Of a DNA stretch of 64,000 nucleotides, positions 1-64,000 are shown piece after piece (position 1 is the first letter of the stretch; each line of letters begins with the position of its first letter). The notes under the pieces are model-generated. The model worked only from the letters and a program-made list of their open reading frames with translations, did not search any database and was not told where the DNA came from. The stretch is from positions 1 through 64,000 of the forward strand of contig JAIQFB010000012.1 in NCBI GenBank assembly GCA_020073485.1, read 5' to 3'. The position numbers were made by a program, and so were the translations under genes. The stretch comes from Terriglobia bacterium (GTDB lineage: Bacteria; Acidobacteriota; Terriglobia; Acidiferrales; UBA7541).

Positions 1-1
1 G

Positions 2-1102
2 AAGCCTCTGCCGAATCACTGGGTGATTGGCATGACCATCGGCGTGTCGGTGGATGCCCAGGACAATGTCTGGATCATTCACCGCGGCGGTTCGCTCGAA
101 GCGAAGGAATCCTACGGCGATTGGAATCCTCCGGGTGCGGATTGCTGCATGGTCGCGCCGCCGGTTCTGGAATTCGACAAGGCCGGCAACCTGATCGGGC
201 ACTGGGGCGGCCCCGGCAAGGGCTACAACTGGCCGAACTCCAATCACGGGATTACGGTCGACTACAAAGGCAACGTGTGGATCGGCGGGAACGGCCGCGT
301 GGTGGATCCCAAGCTGCAGGACACCGGCGCGATGGCCGCGCCCGAGGCAGGCAAGCCGGGAGCCTACGCCGACAACCAGATCCTGAAGTTCACGCAAGAC
401 GGAAAATTCCTGATGCAGATCGGGAAGCCCTTCCAGAGCAAGGGCAGCAACGACGTGGACAACCTGAAAGGCCCCGCGAAAATTTTCGTGGATCCGAAAA
501 CTAACGAGCTATACGTAGCCGATGGATACGGCAACAAGCGCGTCATCGTCTTTGACGCCGACACGGGCAAGTACAAGCGGCACTGGGGCGCATACGGGCA
601 CAAGCCGGATGATACCGACCCCGGAAATTACAATCCGGACGCTCCGATCGACCAGCAATTCCGCAGCCCGGTGCACTGCGCGCAACTCTCGAATGATAAT
701 CTGCTGTACGTCTGCGACCGCCTGAACGATCGCATCCAGGTGTTCAAACCAGACGGCACGTTCGTCAAGGAGCAGATCATCGAAAAAAGGACTTTGGGCG
801 ACGGTTCGGTCTGGGACATTGCCTTCTCGAAGGACCCGGAGCAGAAATACATCTATCTGGCCGATGGAGCTAACGAAAAAGTCCACATCCTGCTGCGTGA
901 CACCCTACAGGTGTTGACCAGTTTCGGGGACGGCGGACGCCAGCCCGGCCAATTCTACGCCGTGCACAGCATCGCCACCGATTCCAAGGGCAATATCTAC
1001 ACCACCGAGACCTACCGCGGACAGCGCCTGCAGAAATTTGTGTACAAAGGACTGGGCCCGGTGACCAAGGAAGAGCAGGGCGTGCTCTGGCCGAAGAAGT
1101 AA
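2..1102 (+). CDS. Secreted NHL-repeat beta-propeller protein, 5' end outside the window
   Basis: The reading frame is open from the first bases and has no start or signal peptide here. The intact paralogue at 2911-4158 places the missing part at roughly 50 residues. Repeated blade motifs are visible, such as HGITVDYKGNVWIGGNGR, ADGYGNKRVIVFDAD and CDRLNDRIQVFKPDGTFVKE, typical of six-bladed NHL propellers. The two copies are highly alike along their whole length, so this is a duplicated family. No catalytic residues can be assigned, and a role in extracytoplasmic binding is only inferred. A long hairpin follows the stop codon. Confidence 0.85.
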   Translation, partial: KPLPNHWVIGMTIGVSVDAQDNVWIIHRGGSLEAKESYGDWNPPGADCCMVAPPVLEFDKAGNLIGHWGGPGKGYNWPNSNHGITVDYKGNVWIGGNGRVVDPKLQDTGAMAAPEAGKPGAYADNQILKFTQDGKFLMQIGKPFQSKGSNDVDNLKGPAKIFVDPKTNELYVADGYGNKRVIVFDADTGKYKRHWGAYGHKPDDTDPGNYNPDAPIDQQFRSPVHCAQLSNDNLLYVCDRLNDRIQVFKPDGTFVKEQIIEKRTLGDGSVWDIAFSKDPEQKYIYLADGANEKVHILLRDTLQVLTSFGDGGRQPGQFYAVHSIATDSKGNIYTTETYRGQRLQKFVYKGLGPVTKEEQGVLWPKK

Positions 1103-1111
1103 GTTAATTAT

Positions 1112-1175
1112 TTCCGAAGGTTCCTGTGGCGGGTCCCCGCGCTTACCGCGCGGGGCCGGCCCAACAACTTCGGAA
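1112..1175. repeat. Long intercistronic hairpin
   Basis: Outer arms TTCCGAAG (1112-1119) and CTTCGGAA (1168-1175) enclose an inner stem CCCCGCGC / GCGCGGGG with a TTAC loop. There is no U-run, so it looks more like a folded intergenic element or processing hairpin than a classical terminator. It separates the propeller gene from the metallo-beta-lactamase gene. Confidence 0.6.
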
Positions 1176-1217
1176 CCACATTGCATTTCCACTGCCTGCT
1201 GGCTTGGAACTGGAGAC

Positions 1218-2285
1218 ATGATGCGCAAGAAGCTGCCTTTTCTGTTCCTACCCGTGATGTTCCTATCCTGCGCCATGGCCTGGGCGCAATCCGGCAAGTC
1301 GTTAAACATCTATTTCATTGATGTGGAGGGCGGCCAGTCCACGCTGTTCGTGACGCCGTCCGGACAATCGCTGGTGGTCGATACCGGCTGGGCGGGAGGG
1401 CGCGATGCGGATCGCATCGTCGCGGTCGCCAAGCAGGCGGGCCTCACGCAGATCGACTACCTAGTGCTCACGCATTATCACGGCGACCACGCCGGCGGCC
1501 TGGTCGATCTCTCCAAGCGCATCCCGATCAAGACGTTCGTCGACCATGGACCTCCCATGGAAGAAACACGCAACGTGCCGCAAACTTTTAATTCCTACGT
1601 TCCGGTGCGCGATAAGGGCCAGCACATCCTGGCCGAGCTTGGCGCCCGCCTGCCCATCAAGGGCGCGGACTTCACGGTCGTCTCCGCAGCCGCCCAGACC
1701 ATTACCAAGGCATTGCCCGGCGCGGGAGCCGCGAATCCCCTGTGCGCCGATTTCCAGGCGAAGGATGAAGCCAAGGACGATCTGCTGGCCGGCGAAAACA
1801 AGCAATCGGTGGGCATGGTCATTTCGCTGGGAAAATTCCGCATGGTGGATTTCGGCGATCTGACCTGGAACAAGGAACACGACCTGGCCTGCCCCAATAA
1901 CCTTATTGGCACGATCGATCTGTATCTGGTGAGCCACCACGGGCAGGACATTTCCAGCCTGCCTATGATGGTTCACGCGATGCATCCACGCGTGGCGGTG
2001 ATGAACAACGGCGCGAAAAAAGGCGGAGCGGTCGCGACCTTTGAGACGCTGAAGAGTTCGCCAGGCCTTGAAGACCTCTGGCAGCTACACTACGCCGAGG
2101 ATGCCGGGGACCATAATATGCCCAAGGATTTCATCGCCAACCTGGGCACGGGCGGCACACTCCAGACCGGCGTCCCGGACGAGGGAACGGTGTACACCAT
2201 CCACGTGGAAGCCCGGCCCGACGGAAGTTTCACGGTCACGAACACGCGCAACGGAAAGCAAAAGGAATACGGGCCGCACAAATAG
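1218..2285 (+). CDS. Secreted metallo-beta-lactamase-fold hydrolase
   Basis: The 355-residue protein begins with a signal peptide ending near AWAQ (residues 21-24). The MBL metal motif THYHGDH is at residues 85-91, preceded by VVDTGW. A later SHHGQD resembles the SHHG element of ComEC-like MBL domains. The product should be a periplasmic or exported metal-dependent hydrolase of unknown substrate. The ComEC-type MBL resemblance suggests phosphoesterase chemistry, but that is inference. ATG 1218 is used; a second ATG follows directly. It lies between the two paralogous propeller genes. Confidence 0.85.
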   Translation: MMRKKLPFLFLPVMFLSCAMAWAQSGKSLNIYFIDVEGGQSTLFVTPSGQSLVVDTGWAGGRDADRIVAVAKQAGLTQIDYLVLTHYHGDHAGGLVDLSKRIPIKTFVDHGPPMEETRNVPQTFNSYVPVRDKGQHILAELGARLPIKGADFTVVSAAAQTITKALPGAGAANPLCADFQAKDEAKDDLLAGENKQSVGMVISLGKFRMVDFGDLTWNKEHDLACPNNLIGTIDLYLVSHHGQDISSLPMMVHAMHPRVAVMNNGAKKGGAVATFETLKSSPGLEDLWQLHYAEDAGDHNMPKDFIANLGTGGTLQTGVPDEGTVYTIHVEARPDGSFTVTNTRNGKQKEYGPHK

Positions 2286-2340
2286 CGGGCCGCGCGGCAA
2301 CGAATTTGGATTTCTCAATTTGACAGGGGGAAATACTCAC

Positions 2341-2862
2341 ATGAAATACGTCTGGGCGTTGGTCTTGTGCGCACTGGCTTGTCTTCCGCTGCCCGTTAGG
2401 GCGCAAGAAGAGAAGCACAAGCCGAACACCGGCACTGCCGCTCTGGAAAAAGAGCTCTTCGCGGTGGAGCTGAAGTGGATGAAGGCCGAATTCGATAAGA
2501 AGACGTCCGGCCCGGACAGCATGGGCGAGATGTGGACCGACGATTTCTTCGACATCCTGCCCGGCGGCAAGGTGGTCAACAAGCAGCAGATGATGGACCA
2601 GATGGTCCATACCGACCGCCAGCCCGGCACCGGAGCGTTCCCGGACCATTTCAAGCTGCGCGCCGTGTACGGAAACGTTGCGCTGGCTAGCGATCACACG
2701 GTCATCAAGGGCGTGGACGCCAACGGCAAGATCGTCGTCGTGCGGGAAATGGGCGTGCTGCGCATGTTTGTGAAAGAAAATGGGAAGTGGAGGGTGGCTG
2801 GGGCGGGATTGGTTCCCATCGTGCCGGCACCGGGCGCGGCTGCGGCGCCAAGCGCGAAGTAG
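2341..2862 (+). CDS. Secreted NTF2-like (DUF4440/SnoaL-type) protein
   Basis: The start ATG 2341 is chosen because it follows the purine-rich GACAGGGGGAAA site and opens a clear signal peptide ending at VRAQ; the open frame extends much further upstream without these signs. The mature part (about 150 residues) has the helix-then-sheet pattern of NTF2-like folds: LKWMKAEFDKK, MWTDDFFDILPGGKVVNKQQ, then VYGNVALASDHTVIKG and LRMFVKENGKWRVAGA. Family members range from enzymes to binding proteins, and no active-site assignment is possible. A paralogue is at 4208-4723. Confidence 0.8.
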   Translation: MKYVWALVLCALACLPLPVRAQEEKHKPNTGTAALEKELFAVELKWMKAEFDKKTSGPDSMGEMWTDDFFDILPGGKVVNKQQMMDQMVHTDRQPGTGAFPDHFKLRAVYGNVALASDHTVIKGVDANGKIVVVREMGVLRMFVKENGKWRVAGAGLVPIVPAPGAAAAPSAK

Positions 2863-2910
2863 CGAAAGTAAGGCGGCCATTTTTTCAATCCGCGTGAAGC
2901 GAGGAACGAT

Positions 2911-4158
2911 ATGAATCGCAAAATCGTGATCGGCGTGGCGTTTACCGGCTTGGTCGTGGCTCTGGGAATCGGATCGGCGGCCCTGGAGAAGAGGGCGAAA
3001 GTAGAAGCTGCCGCGGTGCAGGCACCCATGTTTGAAGTGGACCCGCTGTGGCCGAAGCCCCTGCCGAACCATTGGCTGATGGGGATGACCATTGGCGTTT
3101 CGGTCGATGCCCAGGACAACATCTGGATCATCCATCGCCAGGGCTCGCTTGAACCGGGCGAGCGCCACGCGACCACGAATCCCCCAATCGCCATGTGCTG
3201 CGCTCCGGCGCCACCGGTTCTGGAATTCGATCAGGCGGGTAACTTGCTGCACCACTGGGGCGGGCCGGGCAAGGGCTATGACTGGCCGGATTCCAATCAC
3301 GGAATTACGATCGACTACAAAGGCAACGTGTGGATCGGCGGCAACGGACGCGGCAAGGCGGCCGCGCCTCCCGCGGGCGGCGCTCCGGACGAATCGGCTG
3401 CGTCCGCAACCGCGTCCTACTTGGACAATCAGGTTTTGAAATTCACGCAGGACGGCCAGTTTCTGATGCAGATCGGCAAACCTCACAGCAGCAAGGGCAG
3501 CCTGGACACCGAGAACCTGCGCCTGCCGGCGAAAACGTTCATCGACAAGCAGACCAATGAGGTGTACGTCGCCGACGGCTATGGCAATCACCGCGTGATC
3601 GTGTACGACGCGGACTCCGGCGCATTCAAGCGCCTTTGGGGCGCCTATGGCCACAAGCCCGACGACACCGACATGGGCAACTACGATCCGGATGCGCCGC
3701 CACCGCAGCAATTTCGCAACCCCGTGCACTGCGCGGACATGTCCGTCGACCGCCTGGTGTACGTCTGCGACCGCGTGAACGACCGCATCCAGGTGTTCAA
3801 ACCGGACGGCACTTTCGTGAAGGAAGCGTTCATCGCCAAGCGCACGCTGGGCTCCGGCTCGGCCTGGGACATCGCGTTCTCGAAGGACCCGCAGCAAAAA
3901 TATATTTACCTGGCCGACGGGGAGAATGACCGCATTCACATCCTGCTGCGCGACACGCTGGAAGTGCTCACAACCTTTGGAGAAGGCGGACGCCAGCCGG
4001 GAGAATTTTACGGCCCGCACAGCATTGCCACCGATTCCAAGGGCAACATCTACGTGACCGAAACGTATCGCGGGCAGCGTGTCCAGAAGTTTGTTTACAA
4101 GGGAATCGGGCCGGTCACCAAGGAAGATCAGGGCGTTCTGTGGCCGACTAAGAAATAG
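2911..4158 (+). CDS. Secreted NHL-repeat beta-propeller protein, intact paralogue
   Basis: The 415-residue protein has an N-terminal membrane-targeting segment (IVIGVAFTGLVVALGIG) followed by the conserved lead-in FEVDPLWPKPLPNHW and propeller blades. Motifs such as IDYKGNVWIGGNGR, ADGYGNHRVIVYDAD and CDRVNDRIQVFKPDGTF recur nearly verbatim in the truncated copy at the window start. It carries an Ala/Pro-rich insertion (about residues 150-170). It is an extracytoplasmic propeller of unknown ligand. It sits head to tail with two NTF2-like genes, so the block looks like a duplicated propeller plus NTF2 unit. Confidence 0.88.
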   Translation: MNRKIVIGVAFTGLVVALGIGSAALEKRAKVEAAAVQAPMFEVDPLWPKPLPNHWLMGMTIGVSVDAQDNIWIIHRQGSLEPGERHATTNPPIAMCCAPAPPVLEFDQAGNLLHHWGGPGKGYDWPDSNHGITIDYKGNVWIGGNGRGKAAAPPAGGAPDESAASATASYLDNQVLKFTQDGQFLMQIGKPHSSKGSLDTENLRLPAKTFIDKQTNEVYVADGYGNHRVIVYDADSGAFKRLWGAYGHKPDDTDMGNYDPDAPPPQQFRNPVHCADMSVDRLVYVCDRVNDRIQVFKPDGTFVKEAFIAKRTLGSGSAWDIAFSKDPQQKYIYLADGENDRIHILLRDTLEVLTTFGEGGRQPGEFYGPHSIATDSKGNIYVTETYRGQRVQKFVYKGIGPVTKEDQGVLWPTKK

Positions 4159-4207
4159 CGGGAAATGGCGGCGCTTTAAGATTTTTAATTCCTTGGAGGA
4201 ATTTGTA

Positions 4208-4723
4208 ATGACGAAATTTCGCGCACTGTTGGTGGTGGCCCTGATGGCCGTGGCGTCCTTCGCCCACGCCCAGGATTCCACGATGAAGAAGGGCGACAAG
4301 GCCTGGGCGGATTTGGAAACGCACCTCGCGGACGTCAACAACTACTGGGTTTGCGCGCACAAATATCACAAGGACCACGCAATGGATTGCGTTGACTCCA
4401 AGAATGCGATCTGGCCCGACACCTTTTTTGAAATCAGCCGGCAGGGTGAAGTGACCGACAAGGCGGAAATGGTGAAGCGGCAGACCGCCACGGCCAAGGC
4501 TCATCCGGTTTCTCCCGGTGATGCCGGACCCAATCCCCAGGACTTCAAGCTAATGGCCGTGTACGGCAACGTCGCGATGGCCACCGATCACACCGTGTTC
4601 AAGGCCGCCGACGCCAGCGGTAAGATCGTGGTGACCGACGAAGCCAACGTGCTGCGGATTTTCGTGAAGTTGAACGGCAAGTGGGTGCCCGCGGCCGCGG
4701 CATTGGTCCCCGAAATAAAATAA
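4208..4723 (+). CDS. Secreted NTF2-like protein, paralogue of 2341-2862
   Basis: ATG 4208 follows TTGGAGGAATTTGTA, a good ribosome binding site, and opens a signal peptide ending near AHAQ. The 171-residue product shares with its paralogue the segments LMAVYGNVAMATDHTVFKA, GKIVVTDEANVLRIFVKLNGKW and a PGGK/RQGEV-type turn. It differs in having two Cys residues near the mature N-terminus (VCAHKYHKDHAMDCVDSKN) that could form a disulfide. Function is unknown; the co-duplication with the propeller genes suggests a shared role. Confidence 0.8.
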   Translation: MTKFRALLVVALMAVASFAHAQDSTMKKGDKAWADLETHLADVNNYWVCAHKYHKDHAMDCVDSKNAIWPDTFFEISRQGEVTDKAEMVKRQTATAKAHPVSPGDAGPNPQDFKLMAVYGNVAMATDHTVFKAADASGKIVVTDEANVLRIFVKLNGKWVPAAAALVPEIK

Positions 4724-4767
4724 AGACGCCAGGGGACGTGGGCAACACGGGGCCGTAACTTCCGGCG

Positions 4768-4776
4768 TGGTACAAT
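4768..4776 (+). promoter_or_regulatory. Extended -10 promoter element
   Basis: TG-G-TACAAT matches an extended -10 element with no evident -35. Initiation about 7 bases downstream would give a leader of roughly 20 bases ending in the GAGGAG site of the small gene at 4805. Confidence 0.45.
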
Positions 4777-4804
4777 TTCGTTTGAGCTTTTCGAGGAGCA
4801 ATTG

Positions 4805-5065
4805 ATGCGCAACCGAGGTAATCGAGGCAACCATAGCCGGCTAGGCCGGAACGACTGGCACCAGAGAGCCGCCGAGTTCCATGACCTCGCCGCGCATGCT
4901 CACCGCATCGCCGCAACGCATCACGATCAGGGTGATCACCAGACTGGGCACGAGCTGTCCAGGCACGCGATGGAATATTCCGCCAAGGCTTACAAGTACG
5001 CGCAAGAAGCTAACCAGGAATCGGGAAAGACCGAGGGCGCCGCGAAGCCGGGCACTAGGAAATAA
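4805..5065 (+). CDS. Small His- and Ala-rich helical protein, unknown
   Basis: The 86-residue product has a basic N-terminus and then a heptad-like pattern of HxxAA units (WHQRAAEFHDLAAHAHRIAA, then GHELSRHAMEYSAKAYKYAQEA), which predicts an amphipathic helical hairpin. GAGGAG at 4793-4798 is six bases from ATG 4805; TTG 4802 is an in-frame alternative. No signal peptide or catalytic motif is visible. The many His residues could bind metal, but that is speculative. A strong terminator follows. Confidence 0.65.
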   Translation: MRNRGNRGNHSRLGRNDWHQRAAEFHDLAAHAHRIAATHHDQGDHQTGHELSRHAMEYSAKAYKYAQEANQESGKTEGAAKPGTRK

Positions 5066-5096
5066 TTGTCCCTGCGCCGCTGTTCTTTCGGCGCGT

Positions 5097-5130
5097 GCCG
5101 CACCCTTGTAGTTTTCAAGGGTGCGGGTTT
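5097..5130 (+). terminator. Intrinsic terminator
   Basis: CGCACCCTTG (5099-5108) and CAAGGGTGCG (5116-5125) form a perfect 10-bp stem with a 7-base loop, followed by GGTTTT. A second smaller hairpin (GCGCCG...CGGCGC) lies just upstream. It ends transcription of the small gene at 4805. Confidence 0.8.
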
Positions 5131-5372
5131 TCCGACCCGTTGCTGCGATTGTCCCCTCTAGTGATTCCCATCCATGTTTTTTGCCCCGCCAGATTGCGCC
5201 TTGAAGAAAAACCCGTACCCTTCACAAAATTTGAGATTGCTGCGGCACCCCAGAAATTCGGACCGAACGAACTCCGTAATTCGACCTACCGGAAATTGAC
5301 TTGGTGCGGTCTTCCCACGACGCTTTAGCCCCTCCCGTGCATCTGATATGCTTTGGCCGCTTCGCACCGTCC

Positions 5373-6746
5373 ATGTCCACACTTTTGCCAGAGGAAGAAC
5401 TCGAACGAGGGCTCGGCCTGAGCGAGGCCGTCGCCTTGAACATGAACGCGATGGTGGGTATCGGTCCGTTCATCGTGATTCCGCTGGTGATTCAGGCGAT
5501 GGGAGGGCCGCAGTGCCTGCTGGCATGGGTGGCGGGGGCTGTTCTTTCGCTGCTGGACGGCGCGGTGTGGGCGGAGCTGGGCGCGGCCATGCCGCGCGCC
5601 GGAGGCACTTACGCATTTCTGCGCGAGGCCTACGGTCCCGGGCGCGGCGGGCGGCTGATGTCCTTCCTCTACATCTGGCAGACGCTGATCCAGGCGCCGC
5701 TGGTGGTGGCTTCCGGGGCAATCGGATTTTCGCAATACCTCACCTATCTTGTGCCGCTCGGAAAATACCAGCAGAAGGCGGTTTCCGCCGCGCTGGTCAT
5801 CTGCTTGATCATCCTGTTGTACCGCAGAATTTCCGCGGTCGGCCTGATTTCAAAATTTCTGTGGATAGGCGTGGTCGGCACGATGCTGTGGATGATCTGG
5901 GGGGGCGCGACGCATTTCTCGGCGAAGATGGCCTTCGATTTTCCCCCGGGGGCGTGGAACTGGTCGTGGGTGTTTTTCGCGGGGCTGGGCTCGGCCTCGG
6001 TGAACACGGTGTATACCTACCTGGGCTACTACCACATCTGCAATCTGGGCGCGGAGATTCGCCAGCCGGAGCGCATCATCCCCAAGACGATCTTGATTTC
6101 GATCGCCGGAATCGCCGTTCTGTATCTGGCCATGCAGACGAGCATTCTGGGCGTGGTGCCGTGGCGCGAGGCGCAACATTCGCAATTTATCGTGAGCCTG
6201 TTTGTCGAGCGGCTGTACGGCACGCGCGCCGCCACGTTCGCGACGATCATGATTTTGTGGATCGCGTTTGCCTCGCTGTTCACCACGCTGCTGAGCTATT
6301 CCCGTGTGCCCTTTGCCGCGGCCGTGGACGGCAATTTCTTTCCGGTCTTCGCGCGCGTGCATCCCACCAAACATTTTCCGCATGTGTCTTTTCTCTTCCT
6401 GGGAATTGCGTCGCTCCTGTTCAGCGTGTTGTTCAAACTTTCCACCGTAATTACCGGGATCCTCGCCATGCGCGTGATCGTGCAGTTTATCGGCCAGGGC
6501 GTGGGAGTGATGCTGTTGCGCCGCCGATGGCCTCCCAGCCGCCTTCCCTTTAAGATGTGGTTTTATCCATTGCCCGCGGTTCTCTCGATCATTTGCTGGA
6601 TTTGCATCTTTATCTCGACCGGATGGAAGTTTGCCCTGGGAGGGGTCGTCGTGATTGCTTTGGGCATTCTTACGTATATGATTCAGGCGCGCTATCGGGG
6701 CGTATGGCCGTTCGCCCCGACTCCGATCGGGGAGGTCCAACCATGA
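5373..6746 (+). CDS. APC-superfamily amino acid permease
   Basis: This 457-residue integral membrane protein shows about 12 hydrophobic segments. TM1 (VALNMNAMVGIGPFIVIPLV) carries the GIG-type bend typical of amino acid/polyamine/organocation transporters, and EIRQPERIIPKTILIS is the family's cytoplasmic loop motif before TM7. ATG 5373 is chosen because family alignment would begin near MSTLLPEEELERG; an upstream in-frame GTG at 5301 has no ribosome site. The stop overlaps the start of the PIG-L gene by four bases (ATGA), so the two are translationally coupled. Substrate is unknown. Confidence 0.85.
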   Translation: MSTLLPEEELERGLGLSEAVALNMNAMVGIGPFIVIPLVIQAMGGPQCLLAWVAGAVLSLLDGAVWAELGAAMPRAGGTYAFLREAYGPGRGGRLMSFLYIWQTLIQAPLVVASGAIGFSQYLTYLVPLGKYQQKAVSAALVICLIILLYRRISAVGLISKFLWIGVVGTMLWMIWGGATHFSAKMAFDFPPGAWNWSWVFFAGLGSASVNTVYTYLGYYHICNLGAEIRQPERIIPKTILISIAGIAVLYLAMQTSILGVVPWREAQHSQFIVSLFVERLYGTRAATFATIMILWIAFASLFTTLLSYSRVPFAAAVDGNFFPVFARVHPTKHFPHVSFLFLGIASLLFSVLFKLSTVITGILAMRVIVQFIGQGVGVMLLRRRWPPSRLPFKMWFYPLPAVLSIICWICIFISTGWKFALGGVVVIALGILTYMIQARYRGVWPFAPTPIGEVQP

Positions 6747-9283
6747 AGCGCGGGATAAAACTCACGCTGCTTTCGATGCTCGTGGCGCTTGCTGTGGCGG
6801 CTTCGCCCGCTGTAAGACGCCTTGCCGCGCAACAGGCCAACGATGCGCCCGGCCGCGGACAGAGCGTCGCGGACACGCTCGAATCCATTCACAAAGCGCG
6901 AGTCGTTACGCGCGTGGTATTCATCGTCGCGCATCCCGACGATGAAGCGTCCACGCTGCTGACGTATCTCCCTCACGCGCTGGGGTCGGACACCACGCTG
7001 CTCACGCTGAACCGCGGCGAGGGCGGGCAGAACGCCATCGGACCCGAGCAGGGCGCGCAACTCGGCATCCTGCGCAGCTCCGAGCTTTCGGCGGCCATGA
7101 ACGTCGAAGGGCCACGCTTGTATTTCACGCGGGTGGTCGATTTCGGATTTTCAAAAACGCTCGAGGAAACGATCGAGAAATGGCAGGGCGCCGAACTCGA
7201 GGACATGGTGCGCGTGATTCGCACGGTGCGCCCGCAGATCGTCGTCAACGGCTGGGGCGGCCAGAAAACCGGCCACGGCAATCATCAGGATTCCGGATAC
7301 CAGACGCCAAGAGCCGTCGAGGCCGCCGCCGATCCCACGAAATATCCCGATCAAATCGCGGAAGGATTGAAACCGTGGCGCGCGGAAATGGTTCTCGATC
7401 CCGTGCGCCCCATGGGGCCGGGGCAGGAAAAAGTGGATTACACCGGGTCGTGGATCGTTCCCGCGGACGATATTTCTCCGATCTGGGGACAGAGTTATCG
7501 CGATATTTCCATGGAAGGATATCTGCATCACCGCTCGCAGGGCGTTACGCCGTTCTTGAATTCTCCTTTTGTGCGCCGCCCGTACGGACTGAAGCGCTCG
7601 ACCGGCGACGCGCCTTCTCCTTCCGATTTCGAGCAGCCCATCACTTCGCTGGCGAATCTGATTCCCGTGCCCTCCTCGGAAGCGTTGGCGGCGGCCGACC
7701 GCGCGCTCGACCAGGCGCGCATGGCGGCGGAAAAACTCGACTGGCCTGGCGCGGTCCGATCCATCGCGGAAGCGGGAAAACAGATTGTGTCCGTCGAAGA
7801 TCAAGTGAAAAAATCGCAGGATGCCCGCGCATCCGATGCCGTTTGGGAACTCGAGCAGGTCCGCGGGCGAATCGATCACGCGCTCTCCGATGCCGCAGCG
7901 ATCAAGATTGTCTCGAATTCCGACCGCAGCGAGCTCGTCGCCAGCGAAGGTTTCCATGTGCGCGCCGAAGTGATCCACCGGACCGGCACTCCGGCCACTT
8001 TTTCGAAGCCGGAATTAACAATGCCCTCCGGATGGAGCATCACCAAACAGGAAGAGAAAGATGGATCGATCAATTTCAGCGTCATGGTACCCGCCGGAGC
8101 GGTGACTCCGCACACGCCCGGCGATTTTATCTACCCGTTTCCTCCGCCGCTGGTCCGTGCGCGCACGCGCGTCGAGGTCGAGGGCTATGCCTTCGATTTC
8201 ACCGCGCCCGTGGAAAGCCTTCACGCTACCACCGTCAGCGTGCTGAGCTACCCGTTGCGGCTGGTTCCTCCGGTTGCGCTTACTCCGGAACCCGAACAAT
8301 ATGTAGTCGTCGAATCGCATCCGCAGCAGCAGTTTGAAATTTTCGCGCGCGTGCATTCGTTTGCGGAGTCGCCGTCGAAGGTCAGCGTGGGAGTGAACGT
8401 GCCGACCGGCTGGATGGCGCCATCGCCCGAGACCGTGGAATTTTCCGGCGTGGGCGACCGCCTGGTGCACCTGAGGGTGACGCCTCCAGCGAAAATTGCC
8501 GAGGGCAATTACGAATTGAAAACATACGCGAAACGCGGCGCGGAGACGTTCGAGACTTCGCTTGAGCCCCTGCCTTCGCTGCCCACGTATCTGTGGAACG
8601 CGCCTGCCAAGGTGCCGGTGCACGCTTTCGCCATCAACGTGCCGGATCATCTCCGCGTCGGCTACATCGCCGCCGATAATGACGCCATCCCGGAATCGCT
8701 GCGCCGCCTCGGCGTCGACGTCCAGATGCTGGACTCGAACGCGCTGGCGTTTGGCAATCTCAGCCAGTTTGACGCCATTGTGCTCGGCCTCCGAGCTTAC
8801 GAATTGCGCGCCGATGTGGTGGCCTCCAACTCGCGCCTGCTCGAATACGCGGCAGGCGGCGGCACATTGATCGTGCAAGACCAGCGCCCGCCGATCTGGG
8901 ACGGACTCAAGCCCGCTCCGTTTCCCGCGACGATGGGCTCGGGGCCGCGAATCACGGACGAAAACGCCGCCGTGACGTTCACCGATCCGGCCAGCCCGCT
9001 GCTGAATTTTCCCAACAAAATTACCGCGCACGATTTCGACAACTGGGTGCAGGAACGCGGCCTCTATTTCTGGGAAAAGTGGGACCCGCAATACCACATC
9101 GTCCTCTCCATGCACGATCCCGGAGAAAAAGATCTTCTCGGCAGCCTGTTGTGGGTCCGCACCGGCAAGGGGACGTACATCTACACGGGGCTTTCGTTCT
9201 CGCGCCAGTTGCCCGAGGGAAATGCCGGCGCATTCCGTCTGTTCGTGAATTTGTTGAGCCAATCGCGAAACGCGGCGAAATAG
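6743..9283 (+). CDS. Secreted PIG-L (LmbE) deacetylase with C-terminal ThuA/GATase-like domain
   Basis: ATG 6743 follows GGAGGT (6731-6736) and overlaps the permease stop. The 846-residue protein has a signal peptide (to about residue 30) and the PIG-L metal motif AHPDDE at residues 63-68, with a distal HGNHQDSG near 177-184. This domain removes N-acetyl groups from sugar substrates in known members. The middle part is beta-rich, with an NEW3-like section (about 520-620). The C-terminal 220 residues (VGYIAADNDAIPESLRRLGV, then YAAGGGTLIVQDQ) resemble a ThuA-like class I glutaminase-type fold. Coupling with a permease suggests uptake of the released product, which is inference. Confidence 0.85.
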   Translation: MKRGIKLTLLSMLVALAVAASPAVRRLAAQQANDAPGRGQSVADTLESIHKARVVTRVVFIVAHPDDEASTLLTYLPHALGSDTTLLTLNRGEGGQNAIGPEQGAQLGILRSSELSAAMNVEGPRLYFTRVVDFGFSKTLEETIEKWQGAELEDMVRVIRTVRPQIVVNGWGGQKTGHGNHQDSGYQTPRAVEAAADPTKYPDQIAEGLKPWRAEMVLDPVRPMGPGQEKVDYTGSWIVPADDISPIWGQSYRDISMEGYLHHRSQGVTPFLNSPFVRRPYGLKRSTGDAPSPSDFEQPITSLANLIPVPSSEALAAADRALDQARMAAEKLDWPGAVRSIAEAGKQIVSVEDQVKKSQDARASDAVWELEQVRGRIDHALSDAAAIKIVSNSDRSELVASEGFHVRAEVIHRTGTPATFSKPELTMPSGWSITKQEEKDGSINFSVMVPAGAVTPHTPGDFIYPFPPPLVRARTRVEVEGYAFDFTAPVESLHATTVSVLSYPLRLVPPVALTPEPEQYVVVESHPQQQFEIFARVHSFAESPSKVSVGVNVPTGWMAPSPETVEFSGVGDRLVHLRVTPPAKIAEGNYELKTYAKRGAETFETSLEPLPSLPTYLWNAPAKVPVHAFAINVPDHLRVGYIAADNDAIPESLRRLGVDVQMLDSNALAFGNLSQFDAIVLGLRAYELRADVVASNSRLLEYAAGGGTLIVQDQRPPIWDGLKPAPFPATMGSGPRITDENAAVTFTDPASPLLNFPNKITAHDFDNWVQERGLYFWEKWDPQYHIVLSMHDPGEKDLLGSLLWVRTGKGTYIYTGLSFSRQLPEGNAGAFRLFVNLLSQSRNAAK

Positions 9284-9445
9284 AAGACTCGCGAAATGGG
9301 CGTGCGGCGCAAGCCCTGGGAATGTGATTTTTTGGGTGCCGCACTCTTCAGGTTTTTCGTGAGGGTACGGGCTTAGAGTCAACTTGAAGCGAGAATCGAT
9401 CCTGGGGCAACCTCGATCTCGGAAATTCAAGTGTCGCAAGAACTG

Positions 9446-9970
9446 CTACTTCTTCGGGGGATACTTGTCGATGGATTTCTTGACCATGTCGTCGATCTTG
9501 CCTTCGAGCTTGGCAGGATCGGTTTTTTCGTCGCTGGCAACTCCGCGCCAGACCAGGGAACGCGTCGTGGAATCGCGCAGGTCGATGACCAGCGTGCCCT
9601 CAGCATAGGGAACACGCACGGCGCGCGTGCCCAAGCCATACCAACCCGCGGGATAGGTCTCGACCTCCACCTTGCGGGCCTGCCCGAACGTGTAGCGCAC
9701 GTTGAGATCGGCCGCCCCAGACGATTCCGTCAGGCCTTTCGACGTCAAATCGTGTTCGATGTCGGCTTCGATCTGCTTCTTGACCAGGTTGCTGTTCAGC
9801 GCGGGATTCCTGCTATTCAATTCGCCGCCGCGGATGGTGAAGGTCTTGAATTTGCTGAAATCGGCGCCCTTGTCGAATTCGACAGTGACTTTCTGCGCCA
9901 GTGCAACGGGCGCGATGAGCAAACCCAGTGCGGCCAACTTGAGCGCGCCGCTCGCGATGCGCCGAAGCAT
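9446..9970 (-). CDS. DUF4136-type exported protein
   Basis: The start at 9970 opens a signal peptide (MLRRIASGALKLAALGLLIA, cleavage near ALAQ). The 174-residue protein has the DUF4136 layout: VTVEFDKGADFSKFKTFTI at the N-terminus, IEADIEHDLTSKGL in the middle and GTLVIDLRDSTTRSLVWRGVA near the end. No lipobox Cys is present, so it is probably periplasmic or outer-membrane associated rather than a lipoprotein. Biochemical function is unknown. It is convergent with the PIG-L gene and divergent from pcm. Confidence 0.8.
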   Translation of the reverse strand: MLRRIASGALKLAALGLLIAPVALAQKVTVEFDKGADFSKFKTFTIRGGELNSRNPALNSNLVKKQIEADIEHDLTSKGLTESSGAADLNVRYTFGQARKVEVETYPAGWYGLGTRAVRVPYAEGTLVIDLRDSTTRSLVWRGVASDEKTDPAKLEGKIDDMVKKSIDKYPPKK

Positions 9971-10133
9971 TTCTGAGCCTAGAATCGGATGAAAACGGTC
10001 GACCACGAAGCACCTCACTCCAGCAGATTGCAAACAATGTAGCGGATGCTAGCACTTGCCGCAAAAGACTACAAGATGAGCCGCGTCAGAGTCCTGCGAG
10101 GAAGTAAAGTTCATTGCCATGGCGCGGGCGTCC

Positions 10134-10139
10134 TATAAT
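10134..10139 (+). promoter_or_regulatory. Putative -10 element of pcm
   Basis: A perfect TATAAT at 10134-10139 lies in the divergent gap before pcm; the -35 region is weak. Its position overlaps the most upstream in-frame TTG (10139), which argues that translation of pcm starts further downstream. Confidence 0.5.
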
Positions 10140-10162
10140 TGATTCAAGCGAGGGCGCAGCAA

Positions 10163-10828
10163 TTGAAGGATCGATTCGACATCGCGCGTCTCGATATGGT
10201 CGAGACGCAAATCCGCAGGCGCGGCGTTTTCTCGCCGCGCGTACTGGACGTGATGGCACTGATTCCGCGCCAGGAATTCGTCCCCGCCCAATTTCGGAAC
10301 GAGGCCTACGCCGATAAGCCCCTGCCTATCGGCGAGGGGCAAACCATCTCGCAGCCGTACATGGTCGCGGCCATGGCCGAATCGCTGGAACTCACCGGCA
10401 GCGAGCGCGTCCTGGAAATCGGGACGGGTTCGGGCTACCAGGCCGCGGTACTTTCGATGCTGGCGCGGGAAGTGATCACCGTGGAGAGCCGCACCACGCT
10501 TGCGCTGGAGGCGCAGGAGCGCCTGACGGATCTGGGGTATGCCAACGTCCACGTGCACAACGGCGATGGCTCTCTCGGTTTTTCCGAAACCGCCCCATAT
10601 GACGCCATTCTGGTGACCGCCGCCGCTCCGGAAATTCCGCGTCTGCTGGCCGGACAACTTCGCGAAGCGGGCCGCCTGGTCATTCCCGTCGGCAGCCAGG
10701 AAAATCAGGAGTTGGTGCAGGCGCGAAAGACAAACGGCGAGCTGAAATCGCGCGAGCTTTTTGGTTGCAGATTTGTCCTGCTGCTGGGACGCCATGGCTG
10801 GAGCCGACCCGGCGGCGAGCCTTTCTGA
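10163..10828 (+). CDS. pcm: Protein-L-isoaspartate O-methyltransferase
   Basis: The enzyme repairs isoaspartyl residues in damaged proteins using S-adenosylmethionine. The PCMT signature is clear: MVETQIRRRGVFSPRVLDVM, ALIPRQEFVP, the substrate loop IGEGQTISQPYMVAAM, the SAM motif VLEIGTGSGYQ (about 83-93) and VTAAAPEIP. TTG 10163 is preferred (221 residues) because the upstream TTG at 10139 lies inside the -10 element; ATG 10196 would cut into the conserved N-terminus. Length fits the family. It is probably a single-gene unit. Confidence 0.9.
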   Translation: MKDRFDIARLDMVETQIRRRGVFSPRVLDVMALIPRQEFVPAQFRNEAYADKPLPIGEGQTISQPYMVAAMAESLELTGSERVLEIGTGSGYQAAVLSMLAREVITVESRTTLALEAQERLTDLGYANVHVHNGDGSLGFSETAPYDAILVTAAAPEIPRLLAGQLREAGRLVIPVGSQENQELVQARKTNGELKSRELFGCRFVLLLGRHGWSRPGGEPF

Positions 10829-10918
10829 GTTATCGTTGCTTCGAGGTCAGGAGAAGCGTACGATGCGCCCGAGAGTAAACCAAACCGGAAATTCCGGATA
10901 ATGGGCGTGGAGGACTTG

Positions 10919-11968
10919 ATGAGAAAAGCTATCGGCATCTTCCTTGGATTGGTGCTGGTGGCCGCATTCGCGGGACCGGTGAATGCGCAGCAAAACGCGC
11001 CCGCTGCAAAAGCAGCGGTGGAGCGCGAGCCGCCGCTAATTTTGACGGAAGCAATTCCGCTTGAGGGAATCAAGGGGCGCTTCGATCATTTCGCCATCGG
11101 CGGCGGGCGAATCTTCGTCTCCGCCCTCGGCAGCAACGCCGTCGAAGCCATCAACGTCGGTGCCCGAACGCTGGACCACTCGATCACTGGAGTGCCCGAT
11201 CCGCAGGGCGTGGTCTATTCGCCGGAAACCAAGAAACTTTTCGTCGCCAGCGGTTCGGCGCAAAAGGTTTACATCTATGACGGCGCGACCTATGGCTTGA
11301 TCGGCACAGTGGACTTCGAGGGCGGCGCCGACAACCTGCGCTACGACGCCGCGAACAGGCGCGTTTACGTCGGGTGCGGCGACAACGAGAAGACCGGCGC
11401 CATCGGCACGATTGACGCGGTCACCAACAAGCGTCTCGACGAGACGTATAAGCTCGGCGGCGAACCCGAATCGTTCCAACTCGAAAAGTCCGGGCCGAAC
11501 ATTTACGTGAACGTGCCCGACCTGAAACAGATCGTGGTGGTGAACCGCGAGACCAAACAGATCACGCACTGGCCGCTGCAGGGTGTGGAAAGCAATTTTC
11601 CCATGGCGCTCGATGAGGCCGATCACCGCCTGTTTGTGGGCACGCATGCGCCCGCGCGGCTCGCCGTGTTCGACACCACATCCGGCAAACTGGTGGCGGC
11701 GCTTCCCGGCGTGCAGGGCACCGACGATTTGTATTATGACGCCGATCGCAAGCGCGTCTACATGCCGGGCTCGGCAGGCTTCATCTACGCCTACCAGATG
11801 AAGGACCCCGACCACTACCAGCTTCTCGCCAAAGTTCCCACTGCGATTGGCGCAGCCACCGCGGGATATTGGGGCAAGCAGGGTAAGGGCTTCGACCGGT
11901 TCTACCTCGCCGTTCCTGCGAGAGGACTTGATCCCGCAGAGGTCCGTATTTATGTGGTGCAGGATTAG
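10919..11968 (+). CDS. Secreted YncE-like beta-propeller protein
   Basis: ATG 10919 is chosen over ATG 10901 because GTGGAGG lies between them with proper spacing. The 349-residue product begins with a signal peptide ending at VNAQ and then shows repeating blades of the YVTN/NHL type (GGRIFVSALGSNAVEAINVG, KKLFVASGSAQKVYIYDGAT, NRRVYVGCGDNEKTGAIGTI). Such proteins are seven-bladed extracytoplasmic propellers, often binding surface ligands or metals; no active site is visible. It converges with the NUDIX gene. Confidence 0.82.
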   Translation: MRKAIGIFLGLVLVAAFAGPVNAQQNAPAAKAAVEREPPLILTEAIPLEGIKGRFDHFAIGGGRIFVSALGSNAVEAINVGARTLDHSITGVPDPQGVVYSPETKKLFVASGSAQKVYIYDGATYGLIGTVDFEGGADNLRYDAANRRVYVGCGDNEKTGAIGTIDAVTNKRLDETYKLGGEPESFQLEKSGPNIYVNVPDLKQIVVVNRETKQITHWPLQGVESNFPMALDEADHRLFVGTHAPARLAVFDTTSGKLVAALPGVQGTDDLYYDADRKRVYMPGSAGFIYAYQMKDPDHYQLLAKVPTAIGAATAGYWGKQGKGFDRFYLAVPARGLDPAEVRIYVVQD

Positions 11969-12049
11969 CCACAGCTTTACCGGTAGTCATGACAGTGCGT
12001 GACGTGAGGCAAACTGCACATTGGTTTCTGCCTATACCCGGAGTGCGCA

Positions 12050-12541
12050 TTACAAACGGTCATTAGGAGTTGTCGCCCTCTCCCGCGCCATCGCCAGTGC
12101 CTTCCGCAAGACGCGCGTCGCCGCCACGGTCAAATCATATTTCACGAGCTCCTCTTCGCGCGCCCAGGCAAATTCCAGCGCGTCGCTGCCCGCGGCAAGC
12201 GTCCCTCCGCGCATCTCGCACAGATAATCGAGGATCACGAAGTGGTATTGCGGCCGCGCGGCGTCTGTCGGCGAGCCGTCGGCGTTCGGAGGCGCGGGGA
12301 AAATGCGCTCAAACACTTCGATCAGTTCAACCACGCTTACATCGAGTCCGGTCTCCTCGGCAAGCTCGCGGACCACGCCTTGCGCCAGCGTTTCTCCCAC
12401 TTCGAGCATGCCGCCGGGGATGGACCATTCGCCCTGCAGCGGCGGGCCGCCGCGGCGGATCAGCAAGGCGCGCCCTTCGTGGACCACCACGCCGCCCACG
12501 CCCACCAGGGGATGTTCCGGGTATTCTCGTTTGGATGTCAT
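12050..12541 (-). CDS. NUDIX hydrolase
   Basis: The 163-residue protein has a full Nudix box at residues 44-66 (GMLEVGE, then REL-AEE-TGL), matching GX5EX7REUXEEXGU, which binds Mg2+ and cleaves nucleoside diphosphate-linked substrates. The preceding GEWSIPGG is the usual lead-in. The fold and length match ADP-ribose pyrophosphatase or MutT-like members, but the substrate cannot be read from the sequence. It is cytoplasmic and divergent from the LysW-like gene. Confidence 0.92.
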   Translation of the reverse strand: MTSKREYPEHPLVGVGGVVVHEGRALLIRRGGPPLQGEWSIPGGMLEVGETLAQGVVRELAEETGLDVSVVELIEVFERIFPAPPNADGSPTDAARPQYHFVILDYLCEMRGGTLAAGSDALEFAWAREEELVKYDLTVAATRVLRKALAMARERATTPNDRL

Positions 12542-12581
12542 CGCAATTTTGGCTGCTTCCCTCCCGGGCCTCTTCGCGTTA

Positions 12582-12587
12582 TATAAT
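12582..12587 (+). promoter_or_regulatory. Putative -10 element of the LysW-like gene
   Basis: TATAAT lies about 110 bases before the GTG start at 12699; the -35 region is GC-rich and unconvincing. The spacer downstream has no gene. Confidence 0.4.
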
Positions 12588-12698
12588 ACGTCAGCTTGAC
12601 GCGGGCTCCGATTCCGGCGGTTTCCCTTTCCCTATCGTGGAAGCGATGGGCCCCGCACCGGAAGAAACCCCGCACCTGATCCCAAGGAGGTTTTCCCC

Positions 12699-12935
12699 GT
12701 GGTCCGGTGTCCCAAATGCGCCACTGAAGTGGACGTGGACGAAGACGAAGTCGAGGAAGGCGAGATCCTGGCCTGCCCCGAGTGCGAAACGGAAATGGAA
12801 GTCGTGCAGATTCATCCAGTCAAGGTCAATGCCATCTCGGAAGATGAGGATGACGAGGACGAAGAGGGCGAGGAGTCTGACGATGACGACCTTGAGGAGG
12901 ATGACGAGGACGAAGAGGACGAAGAGGATATGTGA
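12699..12935 (+). CDS. LysW-like zinc-ribbon protein with long polyacidic tail
   Basis: The GTG start is fixed by AAGGAGG eight bases upstream. The 78-residue protein has two CPxC knuckles (Cys4/Cys7 and Cys26/Cys29) and an E-rich spacer, closely resembling the N-terminal half of LysW/ArgW amino-group carrier proteins (for example the pattern CPxC-TEVDV...CPEC-TEMEVV). True LysW proteins end in a short EDWGE-type tail whose last Glu carries the substrate. Here residues 48-78 are almost wholly Asp/Glu and end in Met. No LysXZ-type genes are nearby, so an amino-group carrier role is doubtful; a structural or nucleic-acid-mimic role is possible. Confidence 0.8.
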   Translation: MVRCPKCATEVDVDEDEVEEGEILACPECETEMEVVQIHPVKVNAISEDEDDEDEEGEESDDDDLEEDDEDEEDEEDM

Positions 12936-13050
12936 TCCTCCCGCAGGCGGACTCCACAATTCACTTGTCGCATTCCGCCTGCATGAAGCGCCCGTACCCG
13001 GCCTCAAAATCTTGCGGCATCCCTTCCCCCCAGTCGGCCATCTTACTGGT

Positions 13051-13434
13051 ATGTGGCGGATGGCTCTCCTGCTGGCTCTGGCTTGGTCATTGGGGGTGAT
13101 CTCCGCTCCCTCGGCACCCGCAAGCGCCCAGAGTTCCAGCAAATCCCACGCTCACGATTTCGTCATTTTTGCCACGGTGTTTACCGCGCAAGGCTTTGCC
13201 CTGCCGGGCGCCCGCGTGCGCGTTCGCCGCGCGGACGAGAAGAAATTTCGCTGGGAGGCGATGTCGGACCATCAAGGCGAACTCGGCATTCGAGTGCCGC
13301 AGGACGCGGAATACGAACTTACCGTCGAAGCGCGTGGGTTTCAGCCGCAAACGCGCAAAGTCGATGCCCGGGAAGGCGATCGCGAGGATCTCACGCTCCG
13401 CCTGGAGCCGCTCGCGGCAGGAGGAAAACCATGA
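13051..13434 (+). CDS. Secreted carboxypeptidase-regulatory-like domain protein
   Basis: The 127-residue product has a signal peptide (WRMALLLALAWSLGVIS, cleavage near ASAQ) and a single beta-sandwich domain with the pattern FVIFATVFTAQGFALPGARV, then DHQGELGIRVPQDAEYELTV and LTLRLEPL, typical of CarboxypepD_reg-like folds. These are usually cell-surface or periplasmic binding modules. ATG 13051 is used, with ATG 13060 an alternative. The stop overlaps the next start (ATGA), so the two regulatory-domain proteins form a coupled pair. Confidence 0.75.
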   Translation: MWRMALLLALAWSLGVISAPSAPASAQSSSKSHAHDFVIFATVFTAQGFALPGARVRVRRADEKKFRWEAMSDHQGELGIRVPQDAEYELTVEARGFQPQTRKVDAREGDREDLTLRLEPLAAGGKP

Positions 13435-13826
13435 AGGCGACCTGGAAGCTGGCTCTGGCCACGGTGGTGGTGATGGCCACGGTGGTGGTGATGGCCATGG
13501 CTGCGGGCATGCTGTTTGCGCAGGGCAGTTCCAAGGGGAAGGATTCCGAACTGCGGACGGTTCGCGGCACGGTGATCGACAAGGATGAGACCCCCGTCGA
13601 TTCCGCCGTGGTGTACCTGAAGAATCTCCACACACAGGATATCGTCACGCACCTTTCCGCCAGCGACGGACAATTCCGCTTCAGCGGCCTGGATCTGAAC
13701 GTCGATTACGAGATTCATGCGGAGCACGAGGGATGGATGTCCAATTCGCGCTCGATTTCCAACTTCGATACGCGGAAGGAATTCGTTCTCACATTGAAGC
13801 TAGATCATAAGAAAACTGGGAAATAA
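13431..13826 (+). CDS. Secreted carboxypeptidase-regulatory-like domain protein, second of pair
   Basis: ATG 13431 overlaps the preceding stop and follows GGAGG. The 131-residue product has an unusually long hydrophobic signal segment containing two exact copies of ATVVVM. The domain begins at VRGTVIDKDETPVDSAVVYL, with ASDGQFRFSGLDLNVDYEI and a C-terminal FVLTLKL strand, again a CarboxypepD_reg fold. It is similar in layout but not close in sequence to the upstream partner. Ligand unknown. Confidence 0.78.
   Translation: MKATWKLALATVVVMATVVVMAMAAGMLFAQGSSKGKDSELRTVRGTVIDKDETPVDSAVVYLKNLHTQDIVTHLSASDGQFRFSGLDLNVDYEIHAEHEGWMSNSRSISNFDTRKEFVLTLKLDHKKTGK
13458..13493 (+). repeat. Exact 18-bp tandem duplication in the signal peptide
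   Basis: The 18-base unit beginning GCCACGGTGG occurs twice without a mismatch, at 13458-13475 and 13476-13493, encoding ATVVVM twice. It lengthens the hydrophobic core by six residues. Confidence 0.9.
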
Positions 13827-14049
13827 CCCCGGTTTCATGACACCTCCCTGCGATCTGCTGGAATCGTAGTTCTCTACGGTTCCGCCGCCGGAAATTCGTA
13901 TTAAACCGAAATAACGATTCCGCAAATTCTCAATCCCAAGACGCCAATTTGCAGTAACATCTTCCTGCGCAGAGGCCGCTCAGGCTGCGCTGCCGCAATC
14001 CGGATTCGCGGCCTGCTTGAAAATCCGCGAATTTTTCGGGAGGACTCCT

Positions 14050-14598
14050 ATGGCGATTCAATTCACTTTGAACGGGAAGCCGCAAACGGTGGACGTCAAT
14101 CCCAGCATGCCGCTGCTTTGGGTTTTGCGCGACACGCTGGGCATGACCGGGACGAAATTCGGCTGCGGCATTTCCCTGTGCGGCGCGTGCACCGTGCATA
14201 TCGATGGCGACGCCACGCGCTCCTGCATCACGCCCATTTCCTCGGTGGCGGGAAAGAAAGTCACGACCATCGAGGGGCTCTCGCCCGACCGCAGCCATCC
14301 GGTGCAGCGCGCCTGGATCGAAGTGGATGTCCCGCAATGCGGCTATTGCCAGTCGGGACAGATTATGACCACCGCCGCGCTTCTGGCCAAGAATGGGCAG
14401 CCGACTGACGCGGAAATTGACGACGCACTAAAGGGAAACATCTGCCGCTGTGGCACCTACCAGCGCATCCGGGAGGCCGTGCACCTTGCGGCGAAGCTCG
14501 CGGGCGCTACGGCAAAAAAGTCCGCGCGACTGGAACGTGAAGAACCCATCGAGCAAGCGCTGAGCGCCGGGGAAGCGCAAGCGGGAGGCGCGCTATGA
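14050..14598 (+). CDS. 2Fe-2S subunit of a molybdenum hydroxylase (isoquinoline 1-oxidoreductase alpha type)
   Basis: The 182-residue protein carries the plant-ferredoxin cluster ligands Cys39, 44, 47 and 59 ([17 protein letters not shown]) and the second cluster ligands Cys97, 100, 132 and 134 (CGYCQSGQ and [10 protein letters not shown]). It passes electrons from the molybdopterin subunit encoded next, with which it overlaps by four bases. ATG 14050 follows GGGAGGACT. There is an extra acidic C-terminal tail of about 25 residues. There is no FAD-subunit gene nearby, fitting the two-subunit isoquinoline-oxidoreductase type rather than xanthine dehydrogenase. Confidence 0.9.
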
Positions 14599-16754
14599 GC
14601 GCCGGACCCATCCTGAAAGTCGGACGCCGCGGTTTCCTGAAGACTGGCGCGGCTGGGGCGGCCGGCCTGGTCGTCGGATTTTATTTACCCGGGCGATTTG
14701 AAGCCCTCGCCGCATCGCCCGCCGGCGCGGCGCCTGCATCGCTGAACGCCTGGATGCTCATCTCCCCTGACGACACCGTAAAAATCATGATCGATAAATC
14801 GGAAATGGGGCAGGGCATCCTGACCGCTCTGTGCATGATCGCCGCCGAAGAGTTGGATTGCGATTGGAAAAAAATCCGCACCGAGTTCGCTCCCGCGGCC
14901 AAGGAATACTTCAATCCCGCGTTTGGAATGCAGGGCACCGGCGGCAGTTCCAGCGTGCGTTCCTCCTGGGACCCGCTGCGCAAGGCCGGGGCGGCGGCGC
15001 GCGATATGCTGCTGCAGGCCGCGGCGACTAAGTGGGGCGTCGAAAAATCCGCGTGCCGCGCGGAAAACGGCGTGATTTTCCACGACGCCACGAAACGCAA
15101 ACTCACTTACGGCAGCGTCGCGCAGGCGGCATCGAAACTTCCGGTTCCTGCAGATGTCCCGCTCAAGGACCCCAAGCAATACCGGATCGTCGGGAAAGGC
15201 ATGAAGCGCCTGGACACGCCGGACAAGGTAAACGGCCGCGCAGAGTTCGGCCTGGATGTGCGCCGCCCTGGAATGCTCTATGCGGTTGTGATGCGCTGCC
15301 CGGTGTTTGGCGGAAAAGTCGCCAGTTTTGACGCAACCAAGGCCAAGGCCGTGCCGGGCGTGAAAAACGTGATCGAAATCCCGCAAGGCATTGCCGTGGT
15401 GGCCGAGAACACCTGGACGGCCATGCAGGGCCGTCGAGCCCTCGATGTGAAATGGGACGAAGGACCGAACGCCGGCGTCTCGAGCGAAAGCATCAGCAAA
15501 CTGTTTGCCGACCGCACGATGCAGCCCGGCGTGGAAGCTCGGAAGGAAGGCGACGCCGCGGCGGCGCTTTCCGGCGCGACGCAGAAACTCGAGGCTGTGT
15601 ACGAGGCGCCTTACCTGGCTCACGCCACCATGGAGCCGCTGAATTGCACCGCCGACGTGCGCGCCGATCGCGTGGACGTCTGGGCGCCCACGCAATTTCA
15701 AACGGTCGCGCAGGCCACCTCCGCCAAGATTTGCGGATTGCAGCCGGAGGCCGCGTTCATCCACACGACCTATCTGGGCGGCGGCTTCGGGCGCAAGGCC
15801 GGCGTCGATTTCATCATGGAAGCCGTCGAAATCTCGAAAGCAATTGGCGCGCCCGTGAAACTGACGTGGTCGCGTGAGGACGACACGCAGCACGATTTTT
15901 ACCGCCCCGCATCGTATGCGCGTATGTCCGGAGCGATTGGCGCGGACGGCAGGCCCGTCGCGTGGACCACGCGCATCGCCTGCCCTTCGATCATGGAAGC
16001 CTGGTTTCCCGGCAGCACCAAAAATAATCTCGATCCCACCAGCGTTGAAGGCGTCGCGAACCTTCCCTATTCGATTCCCAACATCCTGGTGGATTACATA
16101 CGAACCGAGCCCGGAATTCCGGTCGGCTTCTGGCGCTCGGTGGGAAGTTCACAAAACGGATTTTTCAGCGAATGTTTTATGGACGAGCTGGCCACCGCCG
16201 CGAAAAAGGACCCCTACGAATTCCGGCGCCATTTATTGGACAAGTCCCCGCGCCACCTCGCCGTTCTGGAACTGGCCGCGAAAAAAGCCAGGTGGGATAG
16301 CCCGCTGCCCGCGGGCCATTACCGCGGAATCGCGGTGCTTTTCGCATTCGAGAGTTATGCCGCTCAAGTGATTGAAATCTCGGTGGACCGCAAGGCGAAA
16401 ACTCTGAAGGTTCACCGCGTGGTCTGCGCGGTGGATGTCGGCCAGGTGGTGAATCCGACCACGATCGTGGCGCAAAGCGAGAGCGCCGTCGTCTACGGAT
16501 TATCGTCGGCGCTGTACGGGAACATCACCATTGACGGCGGGCGCGTGAAAGAGTCCAGCTTCAACAACTATCCGGTATTGCGCTTGAATGAAATGCCCGC
16601 CGTCGAAGTCCACATTGTGCCGAGCACGGAAAAGCCGACCGGCGCGGGCGAGCTTTCCGTGCCGCCCGTCGTTCCAGCGCTGTGCAACGCGATTTTTGCC
16701 GCCACCGGCAAGCGCATTCGACGCATGCCGATCCGGCCCGAAGATTTGGCTTGA
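14595..16754 (+). CDS. Molybdopterin-binding subunit of a periplasmic hydroxylase (isoquinoline 1-oxidoreductase beta type)
   Basis: The 719-residue protein starts with a twin-arginine signal (GRRGFLKTG, residues 10-18), so the cofactor-loaded complex is probably exported folded. The body matches aldehyde oxidase/xanthine dehydrogenase large subunits: [36 protein letters not shown] and a C-terminal [20 protein letters not shown] containing the catalytic Glu region. It hydroxylates an aldehyde or N-heterocycle using water in known relatives; the substrate here is not predictable. It is translationally coupled to the 2Fe-2S gene. Confidence 0.9.
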
Positions 16755-16755
16755 G

Positions 16756-16837
16756 GTAGGACAGGCACTCTTGCCTGTCCGGTTTAAATTGGTGACGCCG
16801 CACACCAAAACCGGACAGGCAAGAGTGCCTGTCCTAC
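16756..16837. repeat. Dispersed palindrome, type A, copy 1
   Basis: Perfect 30-bp inverted arms at 16756-16785 and 16808-16837, each arm itself containing a smaller palindrome around CAGGCACTCTTGCCTG. A 22-bp loop separates them. It begins one base after the stop of the oxidoreductase gene. A second copy with the same arms is at 20697-20776. Confidence 0.92.
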
Positions 16838-16898
16838 AAAACCCGCCCCCGCGTTGCCTTGACCGTCTTCCGAACCATCTGTTAGCGTAGAACATTCC

Positions 16899-18932
16899 AT
16901 GGACACCATTCACATCACAATGCCGGACGGCGCAATCCGCGATGTGCCGCGGGGCACGACGGCCGCGGAGATCGCGCAGCAGATTTCACCGCGCCTGGCG
17001 AAAGAAGCATTGGTCGCACGAATCCAACCCATGAGGGGACCTGCGGGAACGATTTCCGCCAAATCCGCAGCCGCCGCTCCGGATGCCGCGCCTGAAGCGC
17101 AACTGGACGCCGCGGGCGACGGCGAAGGTTTTCTGGTCGATTTGCGCGCGCCGATCGATGACGACGTGCGGCTCTCGATCCTCACGCCGAAAAACCCCGA
17201 AGCGATTCAGGTGCTGCGCCACTCGGCGGCGCATTTGCTCGCCGCGGCCGTGCTGGAACTGTTTCCCAACGTGAAGCTGGGCATCGGCCCGCCGATCGAC
17301 ACCGGATTTTTCTACGATTTCGTGCGCGCAGATCCCTTCACGCCGGACGATCTCGCGCGCATCGAGAAAAAAATGCGCGAGCTCGCCGCGCAGGACATTC
17401 CCAACGAACGAAAAATGCTGCCGAAGCCGGAAGCGCTCGAGCTCTATCGCAAGTGGGACCAGGGCTTCAAGTGCGAGCTGGTCGAGGAGCGCGCCATCGA
17501 TCCGATGGTGTCGTTTTACACCACCGGAAAATTCATCGATTTCTGCCGCGGCCCGCACATCCCATCCACCGGGCGCATCCGCGCCTTCAAACTGATGAGC
17601 GTCGCTGGCGCCTACTGGAAGGGACAAGAAGGCAATCCGCAGATGCAGCGCATCTACGGCGCGTGTTTTTACACGCAGCAGGAGCTGGACGACCATCTTC
17701 ACAAGCTCGAAGAGGCCAAGCGGCGCGATCATCGCCGCCTGGGCGCCGAACTCGACTTGTTTTCCGTTCAGGAAGAGGCCGGGCCAGGGCTGATTTTCTG
17801 GCATCCCAAGGGCGCGCTGATCCGCAAACAGATGGAGGATTGGCTGCGCGAGGAATTGCTGCGCCGCGGTTACGACCTGGTGGTCACGCCGCACATCATG
17901 CGCCTGGATTTGTGGAAGACCAGCGGCCACGCCGGTTTCTATAAGGAAAATATGTTCGGCCCGGTGGAAGTCGAAAAAACCGACTACCAGCTGAAGCCCA
18001 TGAATTGCCCGGGCCACATCCTGATTTACAAATCGAAGCTGCGAAGTTACCGCGAATTGCCTGTGCGCCTCGCCGAGCTCGGCACGGTGTACCGCTACGA
18101 GCGCTCGGGCGTGCTGCACGGCCTGCTGCGCGTCCGCGGCTTCACGCAGGACGACGCGCACATTTTTTGCATGCCGGAGCAGATCGAGGCCGAGGTCGAG
18201 GCCTGCATCGATTTCGCCTATGCGGTGATGAAAACGTTCGGCTTCGACAAATACGTGGTCGAGCTATCCGACTGGGACGCGAAACATCCGGAAAATTACG
18301 CTGGCTCGGCCGAGGATTGGAATCGCGCGACGTCGGCGCTGCAAAATACGCTGACCAAGATGGGCATTCCCTTCAAGCGTATCGAGGGCGAGGCGGCATT
18401 CTACGGCCCAAAGATCGACGTGAAGCTGATCGACGCGATCGGCCGCCCCTGGCAGCTCACCACCGTACAATTCGATTTCAATTTGCCGGGAAGATTCGGC
18501 CTCGAATACGTCGGCGAGGACGGCAACCGTCACCAGCCGCTGATGGTGCACCGCGCGCTGTGGGGCTCGGTCGAGCGCTTCTTCGGCATCCTGATCGAGC
18601 ACTACGCGGGGGCATTTCCCGTGTGGCTCGCGCCTGTACAGGCCGAAGTGCTGCCGCTGAGCGAAAAATTTTCGGAGTATGCGAAGAAGGTCGCCGCCGC
18701 GTTGAAAAACGCTGGATTCCGCGCGCATCTCGACGACCGCAACGAAAAGCTGCAGGCGAAAATCCGCGACGCGCAGATGCAGAAGATTCCCTACATGCTG
18801 ATTGTGGGCGGCAAGGAAGCGGAAGCGGGCACCGTCTCGGTACGGCACCAGAGCAAGGGCGATCTCGGCCCGCGCCCGCTCGAGGAGTTTCTTTCCGATC
18901 TACGCAAGCAGGTGGATACGCGCGCGATTTGA
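16899..18932 (+). CDS. thrS: Threonyl-tRNA synthetase
   Basis: The 677-residue enzyme charges tRNA-Thr. It has an N-terminal TGS domain (HITMPDGAIRDVPRGTTAAE) and an editing domain (VLRHSAAHLLAAAVLELFPN). The catalytic core has the zinc Cys in MNCPGH (about 368-373), motif 2 (VYRYERSGVLHGLLRVRGFT) and motif 3 (VHRALWGSVERFFGILIEHY). A C-terminal anticodon-binding domain follows. Length fits the family with a small Ala-rich insertion at about residues 50-75. A TTGACC sequence upstream may be a -35. thrS heads the usual thrS-infC-rpmI-rplT cluster, here interrupted by an opposite-strand gene. Confidence 0.97.
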   Translation: MDTIHITMPDGAIRDVPRGTTAAEIAQQISPRLAKEALVARIQPMRGPAGTISAKSAAAAPDAAPEAQLDAAGDGEGFLVDLRAPIDDDVRLSILTPKNPEAIQVLRHSAAHLLAAAVLELFPNVKLGIGPPIDTGFFYDFVRADPFTPDDLARIEKKMRELAAQDIPNERKMLPKPEALELYRKWDQGFKCELVEERAIDPMVSFYTTGKFIDFCRGPHIPSTGRIRAFKLMSVAGAYWKGQEGNPQMQRIYGACFYTQQELDDHLHKLEEAKRRDHRRLGAELDLFSVQEEAGPGLIFWHPKGALIRKQMEDWLREELLRRGYDLVVTPHIMRLDLWKTSGHAGFYKENMFGPVEVEKTDYQLKPMNCPGHILIYKSKLRSYRELPVRLAELGTVYRYERSGVLHGLLRVRGFTQDDAHIFCMPEQIEAEVEACIDFAYAVMKTFGFDKYVVELSDWDAKHPENYAGSAEDWNRATSALQNTLTKMGIPFKRIEGEAAFYGPKIDVKLIDAIGRPWQLTTVQFDFNLPGRFGLEYVGEDGNRHQPLMVHRALWGSVERFFGILIEHYAGAFPVWLAPVQAEVLPLSEKFSEYAKKVAAALKNAGFRAHLDDRNEKLQAKIRDAQMQKIPYMLIVGGKEAEAGTVSVRHQSKGDLGPRPLEEFLSDLRKQVDTRAI

Positions 18933-18939
18933 GGTTTTG

Positions 18940-19017
18940 GTGGCACAGGCTTCAGCCTGTGGGTTTTTGATAGTCCATAAGTAAAATCTAATCCGCACAG
19001 GCTGAAGCCTGTGCCAC
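18940..19017. repeat. Dispersed palindrome, type B, copy 1
   Basis: Perfect 22-bp inverted arms at 18940-18961 and 18996-19017 with core ACAGGCTTCAGCCTGT. The right arm is translated as the last residues of the membrane protein encoded on the minus strand. It also lies just after the thrS stop. Confidence 0.92.
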
Positions 19018-20535
19018 TTCGCTCGCCCGATCGGCCGCCTTCAAATACGCACGCCGCAACCACCATCCGGAAACCGCCGCGGCCAGAATCAGCACTCCAG
19101 CCAGAATCCAAAGCGCGCCAGCGGAAACACCTGCCTTGGAAAGAAACACCCACCATTTGTCGAATCCCTGGCCAATCGGCGCGGGTATGGATGTAGCGGC
19201 GTAGTGCAGCAGCAGATGCGTATGCAGGTCCAGCGGTGAAAAGCCCATCCGGTAGTTGTATTGCGAGTCGTAGTAGCCCCCAGCCACGTCGGCTTCGAGA
19301 AAACTGGTGGCCATCCCTAGGGCCTGCACAAGAAATCCGGCAAGGAAAACGCCGATCGAGAGGCGCCGCACGTTGCGGGATGCGTTTTCCAGTGCCGGGC
19401 CGATGCCGAGGCCTAGCAATGCCAGGGCGGGCACCAGATAGCGCGGGCCATAGGAGTACCCGCCCTCCCACTGCGTGTACGTCGCGAAAAAAAGCAAATA
19501 CAAAACGGGGGTGGCCGCGGCGATCACGGCAAGCCCGCGGTCGCGCCGCCAGAGGCGCGGCAAACCAATCATGGCCAGCAGGATTGGCGGCGAAAACAGA
19601 AATATGGATTTTCCCGGCGAGAGCAAAAATCCCAGCAGGCCCGTAAACAGCGGCGTCTCGAACGTATTCAGGGCCTTGCCGCCTTCGGCCGCGACGGGAT
19701 ATCCAAACTCGAACACGCTGCCATGCAGATACGCGTTGCGCCATAGCAGGAGGGCCACGCCAATTCCGGCGGCCACGGCGATGGCGATCGCGGCGATCCA
19801 TTGTTTTTTCTTATCGCGCAGGAGCACAGCCGCGAGAAACACGGGCACGGCGATGACGTGCGTCGGCCTCACCCACACCGCCGCACCTAGTAGTGTTCCC
19901 GCCGCCACCGCCCGCCGCACAGAGATCGGCATTCCCGGTGGCGGTATAAACAAAACGGCTGCCGCGCCTACGAGCAGCGCCGCAGCCAGCGGTTCGGAGA
20001 AGAGCCAACCGGAGTAAGCGGCAATCGGCGTGGCCAGAGCCAGAATGGCCGCTGCCGCAAGAGAAATTTTCGGCGAAATTCCAAGCCGCAGAAAAATGGA
20101 GAGTGCCATGGCCACGGCCAGCGCGGAAAACAGGGCGCTTTCGCCCGTCAAAAAGAAATCGCTGACGGCGTCGCGCGCCCCGGCCGCCACTCCCGGCAGA
20201 TGTCGCGCCACAAATTGCCCCGCCGCGTACCAAGGCAGCAGGGCCACGGCCTGCCCCGGTGGGTACGGAGATTCGGGACGCCCAAACCGGTCGAACGTCC
20301 CATAAAACAAGTTTGCACTCACGGCCTGGGGGATCGCCGTGGTGCCGTGCCGCGCGAGGCTTTCCACCTGGAAATCCGCCGAGACCTCGTCCATCGTGCG
20401 CACGCGGCCGGTGGAAAGCAGAAAGTAGAAGAACGCCAGGAAGACCAGCAGCGAGATCACCAGCGCACGGCGGTCTCCACCGGCGCCCGCTCGAGGTGAT
20501 GAATGAGATTGCAATGTCGGTGCGGTCGTGGACAT
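18988..20535 (-). CDS. GT-C-like polytopic membrane glycosyltransferase
   Basis: The 515-residue protein has a short cytoplasmic N-terminus and about 11-13 hydrophobic helices. The first loop contains an acidic pair (VRTMDEVSADFQVESLARHG), the position of the catalytic Asp/Glu in GT-C enzymes that use polyprenyl-phosphate sugars. Later loops hold YPPGQA and a GGYSYGPRYLVP motif, seen in this group. The C-terminus AQASACAD is encoded by the arm of a type B palindrome. It is inserted on the opposite strand between thrS and infC. The exact sugar donor and acceptor are unknown. Confidence 0.75.
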   Translation of the reverse strand: MSTTAPTLQSHSSPRAGAGGDRRALVISLLVFLAFFYFLLSTGRVRTMDEVSADFQVESLARHGTTAIPQAVSANLFYGTFDRFGRPESPYPPGQAVALLPWYAAGQFVARHLPGVAAGARDAVSDFFLTGESALFSALAVAMALSIFLRLGISPKISLAAAAILALATPIAAYSGWLFSEPLAAALLVGAAAVLFIPPPGMPISVRRAVAAGTLLGAAVWVRPTHVIAVPVFLAAVLLRDKKKQWIAAIAIAVAAGIGVALLLWRNAYLHGSVFEFGYPVAAEGGKALNTFETPLFTGLLGFLLSPGKSIFLFSPPILLAMIGLPRLWRRDRGLAVIAAATPVLYLLFFATYTQWEGGYSYGPRYLVPALALLGLGIGPALENASRNVRRLSIGVFLAGFLVQALGMATSFLEADVAGGYYDSQYNYRMGFSPLDLHTHLLLHYAATSIPAPIGQGFDKWWVFLSKAGVSAGALWILAGVLILAAAVSGWWLRRAYLKAADRASEVAQASACAD

Positions 20536-20696
20536 GAAGTGAGGGTGCGCCGGTCAAATTAGAACACGCGCAGCACCTCCCGCCGAGCGGCACTTGTGCC
20601 GCGCGTTCGTTCCCGGCAACGGGAAGGGAGGTGGTCGACCGGAGCCAGCCTCGGGCACGCTCTTAGAGGGGCAAATGGCCCTTGGTTGGTTGTTGG

Positions 20697-20776
20697 AGGA
20701 CAGGCACTCTTGCCTGTCCGGTTTTGGTGCTTGGCGGCGCTGATCTAAACCGGACAGGCAAGAGTGCCTGTCCTAC
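20697..20776. repeat. Dispersed palindrome, type A, copy 2
   Basis: Arms of 28 bp at 20697-20724 and 20747-20774 are identical to the arms of copy 1 at 16756, with a different 22-bp loop. A separate small palindrome GCGGCACTTGTGCCGC lies at about 20585-20600. Both are in the gap between the membrane-protein gene and infC. Confidence 0.92.
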
Positions 20777-20819
20777 TGGACCCCCTCTAACGCTTCGCTA
20801 TTCCCCGGCAATCTCCTCG

Positions 20820-20828
20820 TGCTATACT
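20820..20828 (+). promoter_or_regulatory. Extended -10 promoter of infC
   Basis: TG-C-TATACT matches an extended -10 element; there is no good -35. Initiation near 20835 leaves a leader of about 100 bases to the ATC start and excludes translation from the GTG at 20819, which is part of the promoter. Confidence 0.6.
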
Positions 20829-20938
20829 CTGTAACCCATCCTCTTTTTAGCGCTTCTAGCTATCCGCGGATGGGGTGGAGAAGTGGTTCGCGCCGCCGGC
20901 TGGTTTTCGGGCTGGGCGCAATTTTTGGAGGTGGGTTT

Positions 20939-21520
20939 ATCGCTGAACGGAGTTTTCGGCAGGCCGACCGGATTCGCGTAAACGATCGCATCCGGGCGCG
21001 TGAAATTCGTGTGGTGGATGAAGATGGCGGACAACTGGGTGTGATGCCGCCGTTTGAGGCGATCAAGCTTGCCCGCGAGAAGGGTCTGGACCTGGTGGAA
21101 ATCTCGCCGACCGCAGACCCGCCGGTTTGCAAGATCACCGATTACGGCAAATACCTCTACCAGACCAACAAGAAATTGCACGAGCAGCGAAAGCATCAGA
21201 AGGGTTCGCAGCTCAAGGAAGTGAAGTTCCGGCCGGCCACCGCGGAGCATGACTATCAGGTTCGCAAGAACCAGATCATCAAGTTTCTGGGAGAAGGCCA
21301 CAAAGTCAAGGCCATGATCTTCCATCGCGGCCGCGAAATGGCTCACCAGGAAGTGGGCCGCGCAAAGATGAACCGGCTGCTGCAGGAAATCGCCGATTAT
21401 GCGCTGGTCGAGATCGGGCCGCGCATGGAAGCCAACATCATGATGGCGCTTCTGGCGCCAAAGCGGGGCGGCGGCGCTCCCAGCAAACAGGCCGGCGCCC
21501 CAGCGGGCGGGCAAGCCTGA
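20939..21520 (+). CDS. infC: Translation initiation factor IF-3, apparent AUC start
   Basis: IF-3 binds the 30S subunit and checks start codons. Core motifs are complete: RVNDRIRAREIRVVDEDG, DLVEISPTADPPVCKITDYG, VKFRPATAEHDYQVRKNQ and FHRGREMAHQEVG. Homology begins just after codon 20939, an ATC preceded by GGAGGT (20927-20932) at six bases spacing, giving 193 residues. In-frame ATG 20870 and GTG 20819 lack ribosome sites and would add an unconserved extension. Rare infC starts (AUU, AUC, AUA) are known and let IF-3 repress its own translation, so autoregulation is likely. Confidence 0.9.
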   Translation: MAERSFRQADRIRVNDRIRAREIRVVDEDGGQLGVMPPFEAIKLAREKGLDLVEISPTADPPVCKITDYGKYLYQTNKKLHEQRKHQKGSQLKEVKFRPATAEHDYQVRKNQIIKFLGEGHKVKAMIFHRGREMAHQEVGRAKMNRLLQEIADYALVEIGPRMEANIMMALLAPKRGGGAPSKQAGAPAGGQA

Positions 21521-21553
21521 AATAAGGGAAAGAATTCGAGAGAGGAAACATTC

Positions 21554-21769
21554 GTGGCAAAAAAGGTAAAAAAGCTCAAGTTGAAGACGCACCGCGGAGC
21601 AGCTAAGCGCTTCAAGATCACGGCTACCGGAAAAATCATGCGTATGCATTCCGGCAAGCGTCACCTGCTGGGCACCAAGAAATCCAACCGCATGCGGCGC
21701 CTGAAGAAACTCGGGCAGGTGCATGCCGCGGACGCGAAAAACGTCCACAAGATGTTGCCGTACGGCTAA
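21554..21769 (+). CDS. rpmI: Ribosomal protein bL35
   Basis: The 71-residue basic protein has the bL35 pattern KKLKLKTHRGAAKRFKITAT followed by GKRHLLGTKKSNRMRRL. It starts with GTG 21554 after GAGAGAGGAA. It belongs to the large ribosomal subunit and lies 33 bases after infC in the canonical order. Confidence 0.95.
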   Translation: MAKKVKKLKLKTHRGAAKRFKITATGKIMRMHSGKRHLLGTKKSNRMRRLKKLGQVHAADAKNVHKMLPYG

Positions 21770-22039
21770 GAGATTTTCTTCGTTTTTCGTTTTTGCTTTT
21801 TGCTGTGCCAGGCAGAGCGCAACCCGCCACGGTGGGCCTGCCGGCCAGCGGTTCGGCCGTAATCGTTCGATAAGCCGGACCAATGCTCGCGCGTCGTTCG
21901 CCAAAAATGGGAACTTCGCGTTGAGCTTCTAAACACGCCGTGGAGACGCTTTTGCTTTCCGATCGCGACGGGTACCCCTGCGCGGGGACCGCCGCGATGC
22001 TCCGGAAGGCCATGCGCCTCCGCACAGGAGAGAAACACC
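21770..22039 (+). promoter_or_regulatory. Structured spacer between rpmI and rplT
   Basis: The 270-base gap is long for this operon. It starts with a T-rich stretch (TTTTCTTCGTTTTTCG) and ends with a strong hairpin at about 21962-21998 (ATCGCG and CGCGAT arms with inner CGG/CCG and CCCC/GGGG pairs) just before the rplT ribosome site AGGAG. It may host an L20 autoregulatory leader or an internal terminator/promoter; no known L20-binding motif was identified by eye. Confidence 0.4.
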
Positions 22040-22414
22040 ATGGCTCGAGTTAAACGCGGAACAAAACGCCGCGCGCGCCGCAAAAAGATTTTGCGCCGCA
22101 CAAAGGGTTTTTTCCTCACAAAGTCCAAGCTCTATCAATCCGCTCAGGAAGCGGTGAATCGCGCGGAGCGCTTTTCCTTCCGCGACCGCCGCGTGCGCAA
22201 ACGCCAGTTCCGCAAGTTGTGGATCCAGCGCATCGGAGCGGGCGCGCGGCTTGCGGGGATGTCCTACAGCACATTGATGCACGGGCTCAAGGCCGCGGGC
22301 ATCGAAATCGACCGCAAGATGCTGTCCGATATCGCAGTCAAGGATGCCGCCGCGTTCACGCAGCTGGCCGAGCAGGCCAAGGCGTCGCTGGCCCCGGCAA
22401 GAGCCAAGGCGTAG
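22040..22414 (+). CDS. rplT: Ribosomal protein bL20
   Basis: The 124-residue protein has the bL20 sequence [20 protein letters not shown], then [20 protein letters not shown] and [17 protein letters not shown]. It is essential for early 50S assembly and in several bacteria represses its own operon. The C-terminus has a short Ala-rich extension. The pheS start follows 17 bases later. Confidence 0.97.
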
Positions 22415-22431
22415 CCAGTCGTCTCGATCCC

Positions 22432-23562
22432 ATGACGAACGACCCGACAGCGAAGCCACTCGCTGAACTGGGCGTCGCGGACGCTCAGGGAGTAGCACGT
22501 CTTTTCGCCGACGTGAAGAATCAATTCACCTCGGAACTCGACGTCAAGCAGAGTGCTAACGACTGGGAGGAGCTCCGAGGAGCGTGGCTCGGCCGCAAGT
22601 CGGGTGTGCTGACGCGCATCACAGACAACTGGCTCAAGCCTTCACCGCCGGAACTCAAACGCGCGGTCGGGCAGGCGCTCAACGAACTGAAGGCGCACGT
22701 CGAAGCAGCGCTGGAAACGCGGCGCCTGGCGATCGAAGCGGCGGCCGACCAGGCATCTCTCGAGCGGGAACGCGAAGACCTCTCCCTTCCCGGCGTGATC
22801 CGCGCGCTCGGCACGCGGCATCCGCTGCGCCAAACGTTCGAGGAGATCGAAAAGATTTTCCTCTCGCTAGGCTACTCGGTTGTCGCCGGGCCGGAGATGG
22901 AAACCCCGTATTACAACTTCGAGGCGCTTAATATTCCCGAGCATCATCCGGCGCGCGACAACATGGACACGTTCTATATGTCCACGCCGCCCGGTGCCGC
23001 GCCCTTCGCGGAAGGCGCTCAGGGCAAGCCGCTCCTTTTGCGCACGCACACTTCGCCCATGCAGGTGCGCACCATGGAAAAGCAGCAGCCTCCGGTGCGC
23101 ATCATCGTTCCCGGCAAGGTTTATCGCCGCGACAATCCGGATGCGACCCACGGCTTTATTTTTCACCAGATCGAGGGCCTGGCCGTCGACACCGACATCA
23201 CCTTCTGCGATTTTGCCGGCACGGTCGAATATTTCGTCCGTGAATTTCTCGGCCCCAAGGTGAAAACGCGCCTGCGCCCGAGCTATTTCCCCTTCACCGA
23301 GCCTTCAGTGGAGGTGGACGCCACCTGCGTTTTTTGCGGCGGCAAGGGCTGCAACGTCTGCAAGCAATCGGGATGGATCGAGCTGTTTGGCGCGGGCATG
23401 GTCGATCCGGCCGTCTATGGATTTGTGAATTACGACCCGAAGCGCCTCTCGGGTTTCGCTTTCGGCCTGGGCGTCGAGCGGCTGACGCAACTCAAGTACA
23501 ACGTCAACGATTTGCAGTTGTACTACCAGAATGATGTGCGGTTCTTGCGGCAGTTTGCGTAG
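22432..23562 (+). CDS. pheS: Phenylalanyl-tRNA synthetase alpha subunit
   Basis: The 376-residue catalytic subunit has an N-terminal coiled-coil region, then RHPLRQTFEEIEKIFLSLGY, motif 2 (VYRRDNPDATHGFIFHQIEG), a CVFCGGKGCNVC cysteine cluster found in many PheS proteins and the motif 3 region FAFGLGVERLTQLKY. ATG 22432 is chosen because the reading frame upstream overlaps rplT. It pairs with PheT downstream, 42 bases later. Confidence 0.96.
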   Translation: MTNDPTAKPLAELGVADAQGVARLFADVKNQFTSELDVKQSANDWEELRGAWLGRKSGVLTRITDNWLKPSPPELKRAVGQALNELKAHVEAALETRRLAIEAAADQASLEREREDLSLPGVIRALGTRHPLRQTFEEIEKIFLSLGYSVVAGPEMETPYYNFEALNIPEHHPARDNMDTFYMSTPPGAAPFAEGAQGKPLLLRTHTSPMQVRTMEKQQPPVRIIVPGKVYRRDNPDATHGFIFHQIEGLAVDTDITFCDFAGTVEYFVREFLGPKVKTRLRPSYFPFTEPSVEVDATCVFCGGKGCNVCKQSGWIELFGAGMVDPAVYGFVNYDPKRLSGFAFGLGVERLTQLKYNVNDLQLYYQNDVRFLRQFA

Positions 23563-23604
23563 AACTGATGCCGCAAACAGTATGAGCAGCATTCAAGAAG
23601 GATC

Positions 23605-25695
23605 ATGAAAGTTCTCTACAACTGGCTCAAAGAGTTCGTCGCGCTGGAAGCGACGCCAGAGGGGTTGCGCACACGGCTCTCTCTTTCCGGCACGGCCATC
23701 GAAGCGCTGGAGGACACGCCCGCGGGCCCGATGCTCGATGCTGAATTGACATCGAATCGCGCGGATTGCCTGGGCCACTACGGCATCGCGCGCGAAGCCG
23801 CGGCTTTGTACCGGCTTCCGCTGGAGGCCGTCGGGGCGTACCCTCGCGAATTGGCCGAGCCCGCTTCTTCGGTGACCCGCGTCGATATCGAATCTCCCGA
23901 ACTGTGCGGCCGCTACACGGCGCGCATTTTGCGCGGCGTGAAGGTGGGGCCGTCGCCCATCTGGCTGCGCGAGCGCCTGGAATCGCTGGGCCAGGCGTCG
24001 ATCAACAACATCGTGGATGCAACGAACTACGTGATGCTCGAACTGGGGCATCCGCTGCACGCCTTCGACCTGGATTTGCTGAACGAGGGCCGCATCGTGG
24101 TGCGGCGCGCGCACGCCGGAGAAAAAATGCGCACGCTGGATGGAATCGAGCGCGCGCTCACGCCGGAGATGTGCGTGATTGCGGACGCCTCGCGCGCCGT
24201 GGCCATCGCCGGAGTCATGGGCGGCGCCGACTCGGAAATCCGCTCCACGACGCGCACGATCCTGCTCGAATCCGCGTGGTTCGACCCCATTTCCATCCGC
24301 CGCACATCGAAGACGTTGGGCCTGCGCACGGAAGCCTCCATGCGTTTCGAGCGCGGCGCCGACATGGAATGGGCGGACCGCGCTTCGCGGCGTTGCGCGG
24401 AGCTGATTCAAAAATTGACCGGAGGCGAAGTGCTGGCCGGAGCGGTCGACGTCTATCCGGGGCGAGTGCCGGCGATGGAGATCGAGTTGACGCGCAAGGA
24501 ACTGCTGCGCGTGATGGGCGCGGACGTGCCCGACGCGGAGATCGAGGCAATTCTCTCGGCGCTGGGTTTCGCGCCGGTGCGCGCGGATTCCGCGCCGGGC
24601 AGCCTGGAATCGTTGCAGGCCGCGTGGACATGCCGCCGCCCGTCGTGGCGCGGAGACGTGACCCGCGAAATCGACCTGATTGAGGAAGTCGCGCGCCTCT
24701 ACGGCATCGAAAAATTTCCCGCGCGCCTGCCCGCGGCAAAACTCCCCGCGGCGCGCCTGGAATATGCGAAAGCGGAGGATCGCTTGCGCGAGCGGCTGAT
24801 CGGCTTGGGCTACCAGGAAATCATCACCATTCCGATCGTCGAGGAATCGACCGACACTCTATTTCGCGCCGAAAACAGCTCGCCGGCGCGCATCGCGAAT
24901 CCGCTGGCCGAAGACGCCTCGGTGATGCGCTCGAGCGGCGCCGTGACCATGGCCGCGACACTCGAGTGGAACCTGAATCACGGGCAGCGCAACGTTCGCT
25001 TATTCGAGTTCGGCAAAACCTACGGCTGGAAAGGCTCCGAGCCGGTCGAGACCCGCGTCCTGACGCTCGGCGCGACGGGCCTGGCGCGCGAAAAAAACGT
25101 CGCCGAAAGCGAACGCGTATTCGGCTTCGCCGATCTCAAGGGTGATCTCGATCAGCTTGGGCGCCTGGCCGGAGGATTCTTGTGGAAGGCAGGCGCGGCG
25201 GAGTGGTTGCATCCGGCCCACGCGGGAATGATTCTGCTGCAAGGTGACGGTGCGGCTACACACCCGGCGGGAATTGCCGGGCAAGTATCGCGGCGCGTTT
25301 CCGAACGCTTCAAGCTGCGGCAGGACGCCTACATCGCCGAGTTGGAACTCGGGCCGCTGTGTGCGGGCTACGAGGCCGCACGTGCTGCGCTGCGCTATAA
25401 GCCGCTGTCGCGATATCCGGCGGTCGAGCGCGATTTTTCTCTCGTGCTTGCCGACGGGACGCCGTTCTCCGCCGTGGCGCATGCCATCCGTTCCCTGGAA
25501 ATCGCGGAAGTTTCCTCGATCGACGCGGTGGACGTGTTTCGCGGGAAGAATCTGCCGGCGGGAAAATTCTCACTGCTGGCGCGCGTGACGTTTGAAAGCC
25601 ACCAGGCCACACTCACCGAAGCGCAATTGACCAATTTTTCCTCGCGCATTCTCGCCGCGCTGGGACAGAAACTCGGCGCTGCTCTGCGCGCTTAG
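23605..25695 (+). CDS. pheT: Phenylalanyl-tRNA synthetase beta subunit lacking the OB-fold domain
   Basis: At 696 residues it is about 100 shorter than typical PheT. The N-terminal MKVLYNWLKEFVALEATPEG runs through LSGTAIEALEDTPAGPM straight into LDAELTSNRADCLGHYGIAR, so the EMAP-type OB-fold tRNA-binding insert (normally about residues 40-150) is absent. The B3/B4 editing region (SINNIVDATNYVMLELGHPLHAF), B5, the core and the C-terminal anticodon-binding domain (RYPAVERDFSLVLADGTPFS) remain. No frameshift is seen, so this is a real short form. It follows pheS in one operon. Confidence 0.93.
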   Translation: MKVLYNWLKEFVALEATPEGLRTRLSLSGTAIEALEDTPAGPMLDAELTSNRADCLGHYGIAREAAALYRLPLEAVGAYPRELAEPASSVTRVDIESPELCGRYTARILRGVKVGPSPIWLRERLESLGQASINNIVDATNYVMLELGHPLHAFDLDLLNEGRIVVRRAHAGEKMRTLDGIERALTPEMCVIADASRAVAIAGVMGGADSEIRSTTRTILLESAWFDPISIRRTSKTLGLRTEASMRFERGADMEWADRASRRCAELIQKLTGGEVLAGAVDVYPGRVPAMEIELTRKELLRVMGADVPDAEIEAILSALGFAPVRADSAPGSLESLQAAWTCRRPSWRGDVTREIDLIEEVARLYGIEKFPARLPAAKLPAARLEYAKAEDRLRERLIGLGYQEIITIPIVEESTDTLFRAENSSPARIANPLAEDASVMRSSGAVTMAATLEWNLNHGQRNVRLFEFGKTYGWKGSEPVETRVLTLGATGLAREKNVAESERVFGFADLKGDLDQLGRLAGGFLWKAGAAEWLHPAHAGMILLQGDGAATHPAGIAGQVSRRVSERFKLRQDAYIAELELGPLCAGYEAARAALRYKPLSRYPAVERDFSLVLADGTPFSAVAHAIRSLEIAEVSSIDAVDVFRGKNLPAGKFSLLARVTFESHQATLTEAQLTNFSSRILAALGQKLGAALRA

Positions 25696-25718
25696 CTCCT
25701 GCAAATTTCGTGGAATCG

Positions 25719-25748
25719 AAGTAGCGTGGACTTCAGTCTGCGCTACTT
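25719..25748. repeat. Short palindrome after pheT
   Basis: AAGTAGCG and CGCTACTT with an inner GACT/AGTC pair form a near-perfect hairpin 24 bases after the pheT stop. The central CTTCAG resembles the core of the type B palindromes. It has no U-run. Confidence 0.65.
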
Positions 25749-25847
25749 GTAGCCGGCACTTGCCTCGCACGCCGGAACATCGCAGAATAGGCGGGAGCGG
25801 GCTCCCGCTGGAGCCCGACGGAACCGGTCCAGCCGGGAGCGTATTGC

Positions 25848-26138
25848 ATGTCGAACCGCGTGAAAGTGGAGATTTACGGCCAAAGCTACACGTTAAGCGG
25901 AGATGTGGACGAGGCCTACGTCCAGAAACTGGCGCGCTACGTGGACGAAAAGATGCGCGCCGTCGCCGAAGCCACCCAAACGGTGGACTCGGTACGCGTG
26001 GCGGTGCTGGCGGCCATGGCCCTGGCCGACGAACTGCACACCCGCGAACACGATACCGGACATCGCGACGACGCCCTGCGCGAGCGCGCCCAGCAATGCC
26101 TGACCATCCTGGAACGCGCCCTGAAGCAAACTGCCTAG
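25848..26138 (+). CDS. zapA: Cell division protein ZapA
   Basis: The 96-residue protein has the ZapA profile: VKVEIYGQSYTLSGDVDEAY at the N-terminus, LARYVDEKMRAVAEA, and a C-terminal coiled coil (VAVLAAMALADELHTREHD). It binds and bundles FtsZ at mid-cell. The start follows GGGAG. It closes the translation cluster, as in several bacterial genomes. Confidence 0.9.
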   Translation: MSNRVKVEIYGQSYTLSGDVDEAYVQKLARYVDEKMRAVAEATQTVDSVRVAVLAAMALADELHTREHDTGHRDDALRERAQQCLTILERALKQTA

Positions 26139-26246
26139 GGCCGTTACCTTTCAGCCCGGCGTAACGGGCAACGCTTTACGCGCGTCTCACATCCAGTTAT
26201 GATTACAAGGGTTATCATGCCCGCGTCTGGCTTCATGGAATAGCCT

Positions 26247-26525
26247 GTGTCGAAAGCGATTCGCATTCTCGGTATTTCCTTGGCGCTGGTCGCGCTGCTG
26301 GCCTTTTCCACTGGAGTGGTCAGCGACTGGAATCACCATGATTCCAGGAGCGACGCCCGCTGCCCGTACTGCCACCTGAGCCATCAGGCGGCAGGGCAAA
26401 CCGAAAATAGCCAATGCACTGCCGTTCTCAATCCGGTCGATTCGTTGCCCCTGCCGGAAGATTCGACGCTGGTCGTTTCCCCGGCAACATCGAATACCTC
26501 TCCCCGCGCACCCCCTGCTGCGTAA
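26247..26525 (+). CDS. Small membrane-anchored CPYCH-motif protein, copy 1
   Basis: The 92-residue protein starts at GTG 26247 with one hydrophobic segment (residues 8-26) followed by SDWNHHDSRSDARCPYCHLS. Cys39, Cys42, His43 and His46 plus an HH pair make a likely metal-binding (or less likely c-heme) patch facing the periplasm. The tail has SLPLPED and ends PRAPPAA. A paralogue at 32427 has the same elements, and the two bracket a CzcCBA-type efflux operon. This resembles DUF2946-like small proteins found beside metal transporters; the family assignment is inference. Confidence 0.75.
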   Translation: MSKAIRILGISLALVALLAFSTGVVSDWNHHDSRSDARCPYCHLSHQAAGQTENSQCTAVLNPVDSLPLPEDSTLVVSPATSNTSPRAPPAA

Positions 26526-26720
26526 TTTGCTCGCTGGAGCGCCGGCAACCACTGGCGCTGACCAATAGAAATCCAATCCATCTGGTCCCTTGAGGCGTCC
26601 CGACGCATTGCATTTTTCGGGATCATTCCTCAAAGGCCTCGACCATTCCTAATTCCGGACGGTTCCCCGTCTGAATTCAGGGTAGGCGAGCGGAGCCCGA
26701 ACCCGAGCAGGAGAGAAATC

Positions 26721-28037
26721 ATGGACACGAAGTACAGGGCGCAAACATGTTGGCCCTTGATGGCAATCGGCATTCTGGCGCTGCTGGCGCCGTTCCGAGC
26801 GGAGACGCAAACCGCGGCGCAGCCCGCGCCCCAAGCCGCGGCCCTTGCCACGCACGTCACGCTCGATCAGGCGATCGACCTGGCGCTGAAGCACAACCAC
26901 TCGCTGCAGGCGGCGCGCACGCTGATCCTGCAGAATCAGGCGCAGGAGATCACCGCGAATCTGCGGCCCAATCCCGTGGGCCTTATCGACGAGCAATACT
27001 TGCCGTTCTTCTCGCCCAGCGCCTTCACGCACGATTACGTGGACACCAACGCGGTCTTCGACCTGGGATTTTCCTACCTGATCGAACGCGGCAAGAAACG
27101 CCAGCGGCGCCTGGAGGCCGCGCGCGACCAGACCTCGGTCACCACCGCGACGGTGACGGACGACGAGCGCGCCTTGACTGCAAACGTCGCCCAGCAATTT
27201 GTCGCCGCCCTTCTGGCCAAGGCCAATGTCGAGTTGGCGCAACAGGACCTAACCAGCTTCCAGCAGACCGTGGACATCAGCCAGTCGTCGTTTCAGGCCG
27301 GGGCCCTGAGCGAAGGCGACCTTCTGAAGATCAAATTGCAGCTCCTGCAATTCCAGATGGATCTTTCGTCCGCAAAGCTGGCCCAGGTGCAGGCGCTGGC
27401 GAGCCTGCGGCAACTGATCGGATTCGACGCCGTGCCCGAAAATTACCAGGTCGACGGCGAATTGACCTACGAAAACGTGCACCTGAATCTGGACGATTTG
27501 AAGATGCTGGCGCTGCGCACCAGGCCTGACCTTCGCGCCGCTGTGCTCGGCGTCCAGGCGGCACAAAGCCAGTACGCGCTGGCCAAGGCCAACGGAAAGC
27601 AGGACCTGGGCGTGACGTTCACCTACAACCATCTGGGCGGCGTGAATACCGGCTCGCTCTTCTTCAACATGCCCATTCCCATCTTTGACCGCAACCAGGG
27701 CGAAATCGCGCGGACGCGCTATGCCATCACGCAATCGCAGGAGCTTTCGACCGAACAATCCTCGATTGCGCTCACCGACGTCACCAACTCGTACGAATCG
27801 GTGCGCACCAGCGATGAAGTCGTGCAGCTCTTTAAGGGCGGCTATCTGAAGCAGGCCGAGGATTCGCGAGATATCAGCCAGTACGCCTACCAGCGCGGCG
27901 CCGCCAGCCTGCTCGATTTTCTGGATGCCGAACGCAGCTATCGCTCCACCGAGCTTGCCTACCGGCAAGCCCTCGCACAATACATGTCTTCGCTCGAGCA
28001 ATTGCGGCAGGCAGTGGGCACCAGGAGTTTGCCATGA
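26721..28037 (+). CDS. TolC-family outer-membrane efflux channel (CzcC/CusC-like)
   Basis: The 438-residue protein has a signal region and two long helical repeats of the outer-membrane-factor type (THVTLDQAIDLALKHNHSLQ; then a second repeat with RTRPDLRAAVLGVQAAQSQY). The repeats form the periplasmic tunnel and a beta-barrel. It ends with YRQALAQYMSSLEQLRQAVG. It overlaps the adaptor gene by four bases, so the three efflux genes form one operon. ATG 26721 follows AGGAGAGAA. Confidence 0.9.
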   Translation: MDTKYRAQTCWPLMAIGILALLAPFRAETQTAAQPAPQAAALATHVTLDQAIDLALKHNHSLQAARTLILQNQAQEITANLRPNPVGLIDEQYLPFFSPSAFTHDYVDTNAVFDLGFSYLIERGKKRQRRLEAARDQTSVTTATVTDDERALTANVAQQFVAALLAKANVELAQQDLTSFQQTVDISQSSFQAGALSEGDLLKIKLQLLQFQMDLSSAKLAQVQALASLRQLIGFDAVPENYQVDGELTYENVHLNLDDLKMLALRTRPDLRAAVLGVQAAQSQYALAKANGKQDLGVTFTYNHLGGVNTGSLFFNMPIPIFDRNQGEIARTRYAITQSQELSTEQSSIALTDVTNSYESVRTSDEVVQLFKGGYLKQAEDSRDISQYAYQRGAASLLDFLDAERSYRSTELAYRQALAQYMSSLEQLRQAVGTRSLP

Positions 28038-29236
28038 ACATGAAAAACAACGTGTGGAACCAATCCTGGGCCCGTCGGCAGCGGCGCTGCACGGGCCGCC
28101 TTGCGGCGCTGGCAGCGGCGCTGGCGCTCGCCGGTTGCGGGGGCGCGAATGAACCGGCGAGCAAGATGACCTCGTTCTCGACCACCGAGAGTGCCGCGAG
28201 CAAAGCAGAACTGTTCTCGCTGCCGGCCGATCAGATGGCGCACATCCAGATCTTCACGGTGGCCGCGTCGCCCATGGTGCGCACGCTGCGCCTTTCCGGC
28301 GCGGTGGCCTACAACAGTTTCCTGACCACGCCGGTGATCACGCAGGTGGGCGGGCCGGTGAGCCGCATCGTGGCCGCGCCCGGCGAGCACGTGAACAAGG
28401 GCCAGCCGTTGCTGTACGTCGCCAGCCCCGACTACTCGCAAATGCGCTCCGCCTACGTCAAGGCGCGGGACGCTTTCCAGCTTGCCGACAAGTCTTTCAA
28501 ACGCGCGCAGGACCTGCTGGCGCACAAAGCCATCGCGCAAGCGGACCTCGATCAAGCCGAATCGAACCGCACGCAGGCCGAGGCCGACTTGCAGTCCAGC
28601 GAGCAGGCCATTCGCGTCCTGGGCATCGCCAATCCCGAGAGTATCCTGACCGCTGCTCCCTCCGCGGAATTGCCGCTGGCGTCGCCCGTGGCGGGCGAAG
28701 TGGTGGAGCGGCTCTGCTCGGCGGGGCAATTGCTGCAGGCCGGAGGAACGCAATGCTTCACGATTTCCGACATGAACAGCGTGTGGGTGCTGGTCAACGT
28801 CTACCAGAATGACATCGCCTATGTGCACGTCGGCGAGGACGTGACCATCGAAAACGAAACCTACCCAGGCGTGGTGCACGGCAAGATTCAATACGTCGCT
28901 CCGTCGCTCGACCCAACCACCAGAACCCTGCAGGCGCGCATTGAGGCCTCCAACCCGGGCGAGCGGCTCAGGAAAGACATGTACGTGACCGCGGAAGTGC
29001 GCGCCGGCGTTGTGCCCAACGCGCTGCTGGTTCCCGATGCCGCCGTGCTGCGGGACGATCAAAACATGCCCTACGTCTACCTGCAAACAGGCAACGCCCA
29101 GTTTGCCAGGCGCATGGTGAACGTCGGCGAAAGCCAAACAGGAAAAACTCAGATTTTGAGCGGACTGCAGGCGGGCGACAAAATTGTCGGCGACGGCAGC
29201 TTGTTCCTGCAATTTCAGAATTCGCTGCAACGTTGA
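28034..29236 (+). CDS. RND efflux periplasmic adaptor (membrane fusion lipoprotein)
   Basis: The 400-residue protein has a lipobox (ALALAGC, Cys at about residue 35) and the barrel-sandwich/lipoyl pattern of HlyD-type adaptors: TQVGGPVSRIVAAPGEHVNK, then a helical hairpin, ADLDQAESNRTQAEADLQSS, and the beta-barrel region GEVVERLCSAGQLLQAGGTQ. It links the inner-membrane pump to the outer-membrane channel. No His-rich metal-binding N-terminus like that of CzcB is evident. It is translationally coupled to the channel gene. Confidence 0.9.
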   Translation: MNMKNNVWNQSWARRQRRCTGRLAALAAALALAGCGGANEPASKMTSFSTTESAASKAELFSLPADQMAHIQIFTVAASPMVRTLRLSGAVAYNSFLTTPVITQVGGPVSRIVAAPGEHVNKGQPLLYVASPDYSQMRSAYVKARDAFQLADKSFKRAQDLLAHKAIAQADLDQAESNRTQAEADLQSSEQAIRVLGIANPESILTAAPSAELPLASPVAGEVVERLCSAGQLLQAGGTQCFTISDMNSVWVLVNVYQNDIAYVHVGEDVTIENETYPGVVHGKIQYVAPSLDPTTRTLQARIEASNPGERLRKDMYVTAEVRAGVVPNALLVPDAAVLRDDQNMPYVYLQTGNAQFARRMVNVGESQTGKTQILSGLQAGDKIVGDGSLFLQFQNSLQR

Positions 29237-29255
29237 GCCGGGGGCAAAAGAAAAC

Positions 29256-32200
29256 ATGATCCATCATTTCGTTCAATTCGCTCTCCGCCAGCGTTTCCTG
29301 GTGCTGATGCTGGTCCTGTTTGTGGTCGTCGCGGGCGCGCTTTCCTTCCAGCGCATGCCGGTGGACGCCTATCCGGATCTTTCACCACCGATGGTGGAGG
29401 TGATCACCCAGTGGCCCGGCCACGCAGCCGAGGAAATCGAGCGGCTGGTGACCCTGCCGATCGAAGTCGAAATGAATGGCGTGCCGCACCTGGCCGTGAT
29501 GCGCTCGATTTCGCTGTATGGACTTTCCGACGTCATCATGACGTTCCAGGAAAGTACGGACGATTACTTCGCGCGCCAAGTGGTGTTTGAACGGCTGGCC
29601 GGCGCGCAACTCCCCTCGGGGGTGACCCCGGGATTGTCGCCTCTGTTCAGTCCGTCGGGCCTGGTGTATCGCTACGTCCTCGAAAGCCCGGACCGCAGCC
29701 CGCAGGAATTGAAGACGATTGAGGATTGGGTCGTCGAGCGCGCCTACAAATCGGTGCCGGGAGTGGCGGACGATTCCAGCCTGGGCGGCACGACCATGCA
29801 ATACCAAGTGCTGCTAGATCCCGCAAAGATTTACAGCTATCACATCGCCCTGCCACAGGTGCTCGCGGCACTGACCGCGAACAACGCGAATGCCGGCGGC
29901 GGATTCTACTCTCAGGGATCGCAGTTTTTCTACGTGCGCGGGCTGGGCCTGGTCACAAAGACCGAGGACATCGCAAACATCGTCGTCGGAAACAACAATG
30001 GCGTCCCCGTGCGAATCCGCGACATCGGCGAGGTGACCATCGGAAGCGCGCCGCGCCTGGGAGAATTCGGTTTCCAGAAAAATGACGACGCCGTCGAAGG
30101 CGTGATTCTCATGCTCCGCGGCGAGCAGACGCAAAATGTCCTGCAGGGCGTGGAAAAGAAGACGGAGGAGCTGAACCACGGCATCTTGCCGCCGGACGTG
30201 AAAGTCCGGCCCTATTACGACCGCAGCGACCTGGTGCGGCTCACGATTGATACGGTCGAGCACAACATGCTCGTGGGCATGACGCTAGTGCTCATCGTTC
30301 TGATCTTTTTTCTGGTCAGTATTCGCGCCGCGATCATTGTGGCCCTGACCATTCCCCTCAGCCTCCTTTTTGCCTTCATTCTCCTGCATGGCCGGGGCGT
30401 CCCCGCCAATCTGCTCTCCATCGGTGCGATCGATTTCGGAATCATCATCGACGGCACCGTGGTGATGATGGAAAACATTTTCCGGGAACTCACCGAGCGC
30501 CACGGGCAGGAGTACAACCTGCATGAGGTGATTGCGGCGGCGGCGCGCGACGTCGACCGGCCCATTTTTTATTCCGTCGCCGTGATCCTGGCGGGCTATC
30601 TTCCGATTTATGCGCTGACCGGCCCCTCCGGAAAATTGTTCGTACCCATGGCCGAGACGATGTCATACGCGCTGCTGGGCTCGCTCATTTTCACTCTCAC
30701 TCTTGTGCCCGTGCTCGCTTCCTATTGGTTTAAAACCGGCGTCAAGGAAGTCGTGAACCGGCCCTACGAATGGGTGAAGGGGGTTTACGCCGGAGAGCTC
30801 GACTGGTGCCTGGACCATCCGAAAACAACGATGGCCGTCGCGGCGCTCATTTTCGGCGCGACGCTGCTGCTGGTGCCCTACATCGGCGGCGAATTCATGC
30901 CGCACCTGGATGAAGGCGCTCTGTGGGTGCGCGCCACAATGCCGTACACGATTTCGTTCGAGGAGTCATCGAAGTTCGCACCCCAGGTGCGCAACATCCT
31001 GATGTCTTATCCGATGGTGACCGAAGTCGGATCGGAACTCGGCCGCCCGGACGACGGCACCGATCCCACCGGATTTTTCAATTGTGAATTCTACGTGGGA
31101 CTACACCCCTATAAAGACAAAACGTGGTCCCAGGGCCCGATCCACAACAAGGCGGAACTCACCGCGGACCTGCAAAAAAAGCTCGACGCTTATCCCGGCG
31201 TGATTTTCAACTACACGCAACCCGCCGAGGACGCCGTGGACGAGGCCCTGACGGGACTCAAAAGCGCGCTGGCGGTGAAAATTTACGGGCAGGATTTGCA
31301 GGTACTCGAAGACAAAGCCGTCGAGATCAAACGCGTTCTTTCGCAAGTGCCGGGCTTCACCGAGTTGACCGTGGTGCGCGAGCTGGGCCAGCCCAGCGTG
31401 CAGATCGACGTGGACCGCGAAAAGATCGCGCGTTACGGCATCAATGTTTCCGACGTCGAAGGCGTCATCGAAGCGGGAGTGGGCGGCCAGGCGGCCACGC
31501 AGGTGATTCAGGGAGAGCGCCTGTTCGACCTGGTTGTGCGCATGAAGCCTGAATACCGCTCCAGCACGGGGGAAATCGGCAATCTGCTGGTGCCCACGCC
31601 CAGCGGGCAGCAAGTCCCGATCTCCGAACTTGCCACGATCCATCAGGGAAACGGCGCCTCGTTTATTTATCGCGAAAATAATTCCCGGTATATCGGCGTG
31701 CAGTTCAGCATCGAGGGGCGCGACTTGGCGCGCGCGGTGGGTGAGGCGCAGGAGGCGGTGCGCCAGTCGGTGGTGCTGCCGCAGGGCTACACGCTCGACT
31801 GGGGTGGCGAATACAGCGAGTACGTGGCGGCGCGTGGGCAGTTCGCCGTAATCGGACCGCTCGCGATTCTCCTGATCTTCATGATCCTGTTCGCGCTCTA
31901 CGGCAATTTCAAGTTCCCGGTGACGGTGATGATCGGCGTGGTGATGACCGAGCCAGTGGGAGCGTTGATCGCCCTGAAACTGACGCACACGGCATTCAGC
32001 GTGAGTTCCGTGCTGGGCTTGCTGGCGCTGATGGGCGTCTCGGTGGAAACCGCCGTCATTCTGGTGTCCTACATCAATAAATTACGGCTCGAAAATCATG
32101 ACATTCGCACGGCCACGCGCGAGGCGGCGCTCTTGCGGCTGCGCCCGATCATGATGACCGCCCTGGTGGCGTGCCTCGGCCTGCTTCCGGCCGCGCTTTC

Positions 32201-32342
32201 CACCGGCATCGGCTCTGACACGCAAAAACCGTTCGCCATCGTGATTGTCGCGGGATTGATTTCGCGCCTGTTTCTGGGATTCTTCGTTAACCCGGTCCTG
32301 TACGAAATGGTGGCGAAGGATGGCGATGTGCTGCAGGTGTAG
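29256..32342 (+). CDS. czcA: Heavy-metal efflux RND transporter, CzcA type
   Basis: ATG 29256 opens the 1028-residue inner-membrane proton antiporter at MIHHFVQFALRQRFLVLMLV. It has 12 transmembrane segments and two large periplasmic loops. TM4 reads DFGIIIDGTVVMMEN, with Asp393, Asp399 and Glu406 spaced exactly as Asp402/Asp408/Glu415 of the Cupriavidus CzcA proton relay. This groups it with Co/Zn/Cd exporters rather than CusA-type Cu/Ag pumps. It lies 19 bases after the adaptor gene. Confidence 0.93.
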   Translation: MIHHFVQFALRQRFLVLMLVLFVVVAGALSFQRMPVDAYPDLSPPMVEVITQWPGHAAEEIERLVTLPIEVEMNGVPHLAVMRSISLYGLSDVIMTFQESTDDYFARQVVFERLAGAQLPSGVTPGLSPLFSPSGLVYRYVLESPDRSPQELKTIEDWVVERAYKSVPGVADDSSLGGTTMQYQVLLDPAKIYSYHIALPQVLAALTANNANAGGGFYSQGSQFFYVRGLGLVTKTEDIANIVVGNNNGVPVRIRDIGEVTIGSAPRLGEFGFQKNDDAVEGVILMLRGEQTQNVLQGVEKKTEELNHGILPPDVKVRPYYDRSDLVRLTIDTVEHNMLVGMTLVLIVLIFFLVSIRAAIIVALTIPLSLLFAFILLHGRGVPANLLSIGAIDFGIIIDGTVVMMENIFRELTERHGQEYNLHEVIAAAARDVDRPIFYSVAVILAGYLPIYALTGPSGKLFVPMAETMSYALLGSLIFTLTLVPVLASYWFKTGVKEVVNRPYEWVKGVYAGELDWCLDHPKTTMAVAALIFGATLLLVPYIGGEFMPHLDEGALWVRATMPYTISFEESSKFAPQVRNILMSYPMVTEVGSELGRPDDGTDPTGFFNCEFYVGLHPYKDKTWSQGPIHNKAELTADLQKKLDAYPGVIFNYTQPAEDAVDEALTGLKSALAVKIYGQDLQVLEDKAVEIKRVLSQVPGFTELTVVRELGQPSVQIDVDREKIARYGINVSDVEGVIEAGVGGQAATQVIQGERLFDLVVRMKPEYRSSTGEIGNLLVPTPSGQQVPISELATIHQGNGASFIYRENNSRYIGVQFSIEGRDLARAVGEAQEAVRQSVVLPQGYTLDWGGEYSEYVAARGQFAVIGPLAILLIFMILFALYGNFKFPVTVMIGVVMTEPVGALIALKLTHTAFSVSSVLGLLALMGVSVETAVILVSYINKLRLENHDIRTATREAALLRLRPIMMTALVACLGLLPAALSTGIGSDTQKPFAIVIVAGLISRLFLGFFVNPVLYEMVAKDGDVLQV

Positions 32343-32426
32343 TGAAGGGATTAAACTGAATTTACATGGGCTTAAGATGACGTTGGCAAGCATTCGATTT
32401 TTGTCGAAGGCTCTTGGACTATTCGC

Positions 32427-32714
32427 ATGAGCGTGCGCAAGACAATTCGCGTACTGGCGGTTTTTTTCGCAGTCCTCGCGCTGTTTGTATTTTCCACGAC
32501 GGTTGTAAGTGACTGGGATTGTCACAGTGCAGCGGACGACACGCAATGTCCCTACTGTCACCTGACGCACCAGGCGCCCGCTCCGGAACTCGAGATTGCC
32601 AAAAATGTTCCCGTGCCCGAGCCGGTTGGTTCCCTGCCTTTGCCGGAAGATGCAATTCCGGTTGCGGCCCCCGTTCTTTCCGAGGCTGCCCCGCGCGCTC
32701 CCCCCGCCGCATAA
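32427..32714 (+). CDS. Small membrane-anchored CPYCH-motif protein, copy 2
   Basis: The 95-residue paralogue of 26247-26525 has one hydrophobic helix (residues 7-27), VVSDWDCH, then CPYCHLTHQAP with Cys41, Cys44, His45 and His48, SLPLPED and the same PRAPPAA end. The extra Cys32-His33 pair is not in copy 1. It lies 84 bases after the pump gene and 144 before the TonB-dependent receptor, the place where DUF2946-like proteins are often found. A role in periplasmic metal binding or sensing is inferred. Confidence 0.75.
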   Translation: MSVRKTIRVLAVFFAVLALFVFSTTVVSDWDCHSAADDTQCPYCHLTHQAPAPELEIAKNVPVPEPVGSLPLPEDAIPVAAPVLSEAAPRAPPAA

Positions 32715-32858
32715 ACAACGGAATTTCTCCTTGATTCACTAACGGTTGCGCTTCTCTCGAAAACTAAGAGAGAGCGGCGCACACGCCCATTTCCATTTGG
32801 GTGGCCACCCTGTCGCAGTACCTACGCGTTCCCCCCCGGGGGCAGAGGAGAAAACAAT

Positions 32859-35510
32859 ATGTATTTCCGCAGGCTTGTATTTTTTATTTTTGGTTTCGTC
32901 TTATTTTTTCGTGCGTCGTCCGTCTTGGCGCAATCGTCCGGGACGGTTAGCGGAGTCGTGAAGGATCCTTCCGGCGGCGTTCTGGCAAACGCCACGGTCA
33001 ATATCTCGGATCCGGTCAGCGGCTACACTCGGGAAACCTCGACTGGTCCAATTGGAGATTTTCGGTTCACCAATATCCCGTTCAATCCATACCATCTGGC
33101 CGTAGTCGCGAAGGGATTTGCGCAGTTCTCTCAGGACGTCGAAGTTCGCTCGGTGGTGCCCGTATCGCTGGATATCAGCCTGAAACTGAGCACCTCGACG
33201 GAAAACATCACCGTGGAAGCGAGCGGCGCGGACCTGGTGGAAACCGAGTCGACGCCGCACACCGACATGGACCGCGACCTGTTCGACAAGTTGCCGCTCG
33301 AGAGCCAGTCTTCCTCCGTCAGTTCGCTGGTGACGCTTGCCTCGCCTGGCGTGGTGGCCGATTCCAACGGGCTTTTTCATGGTCTGGGGGATCATGCGGA
33401 AAATTCCTTTTCCGTCGACGGCCAGCCCATCACCGACCAGCAAAGCAAAGTTTTCTCCAACCAGATCCCCGTGGATTCCATCCAGTCCATGGAAGTTATC
33501 TCCGGCGCGCCCCCCGCGGAGTTTGGGGACAAGACCAGTTTGATCATCAAGGTCACCACGCGTTCCGGTGTCGGAGACACAAAGCCCACCGGCAGCGTAT
33601 CTTCGTCCTACGGCACGTTTGGCTCGGTGGATACCAGCGCGAACCTCGCCATCGGAGGCGCAAAGTGGGGGAATTTTGTTTCGCTGAGCGGGCTCAACAC
33701 TTCGCGTTTCCTCGACCCGCCCGAATTCCAGGCGTTCCACGACCGAGGAAATGAAGAAAACGGATTCGACCGCTTCGATATGCAGCCGAATCTGGCGGAT
33801 TCCTTCCACTTCAACTTCGGTTTTACGCGCTCCTGGTTTCAGACCCCGAATTCCTACGACGCGCAGTTTCATCCGTGCAATCCGACGGATACGTGCAATC
33901 CTGCGGGCACCAATTCCGTCAATCCCGTTACAGGCGCGCCTCTCAGTCCCTCGGATCAGCGGTCGCAAATCAAAACGTTCAACATTGCGCCGACCTATAC
34001 GCACCTATTCGGCACGACGGCAGTCTTGACGGTGGGCGCATTCATCCGGCAAGACCAATACAACTACTATCCCAGCGCCGATCCTTTTTCCGATTTCAGC
34101 ACTTTCCTGCAGAGTGCGACCGCCGGCGAAAATCGCTCGCTCACCAACGCGGGGGTTCACTCCGATATTTCTTACGTGAAAGGCGCTCATAACATCAAAG
34201 TTGGAGTTACCTTTCAACACACATTTATTACTGAGAACGACACGATCGGCGTCGTCGATCCTACATTCTTCGGCCCTGGCTCTTGCCCGAATTCCGCAAA
34301 CCCCGCATGCCCGTACGACCTGACACAGGGAGGAAGTCTTTTCCATTTTCACGGCCACACGGACATCAAGGAGGTCGCATTATTCATTCAGGATACGATC
34401 ACGAAAGGAAATTGGTCCTTCAATCTTGGTGTTCGCGAAGACCTCTATCGCGGCATCTCAAGCGCCACGCAGACCGAGCCGCGCGCTGGTATTGCCTACA
34501 ACTTTAAGCCGACGGCTACGGTTCTGCGTGTCTCCTATGCCCGCCTTCTGGAGACTCCCTTCAACGAAAATCTGGTGGTTGCCAGCGCGGGGGATGCGCA
34601 AGGCGTCTTCGCCAGCGTTCTTGGCACGCCCGGCCCGGTGCCCCCCGGGCAGCGCAATGATTTTCACGCAGGCTTCGAGCAGGCTTTCGGCAAGCACCTG
34701 GTAATCGACGCCGACTACATGTGGAAATACACGCACAATGCGTACGATTTCAGCGTGCTCTTCAACACTCCGATCACCTACCCCATCGCGTGGCAACGGT
34801 CCAAAATCAATGGGCCTTCTTTTCGCGTCAGCTTTCCGGATTATCACGGCCTCTCGGCATTTTTCACCGCCAGCAACGTCGCAGCGCGCTTTTTCAATCC
34901 GCAAGTCGGCGGCCTGGGCACGGACTTGACGACCGTGGGCGCGTTCCGCATCGACCACGATCAAAAATTTCAGCAGACCACCCACATCCAGTATCAGCCG
35001 CGCCCCAATCTGCCGTGGATTGGCTTCAACTGGCGGTACGATAACGGCCTGGTCGCCGGCGCCGTCCCCTGCTTTAATGACACCGACCCGAACAGCAGCT
35101 GCGGCCCCATTTCCTTCCGTGTCGCCGGAGTTCCCTACATAAATCTGAGCGGCCTGTCGCCGGATCAGCAGGCGCAGGCGGGCCTCACGTGCAACGGTGT
35201 GGCCGCAACTCTGGCGGCGGCATTTGCCTCCTGCCCTGCATCCCAGTTTGGTTCCACACGCGTCGTCATACCGGCGCCCGGAACGGAGGACAACGACCAC
35301 AATCCGCCGCGAATTGCTCCACGACACCTGTTCGATCTGGCATTCGGGGACGATAACCTGTTCCACGGAGACCGCTTTAAATGGAGCGCGCGATTCACCG
35401 TAGTCAACATGACCAACAAAGTCGCCCTGTATAACTTCCTTTCCACCTTTAGCGGAACCCACTTCGTCACGCCGCGCACGCTGACGGCCGAGTTGGGATT
35501 TCACTTCTAG
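32859..35510 (+). CDS. TonB-dependent receptor with carboxypeptidase-regulatory-like N-terminus
   Basis: The 883-residue outer-membrane protein has a signal peptide (to about residue 25, VLAQ) and a CarboxypepD_reg domain (SGTVSGVVKDPSGGVLANAT). It has a plug-like region (SFSVDGQPITDQQSKVFSNQ, then VDSIQSMEVISGAPPAEFGD) and a long beta-barrel ending in the aromatic LTAELGFHF. GAGGAG precedes ATG 32859. It imports a TonB-energised ligand. Placement after a metal efflux operon hints at a metal complex, but receptors of this type in Acidobacteriota are often for polysaccharides. Confidence 0.9.
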   Translation: MYFRRLVFFIFGFVLFFRASSVLAQSSGTVSGVVKDPSGGVLANATVNISDPVSGYTRETSTGPIGDFRFTNIPFNPYHLAVVAKGFAQFSQDVEVRSVVPVSLDISLKLSTSTENITVEASGADLVETESTPHTDMDRDLFDKLPLESQSSSVSSLVTLASPGVVADSNGLFHGLGDHAENSFSVDGQPITDQQSKVFSNQIPVDSIQSMEVISGAPPAEFGDKTSLIIKVTTRSGVGDTKPTGSVSSSYGTFGSVDTSANLAIGGAKWGNFVSLSGLNTSRFLDPPEFQAFHDRGNEENGFDRFDMQPNLADSFHFNFGFTRSWFQTPNSYDAQFHPCNPTDTCNPAGTNSVNPVTGAPLSPSDQRSQIKTFNIAPTYTHLFGTTAVLTVGAFIRQDQYNYYPSADPFSDFSTFLQSATAGENRSLTNAGVHSDISYVKGAHNIKVGVTFQHTFITENDTIGVVDPTFFGPGSCPNSANPACPYDLTQGGSLFHFHGHTDIKEVALFIQDTITKGNWSFNLGVREDLYRGISSATQTEPRAGIAYNFKPTATVLRVSYARLLETPFNENLVVASAGDAQGVFASVLGTPGPVPPGQRNDFHAGFEQAFGKHLVIDADYMWKYTHNAYDFSVLFNTPITYPIAWQRSKINGPSFRVSFPDYHGLSAFFTASNVAARFFNPQVGGLGTDLTTVGAFRIDHDQKFQQTTHIQYQPRPNLPWIGFNWRYDNGLVAGAVPCFNDTDPNSSCGPISFRVAGVPYINLSGLSPDQQAQAGLTCNGVAATLAAAFASCPASQFGSTRVVIPAPGTEDNDHNPPRIAPRHLFDLAFGDDNLFHGDRFKWSARFTVVNMTNKVALYNFLSTFSGTHFVTPRTLTAELGFHF

Positions 35511-35623
35511 GCAGGGTTCAGGGAAGGTTCTTGCGCCTACATGAACGACAATACCTGTTTGTGGAGTAGTGTTGCAGTGCGGAACCATTTGCGGGTGCCC
35601 CAACAGCGTCCACCCAGTGAATT

Positions 35624-35632
35624 TGCTAGAAT
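35624..35632 (+). promoter_or_regulatory. Extended -10 promoter of the 6S RNA
   Basis: TG-C-TAGAAT is an extended -10 element; the -35 is weak. The expected start at about 35639 coincides with the 5' strand of the closing stem of the RNA. Confidence 0.55.
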
Positions 35633-35638
35633 GAAACC

Positions 35639-35849
35639 TTGGAGTTGGCCTGCAACGCAGGTGCTTGGCGCGAAGATCTTTTGAACCAATACTGGATCTC
35701 CGGGAGCCCGTGTCAGACGGCTGGTGTGCATGGCCCGCGGTGGACTTCGGTCCGCGGCGGGAAAGCCTAAAGGCCGGCGCAGGGTTCCCACCTTATACAG
35801 GAGGTTCAGGATCTAGCCCCACACGGCGAAGTGGACCGCTCCATTTTTT
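35639..35849 (+). ncRNA. ssrS: 6S RNA candidate
   Basis: The roughly 210-base transcript folds as a long rod. TGGAG near the 5' end pairs with CTCCA (35839-35843), AGATCTTTTGAACC pairs with GGTTCAGGATCT (35803-35814), and a terminal hairpin with a TTCG loop lies in the centre. The apical part GGCTGGTGTGCATGGCC, then GAAAGCCTAAAGGCCGGCGC, matches the conserved 6S segment GGUUGGUG-GCAUG...GAAGCCUUAAAACUGCGAC of Escherichia coli in order and spacing. A U-run follows the closing stem. 6S RNA binds sigma70 RNA polymerase in stationary phase. Confidence 0.75.
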
Positions 35850-35895
35850 GTGAATGCCCGTGTCGCAAGGGTTCGCAGCCTGGCGTAACAAACCT

Positions 35896-36678
35896 ATGAA
35901 GATTCTATTTATCGGCGACATCGTGGGATCGCTCGGGCGGGACATTGTCGCCGACCGGCTGGCGGACATCATCGAGACCCGGCAAATCGACCTGGTGATC
36001 GCCAACGGGGAAAATTCGGCTTCCGGATTCGGCATCACGCCCCGGCTTGCCGAGCAGATCTTTTCCGCCGGCGTTGAGGTGATTACCGGCGGGAATCACA
36101 TCTGGGACCGCAAGGAAATCCTGGAATATATCCCGCAGCACCCCCGGTTGCTGCGCCCGGCGAATTTCCCGGATATCAATCCCGGCAGCGGGCTCTACGT
36201 GGGCACGGCGCGGAACGGTGTGCCCTATGCCGTGCTGGACTTGCAGGGCCGCGTGTTCATGGCCTCAAATGATTGCCCTTTCCGGGCAGCCGATCGGGAG
36301 CTTGCCCGCATCCCATCGGACGTCCGCGTGATCTTCGTGGACATTCACGCGGAAACTTCGAGCGAAAAGATTTCCATGGGGTGGTATCTGGACGGGCGCG
36401 TTTCGGCCGTGATCGGCACGCACACGCATGTGGCCACGGCGGACGAGCACGTGCTGCCCGGCGGAACCGCGTTTCAGACCGACGTGGGCATGACCGGGCC
36501 GCACAACGGCGTCATTGGGATGGATAAGGCCGCAATCCTGCGCCGGTTTCTGAACGGCCAGCCGACTCGCTTTGAAGTCGCCTCCGGCGACGTCCAGATG
36601 AATACCGCGCTCGTGGACGTGGATGAAACCACCGGCCGCGCCAGGGGAATCGAACGCCTGCGTTTCCGGATCGACTGA
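35896..36678 (+). CDS. ymdB: YmdB-family metallophosphoesterase
   Basis: The 260-residue cytoplasmic protein has the family motifs MKILFIGDIVGSLGRD, IANGENSASGFGITP, GGNHIWDRKE, DIHAETSSEK and GTHTHVATADEHVLPGG, which supply the Asp, Asn and His ligands of a dinuclear metal site. Known members hydrolyse 2',3'-cyclic nucleotides or act on cyclic dinucleotides and influence sporulation or biofilm in Bacillus. ATG 35896 is the family start; the frame continues upstream into the 6S RNA 3' flank without homology. Confidence 0.93.
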   Translation: MKILFIGDIVGSLGRDIVADRLADIIETRQIDLVIANGENSASGFGITPRLAEQIFSAGVEVITGGNHIWDRKEILEYIPQHPRLLRPANFPDINPGSGLYVGTARNGVPYAVLDLQGRVFMASNDCPFRAADRELARIPSDVRVIFVDIHAETSSEKISMGWYLDGRVSAVIGTHTHVATADEHVLPGGTAFQTDVGMTGPHNGVIGMDKAAILRRFLNGQPTRFEVASGDVQMNTALVDVDETTGRARGIERLRFRID

Positions 36679-36690
36679 GGCAAAACCATC

Positions 36691-37701
36691 ATGCGGCGTC
36701 TGTGTACGTTTTGTATTTCATTCCTGATGGGCGCGGCCCTTGTGGCGATTCTTCCACTTTCCGCGTGCGCGCAGGAACAATTTCAATTTGAGAGCGATTT
36801 GATGGCCAAGCGCCGCGTGTTCGATTCCGTGGGCGCGGGCTTTCGCGCCATCCGCCGCGGGCCAAACGGGAATTACTACGTTCTTACCGCGCCCGCTCCG
36901 GCTGTACTGATTTTCGATCCCGCGGGGAAACGAATGGGGCAGATTCCCAGCGAATCCGCGGCGGCGGCGAAAGGCGCGGCGCTGGTTTACGGCGAATCAT
37001 TCGATGTGGATCGTGAAGGGCGCGTCGCCGTCGCCGATCGCGGCGCGAACGCCGTGAAAATTTATGCGCCGAACGGCTCTCTGGCCGCCACGATTTCCGT
37101 CCCAGCGCCGGTTTCAATTGTCTTTCTGACCGGCGGCGAGGTCGCCGTCACCCGGGCCGGCGGCGAGCGCCTGGTCACAGTGTATGATCTAGCAGGAAAC
37201 GTGGTCCGCGACTTTGGCGATCGTGAGGAAATTGCGGATCAAGTGGACATCAATAACCAGGTCAATTTCGGGCATCTTGCCGCCGATGACGCCGGAAATA
37301 CTTACTTCGCGTTTGACTACTTGCCCGAGCCAACCGTCCGAAAATTCGATCACGCGGGATATCTCTCCATGGCGATTTCCCTGATGACCCTCGAATTTCA
37401 GCCCGCGGCGCAAGCCGCGCGCAAAGCCATCGCACGCTCGGAAACCGGGATTCCTTCGTTGCACCGCATCATTAGCGCCGTGGGCGTGGATCCCCAGACG
37501 CAGGACGTCTGGCTGGCCATCGGCACGCTCCTCATGCATTTCGATAAGGAAGGCCAACGAATAGCGAGTTTCCGGACGTTTACCCCGGGCGGCGCGCGCC
37601 TGGAGCCCTCCATGATCCTGGTCGAGCCGGACCGCCTGTTGATCGGCGCGGACCCGCAAGGCACCTACGAATTTCCGAAGCCGGCCAAGCTGCCACAGTG
37701 A
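36691..37701 (+). CDS. Exported six-bladed beta-propeller lipoprotein-like protein
   Basis: The 336-residue protein starts 13 bases after ymdB. Its N-terminal signal ends in LPLSAC at about residues 21-26, which could act as a lipobox. Blades include FRAIRRGPNGNYYVLTAPAP, GRVAVADRGANAVKIYAPNG and GRLVTVYDLAGNVVRDFG-type repeats, as in NHL proteins. No enzyme motif is visible. It ends just before the replication-origin region. Confidence 0.75.
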   Translation: MRRLCTFCISFLMGAALVAILPLSACAQEQFQFESDLMAKRRVFDSVGAGFRAIRRGPNGNYYVLTAPAPAVLIFDPAGKRMGQIPSESAAAAKGAALVYGESFDVDREGRVAVADRGANAVKIYAPNGSLAATISVPAPVSIVFLTGGEVAVTRAGGERLVTVYDLAGNVVRDFGDREEIADQVDINNQVNFGHLAADDAGNTYFAFDYLPEPTVRKFDHAGYLSMAISLMTLEFQPAAQAARKAIARSETGIPSLHRIISAVGVDPQTQDVWLAIGTLLMHFDKEGQRIASFRTFTPGGARLEPSMILVEPDRLLIGADPQGTYEFPKPAKLPQ

Positions 37702-38296
37702 ATTTTACTCATTTTTAACACAGGGAAAGTGAGCTACAGCCTGATTCAAGGCTCCGAATTCAAGGTCTCGACCCGGCGCAGGTTTTCCCCGATGACTGCT
37801 AAGTAGTAAACCCTGCGAACGGACGTTTTTGCCGATTTTTCGAAGTGCACAAATGTGGTGCAAGTCAAAATGGGCACGATAAGTGTCCATGTTGGACAAA
37901 GTCGCCGACAGATGCCCATTTATATGGTAAGTGAATTAGTTTGTGTGAGTTAAGTGGTTGTGGAAAAACTGTGAATCTTCTGTGGGAGGTCCCGGCCGCG
38001 CTGGAAATTTCCCCTTGCCGTGCAGCCTCCGTTCAGCGAGAATCCAGCCTCGTCTTAGCAAGCCCAGTCCAGAAACTGGCACCCCCTGTGGACGCCGTGA
38101 CGCGATGAGGGTGATGCGATACCGGAAGGGAGCGGTCCTTGGCACCCGACGGTAAGGGAAGTAGAGTCACGGGGTCAACCCAGAAACTGACTGCGTCCGC
38201 ATAAGTCTATCGCAGTTTAGGTTATCCACAGTTTTTCCACATCTGTGGAAATAAGCTGGTAGCCATTTTTTCGCTCTTTTTGAGGTTTTTCACGAA
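37702..38296. other. Probable chromosomal replication origin (oriC)
   Basis: The 595-base gap upstream of dnaA holds a perfect DnaA box TTATCCACA (38222-38230) directly followed by TTTTCCACA (38233-38241) and TGTGGAAAT (38244-38252), with another box TGTGGAAAA at 37959-37967. AT-rich stretches (37704-37725 and 37915-37955) could serve as the unwinding element. The rest is GC-rich with no gene. Clustered boxes next to dnaA are the normal sign of an origin; strand-composition data would be needed to prove it. Confidence 0.7.
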
Positions 38297-39607
38297 ATGA
38301 ATTCTTGGGACAAGATCCTGCAACACATGGAGAGGCGGGTCAATCCGCATAGCTTCTCCACCTGGTTTCGCCCCACGCGGCAGGAAGGCAACGAGAACGG
38401 AAAACTGGTGGTTCGCGTGCCTTCGCGGGTCTTCCGGAAGCGCCTGACCGAAACCTATGGCGAGCTCCTGCAGGCTGTGCTCGTGGAAGTGGGCATGAAC
38501 GACACGCACTTGGAATTTCTCTGCACGGAGAATGACCCCTTGCCTGTCGGAAGTCCCATAAAACAGACGCGGCTCGATTTCGACTCCGTCGATCATCAAC
38601 TGAATCCGCGCTATATGTTCGAGTCGTTCGTGGTGGGCGCATCGAATCAGTTCGCGCACGCCGCGGCCCAGGCCGTGGCCGAGGCGCCCTCGAAGGCCTA
38701 CAACCCTCTGTTCCTGTACGGCGGTGTAGGCATGGGCAAGACACACTTGATGCAGGCCGTCGGGCACTTGATCAAGAAACGCAATCCGGCGTGCCGCCTC
38801 ACCTATATCAGCGCGGAGAAATTCACCAACGAAGTGATCAATTCGCTTCGCTTCGATCGCATGATCAGTTTTCGCGACCGCTTTCGTTCGGTGGACGTCC
38901 TTCTGGTGGACGACATCCAGTTCATCGCTGGCAAGGAACGCACGCAGGAAGAATTCTTTCACACCTTCAACGCTCTATACGACATGCAGCGGCAGATCAT
39001 CGTAAGTTCCGATTGCCCGCCAAAGGAAATCTCGGCGATTGAAGAGCGCCTGCGCTCGCGATTCGAGTGGGGCTTGATCGCTGACATCCAGCCGCCGGAT
39101 CTGGAAACGAAAATCGCCATCCTGCAGAAAAAAGCGGAGTCGGAACGCGTCCAGATCCCCGATGACGTCGCCGAATACATTGCCCGCGCGATCAAATCGA
39201 ACGTGCGCGAACTCGAAGGCGCCTTGACGCGCCTGGTGGCCTACGCCTCACTGACGGGTTCGATCTTGAATCTGGTCACCGCGCAGCAGGTGCTTCGCAA
39301 CATCATCGCCACACAGGAAAAACGCATCACCATCGACCTGATCCAGAAAAAAGTCGGCGAGCAGTTCGGGCTGCGCGAGGCGGATTTGAAGGTGCGTTCG
39401 AACACCAAAGCCATCGCCTTCCCTCGCCAGATCGCCATGTACCTGGTGAAGCAGCTCACCTCGGCCTCACTCCCGGAAATCGGCCGGCAATTCGGCGGCA
39501 AGCACCATACCACCGTCCTGCACTCCATCAATAAGATTGACGCCCTGCGCCGCAGCGACAAGGATTTGAACCGCACCATCAATAAGCTGATGGATTCGTT
39601 CGGGTAG
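38297..39607 (+). CDS. dnaA: Chromosomal replication initiator DnaA
   Basis: The 436-residue AAA+ ATPase has domain I (WDKILQHMERRVNPHSFSTW), a short linker and domain III with Walker A GGVGMGKTH (142-150) and Walker B LLVDDIQF (about 202-209). Domain IV carries the DNA-binding signature LPEIGRQFGGKHHTTVLHSI. It binds the boxes upstream and opens the origin. ATG 38297 is used. The neighbouring DnaA boxes imply autoregulation. No recF gene follows in the window. Confidence 0.98.
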   Translation: MNSWDKILQHMERRVNPHSFSTWFRPTRQEGNENGKLVVRVPSRVFRKRLTETYGELLQAVLVEVGMNDTHLEFLCTENDPLPVGSPIKQTRLDFDSVDHQLNPRYMFESFVVGASNQFAHAAAQAVAEAPSKAYNPLFLYGGVGMGKTHLMQAVGHLIKKRNPACRLTYISAEKFTNEVINSLRFDRMISFRDRFRSVDVLLVDDIQFIAGKERTQEEFFHTFNALYDMQRQIIVSSDCPPKEISAIEERLRSRFEWGLIADIQPPDLETKIAILQKKAESERVQIPDDVAEYIARAIKSNVRELEGALTRLVAYASLTGSILNLVTAQQVLRNIIATQEKRITIDLIQKKVGEQFGLREADLKVRSNTKAIAFPRQIAMYLVKQLTSASLPEIGRQFGGKHHTTVLHSINKIDALRRSDKDLNRTINKLMDSFG

Positions 39608-40045
39608 ACCGACTTCAATTACTAATTGTCCAAACGCCTCGGCTTCTGCCGGGGCGTTTGCTTTTAAGTAGAACAGGCTTCAGCCTATTTGCCTTCCGTT
39701 TAGTCGAAATTCAAACCCAACAGGCTGAAGCCTGTTCCACCTGTGCCCTGTTGAAATCATGCGATGGAAGCTGTGCGGTACCTGTGCATGAAATGGAAAG
39801 TCTGTGGATGATTTTTCCTGCAAGCTTGCCAGCGACATGATGCGGGCTTCCTTTTCCTCGTAATCCTCAAACCAGCCAGGCGCGCGTGCACACCGCAACC
39901 ACTTCACAATCATCATCCGCGGGGCTTTTCCTCATTTCCACAGCGACGGCTACTACTACGATCTTTATACATACATTAAAACAGGGTACAGTAGCCTTTC
40001 GCAGTTGTAGCCTTGCACTTGCCTATCGGCGGAGGAAATCTCGCA
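39608..40045. other. dnaA-dnaN intergenic region with further DnaA-like boxes
   Basis: The 438-base gap has a type B palindrome (39668-39740), a DnaA-like box TGTGGATGA (39803-39811), a second box ATTTCCACA (39934-39942) and an AT-rich segment (39960-39985) just before the dnaN ribosome site. It may form a second half of a bipartite origin or the dnaN promoter region. No gene is convincing here. Confidence 0.55.
39668..39740. repeat. Dispersed palindrome, type B, copy 2
   Basis: Left arm GTAGAACAGGCTTCAGCCT and right arm AGGCTGAAGCCTGTTCCAC are near-perfect inverted repeats sharing the core of the copy at 18940. It lies 60 bases after the dnaA stop. Confidence 0.85.
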
Positions 40046-41158
40046 ATGGAATTCAGCGTAAAGAAATTCGACCTGCTCGATGAGTTGAACCTGACGCAAG
40101 GTGTCGTCGAGCGAAAAACGACGATTCCGATTCTCGGCAACCTGCTGGTCGAGGCCTCCGGCAATCGTGTATCGCTGACCGCCACCGATCTCGAGCTTTC
40201 CATCCACACTTCCTGCGAAGCGAAGGTGAAGAAGGAAGGCTCCGGAACGATCCCAGCGAAAAAACTGATCGAGCTCGTGAAGTTGCTGCCGGAAGGCGAG
40301 ATCCGCTTCAAACTACTGGAGAATCATTGGATACAGATTCTCGCCGATCGCAAGACCTACAAGATGGTCGGCATGGCTAAGGATAACTTTCCGGCGATCC
40401 CTGTGTTCCCGCATCCTCTGGTAAAAATACCAGCGAAAATTCTCTCTTCATTGATCGCAAAAACTGCGTTCGCTATTTCCAACGAGGAATCCCGCTACAC
40501 ACTGAACGGCGCGCTGCTGCTGCTGAAGCCGGACACCATCACCATGGTGGCCACTGACGGCCACCGCTTGGCCGTCGCCGAGATTGACCACAAATTCGCG
40601 GGCCTCACCCGGGAAGTGCGTCCCTTGGTTCCGAAGAAGGCCCTGACAGAGGTGCAGCGCCTCGCAAGCGAGGCCGGAGAAGACCGCGAGATTGAATTTG
40701 CATTGGACGAAAGCCATCTCTTCTTCCGCGTCGGCGAACGCCTTCTGATCTCGCGCATGCTCACCGGGCAATTCCCGAATTACGAAGCCGTGCTGCCTCG
40801 CGAAAACAACAAACACGTAGTCATCGAGCGCGGCGAATTGAACGACGCCGTGCGGCGCGTCGCGCAACTCGCCGACACACGGTCGCACGCCGTAAAACTT
40901 TCCGTCACCAAGGAAGGCATCGAAATTTCCGCGTCCAGCCCGGAATATGGCGAAGCAAAGGAAACCCTCGAGAAGGAATATAAAGGCGAGCCGCTAGCCA
41001 TTGGTTTTAATGCGCAATACATGCTGGATTTTCTCGGCGCCGCATCGGAAGGTCCGATCAGCCTGGAATTAAAAGATGAACAGTCCGCCGGGCAAATGCG
41101 CCCCCTCACCGACGAGGCTTACCGGTACCGCTACGTGATCATGCCGATGCGGATTTGA
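40046..41158 (+). CDS. dnaN: DNA polymerase III beta sliding clamp
   Basis: The 370-residue protein has the three repeated clamp domains: MEFSVKKFDLLDELNLTQGV, KLIELVKLLPEGEIRFKLLE, FAISNEESRYTLNGALLLLK, VATDGHRLAVAE and a C-terminal YRYRYVIMPMRI. It tethers the polymerase to DNA. GGAGGA (40031-40036) fixes ATG 40046, excluding an upstream in-frame start. It follows dnaA after a long gap. Confidence 0.97.
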   Translation: MEFSVKKFDLLDELNLTQGVVERKTTIPILGNLLVEASGNRVSLTATDLELSIHTSCEAKVKKEGSGTIPAKKLIELVKLLPEGEIRFKLLENHWIQILADRKTYKMVGMAKDNFPAIPVFPHPLVKIPAKILSSLIAKTAFAISNEESRYTLNGALLLLKPDTITMVATDGHRLAVAEIDHKFAGLTREVRPLVPKKALTEVQRLASEAGEDREIEFALDESHLFFRVGERLLISRMLTGQFPNYEAVLPRENNKHVVIERGELNDAVRRVAQLADTRSHAVKLSVTKEGIEISASSPEYGEAKETLEKEYKGEPLAIGFNAQYMLDFLGAASEGPISLELKDEQSAGQMRPLTDEAYRYRYVIMPMRI

Positions 41159-41216
41159 CCGAACGATTGTTCAAAAATAATAGTGGGTCATGGGCTGTTC
41201 CACCCCTGCGAGCCTT

Positions 41217-41290
41217 CGTTTATCTCTATAAAATACAATAGCTATATTGTTGAAAATAAACAAAATATACACAAATATTCACAATGGTTT
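41217..41290. other. AT-rich segment upstream of the gyrB promoter
   Basis: Far richer in A and T than the surrounding sequence, it contains ACAATA...TATTGT inverted repeats and runs such as AAATAAACAAAATATAC. It could act as an UP-type element, a bent-DNA protein site or an unwinding element of the nearby origin. Confidence 0.5.
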
Positions 41291-41293
41291 TGC

Positions 41294-41322
41294 TTGAGAA
41301 AATCACCCCCTTGCGGTATACT
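41294..41322 (+). promoter_or_regulatory. Strong sigma70-type promoter of gyrB leader
   Basis: TTGAGA (41294-41299) and TATACT (41317-41322) are separated by exactly 17 bases, the best consensus promoter in the window. Initiation near 41329 would place a leader of about 435 bases before gyrB. Confidence 0.75.
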
Positions 41323-41328
41323 TTTTGT

Positions 41329-44184
<2,856 letters not shown>

Positions 44185-44235
44185 GTTTGGGCAAGTTCAG
44201 CGGGGATGTTGGAAGTCAGAAAAATAACATAATCG

Positions 44236-44484
44236 ATGTTCTTTCAAATAAGTTGGACGACGTTGCCGGGACTGCGGGGACTTGCGTGCTCGGATTTTCG
44301 CGCGACGCTGACAGAATTGCCGAATAACGAACGCGGCGTGGCCATGGAATGCGCGAGCGAAGCGGAGAGCGCTGCGCTGGTGGCGGAGCTGGAAGCGCAT
44401 TTCGGGCTGCAGCGGTTTCTGAACGCGGCGGCGGCATTTGATGGCGTTAAGGATTACGTCGCGCAGCGGATGGCGCGGCGATAG
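44236..44484 (+). CDS. Hypothetical small protein between gyrB and gyrA
   Basis: An open frame of 82 codons has high GC at third positions in its second half (codons for AESAALVAELEAHFGLQRFL), typical of genes here. The first 35 codons look less gene-like, so ATG 44341 could be the true start, giving a 47-residue helical peptide. No homologous motif is recognised. It may be a degraded gene. Confidence 0.35.
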   Translation: MFFQISWTTLPGLRGLACSDFRATLTELPNNERGVAMECASEAESAALVAELEAHFGLQRFLNAAAAFDGVKDYVAQRMARR

Positions 44485-44519
44485 AACGATAGAAACGGAT
44501 ATCTGATTTCGAGACTGTA

Positions 44520-44545
44520 GGGGCATCCGCTGCGGCGGACGCCCC
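44520..44545. repeat. Hairpin before gyrA
   Basis: GGGGC-a-TCCGC and GCGGA-c-GCCCC form an 11-position stem with a TGCG loop and a single internal mismatch. It lies 24 bases before the gyrA start and may be an intergenic palindrome of the same kind as the others or an attenuator. Confidence 0.6.
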
Positions 44546-44568
44546 TGCACGACACTGAGGACCAAACG

Positions 44569-47244
<2,676 letters not shown>

Positions 47245-47277
47245 AGCAACTCGGGGCGGCCATTTAACATAACGGGG

Positions 47278-48123
47278 ATGGACGCGTTCGCCGAACCTCT
47301 ACAGCCGATTTTCGCCGGGCATCTTTTTCCCAAGCTGGAAGGGAAACTGATCGACCTTCTGCGTTCTCTCACGCCGCGGGATTGGGAAAAGCGGACCCTT
47401 GCCCCGCGATGGAAAGTGAAGGACGTGGCGGCGCATCTGCTCGATACGCAAGTCCGCAAGCTTGCCGCAGCCCGCCAGGGCTACAAGGCCGAAAATTCCA
47501 AGAAACTGTCTCCCGCGAAATTGCTTGAGCTGATCAATTTCCTGAACGCGGAAGGTGTTCGCAAGTACGGCCAATTACCTCCGCAGGAATTGATTTCCAG
47601 AATGGAAGCCGCGTCGAAAGAAAGCGCGGAATATCACCAGGCGCTCGATCCGTTCGCGCCGGCGACGTTTCCAGTCAGCTGGGCGGGCGAGGAAGAATCG
47701 GCCAACTGGTTCGATACGGCGCGCGAATTCACTGAACGCTGGCACCACCAGCAGCAGATTCGCTTGGCCGTGAATCGGCCGGGGATCTTGACGCGCGAGT
47801 TTTACTACCCGGTCCTCGACACCTTCCTGCGCGCGCTGCCGTATACCTACCGGAATGTCCCGGCGCGGGACGGGGCGCTGGCACAATTCCACATTTCCGG
47901 CGAATGCGGCGGGAGCTGGCAGCTGTTCCGAAAAGCCAGCGCTTGGGCGCTGATTGCTTCCCCGATCGGAGAACTCATTTCCGAAACGACGATCCCTCAG
48001 GAAATCGCGTGGCGCATTTTTACCAAGGGGATCAAACGGGAAGAAGCCGAGGCACAGGTTCGCGTAACGGGTGATGCCGAAATCGCCCTGCACATTCTCG
48101 GGATGATCTCTATCGTGGGATAG
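47278..48123 (+). CDS. Maleylpyruvate isomerase/DinB-like four-helix protein
   Basis: The 281-residue cytoplasmic protein has the N-terminal pattern of the mycothiol-dependent maleylpyruvate isomerase/DinB superfamily: LIDLLRSLTPRDWEKRTLAP, WKVKDVAAHLLDTQVRKLAA and a later FTERWHHQQQIR. In that fold three His residues bind metal. The C-terminal part resembles the SCP2-like appendage of such proteins. The exact reaction is unknown. It starts 33 bases after gyrA. Confidence 0.7.
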   Translation: MDAFAEPLQPIFAGHLFPKLEGKLIDLLRSLTPRDWEKRTLAPRWKVKDVAAHLLDTQVRKLAAARQGYKAENSKKLSPAKLLELINFLNAEGVRKYGQLPPQELISRMEAASKESAEYHQALDPFAPATFPVSWAGEEESANWFDTAREFTERWHHQQQIRLAVNRPGILTREFYYPVLDTFLRALPYTYRNVPARDGALAQFHISGECGGSWQLFRKASAWALIASPIGELISETTIPQEIAWRIFTKGIKREEAEAQVRVTGDAEIALHILGMISIVG

Positions 48124-48138
48124 CCGGCAAGATCGCGA

Positions 48139-49278
48139 TTACTGCGCTTCCAGATAATATCCGGGCCGCGTGCGGACTTTCACCCCGCGGCGGTCCACAA
48201 TGATTCGGATTTCATGATAGCCGGGCTGGTCGGATTTTGTCGGCTCGTAGGTCAAGGTGTATTGCGCATTTAGGTCGCCGCCGATCGCGGCCAGCGCATT
48301 TTCGATGCTGCGGCCGCGAAACGTGGATTGAAACATCCCTCCGGTGGCGGCCGTCGCGACCTCAAGCGGTTCACTGATCACCACACTCGCGGCGTTCCGC
48401 ACAGCCAATTCGGCCAGCGCCCCCACGTCCACGTTGCCGGCGTGTTGCTCGACGCTGGTAGGCGTCTGCGCGGTTCCGGGAATCGGCGGCATGCCGAAGG
48501 TGCCCGGAGGCGTGGCGGAACCCGGACCCGCCTGCTGCGCGTCATAGCGCGCCACGGCCGCCGTGGTGGAAAGTCCCACGCTGTAAATCACCACATTTGC
48601 AAGCTGCGCCTGGCGCAGCACCTCGCCGAATTTTTCACTGCTGCCGGCGTCCCTGGATTCACCCACGGCAATGATCACGCGGCGGCGCCCCGCGGGCTGC
48701 GCGCGGAGCAAGCCCACGGCGTCGGACAACGCATCGTATAGTCGCGCCGTGGTGTCTCCCGCTTTCAGGTTCGTAATCGCCCTCTCGATATCTTCTTGAT
48801 TCGCGGTGAAGGGCTGCAGGCGCTGCACTTCCTTGTCGTAGCCGATCACCGCGGCATTGCCCGACGCTCCCACCACGGTTTGCGTGAAGACCACCGCGGA
48901 TTTCCGGACCGCCGGCAACAGAGGCGCGACGCGCGAGCTGGTCTCCAGCACCAGCACCGTGGAAAGCGGTTCCCCGGCAAGGTCGAACGACTCGATCGTC
49001 TGCTTGACCTTGTTATCGAGTATCGTGAAATTTTCTTTTTGCAGATCCAGGATTACCCTGTTTTTGGAGTCGCGAACCGCTACCGGAGCATTCACCACCT
49101 GGACCTTTACGCGAATGCCGGTTTCAGGGGCCGTCGTCCCCCGCTTTTGGTGCGGCGCCTCAGCGGGCCTGGAAACGGCCGGGCCCTGCGGTTCTTGCGC
49201 CCACGCAGGGGCCGTGGCCATCAAGGTCATCGCCGCGAGCAAGGCAAGCGAGGCGAGGAAAGCGGGCTTCAGCGACAT
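48139..49278 (-). CDS. Secreted VWFA-related protein (Acidobacterial type), copy 1
   Basis: The 379-residue protein has a signal peptide (to AWAQ, about residue 28) and the Acidobacterial VWFA-related layout: VKVQVVNAPVAVRDSKNRVI, LQKENFTILDNKVKQTIESF and LSTVLVLETSSRVAPLLPAV. The last segment occupies the MIDAS position but has Glu112-Thr-Ser-Ser instead of Asp-x-Ser-x-Ser. Pro/Gly-rich linker at about 255-280 and a C-terminal YTLTYEPTKSDQPGYHEIRI domain follow. It is thought to act in the periplasm or at the surface. A close tandem copy lies 105 bases upstream on the same strand. Confidence 0.88.
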   Translation of the reverse strand: MSLKPAFLASLALLAAMTLMATAPAWAQEPQGPAVSRPAEAPHQKRGTTAPETGIRVKVQVVNAPVAVRDSKNRVILDLQKENFTILDNKVKQTIESFDLAGEPLSTVLVLETSSRVAPLLPAVRKSAVVFTQTVVGASGNAAVIGYDKEVQRLQPFTANQEDIERAITNLKAGDTTARLYDALSDAVGLLRAQPAGRRRVIIAVGESRDAGSSEKFGEVLRQAQLANVVIYSVGLSTTAAVARYDAQQAGPGSATPPGTFGMPPIPGTAQTPTSVEQHAGNVDVGALAELAVRNAASVVISEPLEVATAATGGMFQSTFRGRSIENALAAIGGDLNAQYTLTYEPTKSDQPGYHEIRIIVDRRGVKVRTRPGYYLEAQ

Positions 49279-49382
49279 GGTTTCAGTTTACTCGATCGAG
49301 GATGAGTATGCGTTCGCCAAGCGAACCAGGTCTGCGCACACGGAAGACGATTCAACCGGCCGGATGAATGCCAAAGAGGATT

Positions 49383-50507
49383 CTAATTTCCTTCCAGGTA
49401 ATATCCCGGCCGTGTGCGGACGTTCACTCCCGCGCGATCCACGGTGACTTTGATCCGATGATAGCCGGGGTCGCCCGACTTTGCGGGCTGGTAGCTCAGC
49501 GTGTACTGGGCGTTGAGTTCGCCGCCGATGGCATCGATGGCAGTTTCGATGGTGCGGTCGCGAAACGTGGATTGGTACATCCCGCCGGTTGCGGTGGTCG
49601 CTACTTCTAGCGGGCGATCCTTCACCACCGCCTTGGCATTCCGCACGGCCCATTCGGCCAGCGCCGTCAGGTCGATGTTTCCGGCCTTTTGCTCCTCGCT
49701 GGTGGGAGTTTGCGCCGTGCCGGGCGAAGGCGGAGCTCCAAAGGTGCCGGGAGGCGTGGCCGAATGCGGGGCAGACGGCCTCTGATCAGAGCGGAACGCC
49801 GCGGCTGCGGAGGAAAGCCCAACACTGTAGATCACAATATTGGCGAGCTGCGCCTGGCGCAGCACCTCGCCGAGCGCTTCCTCGCTGCCGGTATCCTGCG
49901 CCTCTCCCACGACAATCAGCACGCGGCGGCGCTGCGCGGACTGGCCGCGGAGCAGGCCCACGGCGTTGGACATGGCGTCATACAATTTCGCCCCGCTGTT
50001 TCCTGTTTTCAAGGTTGTGATGGCCTTTTCGATCCAGTCGTGATTGGTGGTGAAAGGCTGGAGGCGCTGGATACCGTTGTCGTAGCCCATCACGGCGGCG
50101 ACGCCCGACGGGCCAATCACCGTTTGCGTGAATACAATCGCGGATTTGCGGACAGCGGGAAGCAGCGCCGCCACGCGCGAACTGCTCTCCAAGAGCAGCA
50201 CGACCGAGAGCGGCTCCCCGCCCAGGTCGAACGAATCGATCGTTTGGTTGACTCCGTTATCGGTCACATGAAAATTTTCCTTGCGAAGATCCAGGACCAA
50301 TTCATTCCTAGAGTCGCGCACGGTAACCGGAGTATTCACGGACTGGACCTTCACGCGAATGGTGCTTCCGGGGGCTTTCTGGATCGCTACACCCGGCTTG
50401 GGCGCGATTGGCCCTTGCGTTTCCTGGGCGCGCGTGAAAACACCGCCAAATGTGCATACCGCGGCAAGCACAGCCAAGGCCGGAACCAACTTTCGTCTCA
50501 AATTCAT
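49383..50507 (-). CDS. Secreted VWFA-related protein (Acidobacterial type), copy 2
   Basis: The 374-residue tandem paralogue shares the same order of elements: signal peptide, VKVQSVNTPVTVRDSRNELV, LRKENFHVTDNGVNQTIDSF, VVLLLESSSRVAALLPAVRK, the Pro/Gly linker and YTLSYQPAKSGDPGYHRIKV. Again the first metal-site residue is Glu rather than Asp. Divergence between the copies is spread evenly, so the duplication is not recent. The function is unknown. Confidence 0.88.
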   Translation of the reverse strand: MNLRRKLVPALAVLAAVCTFGGVFTRAQETQGPIAPKPGVAIQKAPGSTIRVKVQSVNTPVTVRDSRNELVLDLRKENFHVTDNGVNQTIDSFDLGGEPLSVVLLLESSSRVAALLPAVRKSAIVFTQTVIGPSGVAAVMGYDNGIQRLQPFTTNHDWIEKAITTLKTGNSGAKLYDAMSNAVGLLRGQSAQRRRVLIVVGEAQDTGSEEALGEVLRQAQLANIVIYSVGLSSAAAAFRSDQRPSAPHSATPPGTFGAPPSPGTAQTPTSEEQKAGNIDLTALAEWAVRNAKAVVKDRPLEVATTATGGMYQSTFRDRTIETAIDAIGGELNAQYTLSYQPAKSGDPGYHRIKVTVDRAGVNVRTRPGYYLEGN

Positions 50508-50695
50508 GCCTCCAGTCTACTCCCTTGGAGGCCGGATTGCTCCGGTGAGTTGGCCGCGCCTGCTGGTGCTTCAGCGGAACCTGCCGGGCGCGTGCCACTG
50601 GTGTTTGGTCCTTGCGGTTGCGTAGAATAAAAAATCGCATCACATTTCCAATGGCCCGCCGCGGCGGGTCCGCACCCCATGCACGTGGAGGTTTC

Positions 50696-51544
50696 ATGAG
50701 CCGTAAGCGCCATCCCAGGGAAATCGATCCGCCCTATCGCGATCCTCTCTTCATGGAAAGCCTGCCGGCCCGGCCCGTGCGCATCATGACCGAGTATATC
50801 GACCCGCTGGAACGCCTGCGCCGCGAGAAAGTGGGCGACACGATCGTCATGTTCGGTTCGGCGCGCATCCGTTCGCGCGAGCACGCGCTGGAGCACTTGC
50901 ACAAACTTCGGAAAGAAAAGCGGCGCCATGCCACGCTTGAATACCGGGCATCGCTGCGCGACGCCAAATCGGCCCTGGAGATGTCCCGCTACTACGAAGA
51001 GGCGCGCGAACTTTCCCGGCGGATTACGTCCTGGGCGATGTTGCTCGGAGACCATCCCCGGCGCTTCGTGATTTGCTCCGGGGGCGGGCCGGGAATCATG
51101 GAAGCTGCCAATCGCGGCGCCGCTGAGGCGGGAGGAAAATCCATCGGCCTGAGCATTCAGCTGCCCCACGAGCAGCGCCCCAATGACTACATCAGTCCCG
51201 AGCTGAGCTTCATGTTTCATTATTTCTTCATGCGCAAGCTATGGTTCGCGCAACTCGCCAAGGCGCTGATCGTGTTTCCCGGCGGCTTCGGCACGATGGA
51301 TGAATTTTGGGAAATGCTCACCTTGATGCAGACCGGCAAATTGCAACGCCGCAATCTGATCCTGATCTACGGGCGAAAATATTGGGATCGCGTGCTCGAC
51401 TGGAAACACATGCTGCGATGCGGAACCATCAGCCAGCGCGAATACGGCCTGCTGGAGTTTGCCGACACCGTGGACCAGGCCTTCGAGCGCGTGCGCGACG
51501 GCCTCGAAAAACACCACTTGGAGCCGGATACGCTGCTGCAGTAG
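50696..51544 (+). CDS. LOG-family (TIGR00730) Rossmann-fold protein
   Basis: ATG 50696 follows GTGGAGGT. The 282-residue protein has the LOG motifs ICSGGGPGIMEAANRGAAEA and VFPGGFGTMDEFWE (the PGGxGTxxE signature). This family includes cytokinin-activating phosphoribohydrolases and nucleotide 5'-monophosphate nucleosidases. The N-terminal 110 residues (RRHATLEYRASLRDAKSALE) form an extra helical region not in the minimal LOG protein, as in longer bacterial members. The substrate is unproven. Confidence 0.88.
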   Translation: MSRKRHPREIDPPYRDPLFMESLPARPVRIMTEYIDPLERLRREKVGDTIVMFGSARIRSREHALEHLHKLRKEKRRHATLEYRASLRDAKSALEMSRYYEEARELSRRITSWAMLLGDHPRRFVICSGGGPGIMEAANRGAAEAGGKSIGLSIQLPHEQRPNDYISPELSFMFHYFFMRKLWFAQLAKALIVFPGGFGTMDEFWEMLTLMQTGKLQRRNLILIYGRKYWDRVLDWKHMLRCGTISQREYGLLEFADTVDQAFERVRDGLEKHHLEPDTLLQ

Positions 51545-51689
51545 CGGACCGCGAGATCTCCGGAAAATTCCGATTTCGGATTCCATTTTACAGCGGACAA
51601 CCTTACCAGCTTCTTACACGATCAAACGTACTGTACGGGAAAGACCCCGGACCAGCCCCGGGCCACTGAACGCACCACGGAGGTGCTCC

Positions 51690-51983
51690 ATGGTCTGGAC
51701 CAAAACGCTCAAGCACACGGCTCTCGCAGCGGTTCTGGCAGGGGGAATTTTGCTTCTGGGGGGCGCACCCACGGCCCGCGCGGATAGTTTCGACAGTTGC
51801 CGCAGAAACATCGACAAATGGGAAGACCGGCTGGAGCGCGATATCCATCGCCACGGCGAATACAGCCGGCAGGCCGACCACGACCGCCACGAACTGGGCG
51901 AGGCTCGCGAGAGTTGCGAGCGGCGGTTTGGCGATCACTGGCGTGATCGTGATGATTACGTCCACGATGGCGATCGCCGTTGA
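51690..51983 (+). CDS. Small secreted highly charged protein
   Basis: ATG 51690 follows GGAGGT. The 97-residue product has a signal peptide (LAAVLAGGILLLGG, cleavage near ARAD) and a mature part rich in Arg, Asp, His and Glu with two Cys (SCRRNIDKWEDRLERDIHRH and ESCERRFGDHWRDRDDYV). The pattern predicts a short helical hairpin, possibly disulfide-bonded. Function unknown. A strong terminator follows. Confidence 0.7.
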   Translation: MVWTKTLKHTALAAVLAGGILLLGGAPTARADSFDSCRRNIDKWEDRLERDIHRHGEYSRQADHDRHELGEARESCERRFGDHWRDRDDYVHDGDRR

Positions 51984-52014
51984 TGGCGGGGCAATCTCCG
52001 CGGCATGGAAATAA

Positions 52015-52052
52015 AACGGGCCGGCCATGGTGGCCGGCCCGTTCTTGTTTTT
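52015..52052 (+). terminator. Strong intrinsic terminator
   Basis: ACGGGCCGGCCA and TGGCCGGCCCGT form a perfect 12-bp stem with a TGG loop, followed by TCTTGTTTTT. It ends the small secreted-protein transcript and, being palindromic, could also act on the convergent gene. Confidence 0.9.
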
Positions 52053-52073
52053 CCTCGATACTTCCGCGCTGCC

Positions 52074-52388
52074 TTAGTTTGACGATGTAACCAGTTCCTC
52101 GGAAAACACGCTTTCAAAGCGCCGTTTCTCGTCCTGGTCGTGCAGCATGACCACCGGGGCGATCCGCAGCGAATGGCGGCAAGAACGGCACGCGGCCATC
52201 TCGCCCTGCAAGTCCTGAAGGAACCCATCGGTAAAGTGATATTGATCGTGCGTGCGCCGCGCCGCCTTCATGCCACGCTCCCCGCAGTAAGGACAGTTGT
52301 ATTCCAATGTGTCCTCCTGAGGATCGCGGCCCAGCGCGGCCCAACCCGTATAACGAACTCCAACCGCCTCTTTCGAATGAAGACTCAT
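52074..52388 (-). CDS. Small protein with two CxxC zinc knuckles
   Basis: The chosen start at 52388 gives 104 residues beginning MSLHSKEAVGVRYTGWAALG. Residues NCPYCGERG and ACRSCRHS form two CxxC knuckles about 35 residues apart, suggesting a zinc ribbon. No signal peptide is present, so it is cytoplasmic. Upstream in-frame codons lack gene-like features. Function unknown. Confidence 0.65.
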   Translation of the reverse strand: MSLHSKEAVGVRYTGWAALGRDPQEDTLEYNCPYCGERGMKAARRTHDQYHFTDGFLQDLQGEMAACRSCRHSLRIAPVVMLHDQDEKRRFESVFSEELVTSSN

Positions 52389-52787
52389 GACCTGTATACC
52401 TTCCCTGTTCCGTCGAGTTCCGCGGTTCACTTTCCCCCTGCGGGCGAAACGAGCAGCGTGAAAGCGGATCCCGCACCCAATCAGCAAATATGAGTATGTG
52501 ATGCGCGAAGATGGGGAATTGGTGCATTTAGGATGAAAATCGCAATTTATTGATAACAGGTAGGTTAGTGAATTGGTGGGCGGCGATGGCACGTCCCGGG
52601 CGCAATCGGGAACTTCGCGCACCCTCCGGTGTCCAACTTACCGAGGGCGCGCTCCTCATCATCCCTGCGAATGGCGGCGTCCCGGGCACCTCGGGGCGCC
52701 GCCGGAATCGGGCGCGGACCCGCTCAGGCGGACCCGCGTATGACAGGTGTGGGCTCTACTTGGAGCCCACCTAATGAAGGAGCGTCC
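52389..52787. other. Divergent intergenic region before the TonB gene
   Basis: About 400 bases without a convincing gene. It contains a perfect small hairpin GTGGGCTC-tacttg-GAGCCCAC at 52749-52770 just upstream of the TonB start, similar in core to the type D palindromes. Promoters could not be assigned with confidence. Confidence 0.5.
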
Positions 52788-53585
52788 ATGCAACCAGACA
52801 AGAAAGAGAACGAACTCGAACCCGCAACACCGCACAATTCGCTTGATCGCTGCCTGGTCGATGGTGACGCAGCCGCGATGTCGAGCGGGCGCCGCCGGCG
52901 GCGCAAGGCGCTCGCCATTTCGTTTGCCATCGAGAGCGCCGCACTTGCGCTGCTAATCGCAGTCCCGATTTTGACCGGCGTTGCCCAACCAAATCCTTTC
53001 AGGTCCACTTCCGGAATAGATTTCCTCATCGTGACACACCCGCATGACGCTGGACAATATGACGCCATTGCGAAGACCCATCCAGTGAACCATCCCGCCG
53101 GCTGGATTCCGTTCACCGCGGGCAAAATTCCTCGACATTTGAAACCGGTGACGGAAGACGCGGCAGACAACGCCGATGGAGGCGAGGAATGGATCATTGG
53201 GCAGGCCGGCAACGACGTGCCAACCATCAGTAACCTATCGTTAGCGAACCCGGTACTGCCACCTCCAAGCACAATCAAAAAACCGGAAGAAAAACGTCCC
53301 CTGAAGATGAGCGAAGGTGTGGAGCAGGCGCAGTTGATTTCGCGCATCGAGCCTCGCTACCCGGCTCTGGCCGCGCAAATCAAAATGGAAGGCACCGTTG
53401 TTCTGCATGCGATCATCTCCCGCGACGGCAGCATCACCGCGCTCAATGTCATCAGCGGGTCGCCGTACTTCGTGAAGGCCGCGCTGGACGCCGTCCACCA
53501 GTGGCGATATCGGCCCACGTTTCTCAACGGCGAGCCGGTGGAGGTCGAGACCACGATCACGGTGATTTTTCGGTTGCAGCAGTAG
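52788..53585 (+). CDS. Energy transducer TonB-family protein
   Basis: The 265-residue protein has a basic N-terminus, one transmembrane segment (AISFAIESAALALLIAVPIL) and a C-terminal TonB domain. That domain reads ISRIEPRYPALAAQIKMEGT, then VLHAIISRDGSITALNVISG and AALDAVHQWRYRPTFLNGEP. TonB proteins pass proton-motive energy to outer-membrane receptors such as the one at 32859. The periplasmic spacer is short and not strongly Pro-rich. ATG 52788 follows AAGGAGCG. Confidence 0.88.
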   Translation: MQPDKKENELEPATPHNSLDRCLVDGDAAAMSSGRRRRRKALAISFAIESAALALLIAVPILTGVAQPNPFRSTSGIDFLIVTHPHDAGQYDAIAKTHPVNHPAGWIPFTAGKIPRHLKPVTEDAADNADGGEEWIIGQAGNDVPTISNLSLANPVLPPPSTIKKPEEKRPLKMSEGVEQAQLISRIEPRYPALAAQIKMEGTVVLHAIISRDGSITALNVISGSPYFVKAALDAVHQWRYRPTFLNGEPVEVETTITVIFRLQQ

Positions 53586-53625
53586 GGCCGCAAATCTATA
53601 CAGAGAAGGGCCGAAGGATTCGGGC

Positions 53626-53674
53626 GCGGGCTCTACTTTTACGCCGAACGCTTCAAGTGAAGCGTGGAGCCCGC
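53626..53674. repeat. Dispersed palindrome, type D, copy 1
   Basis: GCGGGCTC and GAGCCCGC ends with an inner ACGCTTCA/TGAAGCGT stem form a 49-bp imperfect hairpin. Outer AAGGGCCGAAG and CTTCGGCCCTT arms extend it. The same 49-bp sequence occurs in reverse orientation at 58631-58679 with four differences. Confidence 0.85.
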
Positions 53675-53767
53675 ACGGAATCCGGTGCTTCGGCCCTTGC
53701 GATTCCCGGCGCGGCCCCTCCTCTAGCTCGCCGGGAGAGTCCGAATGGGAGTCATGGTTTGACCTAT

Positions 53768-53794
53768 GTAGCGCCTGCTTCAGGCGGGCGCTAC
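53768..53794. repeat. Short palindrome near the outer-membrane gene
   Basis: GTAGCGCC and GGCGCTAC enclose GCCTGCTTCAGGC, giving a compact hairpin whose core resembles type B palindromes. It lies 17 bases after the end of the minus-strand outer-membrane gene. Confidence 0.65.
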
Positions 53795-53810
53795 ACGAGC
53801 CATTCACAAA

Positions 53811-54359
53811 CTAGAACCGGAAGACCACGCCAGCGGAATACCGGAAATTGTTCCAGTTCACTTGGTTAGTGGATGTGGGGATGCGTGTCAACAGATAGTC
53901 CACCTGGCCGAGGCGAATTCCAAAGTGGTGAGTCGCGTTCCAATCGAGGCCCGCTCCCGGGCTGAACGCAAAGGTGTAGTGAGTGTTTGGTGTTTGATTG
54001 AATCCGGGATCCGTGCGCACGACTCCGGCAAGCGCCTGCACGAAGGGAGAAAGGCTGGAGCGTTGAAAGAACGCAATCTTGGGGCCGGCCAGAAACGTCA
54101 GGGCGGTTGCGCTCACGCTGGTGTTGCCGATCGTGGTGGCATGGATTCCTCCTACTTCGCCAACCAAGCCGGCCCAACTGGTGAGATTCAACGCCACCGA
54201 ACCCACGCCGCCATTGGCGTTGAACGCGGAGGCCGAGACGCCGGGGCCTGTATGAACGTAGGAATATCCTCCGAACAGATCCACTCTTGGAACATCCTGT
54301 GCCGCAGCGCCAACGCTCGCCAGACACACCAATCCCAGTACGCATAAAAGTTTACGCAT
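53811..54359 (-). CDS. Small outer-membrane beta-barrel protein
   Basis: The start at 54359 follows GGGGAG. The 182-residue protein has a signal peptide (to AAAQ) and alternating hydrophobic beta-strands (VDLFGGYSYVHTGPG, SVALNLTSWAGLVGEVGG, HTHYTFAFSPGAGLDWNAT-type and VNWNNFRYSAGVVFRF), ending in a terminal Phe as expected for outer-membrane barrels. It resembles OmpX/porin-like small barrels. No specific substrate can be named. Confidence 0.8.
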   Translation of the reverse strand: MRKLLCVLGLVCLASVGAAAQDVPRVDLFGGYSYVHTGPGVSASAFNANGGVGSVALNLTSWAGLVGEVGGIHATTIGNTSVSATALTFLAGPKIAFFQRSSLSPFVQALAGVVRTDPGFNQTPNTHYTFAFSPGAGLDWNATHHFGIRLGQVDYLLTRIPTSTNQVNWNNFRYSAGVVFRF

Positions 54360-54538
54360 GTTTCGTATCTCCCCTTGATTTATGAAATTCGGATGCTGCG
54401 AAACGCCGCAGATCCCTGATGAACGAAACGGAGAACCCCACCCTGAGGGATCCGAAATCGTTCGAAACAAGCGACTACTGTTCGAACGGGAATTGAGATG
54501 CACCATTTTGGTGCAACGGTTGCCCGCGAAAAAAGAAT

Positions 54539-57400
54539 TTACAGTAGGGGTTCGCCGGCGTAACGCTCGATGGCTTCGCGCGCCGCATCGCGCACGCGCA
54601 CGATTTCCTGCCATTTCGATGCGTCGGACTGTGGAATGATCGCGGGGCAGATTGTGATGGTGATATCGCCGCGACGCGGGAGCACGGTGCCGTCGCGAAG
54701 CGCGCGGCGCGTCCCGGCAAGCGCTACCGGCATGATCGGACGGCCCGCCGCAACGGCTGCCTGGAACGCGCCGAGATGAAAATCCCGCAAGCCCGCCTGC
54801 GCGGTGAATGTTCCTTCCGGAAAAACAAAAACGGATTCGCCGTCGCGCAACGCCTGCTCGATCTGTTGCGCTTGTCGCAGACGCGCCTCGGAATTTTCAC
54901 GGTCGAAGTAGAAATGTCCGAGTTTGCGGAGAAACGTCCCGATCAGCGGCATCGAGGCCACTTCACCCTTGGCAACGAAATGGTAATCCGTGCCCAGAGC
55001 GGCCATCAGCACCAGCACATCCGCGAAACTGGCATGATTGGAGACGAACATGCGCGGCACATTTTCCCGCAGCAACTCGCGGCCCTCGACGCGAACGCGC
55101 CAGCCCGCCAACTTCAGATACGTCCGCAGCGTTGCCGTCGTGATGCGCCCCGCGGCTATTCGGAAAGGAAAAATCAGCACGAAAATCCATGCGGGGAAAA
55201 GCACCAGGCCGAACACCACCAGCGCGTAGCATCCATACGCGATTTCAGCAGCGCGGCGCAGCGCAGCGCCGATTCGCCCGGCGGCGGACGCAGCCGCCAG
55301 CCGCGCGATCTGCATCCAGGCCGGTGGAGCGCCGGCGTCCAGAGTGCCCGCAAGAAACCGCTGTTTGGTCGTGTCGCGCCGAAGTTTTCCGCTGGAGGTT
55401 TTCGGAATGGCGTTCGGCGCGACGACTTCCACGACGTCCGGCGGCAGGCCGATCATGGACGCAACTTGCGCCGTGATGGCCTGCGCGATCCGCGCGCGCC
55501 CCGCCGACTCCCTGTCTCTTGATTCCGCGACAATCACCAGCCGCTCGGTGCCCGTTGCAGGATTTGCCGCTCCGAACGCGACCACGCAGCCCTTGCGCAC
55601 TCCCGGGACGCGCGCCACGCCGTCTTCGATTTCGTGTGGATACAGGTTGTGTCCCGCATGAATGATGATGTCCTTCACGCGGCCAGTAATGTAAAACTCA
55701 CCATCGGCCCGGTACGCCCGGTCGCCGGAGTTAATCCAGCCTTCTTCGGAATTTCGGGGAAACAATGCCGCCGTGGCCGCTTGGTTCCGGTAATACCCTT
55801 GCGTGGCGGAAGGCCCGCGAAACCAGAGCTGCCCTTCGACGCGGTCCCCGGCATCCTCTCCCTGCTCATCCGCGATGCGCACTTCTTGTCCCGGAAGGGG
55901 AACGCCGACGGAAACAAATGACATCACGTCCGGATCTTCATCCGCAACGCCGGGCGCTGCAGGCACCGCGCGTCCCGCCTGTGCGAATGCGGCGCGCTCC
56001 AGGCGGTCCACTCGCGGACTGCGGCCCAGGGGCGGAAACGTAACTGCCAGGGAAGATTCCGCCAGACCATACACAGGCAAAAGCGCTTCGCGGCGGAATC
56101 CGTAGCGCGCAAAGCGCGAAGCGAAACGGTCGAGCGTTGCGGGAAGAACAGGTTCGGCCCCGTTCAGCGCCGCCCGCCAGGCGCTCAGGTCGAGCTGCTG
56201 CAACTCTTCCTCGGAAATTTTCGCGGCTGCCAATTCGTAAGCAAAATTCGGCGCCCCGCCAAGGGTGGCGCGATACTGATGAATGGCGCGCAGCCAGCGC
56301 ACGGGCCGCGAAAGAAACGCCAGCGGCGAAAGCACCACCACGGGGATGCCAAAATACAGCGGCATGAGCCACGCCCCAATCAGTCCCATGTCGTGATATA
56401 GCGGCAGCCAGCTCACGCCCACGTCGTCGGAACGCAAGGCGAGCGCCGCGCCGATCGCGCGCACGTTGGCCAGCAGATTGGCATGAGTCAGCATCACGCC
56501 CTTGGGATGGCCCGTCGAGCCGGAGGTGTATTGCAGCAGCGCCAGATTGTCGGCGCGCGAATGCAATTCCATCCCCAGCGGAACCGGGGCGCGCGATGCG
56601 ATCAGGGCATCGGCGGTGGCGACATCTTCCAGTGACGCCACGCGCGGCTTCAGCATTTTGGCCACGCTGGCTGCTTCCTTAAAAGTTACCAGCAACCGCA
56701 CTCCGGCGTTTGCCAGAATCGCCCCTTGCCTCTCCGCGTATTCCGCGATGCGATCGGCGCGAAACGGGGGGTAAATCGGCACCGGCGTCGCTCCGGCCAG
56801 CAGCACGCCCGCAAAGATCAGGAAAAAGTCGCGCGACGTCGGCAGCATCAGCGCCACGCGGTCGTCGTGCCCGATTCCGCGCTTGGCCAGGTCCGCCGCC
56901 ACGCGCTCGGCCCCTTCGAGCAACTCGCCGAACGTCAGAGTCGGGCTCTCGCCCTCGTCCTCGTAAAAAATCAGATGCGTTCGGGACGCGTCCTCGCGGC
57001 CACGCAGGCGCAGCACTTCCTGGAACGTCGCCGCGGCGGGAAATCCTGGTGCAATTTCATGGGATGGTTTGGCGGAAACATCGCCGGAGATTTCCGTTCT
57101 CGGCGCGGAAGACGTTGCGGATTTCCCCGAGGAGCCCGCCAGCGCGGCGATCAAGTCCTGGACCGTCTCGGCTTCGGCCAGAACGCATTCGTCCAAATGC
57201 GCGCCGAACGCTTTTTCCAGGCGTACTAGCAATTCCACGCGTTCCAGGCTGCCAAGGCCCAATTCGCGCTCCAGGTGCGCCGCCGGGCCAACTAAAGTCA
57301 GCGCCGACTGGTGGCCCAGCTCGGAGACGAGCATGCGCACGATATCGAGCAGGCGTCCCTGGTCTTCGACCGCGTCAAATTGCCGTACGGGAGACGCCAT
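54539..57400 (-). CDS. Acyl carrier-acyl-AMP ligase-acyltransferase fusion protein
   Basis: The 953-residue protein joins three modules. Residues 1-90 are an acyl carrier domain with GLGSLERVELL (Ser51 as phosphopantetheine site; the usual Asp before Ser is Gly). Residues about 115-700 are a fatty acyl-AMP ligase with YTSGSTGHPKGVML, WLPLYHDMGLIGAWL and GRVKDIIIHAGHNLYPHEIE. The C-terminal part, after two hydrophobic helices, is a PlsC-type acyltransferase with NHASFAD (about 787) and FPEGTF (about 860). It could activate a fatty acid, hold it and transfer it to a lysophospholipid or similar acceptor. ATG 57400 follows GGGGA. Confidence 0.88.
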   Translation of the reverse strand: MASPVRQFDAVEDQGRLLDIVRMLVSELGHQSALTLVGPAAHLERELGLGSLERVELLVRLEKAFGAHLDECVLAEAETVQDLIAALAGSSGKSATSSAPRTEISGDVSAKPSHEIAPGFPAAATFQEVLRLRGREDASRTHLIFYEDEGESPTLTFGELLEGAERVAADLAKRGIGHDDRVALMLPTSRDFFLIFAGVLLAGATPVPIYPPFRADRIAEYAERQGAILANAGVRLLVTFKEAASVAKMLKPRVASLEDVATADALIASRAPVPLGMELHSRADNLALLQYTSGSTGHPKGVMLTHANLLANVRAIGAALALRSDDVGVSWLPLYHDMGLIGAWLMPLYFGIPVVVLSPLAFLSRPVRWLRAIHQYRATLGGAPNFAYELAAAKISEEELQQLDLSAWRAALNGAEPVLPATLDRFASRFARYGFRREALLPVYGLAESSLAVTFPPLGRSPRVDRLERAAFAQAGRAVPAAPGVADEDPDVMSFVSVGVPLPGQEVRIADEQGEDAGDRVEGQLWFRGPSATQGYYRNQAATAALFPRNSEEGWINSGDRAYRADGEFYITGRVKDIIIHAGHNLYPHEIEDGVARVPGVRKGCVVAFGAANPATGTERLVIVAESRDRESAGRARIAQAITAQVASMIGLPPDVVEVVAPNAIPKTSSGKLRRDTTKQRFLAGTLDAGAPPAWMQIARLAAASAAGRIGAALRRAAEIAYGCYALVVFGLVLFPAWIFVLIFPFRIAAGRITTATLRTYLKLAGWRVRVEGRELLRENVPRMFVSNHASFADVLVLMAALGTDYHFVAKGEVASMPLIGTFLRKLGHFYFDRENSEARLRQAQQIEQALRDGESVFVFPEGTFTAQAGLRDFHLGAFQAAVAAGRPIMPVALAGTRRALRDGTVLPRRGDITITICPAIIPQSDASKWQEIVRVRDAAREAIERYAGEPLL

Positions 57401-57584
57401 GAACAGTTCCCCAATGTTCGCGAGCAGATTGGAAGGGCGTTTCTGTGCGTAGGCTAGCACGCGGGCGAGCGGCGGTTCAATAGAATCGCATGGCCGGCGA
57501 AATATTTCTAAAAGTCCTCGAATCGGCCTCTTATCGTCGGTTTCCGTGGATCGCCCCCATACAGTCTGCGCAAAGACCTAAACA

Positions 57585-57682
57585 CCGTCATTCCGAACCC
57601 GCTTTTTGGGTGAGGTATCCCTCTTTCTTTGGCGGCTAGACCAGGAGGGATTCCTCACCCGCAGGAGCGGGTTCGGAATGAC
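57585..57682. repeat. Dispersed palindrome, type C, copy 1
   Basis: Perfect 18-bp outer arms CGTCATTCCGAACCCGCT and AGCGGGTTCGGAATGACG, with an inner near-perfect pair GGGTGAGGTATCCCTC / GAGGGATTCCTCACCC. The whole 98 bases folds into one long hairpin. A second member is at 63470-63572. Confidence 0.88.
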
Positions 57683-57733
57683 GAAGTTTTGAAGCTTTCG
57701 CCAAGGGGACAATTTTCAGTTTTTTTCGCAGCC

Positions 57734-57742
57734 TGCTAGACT
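57734..57742 (+). promoter_or_regulatory. Extended -10 promoter element
   Basis: TG-C-TAGACT is an extended -10 element 50 bases before the start of the AhpD-like gene, with no clear -35. It lies just after a type C palindrome. Confidence 0.45.
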
Positions 57743-57791
57743 GTCGCGGACCAAAATGCTCCGGGTGAGGAGCAAAAACAGGAGACCAAGC

Positions 57792-58325
57792 ATGGGAGTT
57801 GTGAACCCTTTAACGAAGGAACAGGCCGCGCCGGAAGTGCACGGAGCATTCGACAAACTTTCCGCGCGATCGGGCAAAGTGCCCAACATTTTCGCGGCCA
57901 TGGCGCACCGCCCGGCCGTTCTGAACACGTTTCTTCCCCTGTATGCGGCCATCGTCAATCAGGGAACTGTCGATGCAAAGTACAAGGAACTGGCCTACCT
58001 GCGCGCCTCGATGGTGAACGGATGCGAATACTGCACGCGAGCGCATATTGCGTCGTCCAAGCGCGCCGGGGTCACCGCCGAACAAGTCGCGGCGCTGGCG
58101 TTTTACCAGCGCAGCCCGCTGTTCGATGAAAAAGAAAAGGCCACCATCCTGTACGCCGACCGTGTAACGCGCGGCGCAGCGGGAATCCGCTCCCAGGAAC
58201 TTCAGGAATTGAGCAAGTATTATGACGAAGGCCAGATCGTTGAGTTGACGATGGTCGTTTGCATGGCGAATTTCACCAATCGTTTCAACGATGCGCTGGA
58301 AAACATTCCTGACCTGGGGGTGTGA
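57792..58325 (+). CDS. AhpD/carboxymuconolactone-decarboxylase-like protein
   Basis: The 177-residue protein has the AhpD-fold motif ASMVNGCEYCTRAHIASSKR with Cys78, Cys81 and His85, which in AhpD form the peroxidase or disulfide-reductase centre. Preceding elements (NQGTVDAKYKELAYLRAS) match the CMD family. It is probably a redox protein for peroxides or a related stress role rather than a true decarboxylase. ATG 57792 follows AGGAGACC. Confidence 0.85.
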   Translation: MGVVNPLTKEQAAPEVHGAFDKLSARSGKVPNIFAAMAHRPAVLNTFLPLYAAIVNQGTVDAKYKELAYLRASMVNGCEYCTRAHIASSKRAGVTAEQVAALAFYQRSPLFDEKEKATILYADRVTRGAAGIRSQELQELSKYYDEGQIVELTMVVCMANFTNRFNDALENIPDLGV

Positions 58326-58392
58326 AAAGAAGCGGGGACGGCTCGCCCCGACGGAGTCGGGGCGAGCAGGCCCAAATGCTCAGCTCGGACGG

Positions 58393-58611
58393 CTACCTTG
58401 GGCGCCCGGAGGGACGGCCCGACGGACGGTAACTGCCCAGCGAGCGAGGACGCATCCGCATGCGTGGGGCAAGCGGAGGCGGTACGTTGTGCAGCGGCGC
58501 GCTACAGTTGCTGCAAAGTTCTCCACCGGACGCGCCCGCGCGCAGCCAGTGCCCTCGTGCCGCGCATTCCGGATTGATGCATTGCACAGTCCAGCCTGGC
58601 AAATACTGCAC
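58393..58611 (-). CDS. Small zinc-ribbon protein
   Basis: The 72-residue protein begins at GTG 58611 after AAAGGGGGAA. It has CINPEC and CSNC knuckles 17-18 residues apart (VQCINPECAARGHWLRAGAS, then LCSNCSAPLHNVPPPL) and a Pro/Arg-rich basic tail (RMRMRPRSLGSYRPSGRPSG). The pattern suggests a nucleic-acid- or protein-binding zinc ribbon. It may be real or a conserved-looking artefact; the codon bias supports a gene. Confidence 0.55.
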   Translation of the reverse strand: MQYLPGWTVQCINPECAARGHWLRAGASGGELCSNCSAPLHNVPPPLAPRMRMRPRSLGSYRPSGRPSGRPR

Positions 58612-58630
58612 TGTTTCCCCCTTTATTTCG

Positions 58631-58679
58631 GCGGGCTCCACACTTCACTTGAAGCGTTCAGTGTAAAAGTAGAGCCAGC
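58631..58679. repeat. Dispersed palindrome, type D, copy 2 (inverted)
   Basis: It is the reverse complement of the copy at 53626-53674 over 49 bases with four differences. It lies upstream of the zinc-ribbon gene and includes part of the region where translation might otherwise be extended. Confidence 0.8.
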
Positions 58680-59053
58680 ACCCGCTGGTATTTCGCGCAA
58701 TCTTTTTCCGACCCGGCTCCCCCTGATTCCTGCGAACCCGAAAATCATCGGGAAAAGTTGCCAGGATTTTGCGCTTCGGCTCTTGTGGCGTCAAGAGCAA
58801 AGATACAATTCCTAGTGGTGCGGTTGCAAACCGGCCCATCCGACACACCGAAGTTCGCGCTCCCGGCCCTGCGGCCCGCTGGAATTTTTGTGCTCCCTCC
58901 CTATCTCGGCAGATGTACGTTCGCCCTTTACAACTTTTCCTCGCTTGCCCACAATCTGTGCTTCCGGTGGGGGATGCCGCGCAAACTTCTGGAAAGGTTC
59001 ATGAAAAAAATCCAATCCGGGCGAGTGCGGCAGCAATGGCGGACTAATTTCCG
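58680..59053. other. Intergenic region, nothing identified
   Basis: About 370 bases between a type D palindrome and the next gene. Short overlapping open frames are present but have no ribosome site, homology or codon bias to support them. No strong promoter or structured RNA was recognised. Confidence 0.4.
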
Positions 59054-59524
59054 ATGAGAAAATTTTCTGGAGCATGCCTGGTTGCGCTGCTGCTGACCGT
59101 TGCGGCACCGTCCCCGCGCGCGCAGCAAACGGCCCCGCCCGCCGCGCCGGACAAACCATCTCCAGCGGCGACGCCCGGCACCGCTCCGGCAGCTCATCCG
59201 TTGCCGGTGCACCGCTTCTGGGACCGCGAAAACGATTTGCTGTTTGCCGCGGTGGGCGCGGGTCGGGCTTTCGACTACGCCTCAACTCTGAACCTTCGCC
59301 GCCGGGGCATCGACGAAGTCTTTCTGACCAACTCAATCGTGGACAATCATCCCCTGTTCGGCGGAATCGAGGCGGCCGCCACGGCGGCTTCCATCGGCGT
59401 TTCGTACCTGTTCCATACCACCGGGCATCATCGTCTCGAGCGCTGGACTTCGGCCATTCATTTCGGCGTGGCCACCGGGGGAGCCATACGCAACTACGCG
59501 CTCAAGACGCCGCATCCGGGGTGA
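59054..59524 (+). CDS. Exported protein with two membrane-like segments, unknown
   Basis: The 156-residue protein starts with a signal peptide (CLVALLLTVAAPSPRAQ) and a Pro/Ala-rich linker (to about residue 48). The domain has RFWDRENDLLFAAVGAGRAF, DYASTLNLRRRG, IEAAATAASIGVSYLFHTTG and HHRLERWTSAIHFGVATGGA, which read as moderately hydrophobic helices. No catalytic motif is recognised. It may be membrane-associated. Confidence 0.65.
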   Translation: MRKFSGACLVALLLTVAAPSPRAQQTAPPAAPDKPSPAATPGTAPAAHPLPVHRFWDRENDLLFAAVGAGRAFDYASTLNLRRRGIDEVFLTNSIVDNHPLFGGIEAAATAASIGVSYLFHTTGHHRLERWTSAIHFGVATGGAIRNYALKTPHPG

Positions 59525-59741
59525 GAGGAGCGCCGCGCTTGCGCCTGCTCGGCGGGTTGGATCATACTCCGCGCACTGCGCCGGGAATTCCTCACAGGGG
59601 AGCAGCAACGCCGGGGAAGATTTCAAGAACTCGTCCCACGGATTGCGCCCAACGGAGCGCGATGCATTTTTCAATGGCTAAACCCGGCTTTTATCCGCAA
59701 TCTAATGTCGCGGCCTCAGCCGCGACCCACAAAGCTCGAAT

Positions 59742-61130
59742 ATGAAACAGCTCGGAACGAAGCATCGGAAATTTAGTATCGCGATTCTCATTCTGCTGGC
59801 CGTTAGCCTTGCCGCCGCTGGGGCAATCCACGCGCAGCAACCTGCAACCCCCGCGGCCGCGCAGCCTGCGACCACGCCTGCACCCCCGGCGGCCCCACAG
59901 TCCGGCCAAGTGCAGGGCTACACGCTCTCGCCCGCGCAGGAAGCGCAGGCCGTCGCATACGCTCGAGATCGGCACGAACTTTATTTCTTCGACGTCGCCT
60001 ATGGCGTGCTGGTGCTGGTCTTTTTGCTGCTGCTGCGCGTGGCTCCCGCCTATCGCAATCTGGCGGCGCGAGCCGGCGCCGGCAATTTTGTGCAGACCCT
60101 CGTGTTTGCGCCGCTGCTTCTGCTGACCATCGACATTCTCAGCCTGCCCACCGCGATCTGGGGCCACCGCCTGGCCGTAAAGTACCAGCTATCGATTCAA
60201 GGATGGGGATCCTGGATCGGGGATTGGGCCAAGGGCGAGGTAATCGAAGTAACGATCGGCGTGCTGGTGATCTGGATCCTGTATGCGGCGATTCGCGAAA
60301 GCCCGCGCCGCTGGTGGCTGTATTTCTGGCTGGTCTCCATCCCGCTGATCATCCTGGGGGCAGTGGCCGAACCGCTTGTGGAACCCTGGTTCTATAAATA
60401 CGAACCCCTGGCGAATTCACAGCCGCAACTGGCCGCGCGCATCGAGGCCATGACGGTTCGCGCCGGCGTTCAGATTCCCGAGAGCCGGATTTTTGAAATG
60501 AACGCCAGCACAAAACAGAAAGCGCTGAACGCCTATGTTTCCGGACTCGGCGGAACCAAGCGCGTCGTCGTCTGGGACACCACCATCCGGCGCATGACCG
60601 AGGATGAAATCCTGTTCGTCACCGGCCACGAAATGGGCCACTACGTTCTGGGGCATGTACTGGACGGCATTTTGTTTTCCTGCGGCGTGCTTCTGATATT
60701 CCTGTTTGCCGCGTTTCGCATGCTGCAGTGGATGCTCGGTCGCTGGGGAGAAACCTGGGCCATCCGCGGTGTGGACGATTTGGCCAGTTTGCCTGTGCTG
60801 ATCCTGTTGCTTTCCGTTTTCGGTTTCCTGTTCACTCCCGCCACAAACGGCTATTCGAGGCATCTCGAGCATCAAGCCGACCAGTACGGCCTGGAAGTGA
60901 TTCACGGGATGATACCGGATGCGCCGGTGGTCGCGGCGCACAGCTTCCAGGTGCTGGGCGAAGCGGATCTGGAAGAGCCGAATCCCTCGACCGCGGTGAA
61001 ATTCTGGTTTTATAATCACCCGCCCCTCGATGAGCGCATGCGCTTCGCACAGACCTACGATCCGTGGTCCCAGGGCCGCGCGCCCGAATTTGTGACCAGC
61101 GCAGGGTCTGTTTCGAACCCGCAGAAATAA
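59742..61130 (+). CDS. M48-family metallopeptidase (Ste24/CAAX-protease-like)
   Basis: The 462-residue protein has a signal-like N-terminus, a Pro/Ala linker, several transmembrane helices and the zinc site GHEMGHYVLGHV with HEMGH at residues 296-300. The third ligand Glu lies in a downstream helix in this family (HLEHQADQYGLEVI here). Relatives cleave prenylated or membrane proteins and take part in envelope quality control. ATG 59742 is used. Confidence 0.92.
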   Translation: MKQLGTKHRKFSIAILILLAVSLAAAGAIHAQQPATPAAAQPATTPAPPAAPQSGQVQGYTLSPAQEAQAVAYARDRHELYFFDVAYGVLVLVFLLLLRVAPAYRNLAARAGAGNFVQTLVFAPLLLLTIDILSLPTAIWGHRLAVKYQLSIQGWGSWIGDWAKGEVIEVTIGVLVIWILYAAIRESPRRWWLYFWLVSIPLIILGAVAEPLVEPWFYKYEPLANSQPQLAARIEAMTVRAGVQIPESRIFEMNASTKQKALNAYVSGLGGTKRVVVWDTTIRRMTEDEILFVTGHEMGHYVLGHVLDGILFSCGVLLIFLFAAFRMLQWMLGRWGETWAIRGVDDLASLPVLILLLSVFGFLFTPATNGYSRHLEHQADQYGLEVIHGMIPDAPVVAAHSFQVLGEADLEEPNPSTAVKFWFYNHPPLDERMRFAQTYDPWSQGRAPEFVTSAGSVSNPQK

Positions 61131-61241
61131 GGGTGCAGTCCCCAGGATGCGCCCGGCAGAAGGCGTGCGCTACAATTTCCGACGGCGAGTTCTCACGCAG
61201 ACTCGCGCAGCCCGCTGGAAGAACGAAAAAGGAGAATTGCA

Positions 61242-61913
61242 TTGAAAAACCGAATGAGAACCACTGTGCTGCTACTGTCCGCGATTTTGGCCATCGCGGG
61301 AATTTCCGCCCGGGCGCAAGACGCGTTTGGCACCGCAACGCTCACCACGCCATCCGATCCTGGGACTCCGGCGCAGAAATCACCTTCCGGGGGCGGAGCC
61401 GTGCGCGGCCTGCTGTTTCCGCATAATTGGTTGCGCGGATACACGGACTTTTCCGTTGCGGCGCCGCACAACGAGCCTGACCTGGGCCGCTGTTCGCAAT
61501 CGCAGGCCATCATCGCTCTCGCCGGCGGCCCCGACTCCCCATGCAACGCCTACGCGCGCTACCTGTTGGGCGGCTACCTGGAAATCCAGCCATTTGGGAG
61601 AACCTTTCTGAGGCATGCGTTCGTATTTTTCACGCCTACCTTTTCCTTCGGGAATAACGTGCCGCAATTCAAGTACACGGCTTCCATGGCGGGAATTGCG
61701 TTTGAGCGCTCCGTCGGCCTCGGCATCGTGCTGCCCAAGAATTTCGAAATTCGCGTAACCCAGCACCAGGTGGACTGGCTCGGCAAGTATCGAAACCATC
61801 TCGGAGGTACCACCGGCGTTGACCTGGACACCTCCGGTCCCTACGGCCTGTACGCGACGGTCGGCGCGCGCTGGTACTTCGGCGGCTACGGCCGCGAGCG
61901 TGAGGGGCGGTAG
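61242..61913 (+). CDS. Exported outer-membrane-like protein
   Basis: TTG 61242 is chosen because GGAG lies seven bases upstream; ATG 61254 is too far from it. The 223-residue protein has a signal peptide (to ARAQ) and beta-rich mature sequence (LRGYTDFSVAAPHNEPDLGR, FVFFTPTFSFGNNVPQFKYT, GLYATVGARWYFGGYG) with Cys residues that may form a disulfide. An aromatic strand near the end suggests an outer-membrane barrel, but no family is recognised. Confidence 0.7.
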   Translation: MKNRMRTTVLLLSAILAIAGISARAQDAFGTATLTTPSDPGTPAQKSPSGGGAVRGLLFPHNWLRGYTDFSVAAPHNEPDLGRCSQSQAIIALAGGPDSPCNAYARYLLGGYLEIQPFGRTFLRHAFVFFTPTFSFGNNVPQFKYTASMAGIAFERSVGLGIVLPKNFEIRVTQHQVDWLGKYRNHLGGTTGVDLDTSGPYGLYATVGARWYFGGYGREREGR

Positions 61914-61922
61914 CGCGCGTTC

Positions 61923-62402
61923 ATGGCCCAAATCGAAACTTCGGTGGAAATCGCGGCTCCCGCGGAACTTGTGTTCGCGTTTTTCGTGCCGCAGCGGATG
62001 GCTTACTGGTACGGCGCGGACATGGAAGCGTGCCTGGAGGTGCAGGGCGGCGCGCCGGATTTCGCGGTGGCGCAGAAAGTGCGCGTCACCGGGCATTTGG
62101 GAAAGCGCGAAGTGTCGCATACGGCGGTGGTGACGGCGGTGCAGCAGGCGCGTCTATTCGAATGGCGTTTCGAAGACCGCTACGGCGTGAAGGGCCTGGA
62201 GCGCTGGGAGATCGAACGGCTGCGCGTACGGTCTCCGGAGATCGCGCCGAAAACGATCGTACGGATGCACAGCGCGTACAGGATGCCCGGCCTGTTGGGG
62301 AAGGCCATGGACTGGCTTCTGACGCGCCACGCGGTCGCCAGGCGCAACCAGGACTATCTGGCGCGGCTCAAGCGCTATGCAGAGCATGGCGAGCTGGAAT
62401 GA
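61923..62402 (+). CDS. SRPBCC/START-like ligand-binding protein
   Basis: The 159-residue protein has the helix-grip pattern of SRPBCC proteins: IETSVEIAAPAELVFAFFVP at the start, RVTGHLGKREVSHTAVVTAV in the middle and a long C-terminal helix (GLLGKAMDWLLTRHAVARRN). Such folds bind hydrophobic ligands. It begins ten bases after the previous stop and is followed closely by the CPBP protease gene. Confidence 0.75.
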   Translation: MAQIETSVEIAAPAELVFAFFVPQRMAYWYGADMEACLEVQGGAPDFAVAQKVRVTGHLGKREVSHTAVVTAVQQARLFEWRFEDRYGVKGLERWEIERLRVRSPEIAPKTIVRMHSAYRMPGLLGKAMDWLLTRHAVARRNQDYLARLKRYAEHGELE

Positions 62403-62406
62403 ATTC

Positions 62407-63354
62407 ATGACCTTCGAAAAAAAACCGGAACCGCAAGCGAACCCAAGATCACTGCTCGCGCCGCCCGGCGGCACCATCGACGGCCCAAAGGCCATCTTCT
62501 GGAACGAACGCGAACTGCGGGCCGGGTGGCGGCTGCTCATTTACCTGCTGCTTTTTGTGACGCTTGCTTCCGCTGCAGTTTATCTGACGATTGCGCTTCA
62601 TTTCCCGCAAGTAATGCGGGGAAACATTACGGCCCCGGCCATGCTGGTGCAAGAGGGCGTGGGAGCGATCGCCGCGATGGCTGCGGCGGCAATTATGGGA
62701 GCGCTCGAACAACGGGATTTCGGCGTTTACGGGCTTCCCGGCGCGGGGGCGTTCGGCGAACGATTCTGGCAGGGCGTGGTGTGGGGAATCGTCATGATCG
62801 CGGCGATGATTTTCCTGATCCGGCTGTTCGGCGGGTTTTCATTTGGGGAAATGGCGCTGCAGGGGGGCGCGGTTTGGCGTTACGCGCTGCTCTGGGCTCT
62901 GGTGTTTCTGTGCGTGGGTTTCTTCGAGGAATTTCTTTTTCGCGGCTACGCGCAATTCACTCTCGCCAGCGGACTTGAATTTTGGCCTGCAGCCACGATG
63001 CTGTCCGCGTCATTCGGCCTTCTTCACCTCGGCAATGGAGGGGAAGACAAGGTGGGCGCGGCGAGCGTGTTTGTGATGGGCATGTTTTTCTGCCTGACGC
63101 TGCGGCGCACCGGAAATTTGTGGTTCGCGGTGGGGCTGCACGCGTCGTTCGATTGGGGCGAGACGTTTTTGTTTTCGGTGCCCAATAGCGGCATCGTCGC
63201 GCCGGGGCATTTGCTGAATTCTTCGTTCCACGGCCCCGCGTGGCTCACCGGCGGCACGGTCGGACCGGAAGGCAGCGTCATGGCGTTCGCGGTGCTCGCG
63301 CTTACGGCCGTGATTTTCAGCCGGGTGTATCCGCCGAGGGAAGATCGGCAGTAG
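62407..63354 (+). CDS. CPBP-family intramembrane metalloprotease
   Basis: The 315-residue protein has about eight transmembrane helices and the CPBP motifs EEFLFRGY (Glu174/Glu175), FGLLHLGN and HASFDWGET, which supply the catalytic Glu and His residues of this abortive-infection/Rce1-like family. ATG 62407 is preferred to earlier in-frame starts that overlap the previous gene. The stop codon TAG lies inside the first bases of a type B palindrome. Confidence 0.9.
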   Translation: MTFEKKPEPQANPRSLLAPPGGTIDGPKAIFWNERELRAGWRLLIYLLLFVTLASAAVYLTIALHFPQVMRGNITAPAMLVQEGVGAIAAMAAAAIMGALEQRDFGVYGLPGAGAFGERFWQGVVWGIVMIAAMIFLIRLFGGFSFGEMALQGGAVWRYALLWALVFLCVGFFEEFLFRGYAQFTLASGLEFWPAATMLSASFGLLHLGNGGEDKVGAASVFVMGMFFCLTLRRTGNLWFAVGLHASFDWGETFLFSVPNSGIVAPGHLLNSSFHGPAWLTGGTVGPEGSVMAFAVLALTAVIFSRVYPPREDRQ

Positions 63355-63427
63355 GAAAGGCTTCAGCATGTCTGGTTTTGATTCTCCTCGTCAATCACCA
63401 AAACCGACAGGCTGAAGCCTGTCCTAC
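63351..63427. repeat. Dispersed palindrome, type B, copy 3
   Basis: Left arm starting GTAGGAAAGGCTTCAGCATG and right arm AGGCTGAAGCCTGTCCTAC are imperfect inverted repeats of the type B core, extended by GGTTTT/AAAACC pairs. It overlaps the stop codon of the CPBP protease gene. Confidence 0.82.
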
Positions 63428-63469
63428 CGTAACCGTCGCGCCGTTTTCAATTTTTCCCTAGCCTCATGT

Positions 63470-63572
63470 CGTCATTCCGAGCCTGCTGTTGGCGAGGAAT
63501 CCCTCTTGGGTTCGTGGGCGCACACAAAGAAAGAGGGATTCCTCGGGCCAAAGGCGGGCCCTCGGAATGACG
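63470..63572. repeat. Dispersed palindrome, type C, copy 2
   Basis: Outer arms CGTCATTCCGAG / CTCGGAATGACG and inner perfect arms GAGGAATCCCTCTT / AAGAGGGATTCCTC form one long hairpin related to the copy at 57585. It lies 66 bases after the tyrS end. Confidence 0.88.
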
Positions 63573-63637
63573 GCGATGAGAGTGGGTCACGGAATGCGAA
63601 ACGTGCTCAGCGCGGATCGATGGAAGTGCGGAAAAAC

Positions 63638-64000
63638 CTACTCCACAATCACGCGCAGGAATTTCTTTTTTCCGGCGCGCAATAAGAATTCGCGCGGCGT
63701 GCCGAGGTCGACGTCCTTCTTCACGTCGGAGATTCGTTCGCCATCGAGTTCCACGCCGCCCTGTTTCACCAAGCGGTCCGCTTCACTGCGCGAAGGCGCG
63801 AGCTGCAGTTCGACCAGCAGCGCGGTCAGGCGCTTCGCCGGGCCGGCCGGAATCTTGCGCGCGGGCGCTTCGTCCGGCGCCTCGCGGTCGCGGAACACGC
63901 GCTGGAATTCGGCGGCGGCTTTTTCTCCGGCCTCGGCGCCGTGAAATCCGGCGATGATTTCCTGCGCCAGCGACATTTTTACGTCCATGGGATGGAGCGC
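63638..64000 (-). CDS. tyrS: Tyrosyl-tRNA synthetase, C-terminal part
   Basis: The open frame runs off the right edge, so only the last 120 residues are seen: LHPMDVKMSLAQEIIAGFHG, a basic helical linker and the S4-type RNA-binding domain with LAPSRSEADRLVKQGGVELD. This matches the C-terminus of bacterial TyrS. The catalytic HIGH and KMSKS regions lie outside the window, so the call rests on the C-terminal domain and the lead-in helix. Confidence 0.85.
   Translation of the reverse strand, partial: ALHPMDVKMSLAQEIIAGFHGAEAGEKAAAEFQRVFRDREAPDEAPARKIPAGPAKRLTALLVELQLAPSRSEADRLVKQGGVELDGERISDVKKDVDLGTPREFLLRAGKKKFLRVIVE

Follow-up and report, generated by a model that had tools for sequence, protein, structure and literature searches.

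Putative metal-sensing leader peptides of the CruR/CutF class ahead of a divalent-type efflux operon and a TonB-dependent receptor gene in Acidobacteriota

Organisation of the locus

The window, a stretch of 64,000 nucleotides from a Terriglobia bacterium, contains two small open reading frames, uORF1 (ORF1) and uORF2 (ORF2), which are accompanied by genes for metal transport (Table 1). As described in the initial annotation, uORF1 precedes an OEP-adaptor-RND efflux operon and uORF2 a TonB-dependent receptor gene, and the twin paralogous frames, of 92 and 95 residues and 54% identical, contain the motifs quoted there. The pump gene ends 84 nt ahead of the start of uORF2. Codons for CPYCH occur at only two sites in the 64-kb window, one in each small frame, where shuffled sequences lead to an expectation of 0. 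Moreover, both frames are under purifying selection, with dN/dS values of 0.06-0.28 relative to their relatives. The single membrane helix and the extracytoplasmic Cys/His cluster that had been postulated also find support, because a hydrophobic stretch, seen by eye in the sequence, follows K/R at the N-terminus of both peptides and the cluster is predicted to lie outside.

Upstream of uORF1, a 96-aa reading frame (25848-26138, +), which presumably encodes a relative of the cell-division protein ZapA, ends 108 nt ahead of the leader; thus, the unit sits amid housekeeping genes. A 6S RNA gene (Rfam RF00013, 68.5 bits) was found directly past the receptor gene (35644-35841, +).

Table 1. Features of the locus (positions refer to the window)
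Feature	Position	Strand	Remark
uORF1, CruR/CutF-like (DUF2946) leader peptide, 92 aa, GTG start	26247..26525	+	Heads the efflux operon
CPYCHLSH of uORF1 (C39, C42, H43, H46)	26361..26384	+	Putative metal-binding motif
RAPP of uORF1, 44 residues past CxxC, 2 residues ahead of the stop	26505..26516	+	Putative arrest motif
Leader region, 195 nt, uORF1 to OEP	26526..26720	+	
OEP/TolC family outer membrane efflux protein	26721..28037	+	Pfam OEP
Periplasmic adaptor, CusB/CzcB family	28034..29236	+	Pfam HlyD_D23
HME-RND pump, ZneA/CzcA-like, ATG at 29256	29256..32342	+	Pfam ACR_tran
uORF2, CruR/CutF-like (DUF2946) leader peptide, 95 aa, ATG start	32427..32714	+	Heads the receptor gene
CPYCHLTH of uORF2 (C41, C44, H45, H48)	32547..32570	+	Putative metal-binding motif
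RAPP of uORF2, 45 residues past CxxC, 2 residues ahead of the stop	32694..32705	+	Putative arrest motif
Leader region, 144 nt, uORF2 to receptor	32715..32858	+	
TonB-dependent receptor	32859..35510	+	Pfam CarboxypepD_reg and Plug

The leader peptide family and its conserved residues

Comparison with Pfam revealed that uORF2 matches DUF2946 (PF11162) above the cut-off of 23.7 bits (25.4 bits) and that uORF1 scores just below it (18.1 bits, E = 0.0047); among 68 homologues, 41 match the family at E ≤ 0.05. Of the two profiles that had been put forward for comparison, DUF2946 is therefore matched, by one peptide above and by the other below the cut-off, and DUF3347 gave no match up to E = 10. In the alignment of the 68 homologues, columns are on average 33% identical, and invariance is confined to C, C, R, A, P and P. 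The constant core of the family is C-x2-C together with the C-terminal R-A-P-P at a fixed spacing. The common RAPP ending, and not the CPYCH motif, is thus the key feature. The histidine of CPYCH (position 45) varies even within the genus, as illustrated by CPYCQ in locus L044, and other homologues carry CxxCQ or CxxCS rather than CxxCH. The second histidine is kept in at least 90% of the 68 aligned sequences.

The distance between both motifs was analysed in a set of 167 leaders. Of the 128 that end with RAPP and could be assigned to a target, 105 have a gap of 44 residues, and the range is 41 to 45. Normally, RAPP ends 1-4 residues ahead of the stop codon. Decoy tetrapeptides at the same site (KAPP, RAAP, RLPP, RVPP and others) yielded 0-2 matches versus 50 for RAPP. 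The wider leader set also contains the variants RPPP, RGPP, RSPP and RASP. In leaders from the Acidobacteriaceae/Acidobacteriales, RPPP takes the place of RAPP with an unchanged spacing to CxxC (loci L238, L242, L244, L245, L248, L251, L252, L124, L136, L140, L144, L146, L151, L163, L175, L178 and L180), and these leaders precede receptor genes, also in the sister family, as well as the same pump operon. In PMC10987492, RPPP is named solely as one of the motifs used for searching. Two leaders (L069 and L156) end with RASP instead of RAPP; such endings are possibly weakened or decaying arrest motifs. On the basis of their sequences, the twin reading frames can be assigned to DUF2946 and hence to the CruR/CutF class, whose known members are upstream frames that sense metals.

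Occurrence in Acidobacteriota

By using the two peptides as a query, matches were obtained in 48 of the 89 genomes of the family to which the window belongs. The 68-member profile increased this number to 80 of 89 and detected members in 81 of 95 genomes of the order and in 43 of 297 genomes across the phylum. This broader profile was required to recover the leaders widely, as a narrow profile of two sequences gave almost no matches across the phylum. A search with a fixed DNA pattern recovered the window alone because the codons and the residues between the motifs drift. One match of the two-peptide query, L092, lacks the motif and was discarded as a false positive. Genome G206 from another family contains seven profile matches, of which two (C31:66109-66741) are arranged head-to-head.

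Downstream targets of the leaders

Essentially all leaders of the family that were checked are located directly upstream of a pump operon or a receptor gene. A receptor gene follows in 72 cases and an OEP-adaptor-RND operon in another 72. Most of the remaining leaders, some of which were first matched to an overlapping reading frame, belong to a third type, in which the first gene encodes a protein of about 465 residues and the next ones a binding protein of the ZnuA type (E = 4e-53) and a permease of the ABC-3 family (E = 1e-33). Leaders ahead of this outer-membrane-like protein are present in L078, L091, L071, L206, L209, L215, L216 and L233, and the ZnuA-family and permease genes were seen in L078 and L091, the two loci tested. 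The protein of about 465 residues has no match in Pfam; judging from its size and an N-terminal coiled coil, our guess is that it is a porin.

A reverse search, in which the pump protein served as the query, identified 80 orthologues in named assemblies of Acidobacteriota, the nearest ones being those of Terriglobia bacterium SRVP_21 (93%) and Candidatus Acidiferrum typicum (92%). Among the 70 orthologues with enough upstream sequence, a leader ending in R[AG]PP precedes the OEP gene in 31. About ten more operons have an RPPP leader with a gap of 43-45 residues, and single operons have an RSPP or RASP leader, so that these three variants together account for about a dozen; in about 27 of the 70 operons, a recognisable leader is absent. 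The forward and reverse searches agree that the placement of the leaders relative to efflux operons is non-random, which answers the question of co-occurrence raised in the initial annotation. The proposed retention of both copies as a functional unit is likewise borne out by the 22 loci in which leaders of both the pump and the receptor type are present and by the wide occurrence of such frames in the family. The paired leaders are collinear in some loci, including the window, and head-to-head in others (L141, L158 and L161).

Some loci show unusual arrangements. The head-to-head leaders of the receptor and pump type in L141, L158 and L161 share a short region, and opposite-strand leaders in pump loci were observed in these three loci and in L168. 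In L052 (4805-5649), a tandem pair of leaders lies directly ahead of one TonB receptor gene.

Evolution of the leaders

In a tree of 152 leaders, which was built from 94 columns and leaves many forks unresolved, the leaders group by target, yet at least 19 changes of target are required. In the genus of the window, the receptor leaders fall within a mixed clade together with pump leaders. The pump and receptor leaders of a single genome (L041/L042) are each other's nearest relatives; in most other loci, the paired copies are just 12-29% identical. The pattern of the tree therefore indicates that, at least in the genus of the window, the sensor has been swapped between targets or converted.

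Pump type and the sensed metal

The nearest solved structure to the pump is ZneA (775 bits), followed by CusA (495), so that the label Czc given in the initial annotation is reasonable for a pump that is CzcA/ZneA-like by sequence. The acidic residues aligned with D172, E568, D602, D654 and D658 of ZneA, which together with E136 we take to be the zinc ligands of this protein, are wholly or mostly kept; the position of E136 is occupied by L. The D-D-E motif in TM4 is also present. In CusA, the methionine triad M573/M623/M672 binds Cu(I) (PMC8092243). The corresponding residues of the pump in the window are V/N/E, and none of the 80 orthologues has methionine at the three positions. The missing triad speaks against a Cu(I) pump of the CusA type for the RND gene and points to divalent metals.

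The type of the pump and the linkage of leaders to ZnuA-type genes favour a divalent metal ion such as zinc as the sensed metal, bearing in mind that both describe the transporters and not what the peptide binds. The studied relatives CruR and CutF sense copper (PMC9426467, PMC9973294). For the Acidobacteriota leaders, the metal link is probably of the zinc type rather than restricted to copper.

The RNA between leader and target

A stretch in which C exceeds G covers the end of uORF1 and the first part of the 195-nt leader region. Across the leaders of the OEP, receptor and porin-like classes, the excess of C over G at the leader end is +0.20 and positive in all 152 cases, to which the Pro/Ala codons contribute; within the downstream genes, the value is about 0-0.05. 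Neither an intrinsic terminator between leader and target nor an Rfam element in the leader regions was found. The C-rich leader ends and the missing intrinsic terminator fit a control by Rho as in CruR.

The leader regions of the window could also form structures that close the next ribosome binding site. In the efflux operon, base pairing is possible between TTTGCTCG (26526-26533) and CGAGCAGG (26704-26711), which lies at the Shine-Dalgarno site of the OEP gene; ahead of the receptor gene, it is possible between TTTCTCCT (32724-32731) and the Shine-Dalgarno site of that gene, AGGAGAAA (32846-32853). Folding of the window predicted that both sites are closed (unpaired 0.02) and that they open when the masked segment reaches as far as 16 nt beyond the stop codon (0.47 and 0.29). 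Several receptor leaders have perfect complementary pairs, and in a first partner-swap test with 29 receptor leaders, only 4 of 300 permutations were equally good. However, in an enlarged and clustered test with 72 receptor and 70 pump leaders, own partners were no better than swapped ones (p = 0.73 and 0.76 for receptors and 0.79-0.90 for pumps; one of the three receptor settings gave 0.027). As a general mechanism, an anti-Shine-Dalgarno switch thus looked promising for 29 receptor leaders and found no support across 142 leaders.

Comparison with known leader peptides

The initial annotation suggested that the functional unit may be undescribed in Acidobacteriota. This view has to be revised because of the match to DUF2946, the CruR-like layout (PMC9426467) and the occurrence of CutF-like genes upstream of OEP/RND and TonB genes (PMC9973294). 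CruR (Bp2923) of Bordetella pertussis is a copper-responsive, cis-acting leader peptide that is encoded upstream of the gene for the TonB-dependent transporter bfrG; the nascent chain uses CxxC to sense copper and RAPP at its C-terminus to stall the ribosome, with 45 ± 1-2 residues between the motifs, and the metal switches expression off (PMC9426467). Arrest at RAPP has been demonstrated in vitro (PMC12992588). The peptides described here share with CruR the DUF2946 domain, a putative export signal, CxxC, RAPP 2-3 residues ahead of the stop codon, a distance of 44-45 residues between the motifs and the position as the first gene of an operon, which in the case of uORF2 includes a downstream TonB receptor. 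They also have in common a long intergenic region (162 nt in CruR, 195 and 144 nt in the window) and a stretch with C exceeding G over the leader end. In contrast, CruR has 145 residues and the Acidobacteriota peptides of the window have 92-95, two copies occur in one locus, one of which heads a divalent-type efflux operon, and additional histidines follow CxxC.

CutF of Rhodobacter capsulatus is encoded upstream of the multicopper oxidase gene cutO, and in this case the metal switches expression on through a stem-loop (PMC9973294). In the same study, a survey located such genes mostly upstream of OEP/RND genes, followed by TonB and PCuAC genes. Like CutF, the window peptides are DUF2946-like, putatively exported leaders with a Cys motif and a Pro-rich end. 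However, CutF combines CxxxC with a poly-proline end, whereas the window has CxxC and RAPP, and control by a stem-loop is unsupported as a general feature of the Acidobacteriota leaders. CzcI of Cupriavidus metallidurans is also a small frame upstream of czcCBA but lacks a C-terminal proline motif, and arrest has not been proposed for it (PMC9973294). ApdA, ApdP and other RAPP arrest peptides are exported or membrane leaders with a C-terminal RAPP near the stop codon upstream of a regulated gene; unlike these peptides, which monitor Sec/YidC function (PMC7897499, PMC10951233), the conserved CxxC of the present family points to a metal. The pairing of leaders, the RPPP arrest variant, the third target and a ZneA/CzcA-type pump without the CusA methionines were not found in published work.

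Proposed mechanism and alternative explanations

We consider it probable (about 0.78) that each small reading frame acts in cis as a leader of the CruR/CutF class, in which the nascent chain senses a metal and arrest at RAPP controls the next gene. This reading builds on the family match, the invariant CxxC and RAPP, their spacing, the coding constraint, the exclusive placement ahead of metal-transport genes, the C-rich leader and the missing intrinsic terminator, all of which are features of the sequence; arrest, metal binding and downstream control are proposed by analogy with CruR and CutF. The leader peptide would be targeted to the membrane during its synthesis, and R-A-P-P at the C-terminus would halt the translating ribosome just ahead of the stop codon. 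At this point, the CxxC(H), which lies 44-45 residues upstream, would be outside the exit tunnel and free to bind a metal ion, and binding would alter the duration of the stall. Whether the ribosome is stalled or released would then set the expression of the next gene, the likeliest route being that Rho is kept off the C-rich RNA or that access to the next Shine-Dalgarno site is changed. In this manner, uORF1 may control the pump operon and uORF2 the receptor.

The initial annotation suggested a different function, namely that the Cys/His cluster could bind or signal the exported metal in the periplasm. Mature peptides serving as trans-acting chaperones or sensors that feed the pump or the receptor would agree with the hydrophobic N-terminal segment, the Cys/His cluster predicted to be extracytoplasmic and the strict linkage to metal transporters. 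However, the layout is that of the cis-acting leader CruR, the best-conserved element is RAPP with its constant spacing to CxxC and the remaining mature region drifts, a pattern expected for an arrest peptide. Moreover, CruR cannot be complemented in trans (PMC9426467) and the CutF protein was undetected in cells (PMC9973294), and we regard a periplasmic carrier as quite unlikely. CPYCH also fits the haem-attachment motif CxxCH, and with their presumed export the peptides could be small c-type haemoproteins; given that the ligand histidine is not conserved and no cytochrome family was matched in the Pfam scan, this explanation is hardly credible. It is very unlikely, too, that the peptides are metal-sensing regulators that do not arrest the ribosome, in the way suggested for CzcI of Cupriavidus: the position ahead of a czcCBA-type operon is identical and CzcI has been grouped with CutF-like proteins, but the C-terminal proline motif that CzcI lacks (PMC9973294) is invariant in the 68 aligned homologues.

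A further alternative retains the arrest peptide and replaces Rho termination by a translational switch of the SecM/CutF type, in which the stalled ribosome blocks the pairing that closes the Shine-Dalgarno site. The folding of the window, the complementary pairs and the swap test with 29 leaders speak for it; the enlarged swap test speaks against it, and going by the known footprint, the edge of the stalled ribosome would lie close to the stop codon and would not reach the element of the window. We regard such a switch as rather doubtful.

Under the preferred reading of cis-acting arrest leaders, the sign of the response deserves attention. With the sign of CruR for both leaders, the metal would shut the exporter off, and with that of CutF, it would turn the receptor on. 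A switch of the CruR type by which metal turns off an exporter would be physiologically odd. Either the sign differs between the two leaders, or simple import of the sensed metal is not the role of the receptor. A more far-reaching model, in which paired arrest peptides for zinc or other divalent ions have opposite outcomes for import and export, the cassette is exchanged between targets, the RNA sets the sign and RPPP arose by drift in a sister lineage, is speculative and on balance improbable.

Significance

It is well-founded that a known class of leaders, CruR/CutF, occurs in Acidobacteriota in an arrangement that joins a pump and a receptor. These leaders include an RPPP variant, and their targets are probably of the divalent-metal type. 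The natural series RAPP, RGPP, RPPP, RSPP and RASP at a fixed spacing could be used to test which sequences arrest ribosomes. If the proposed mechanism is true, metal-sensing ribosome-arrest leaders would extend to the Acidobacteriota, where they would be present in 80 of the 89 genomes of one family, and their scope would widen from copper to divalent-type pumps and importers. The locus thereby poses the question of how one kind of sensor may be suited to an exporter as well as to a TonB receptor, given that the two are expected to respond oppositely to the metal.
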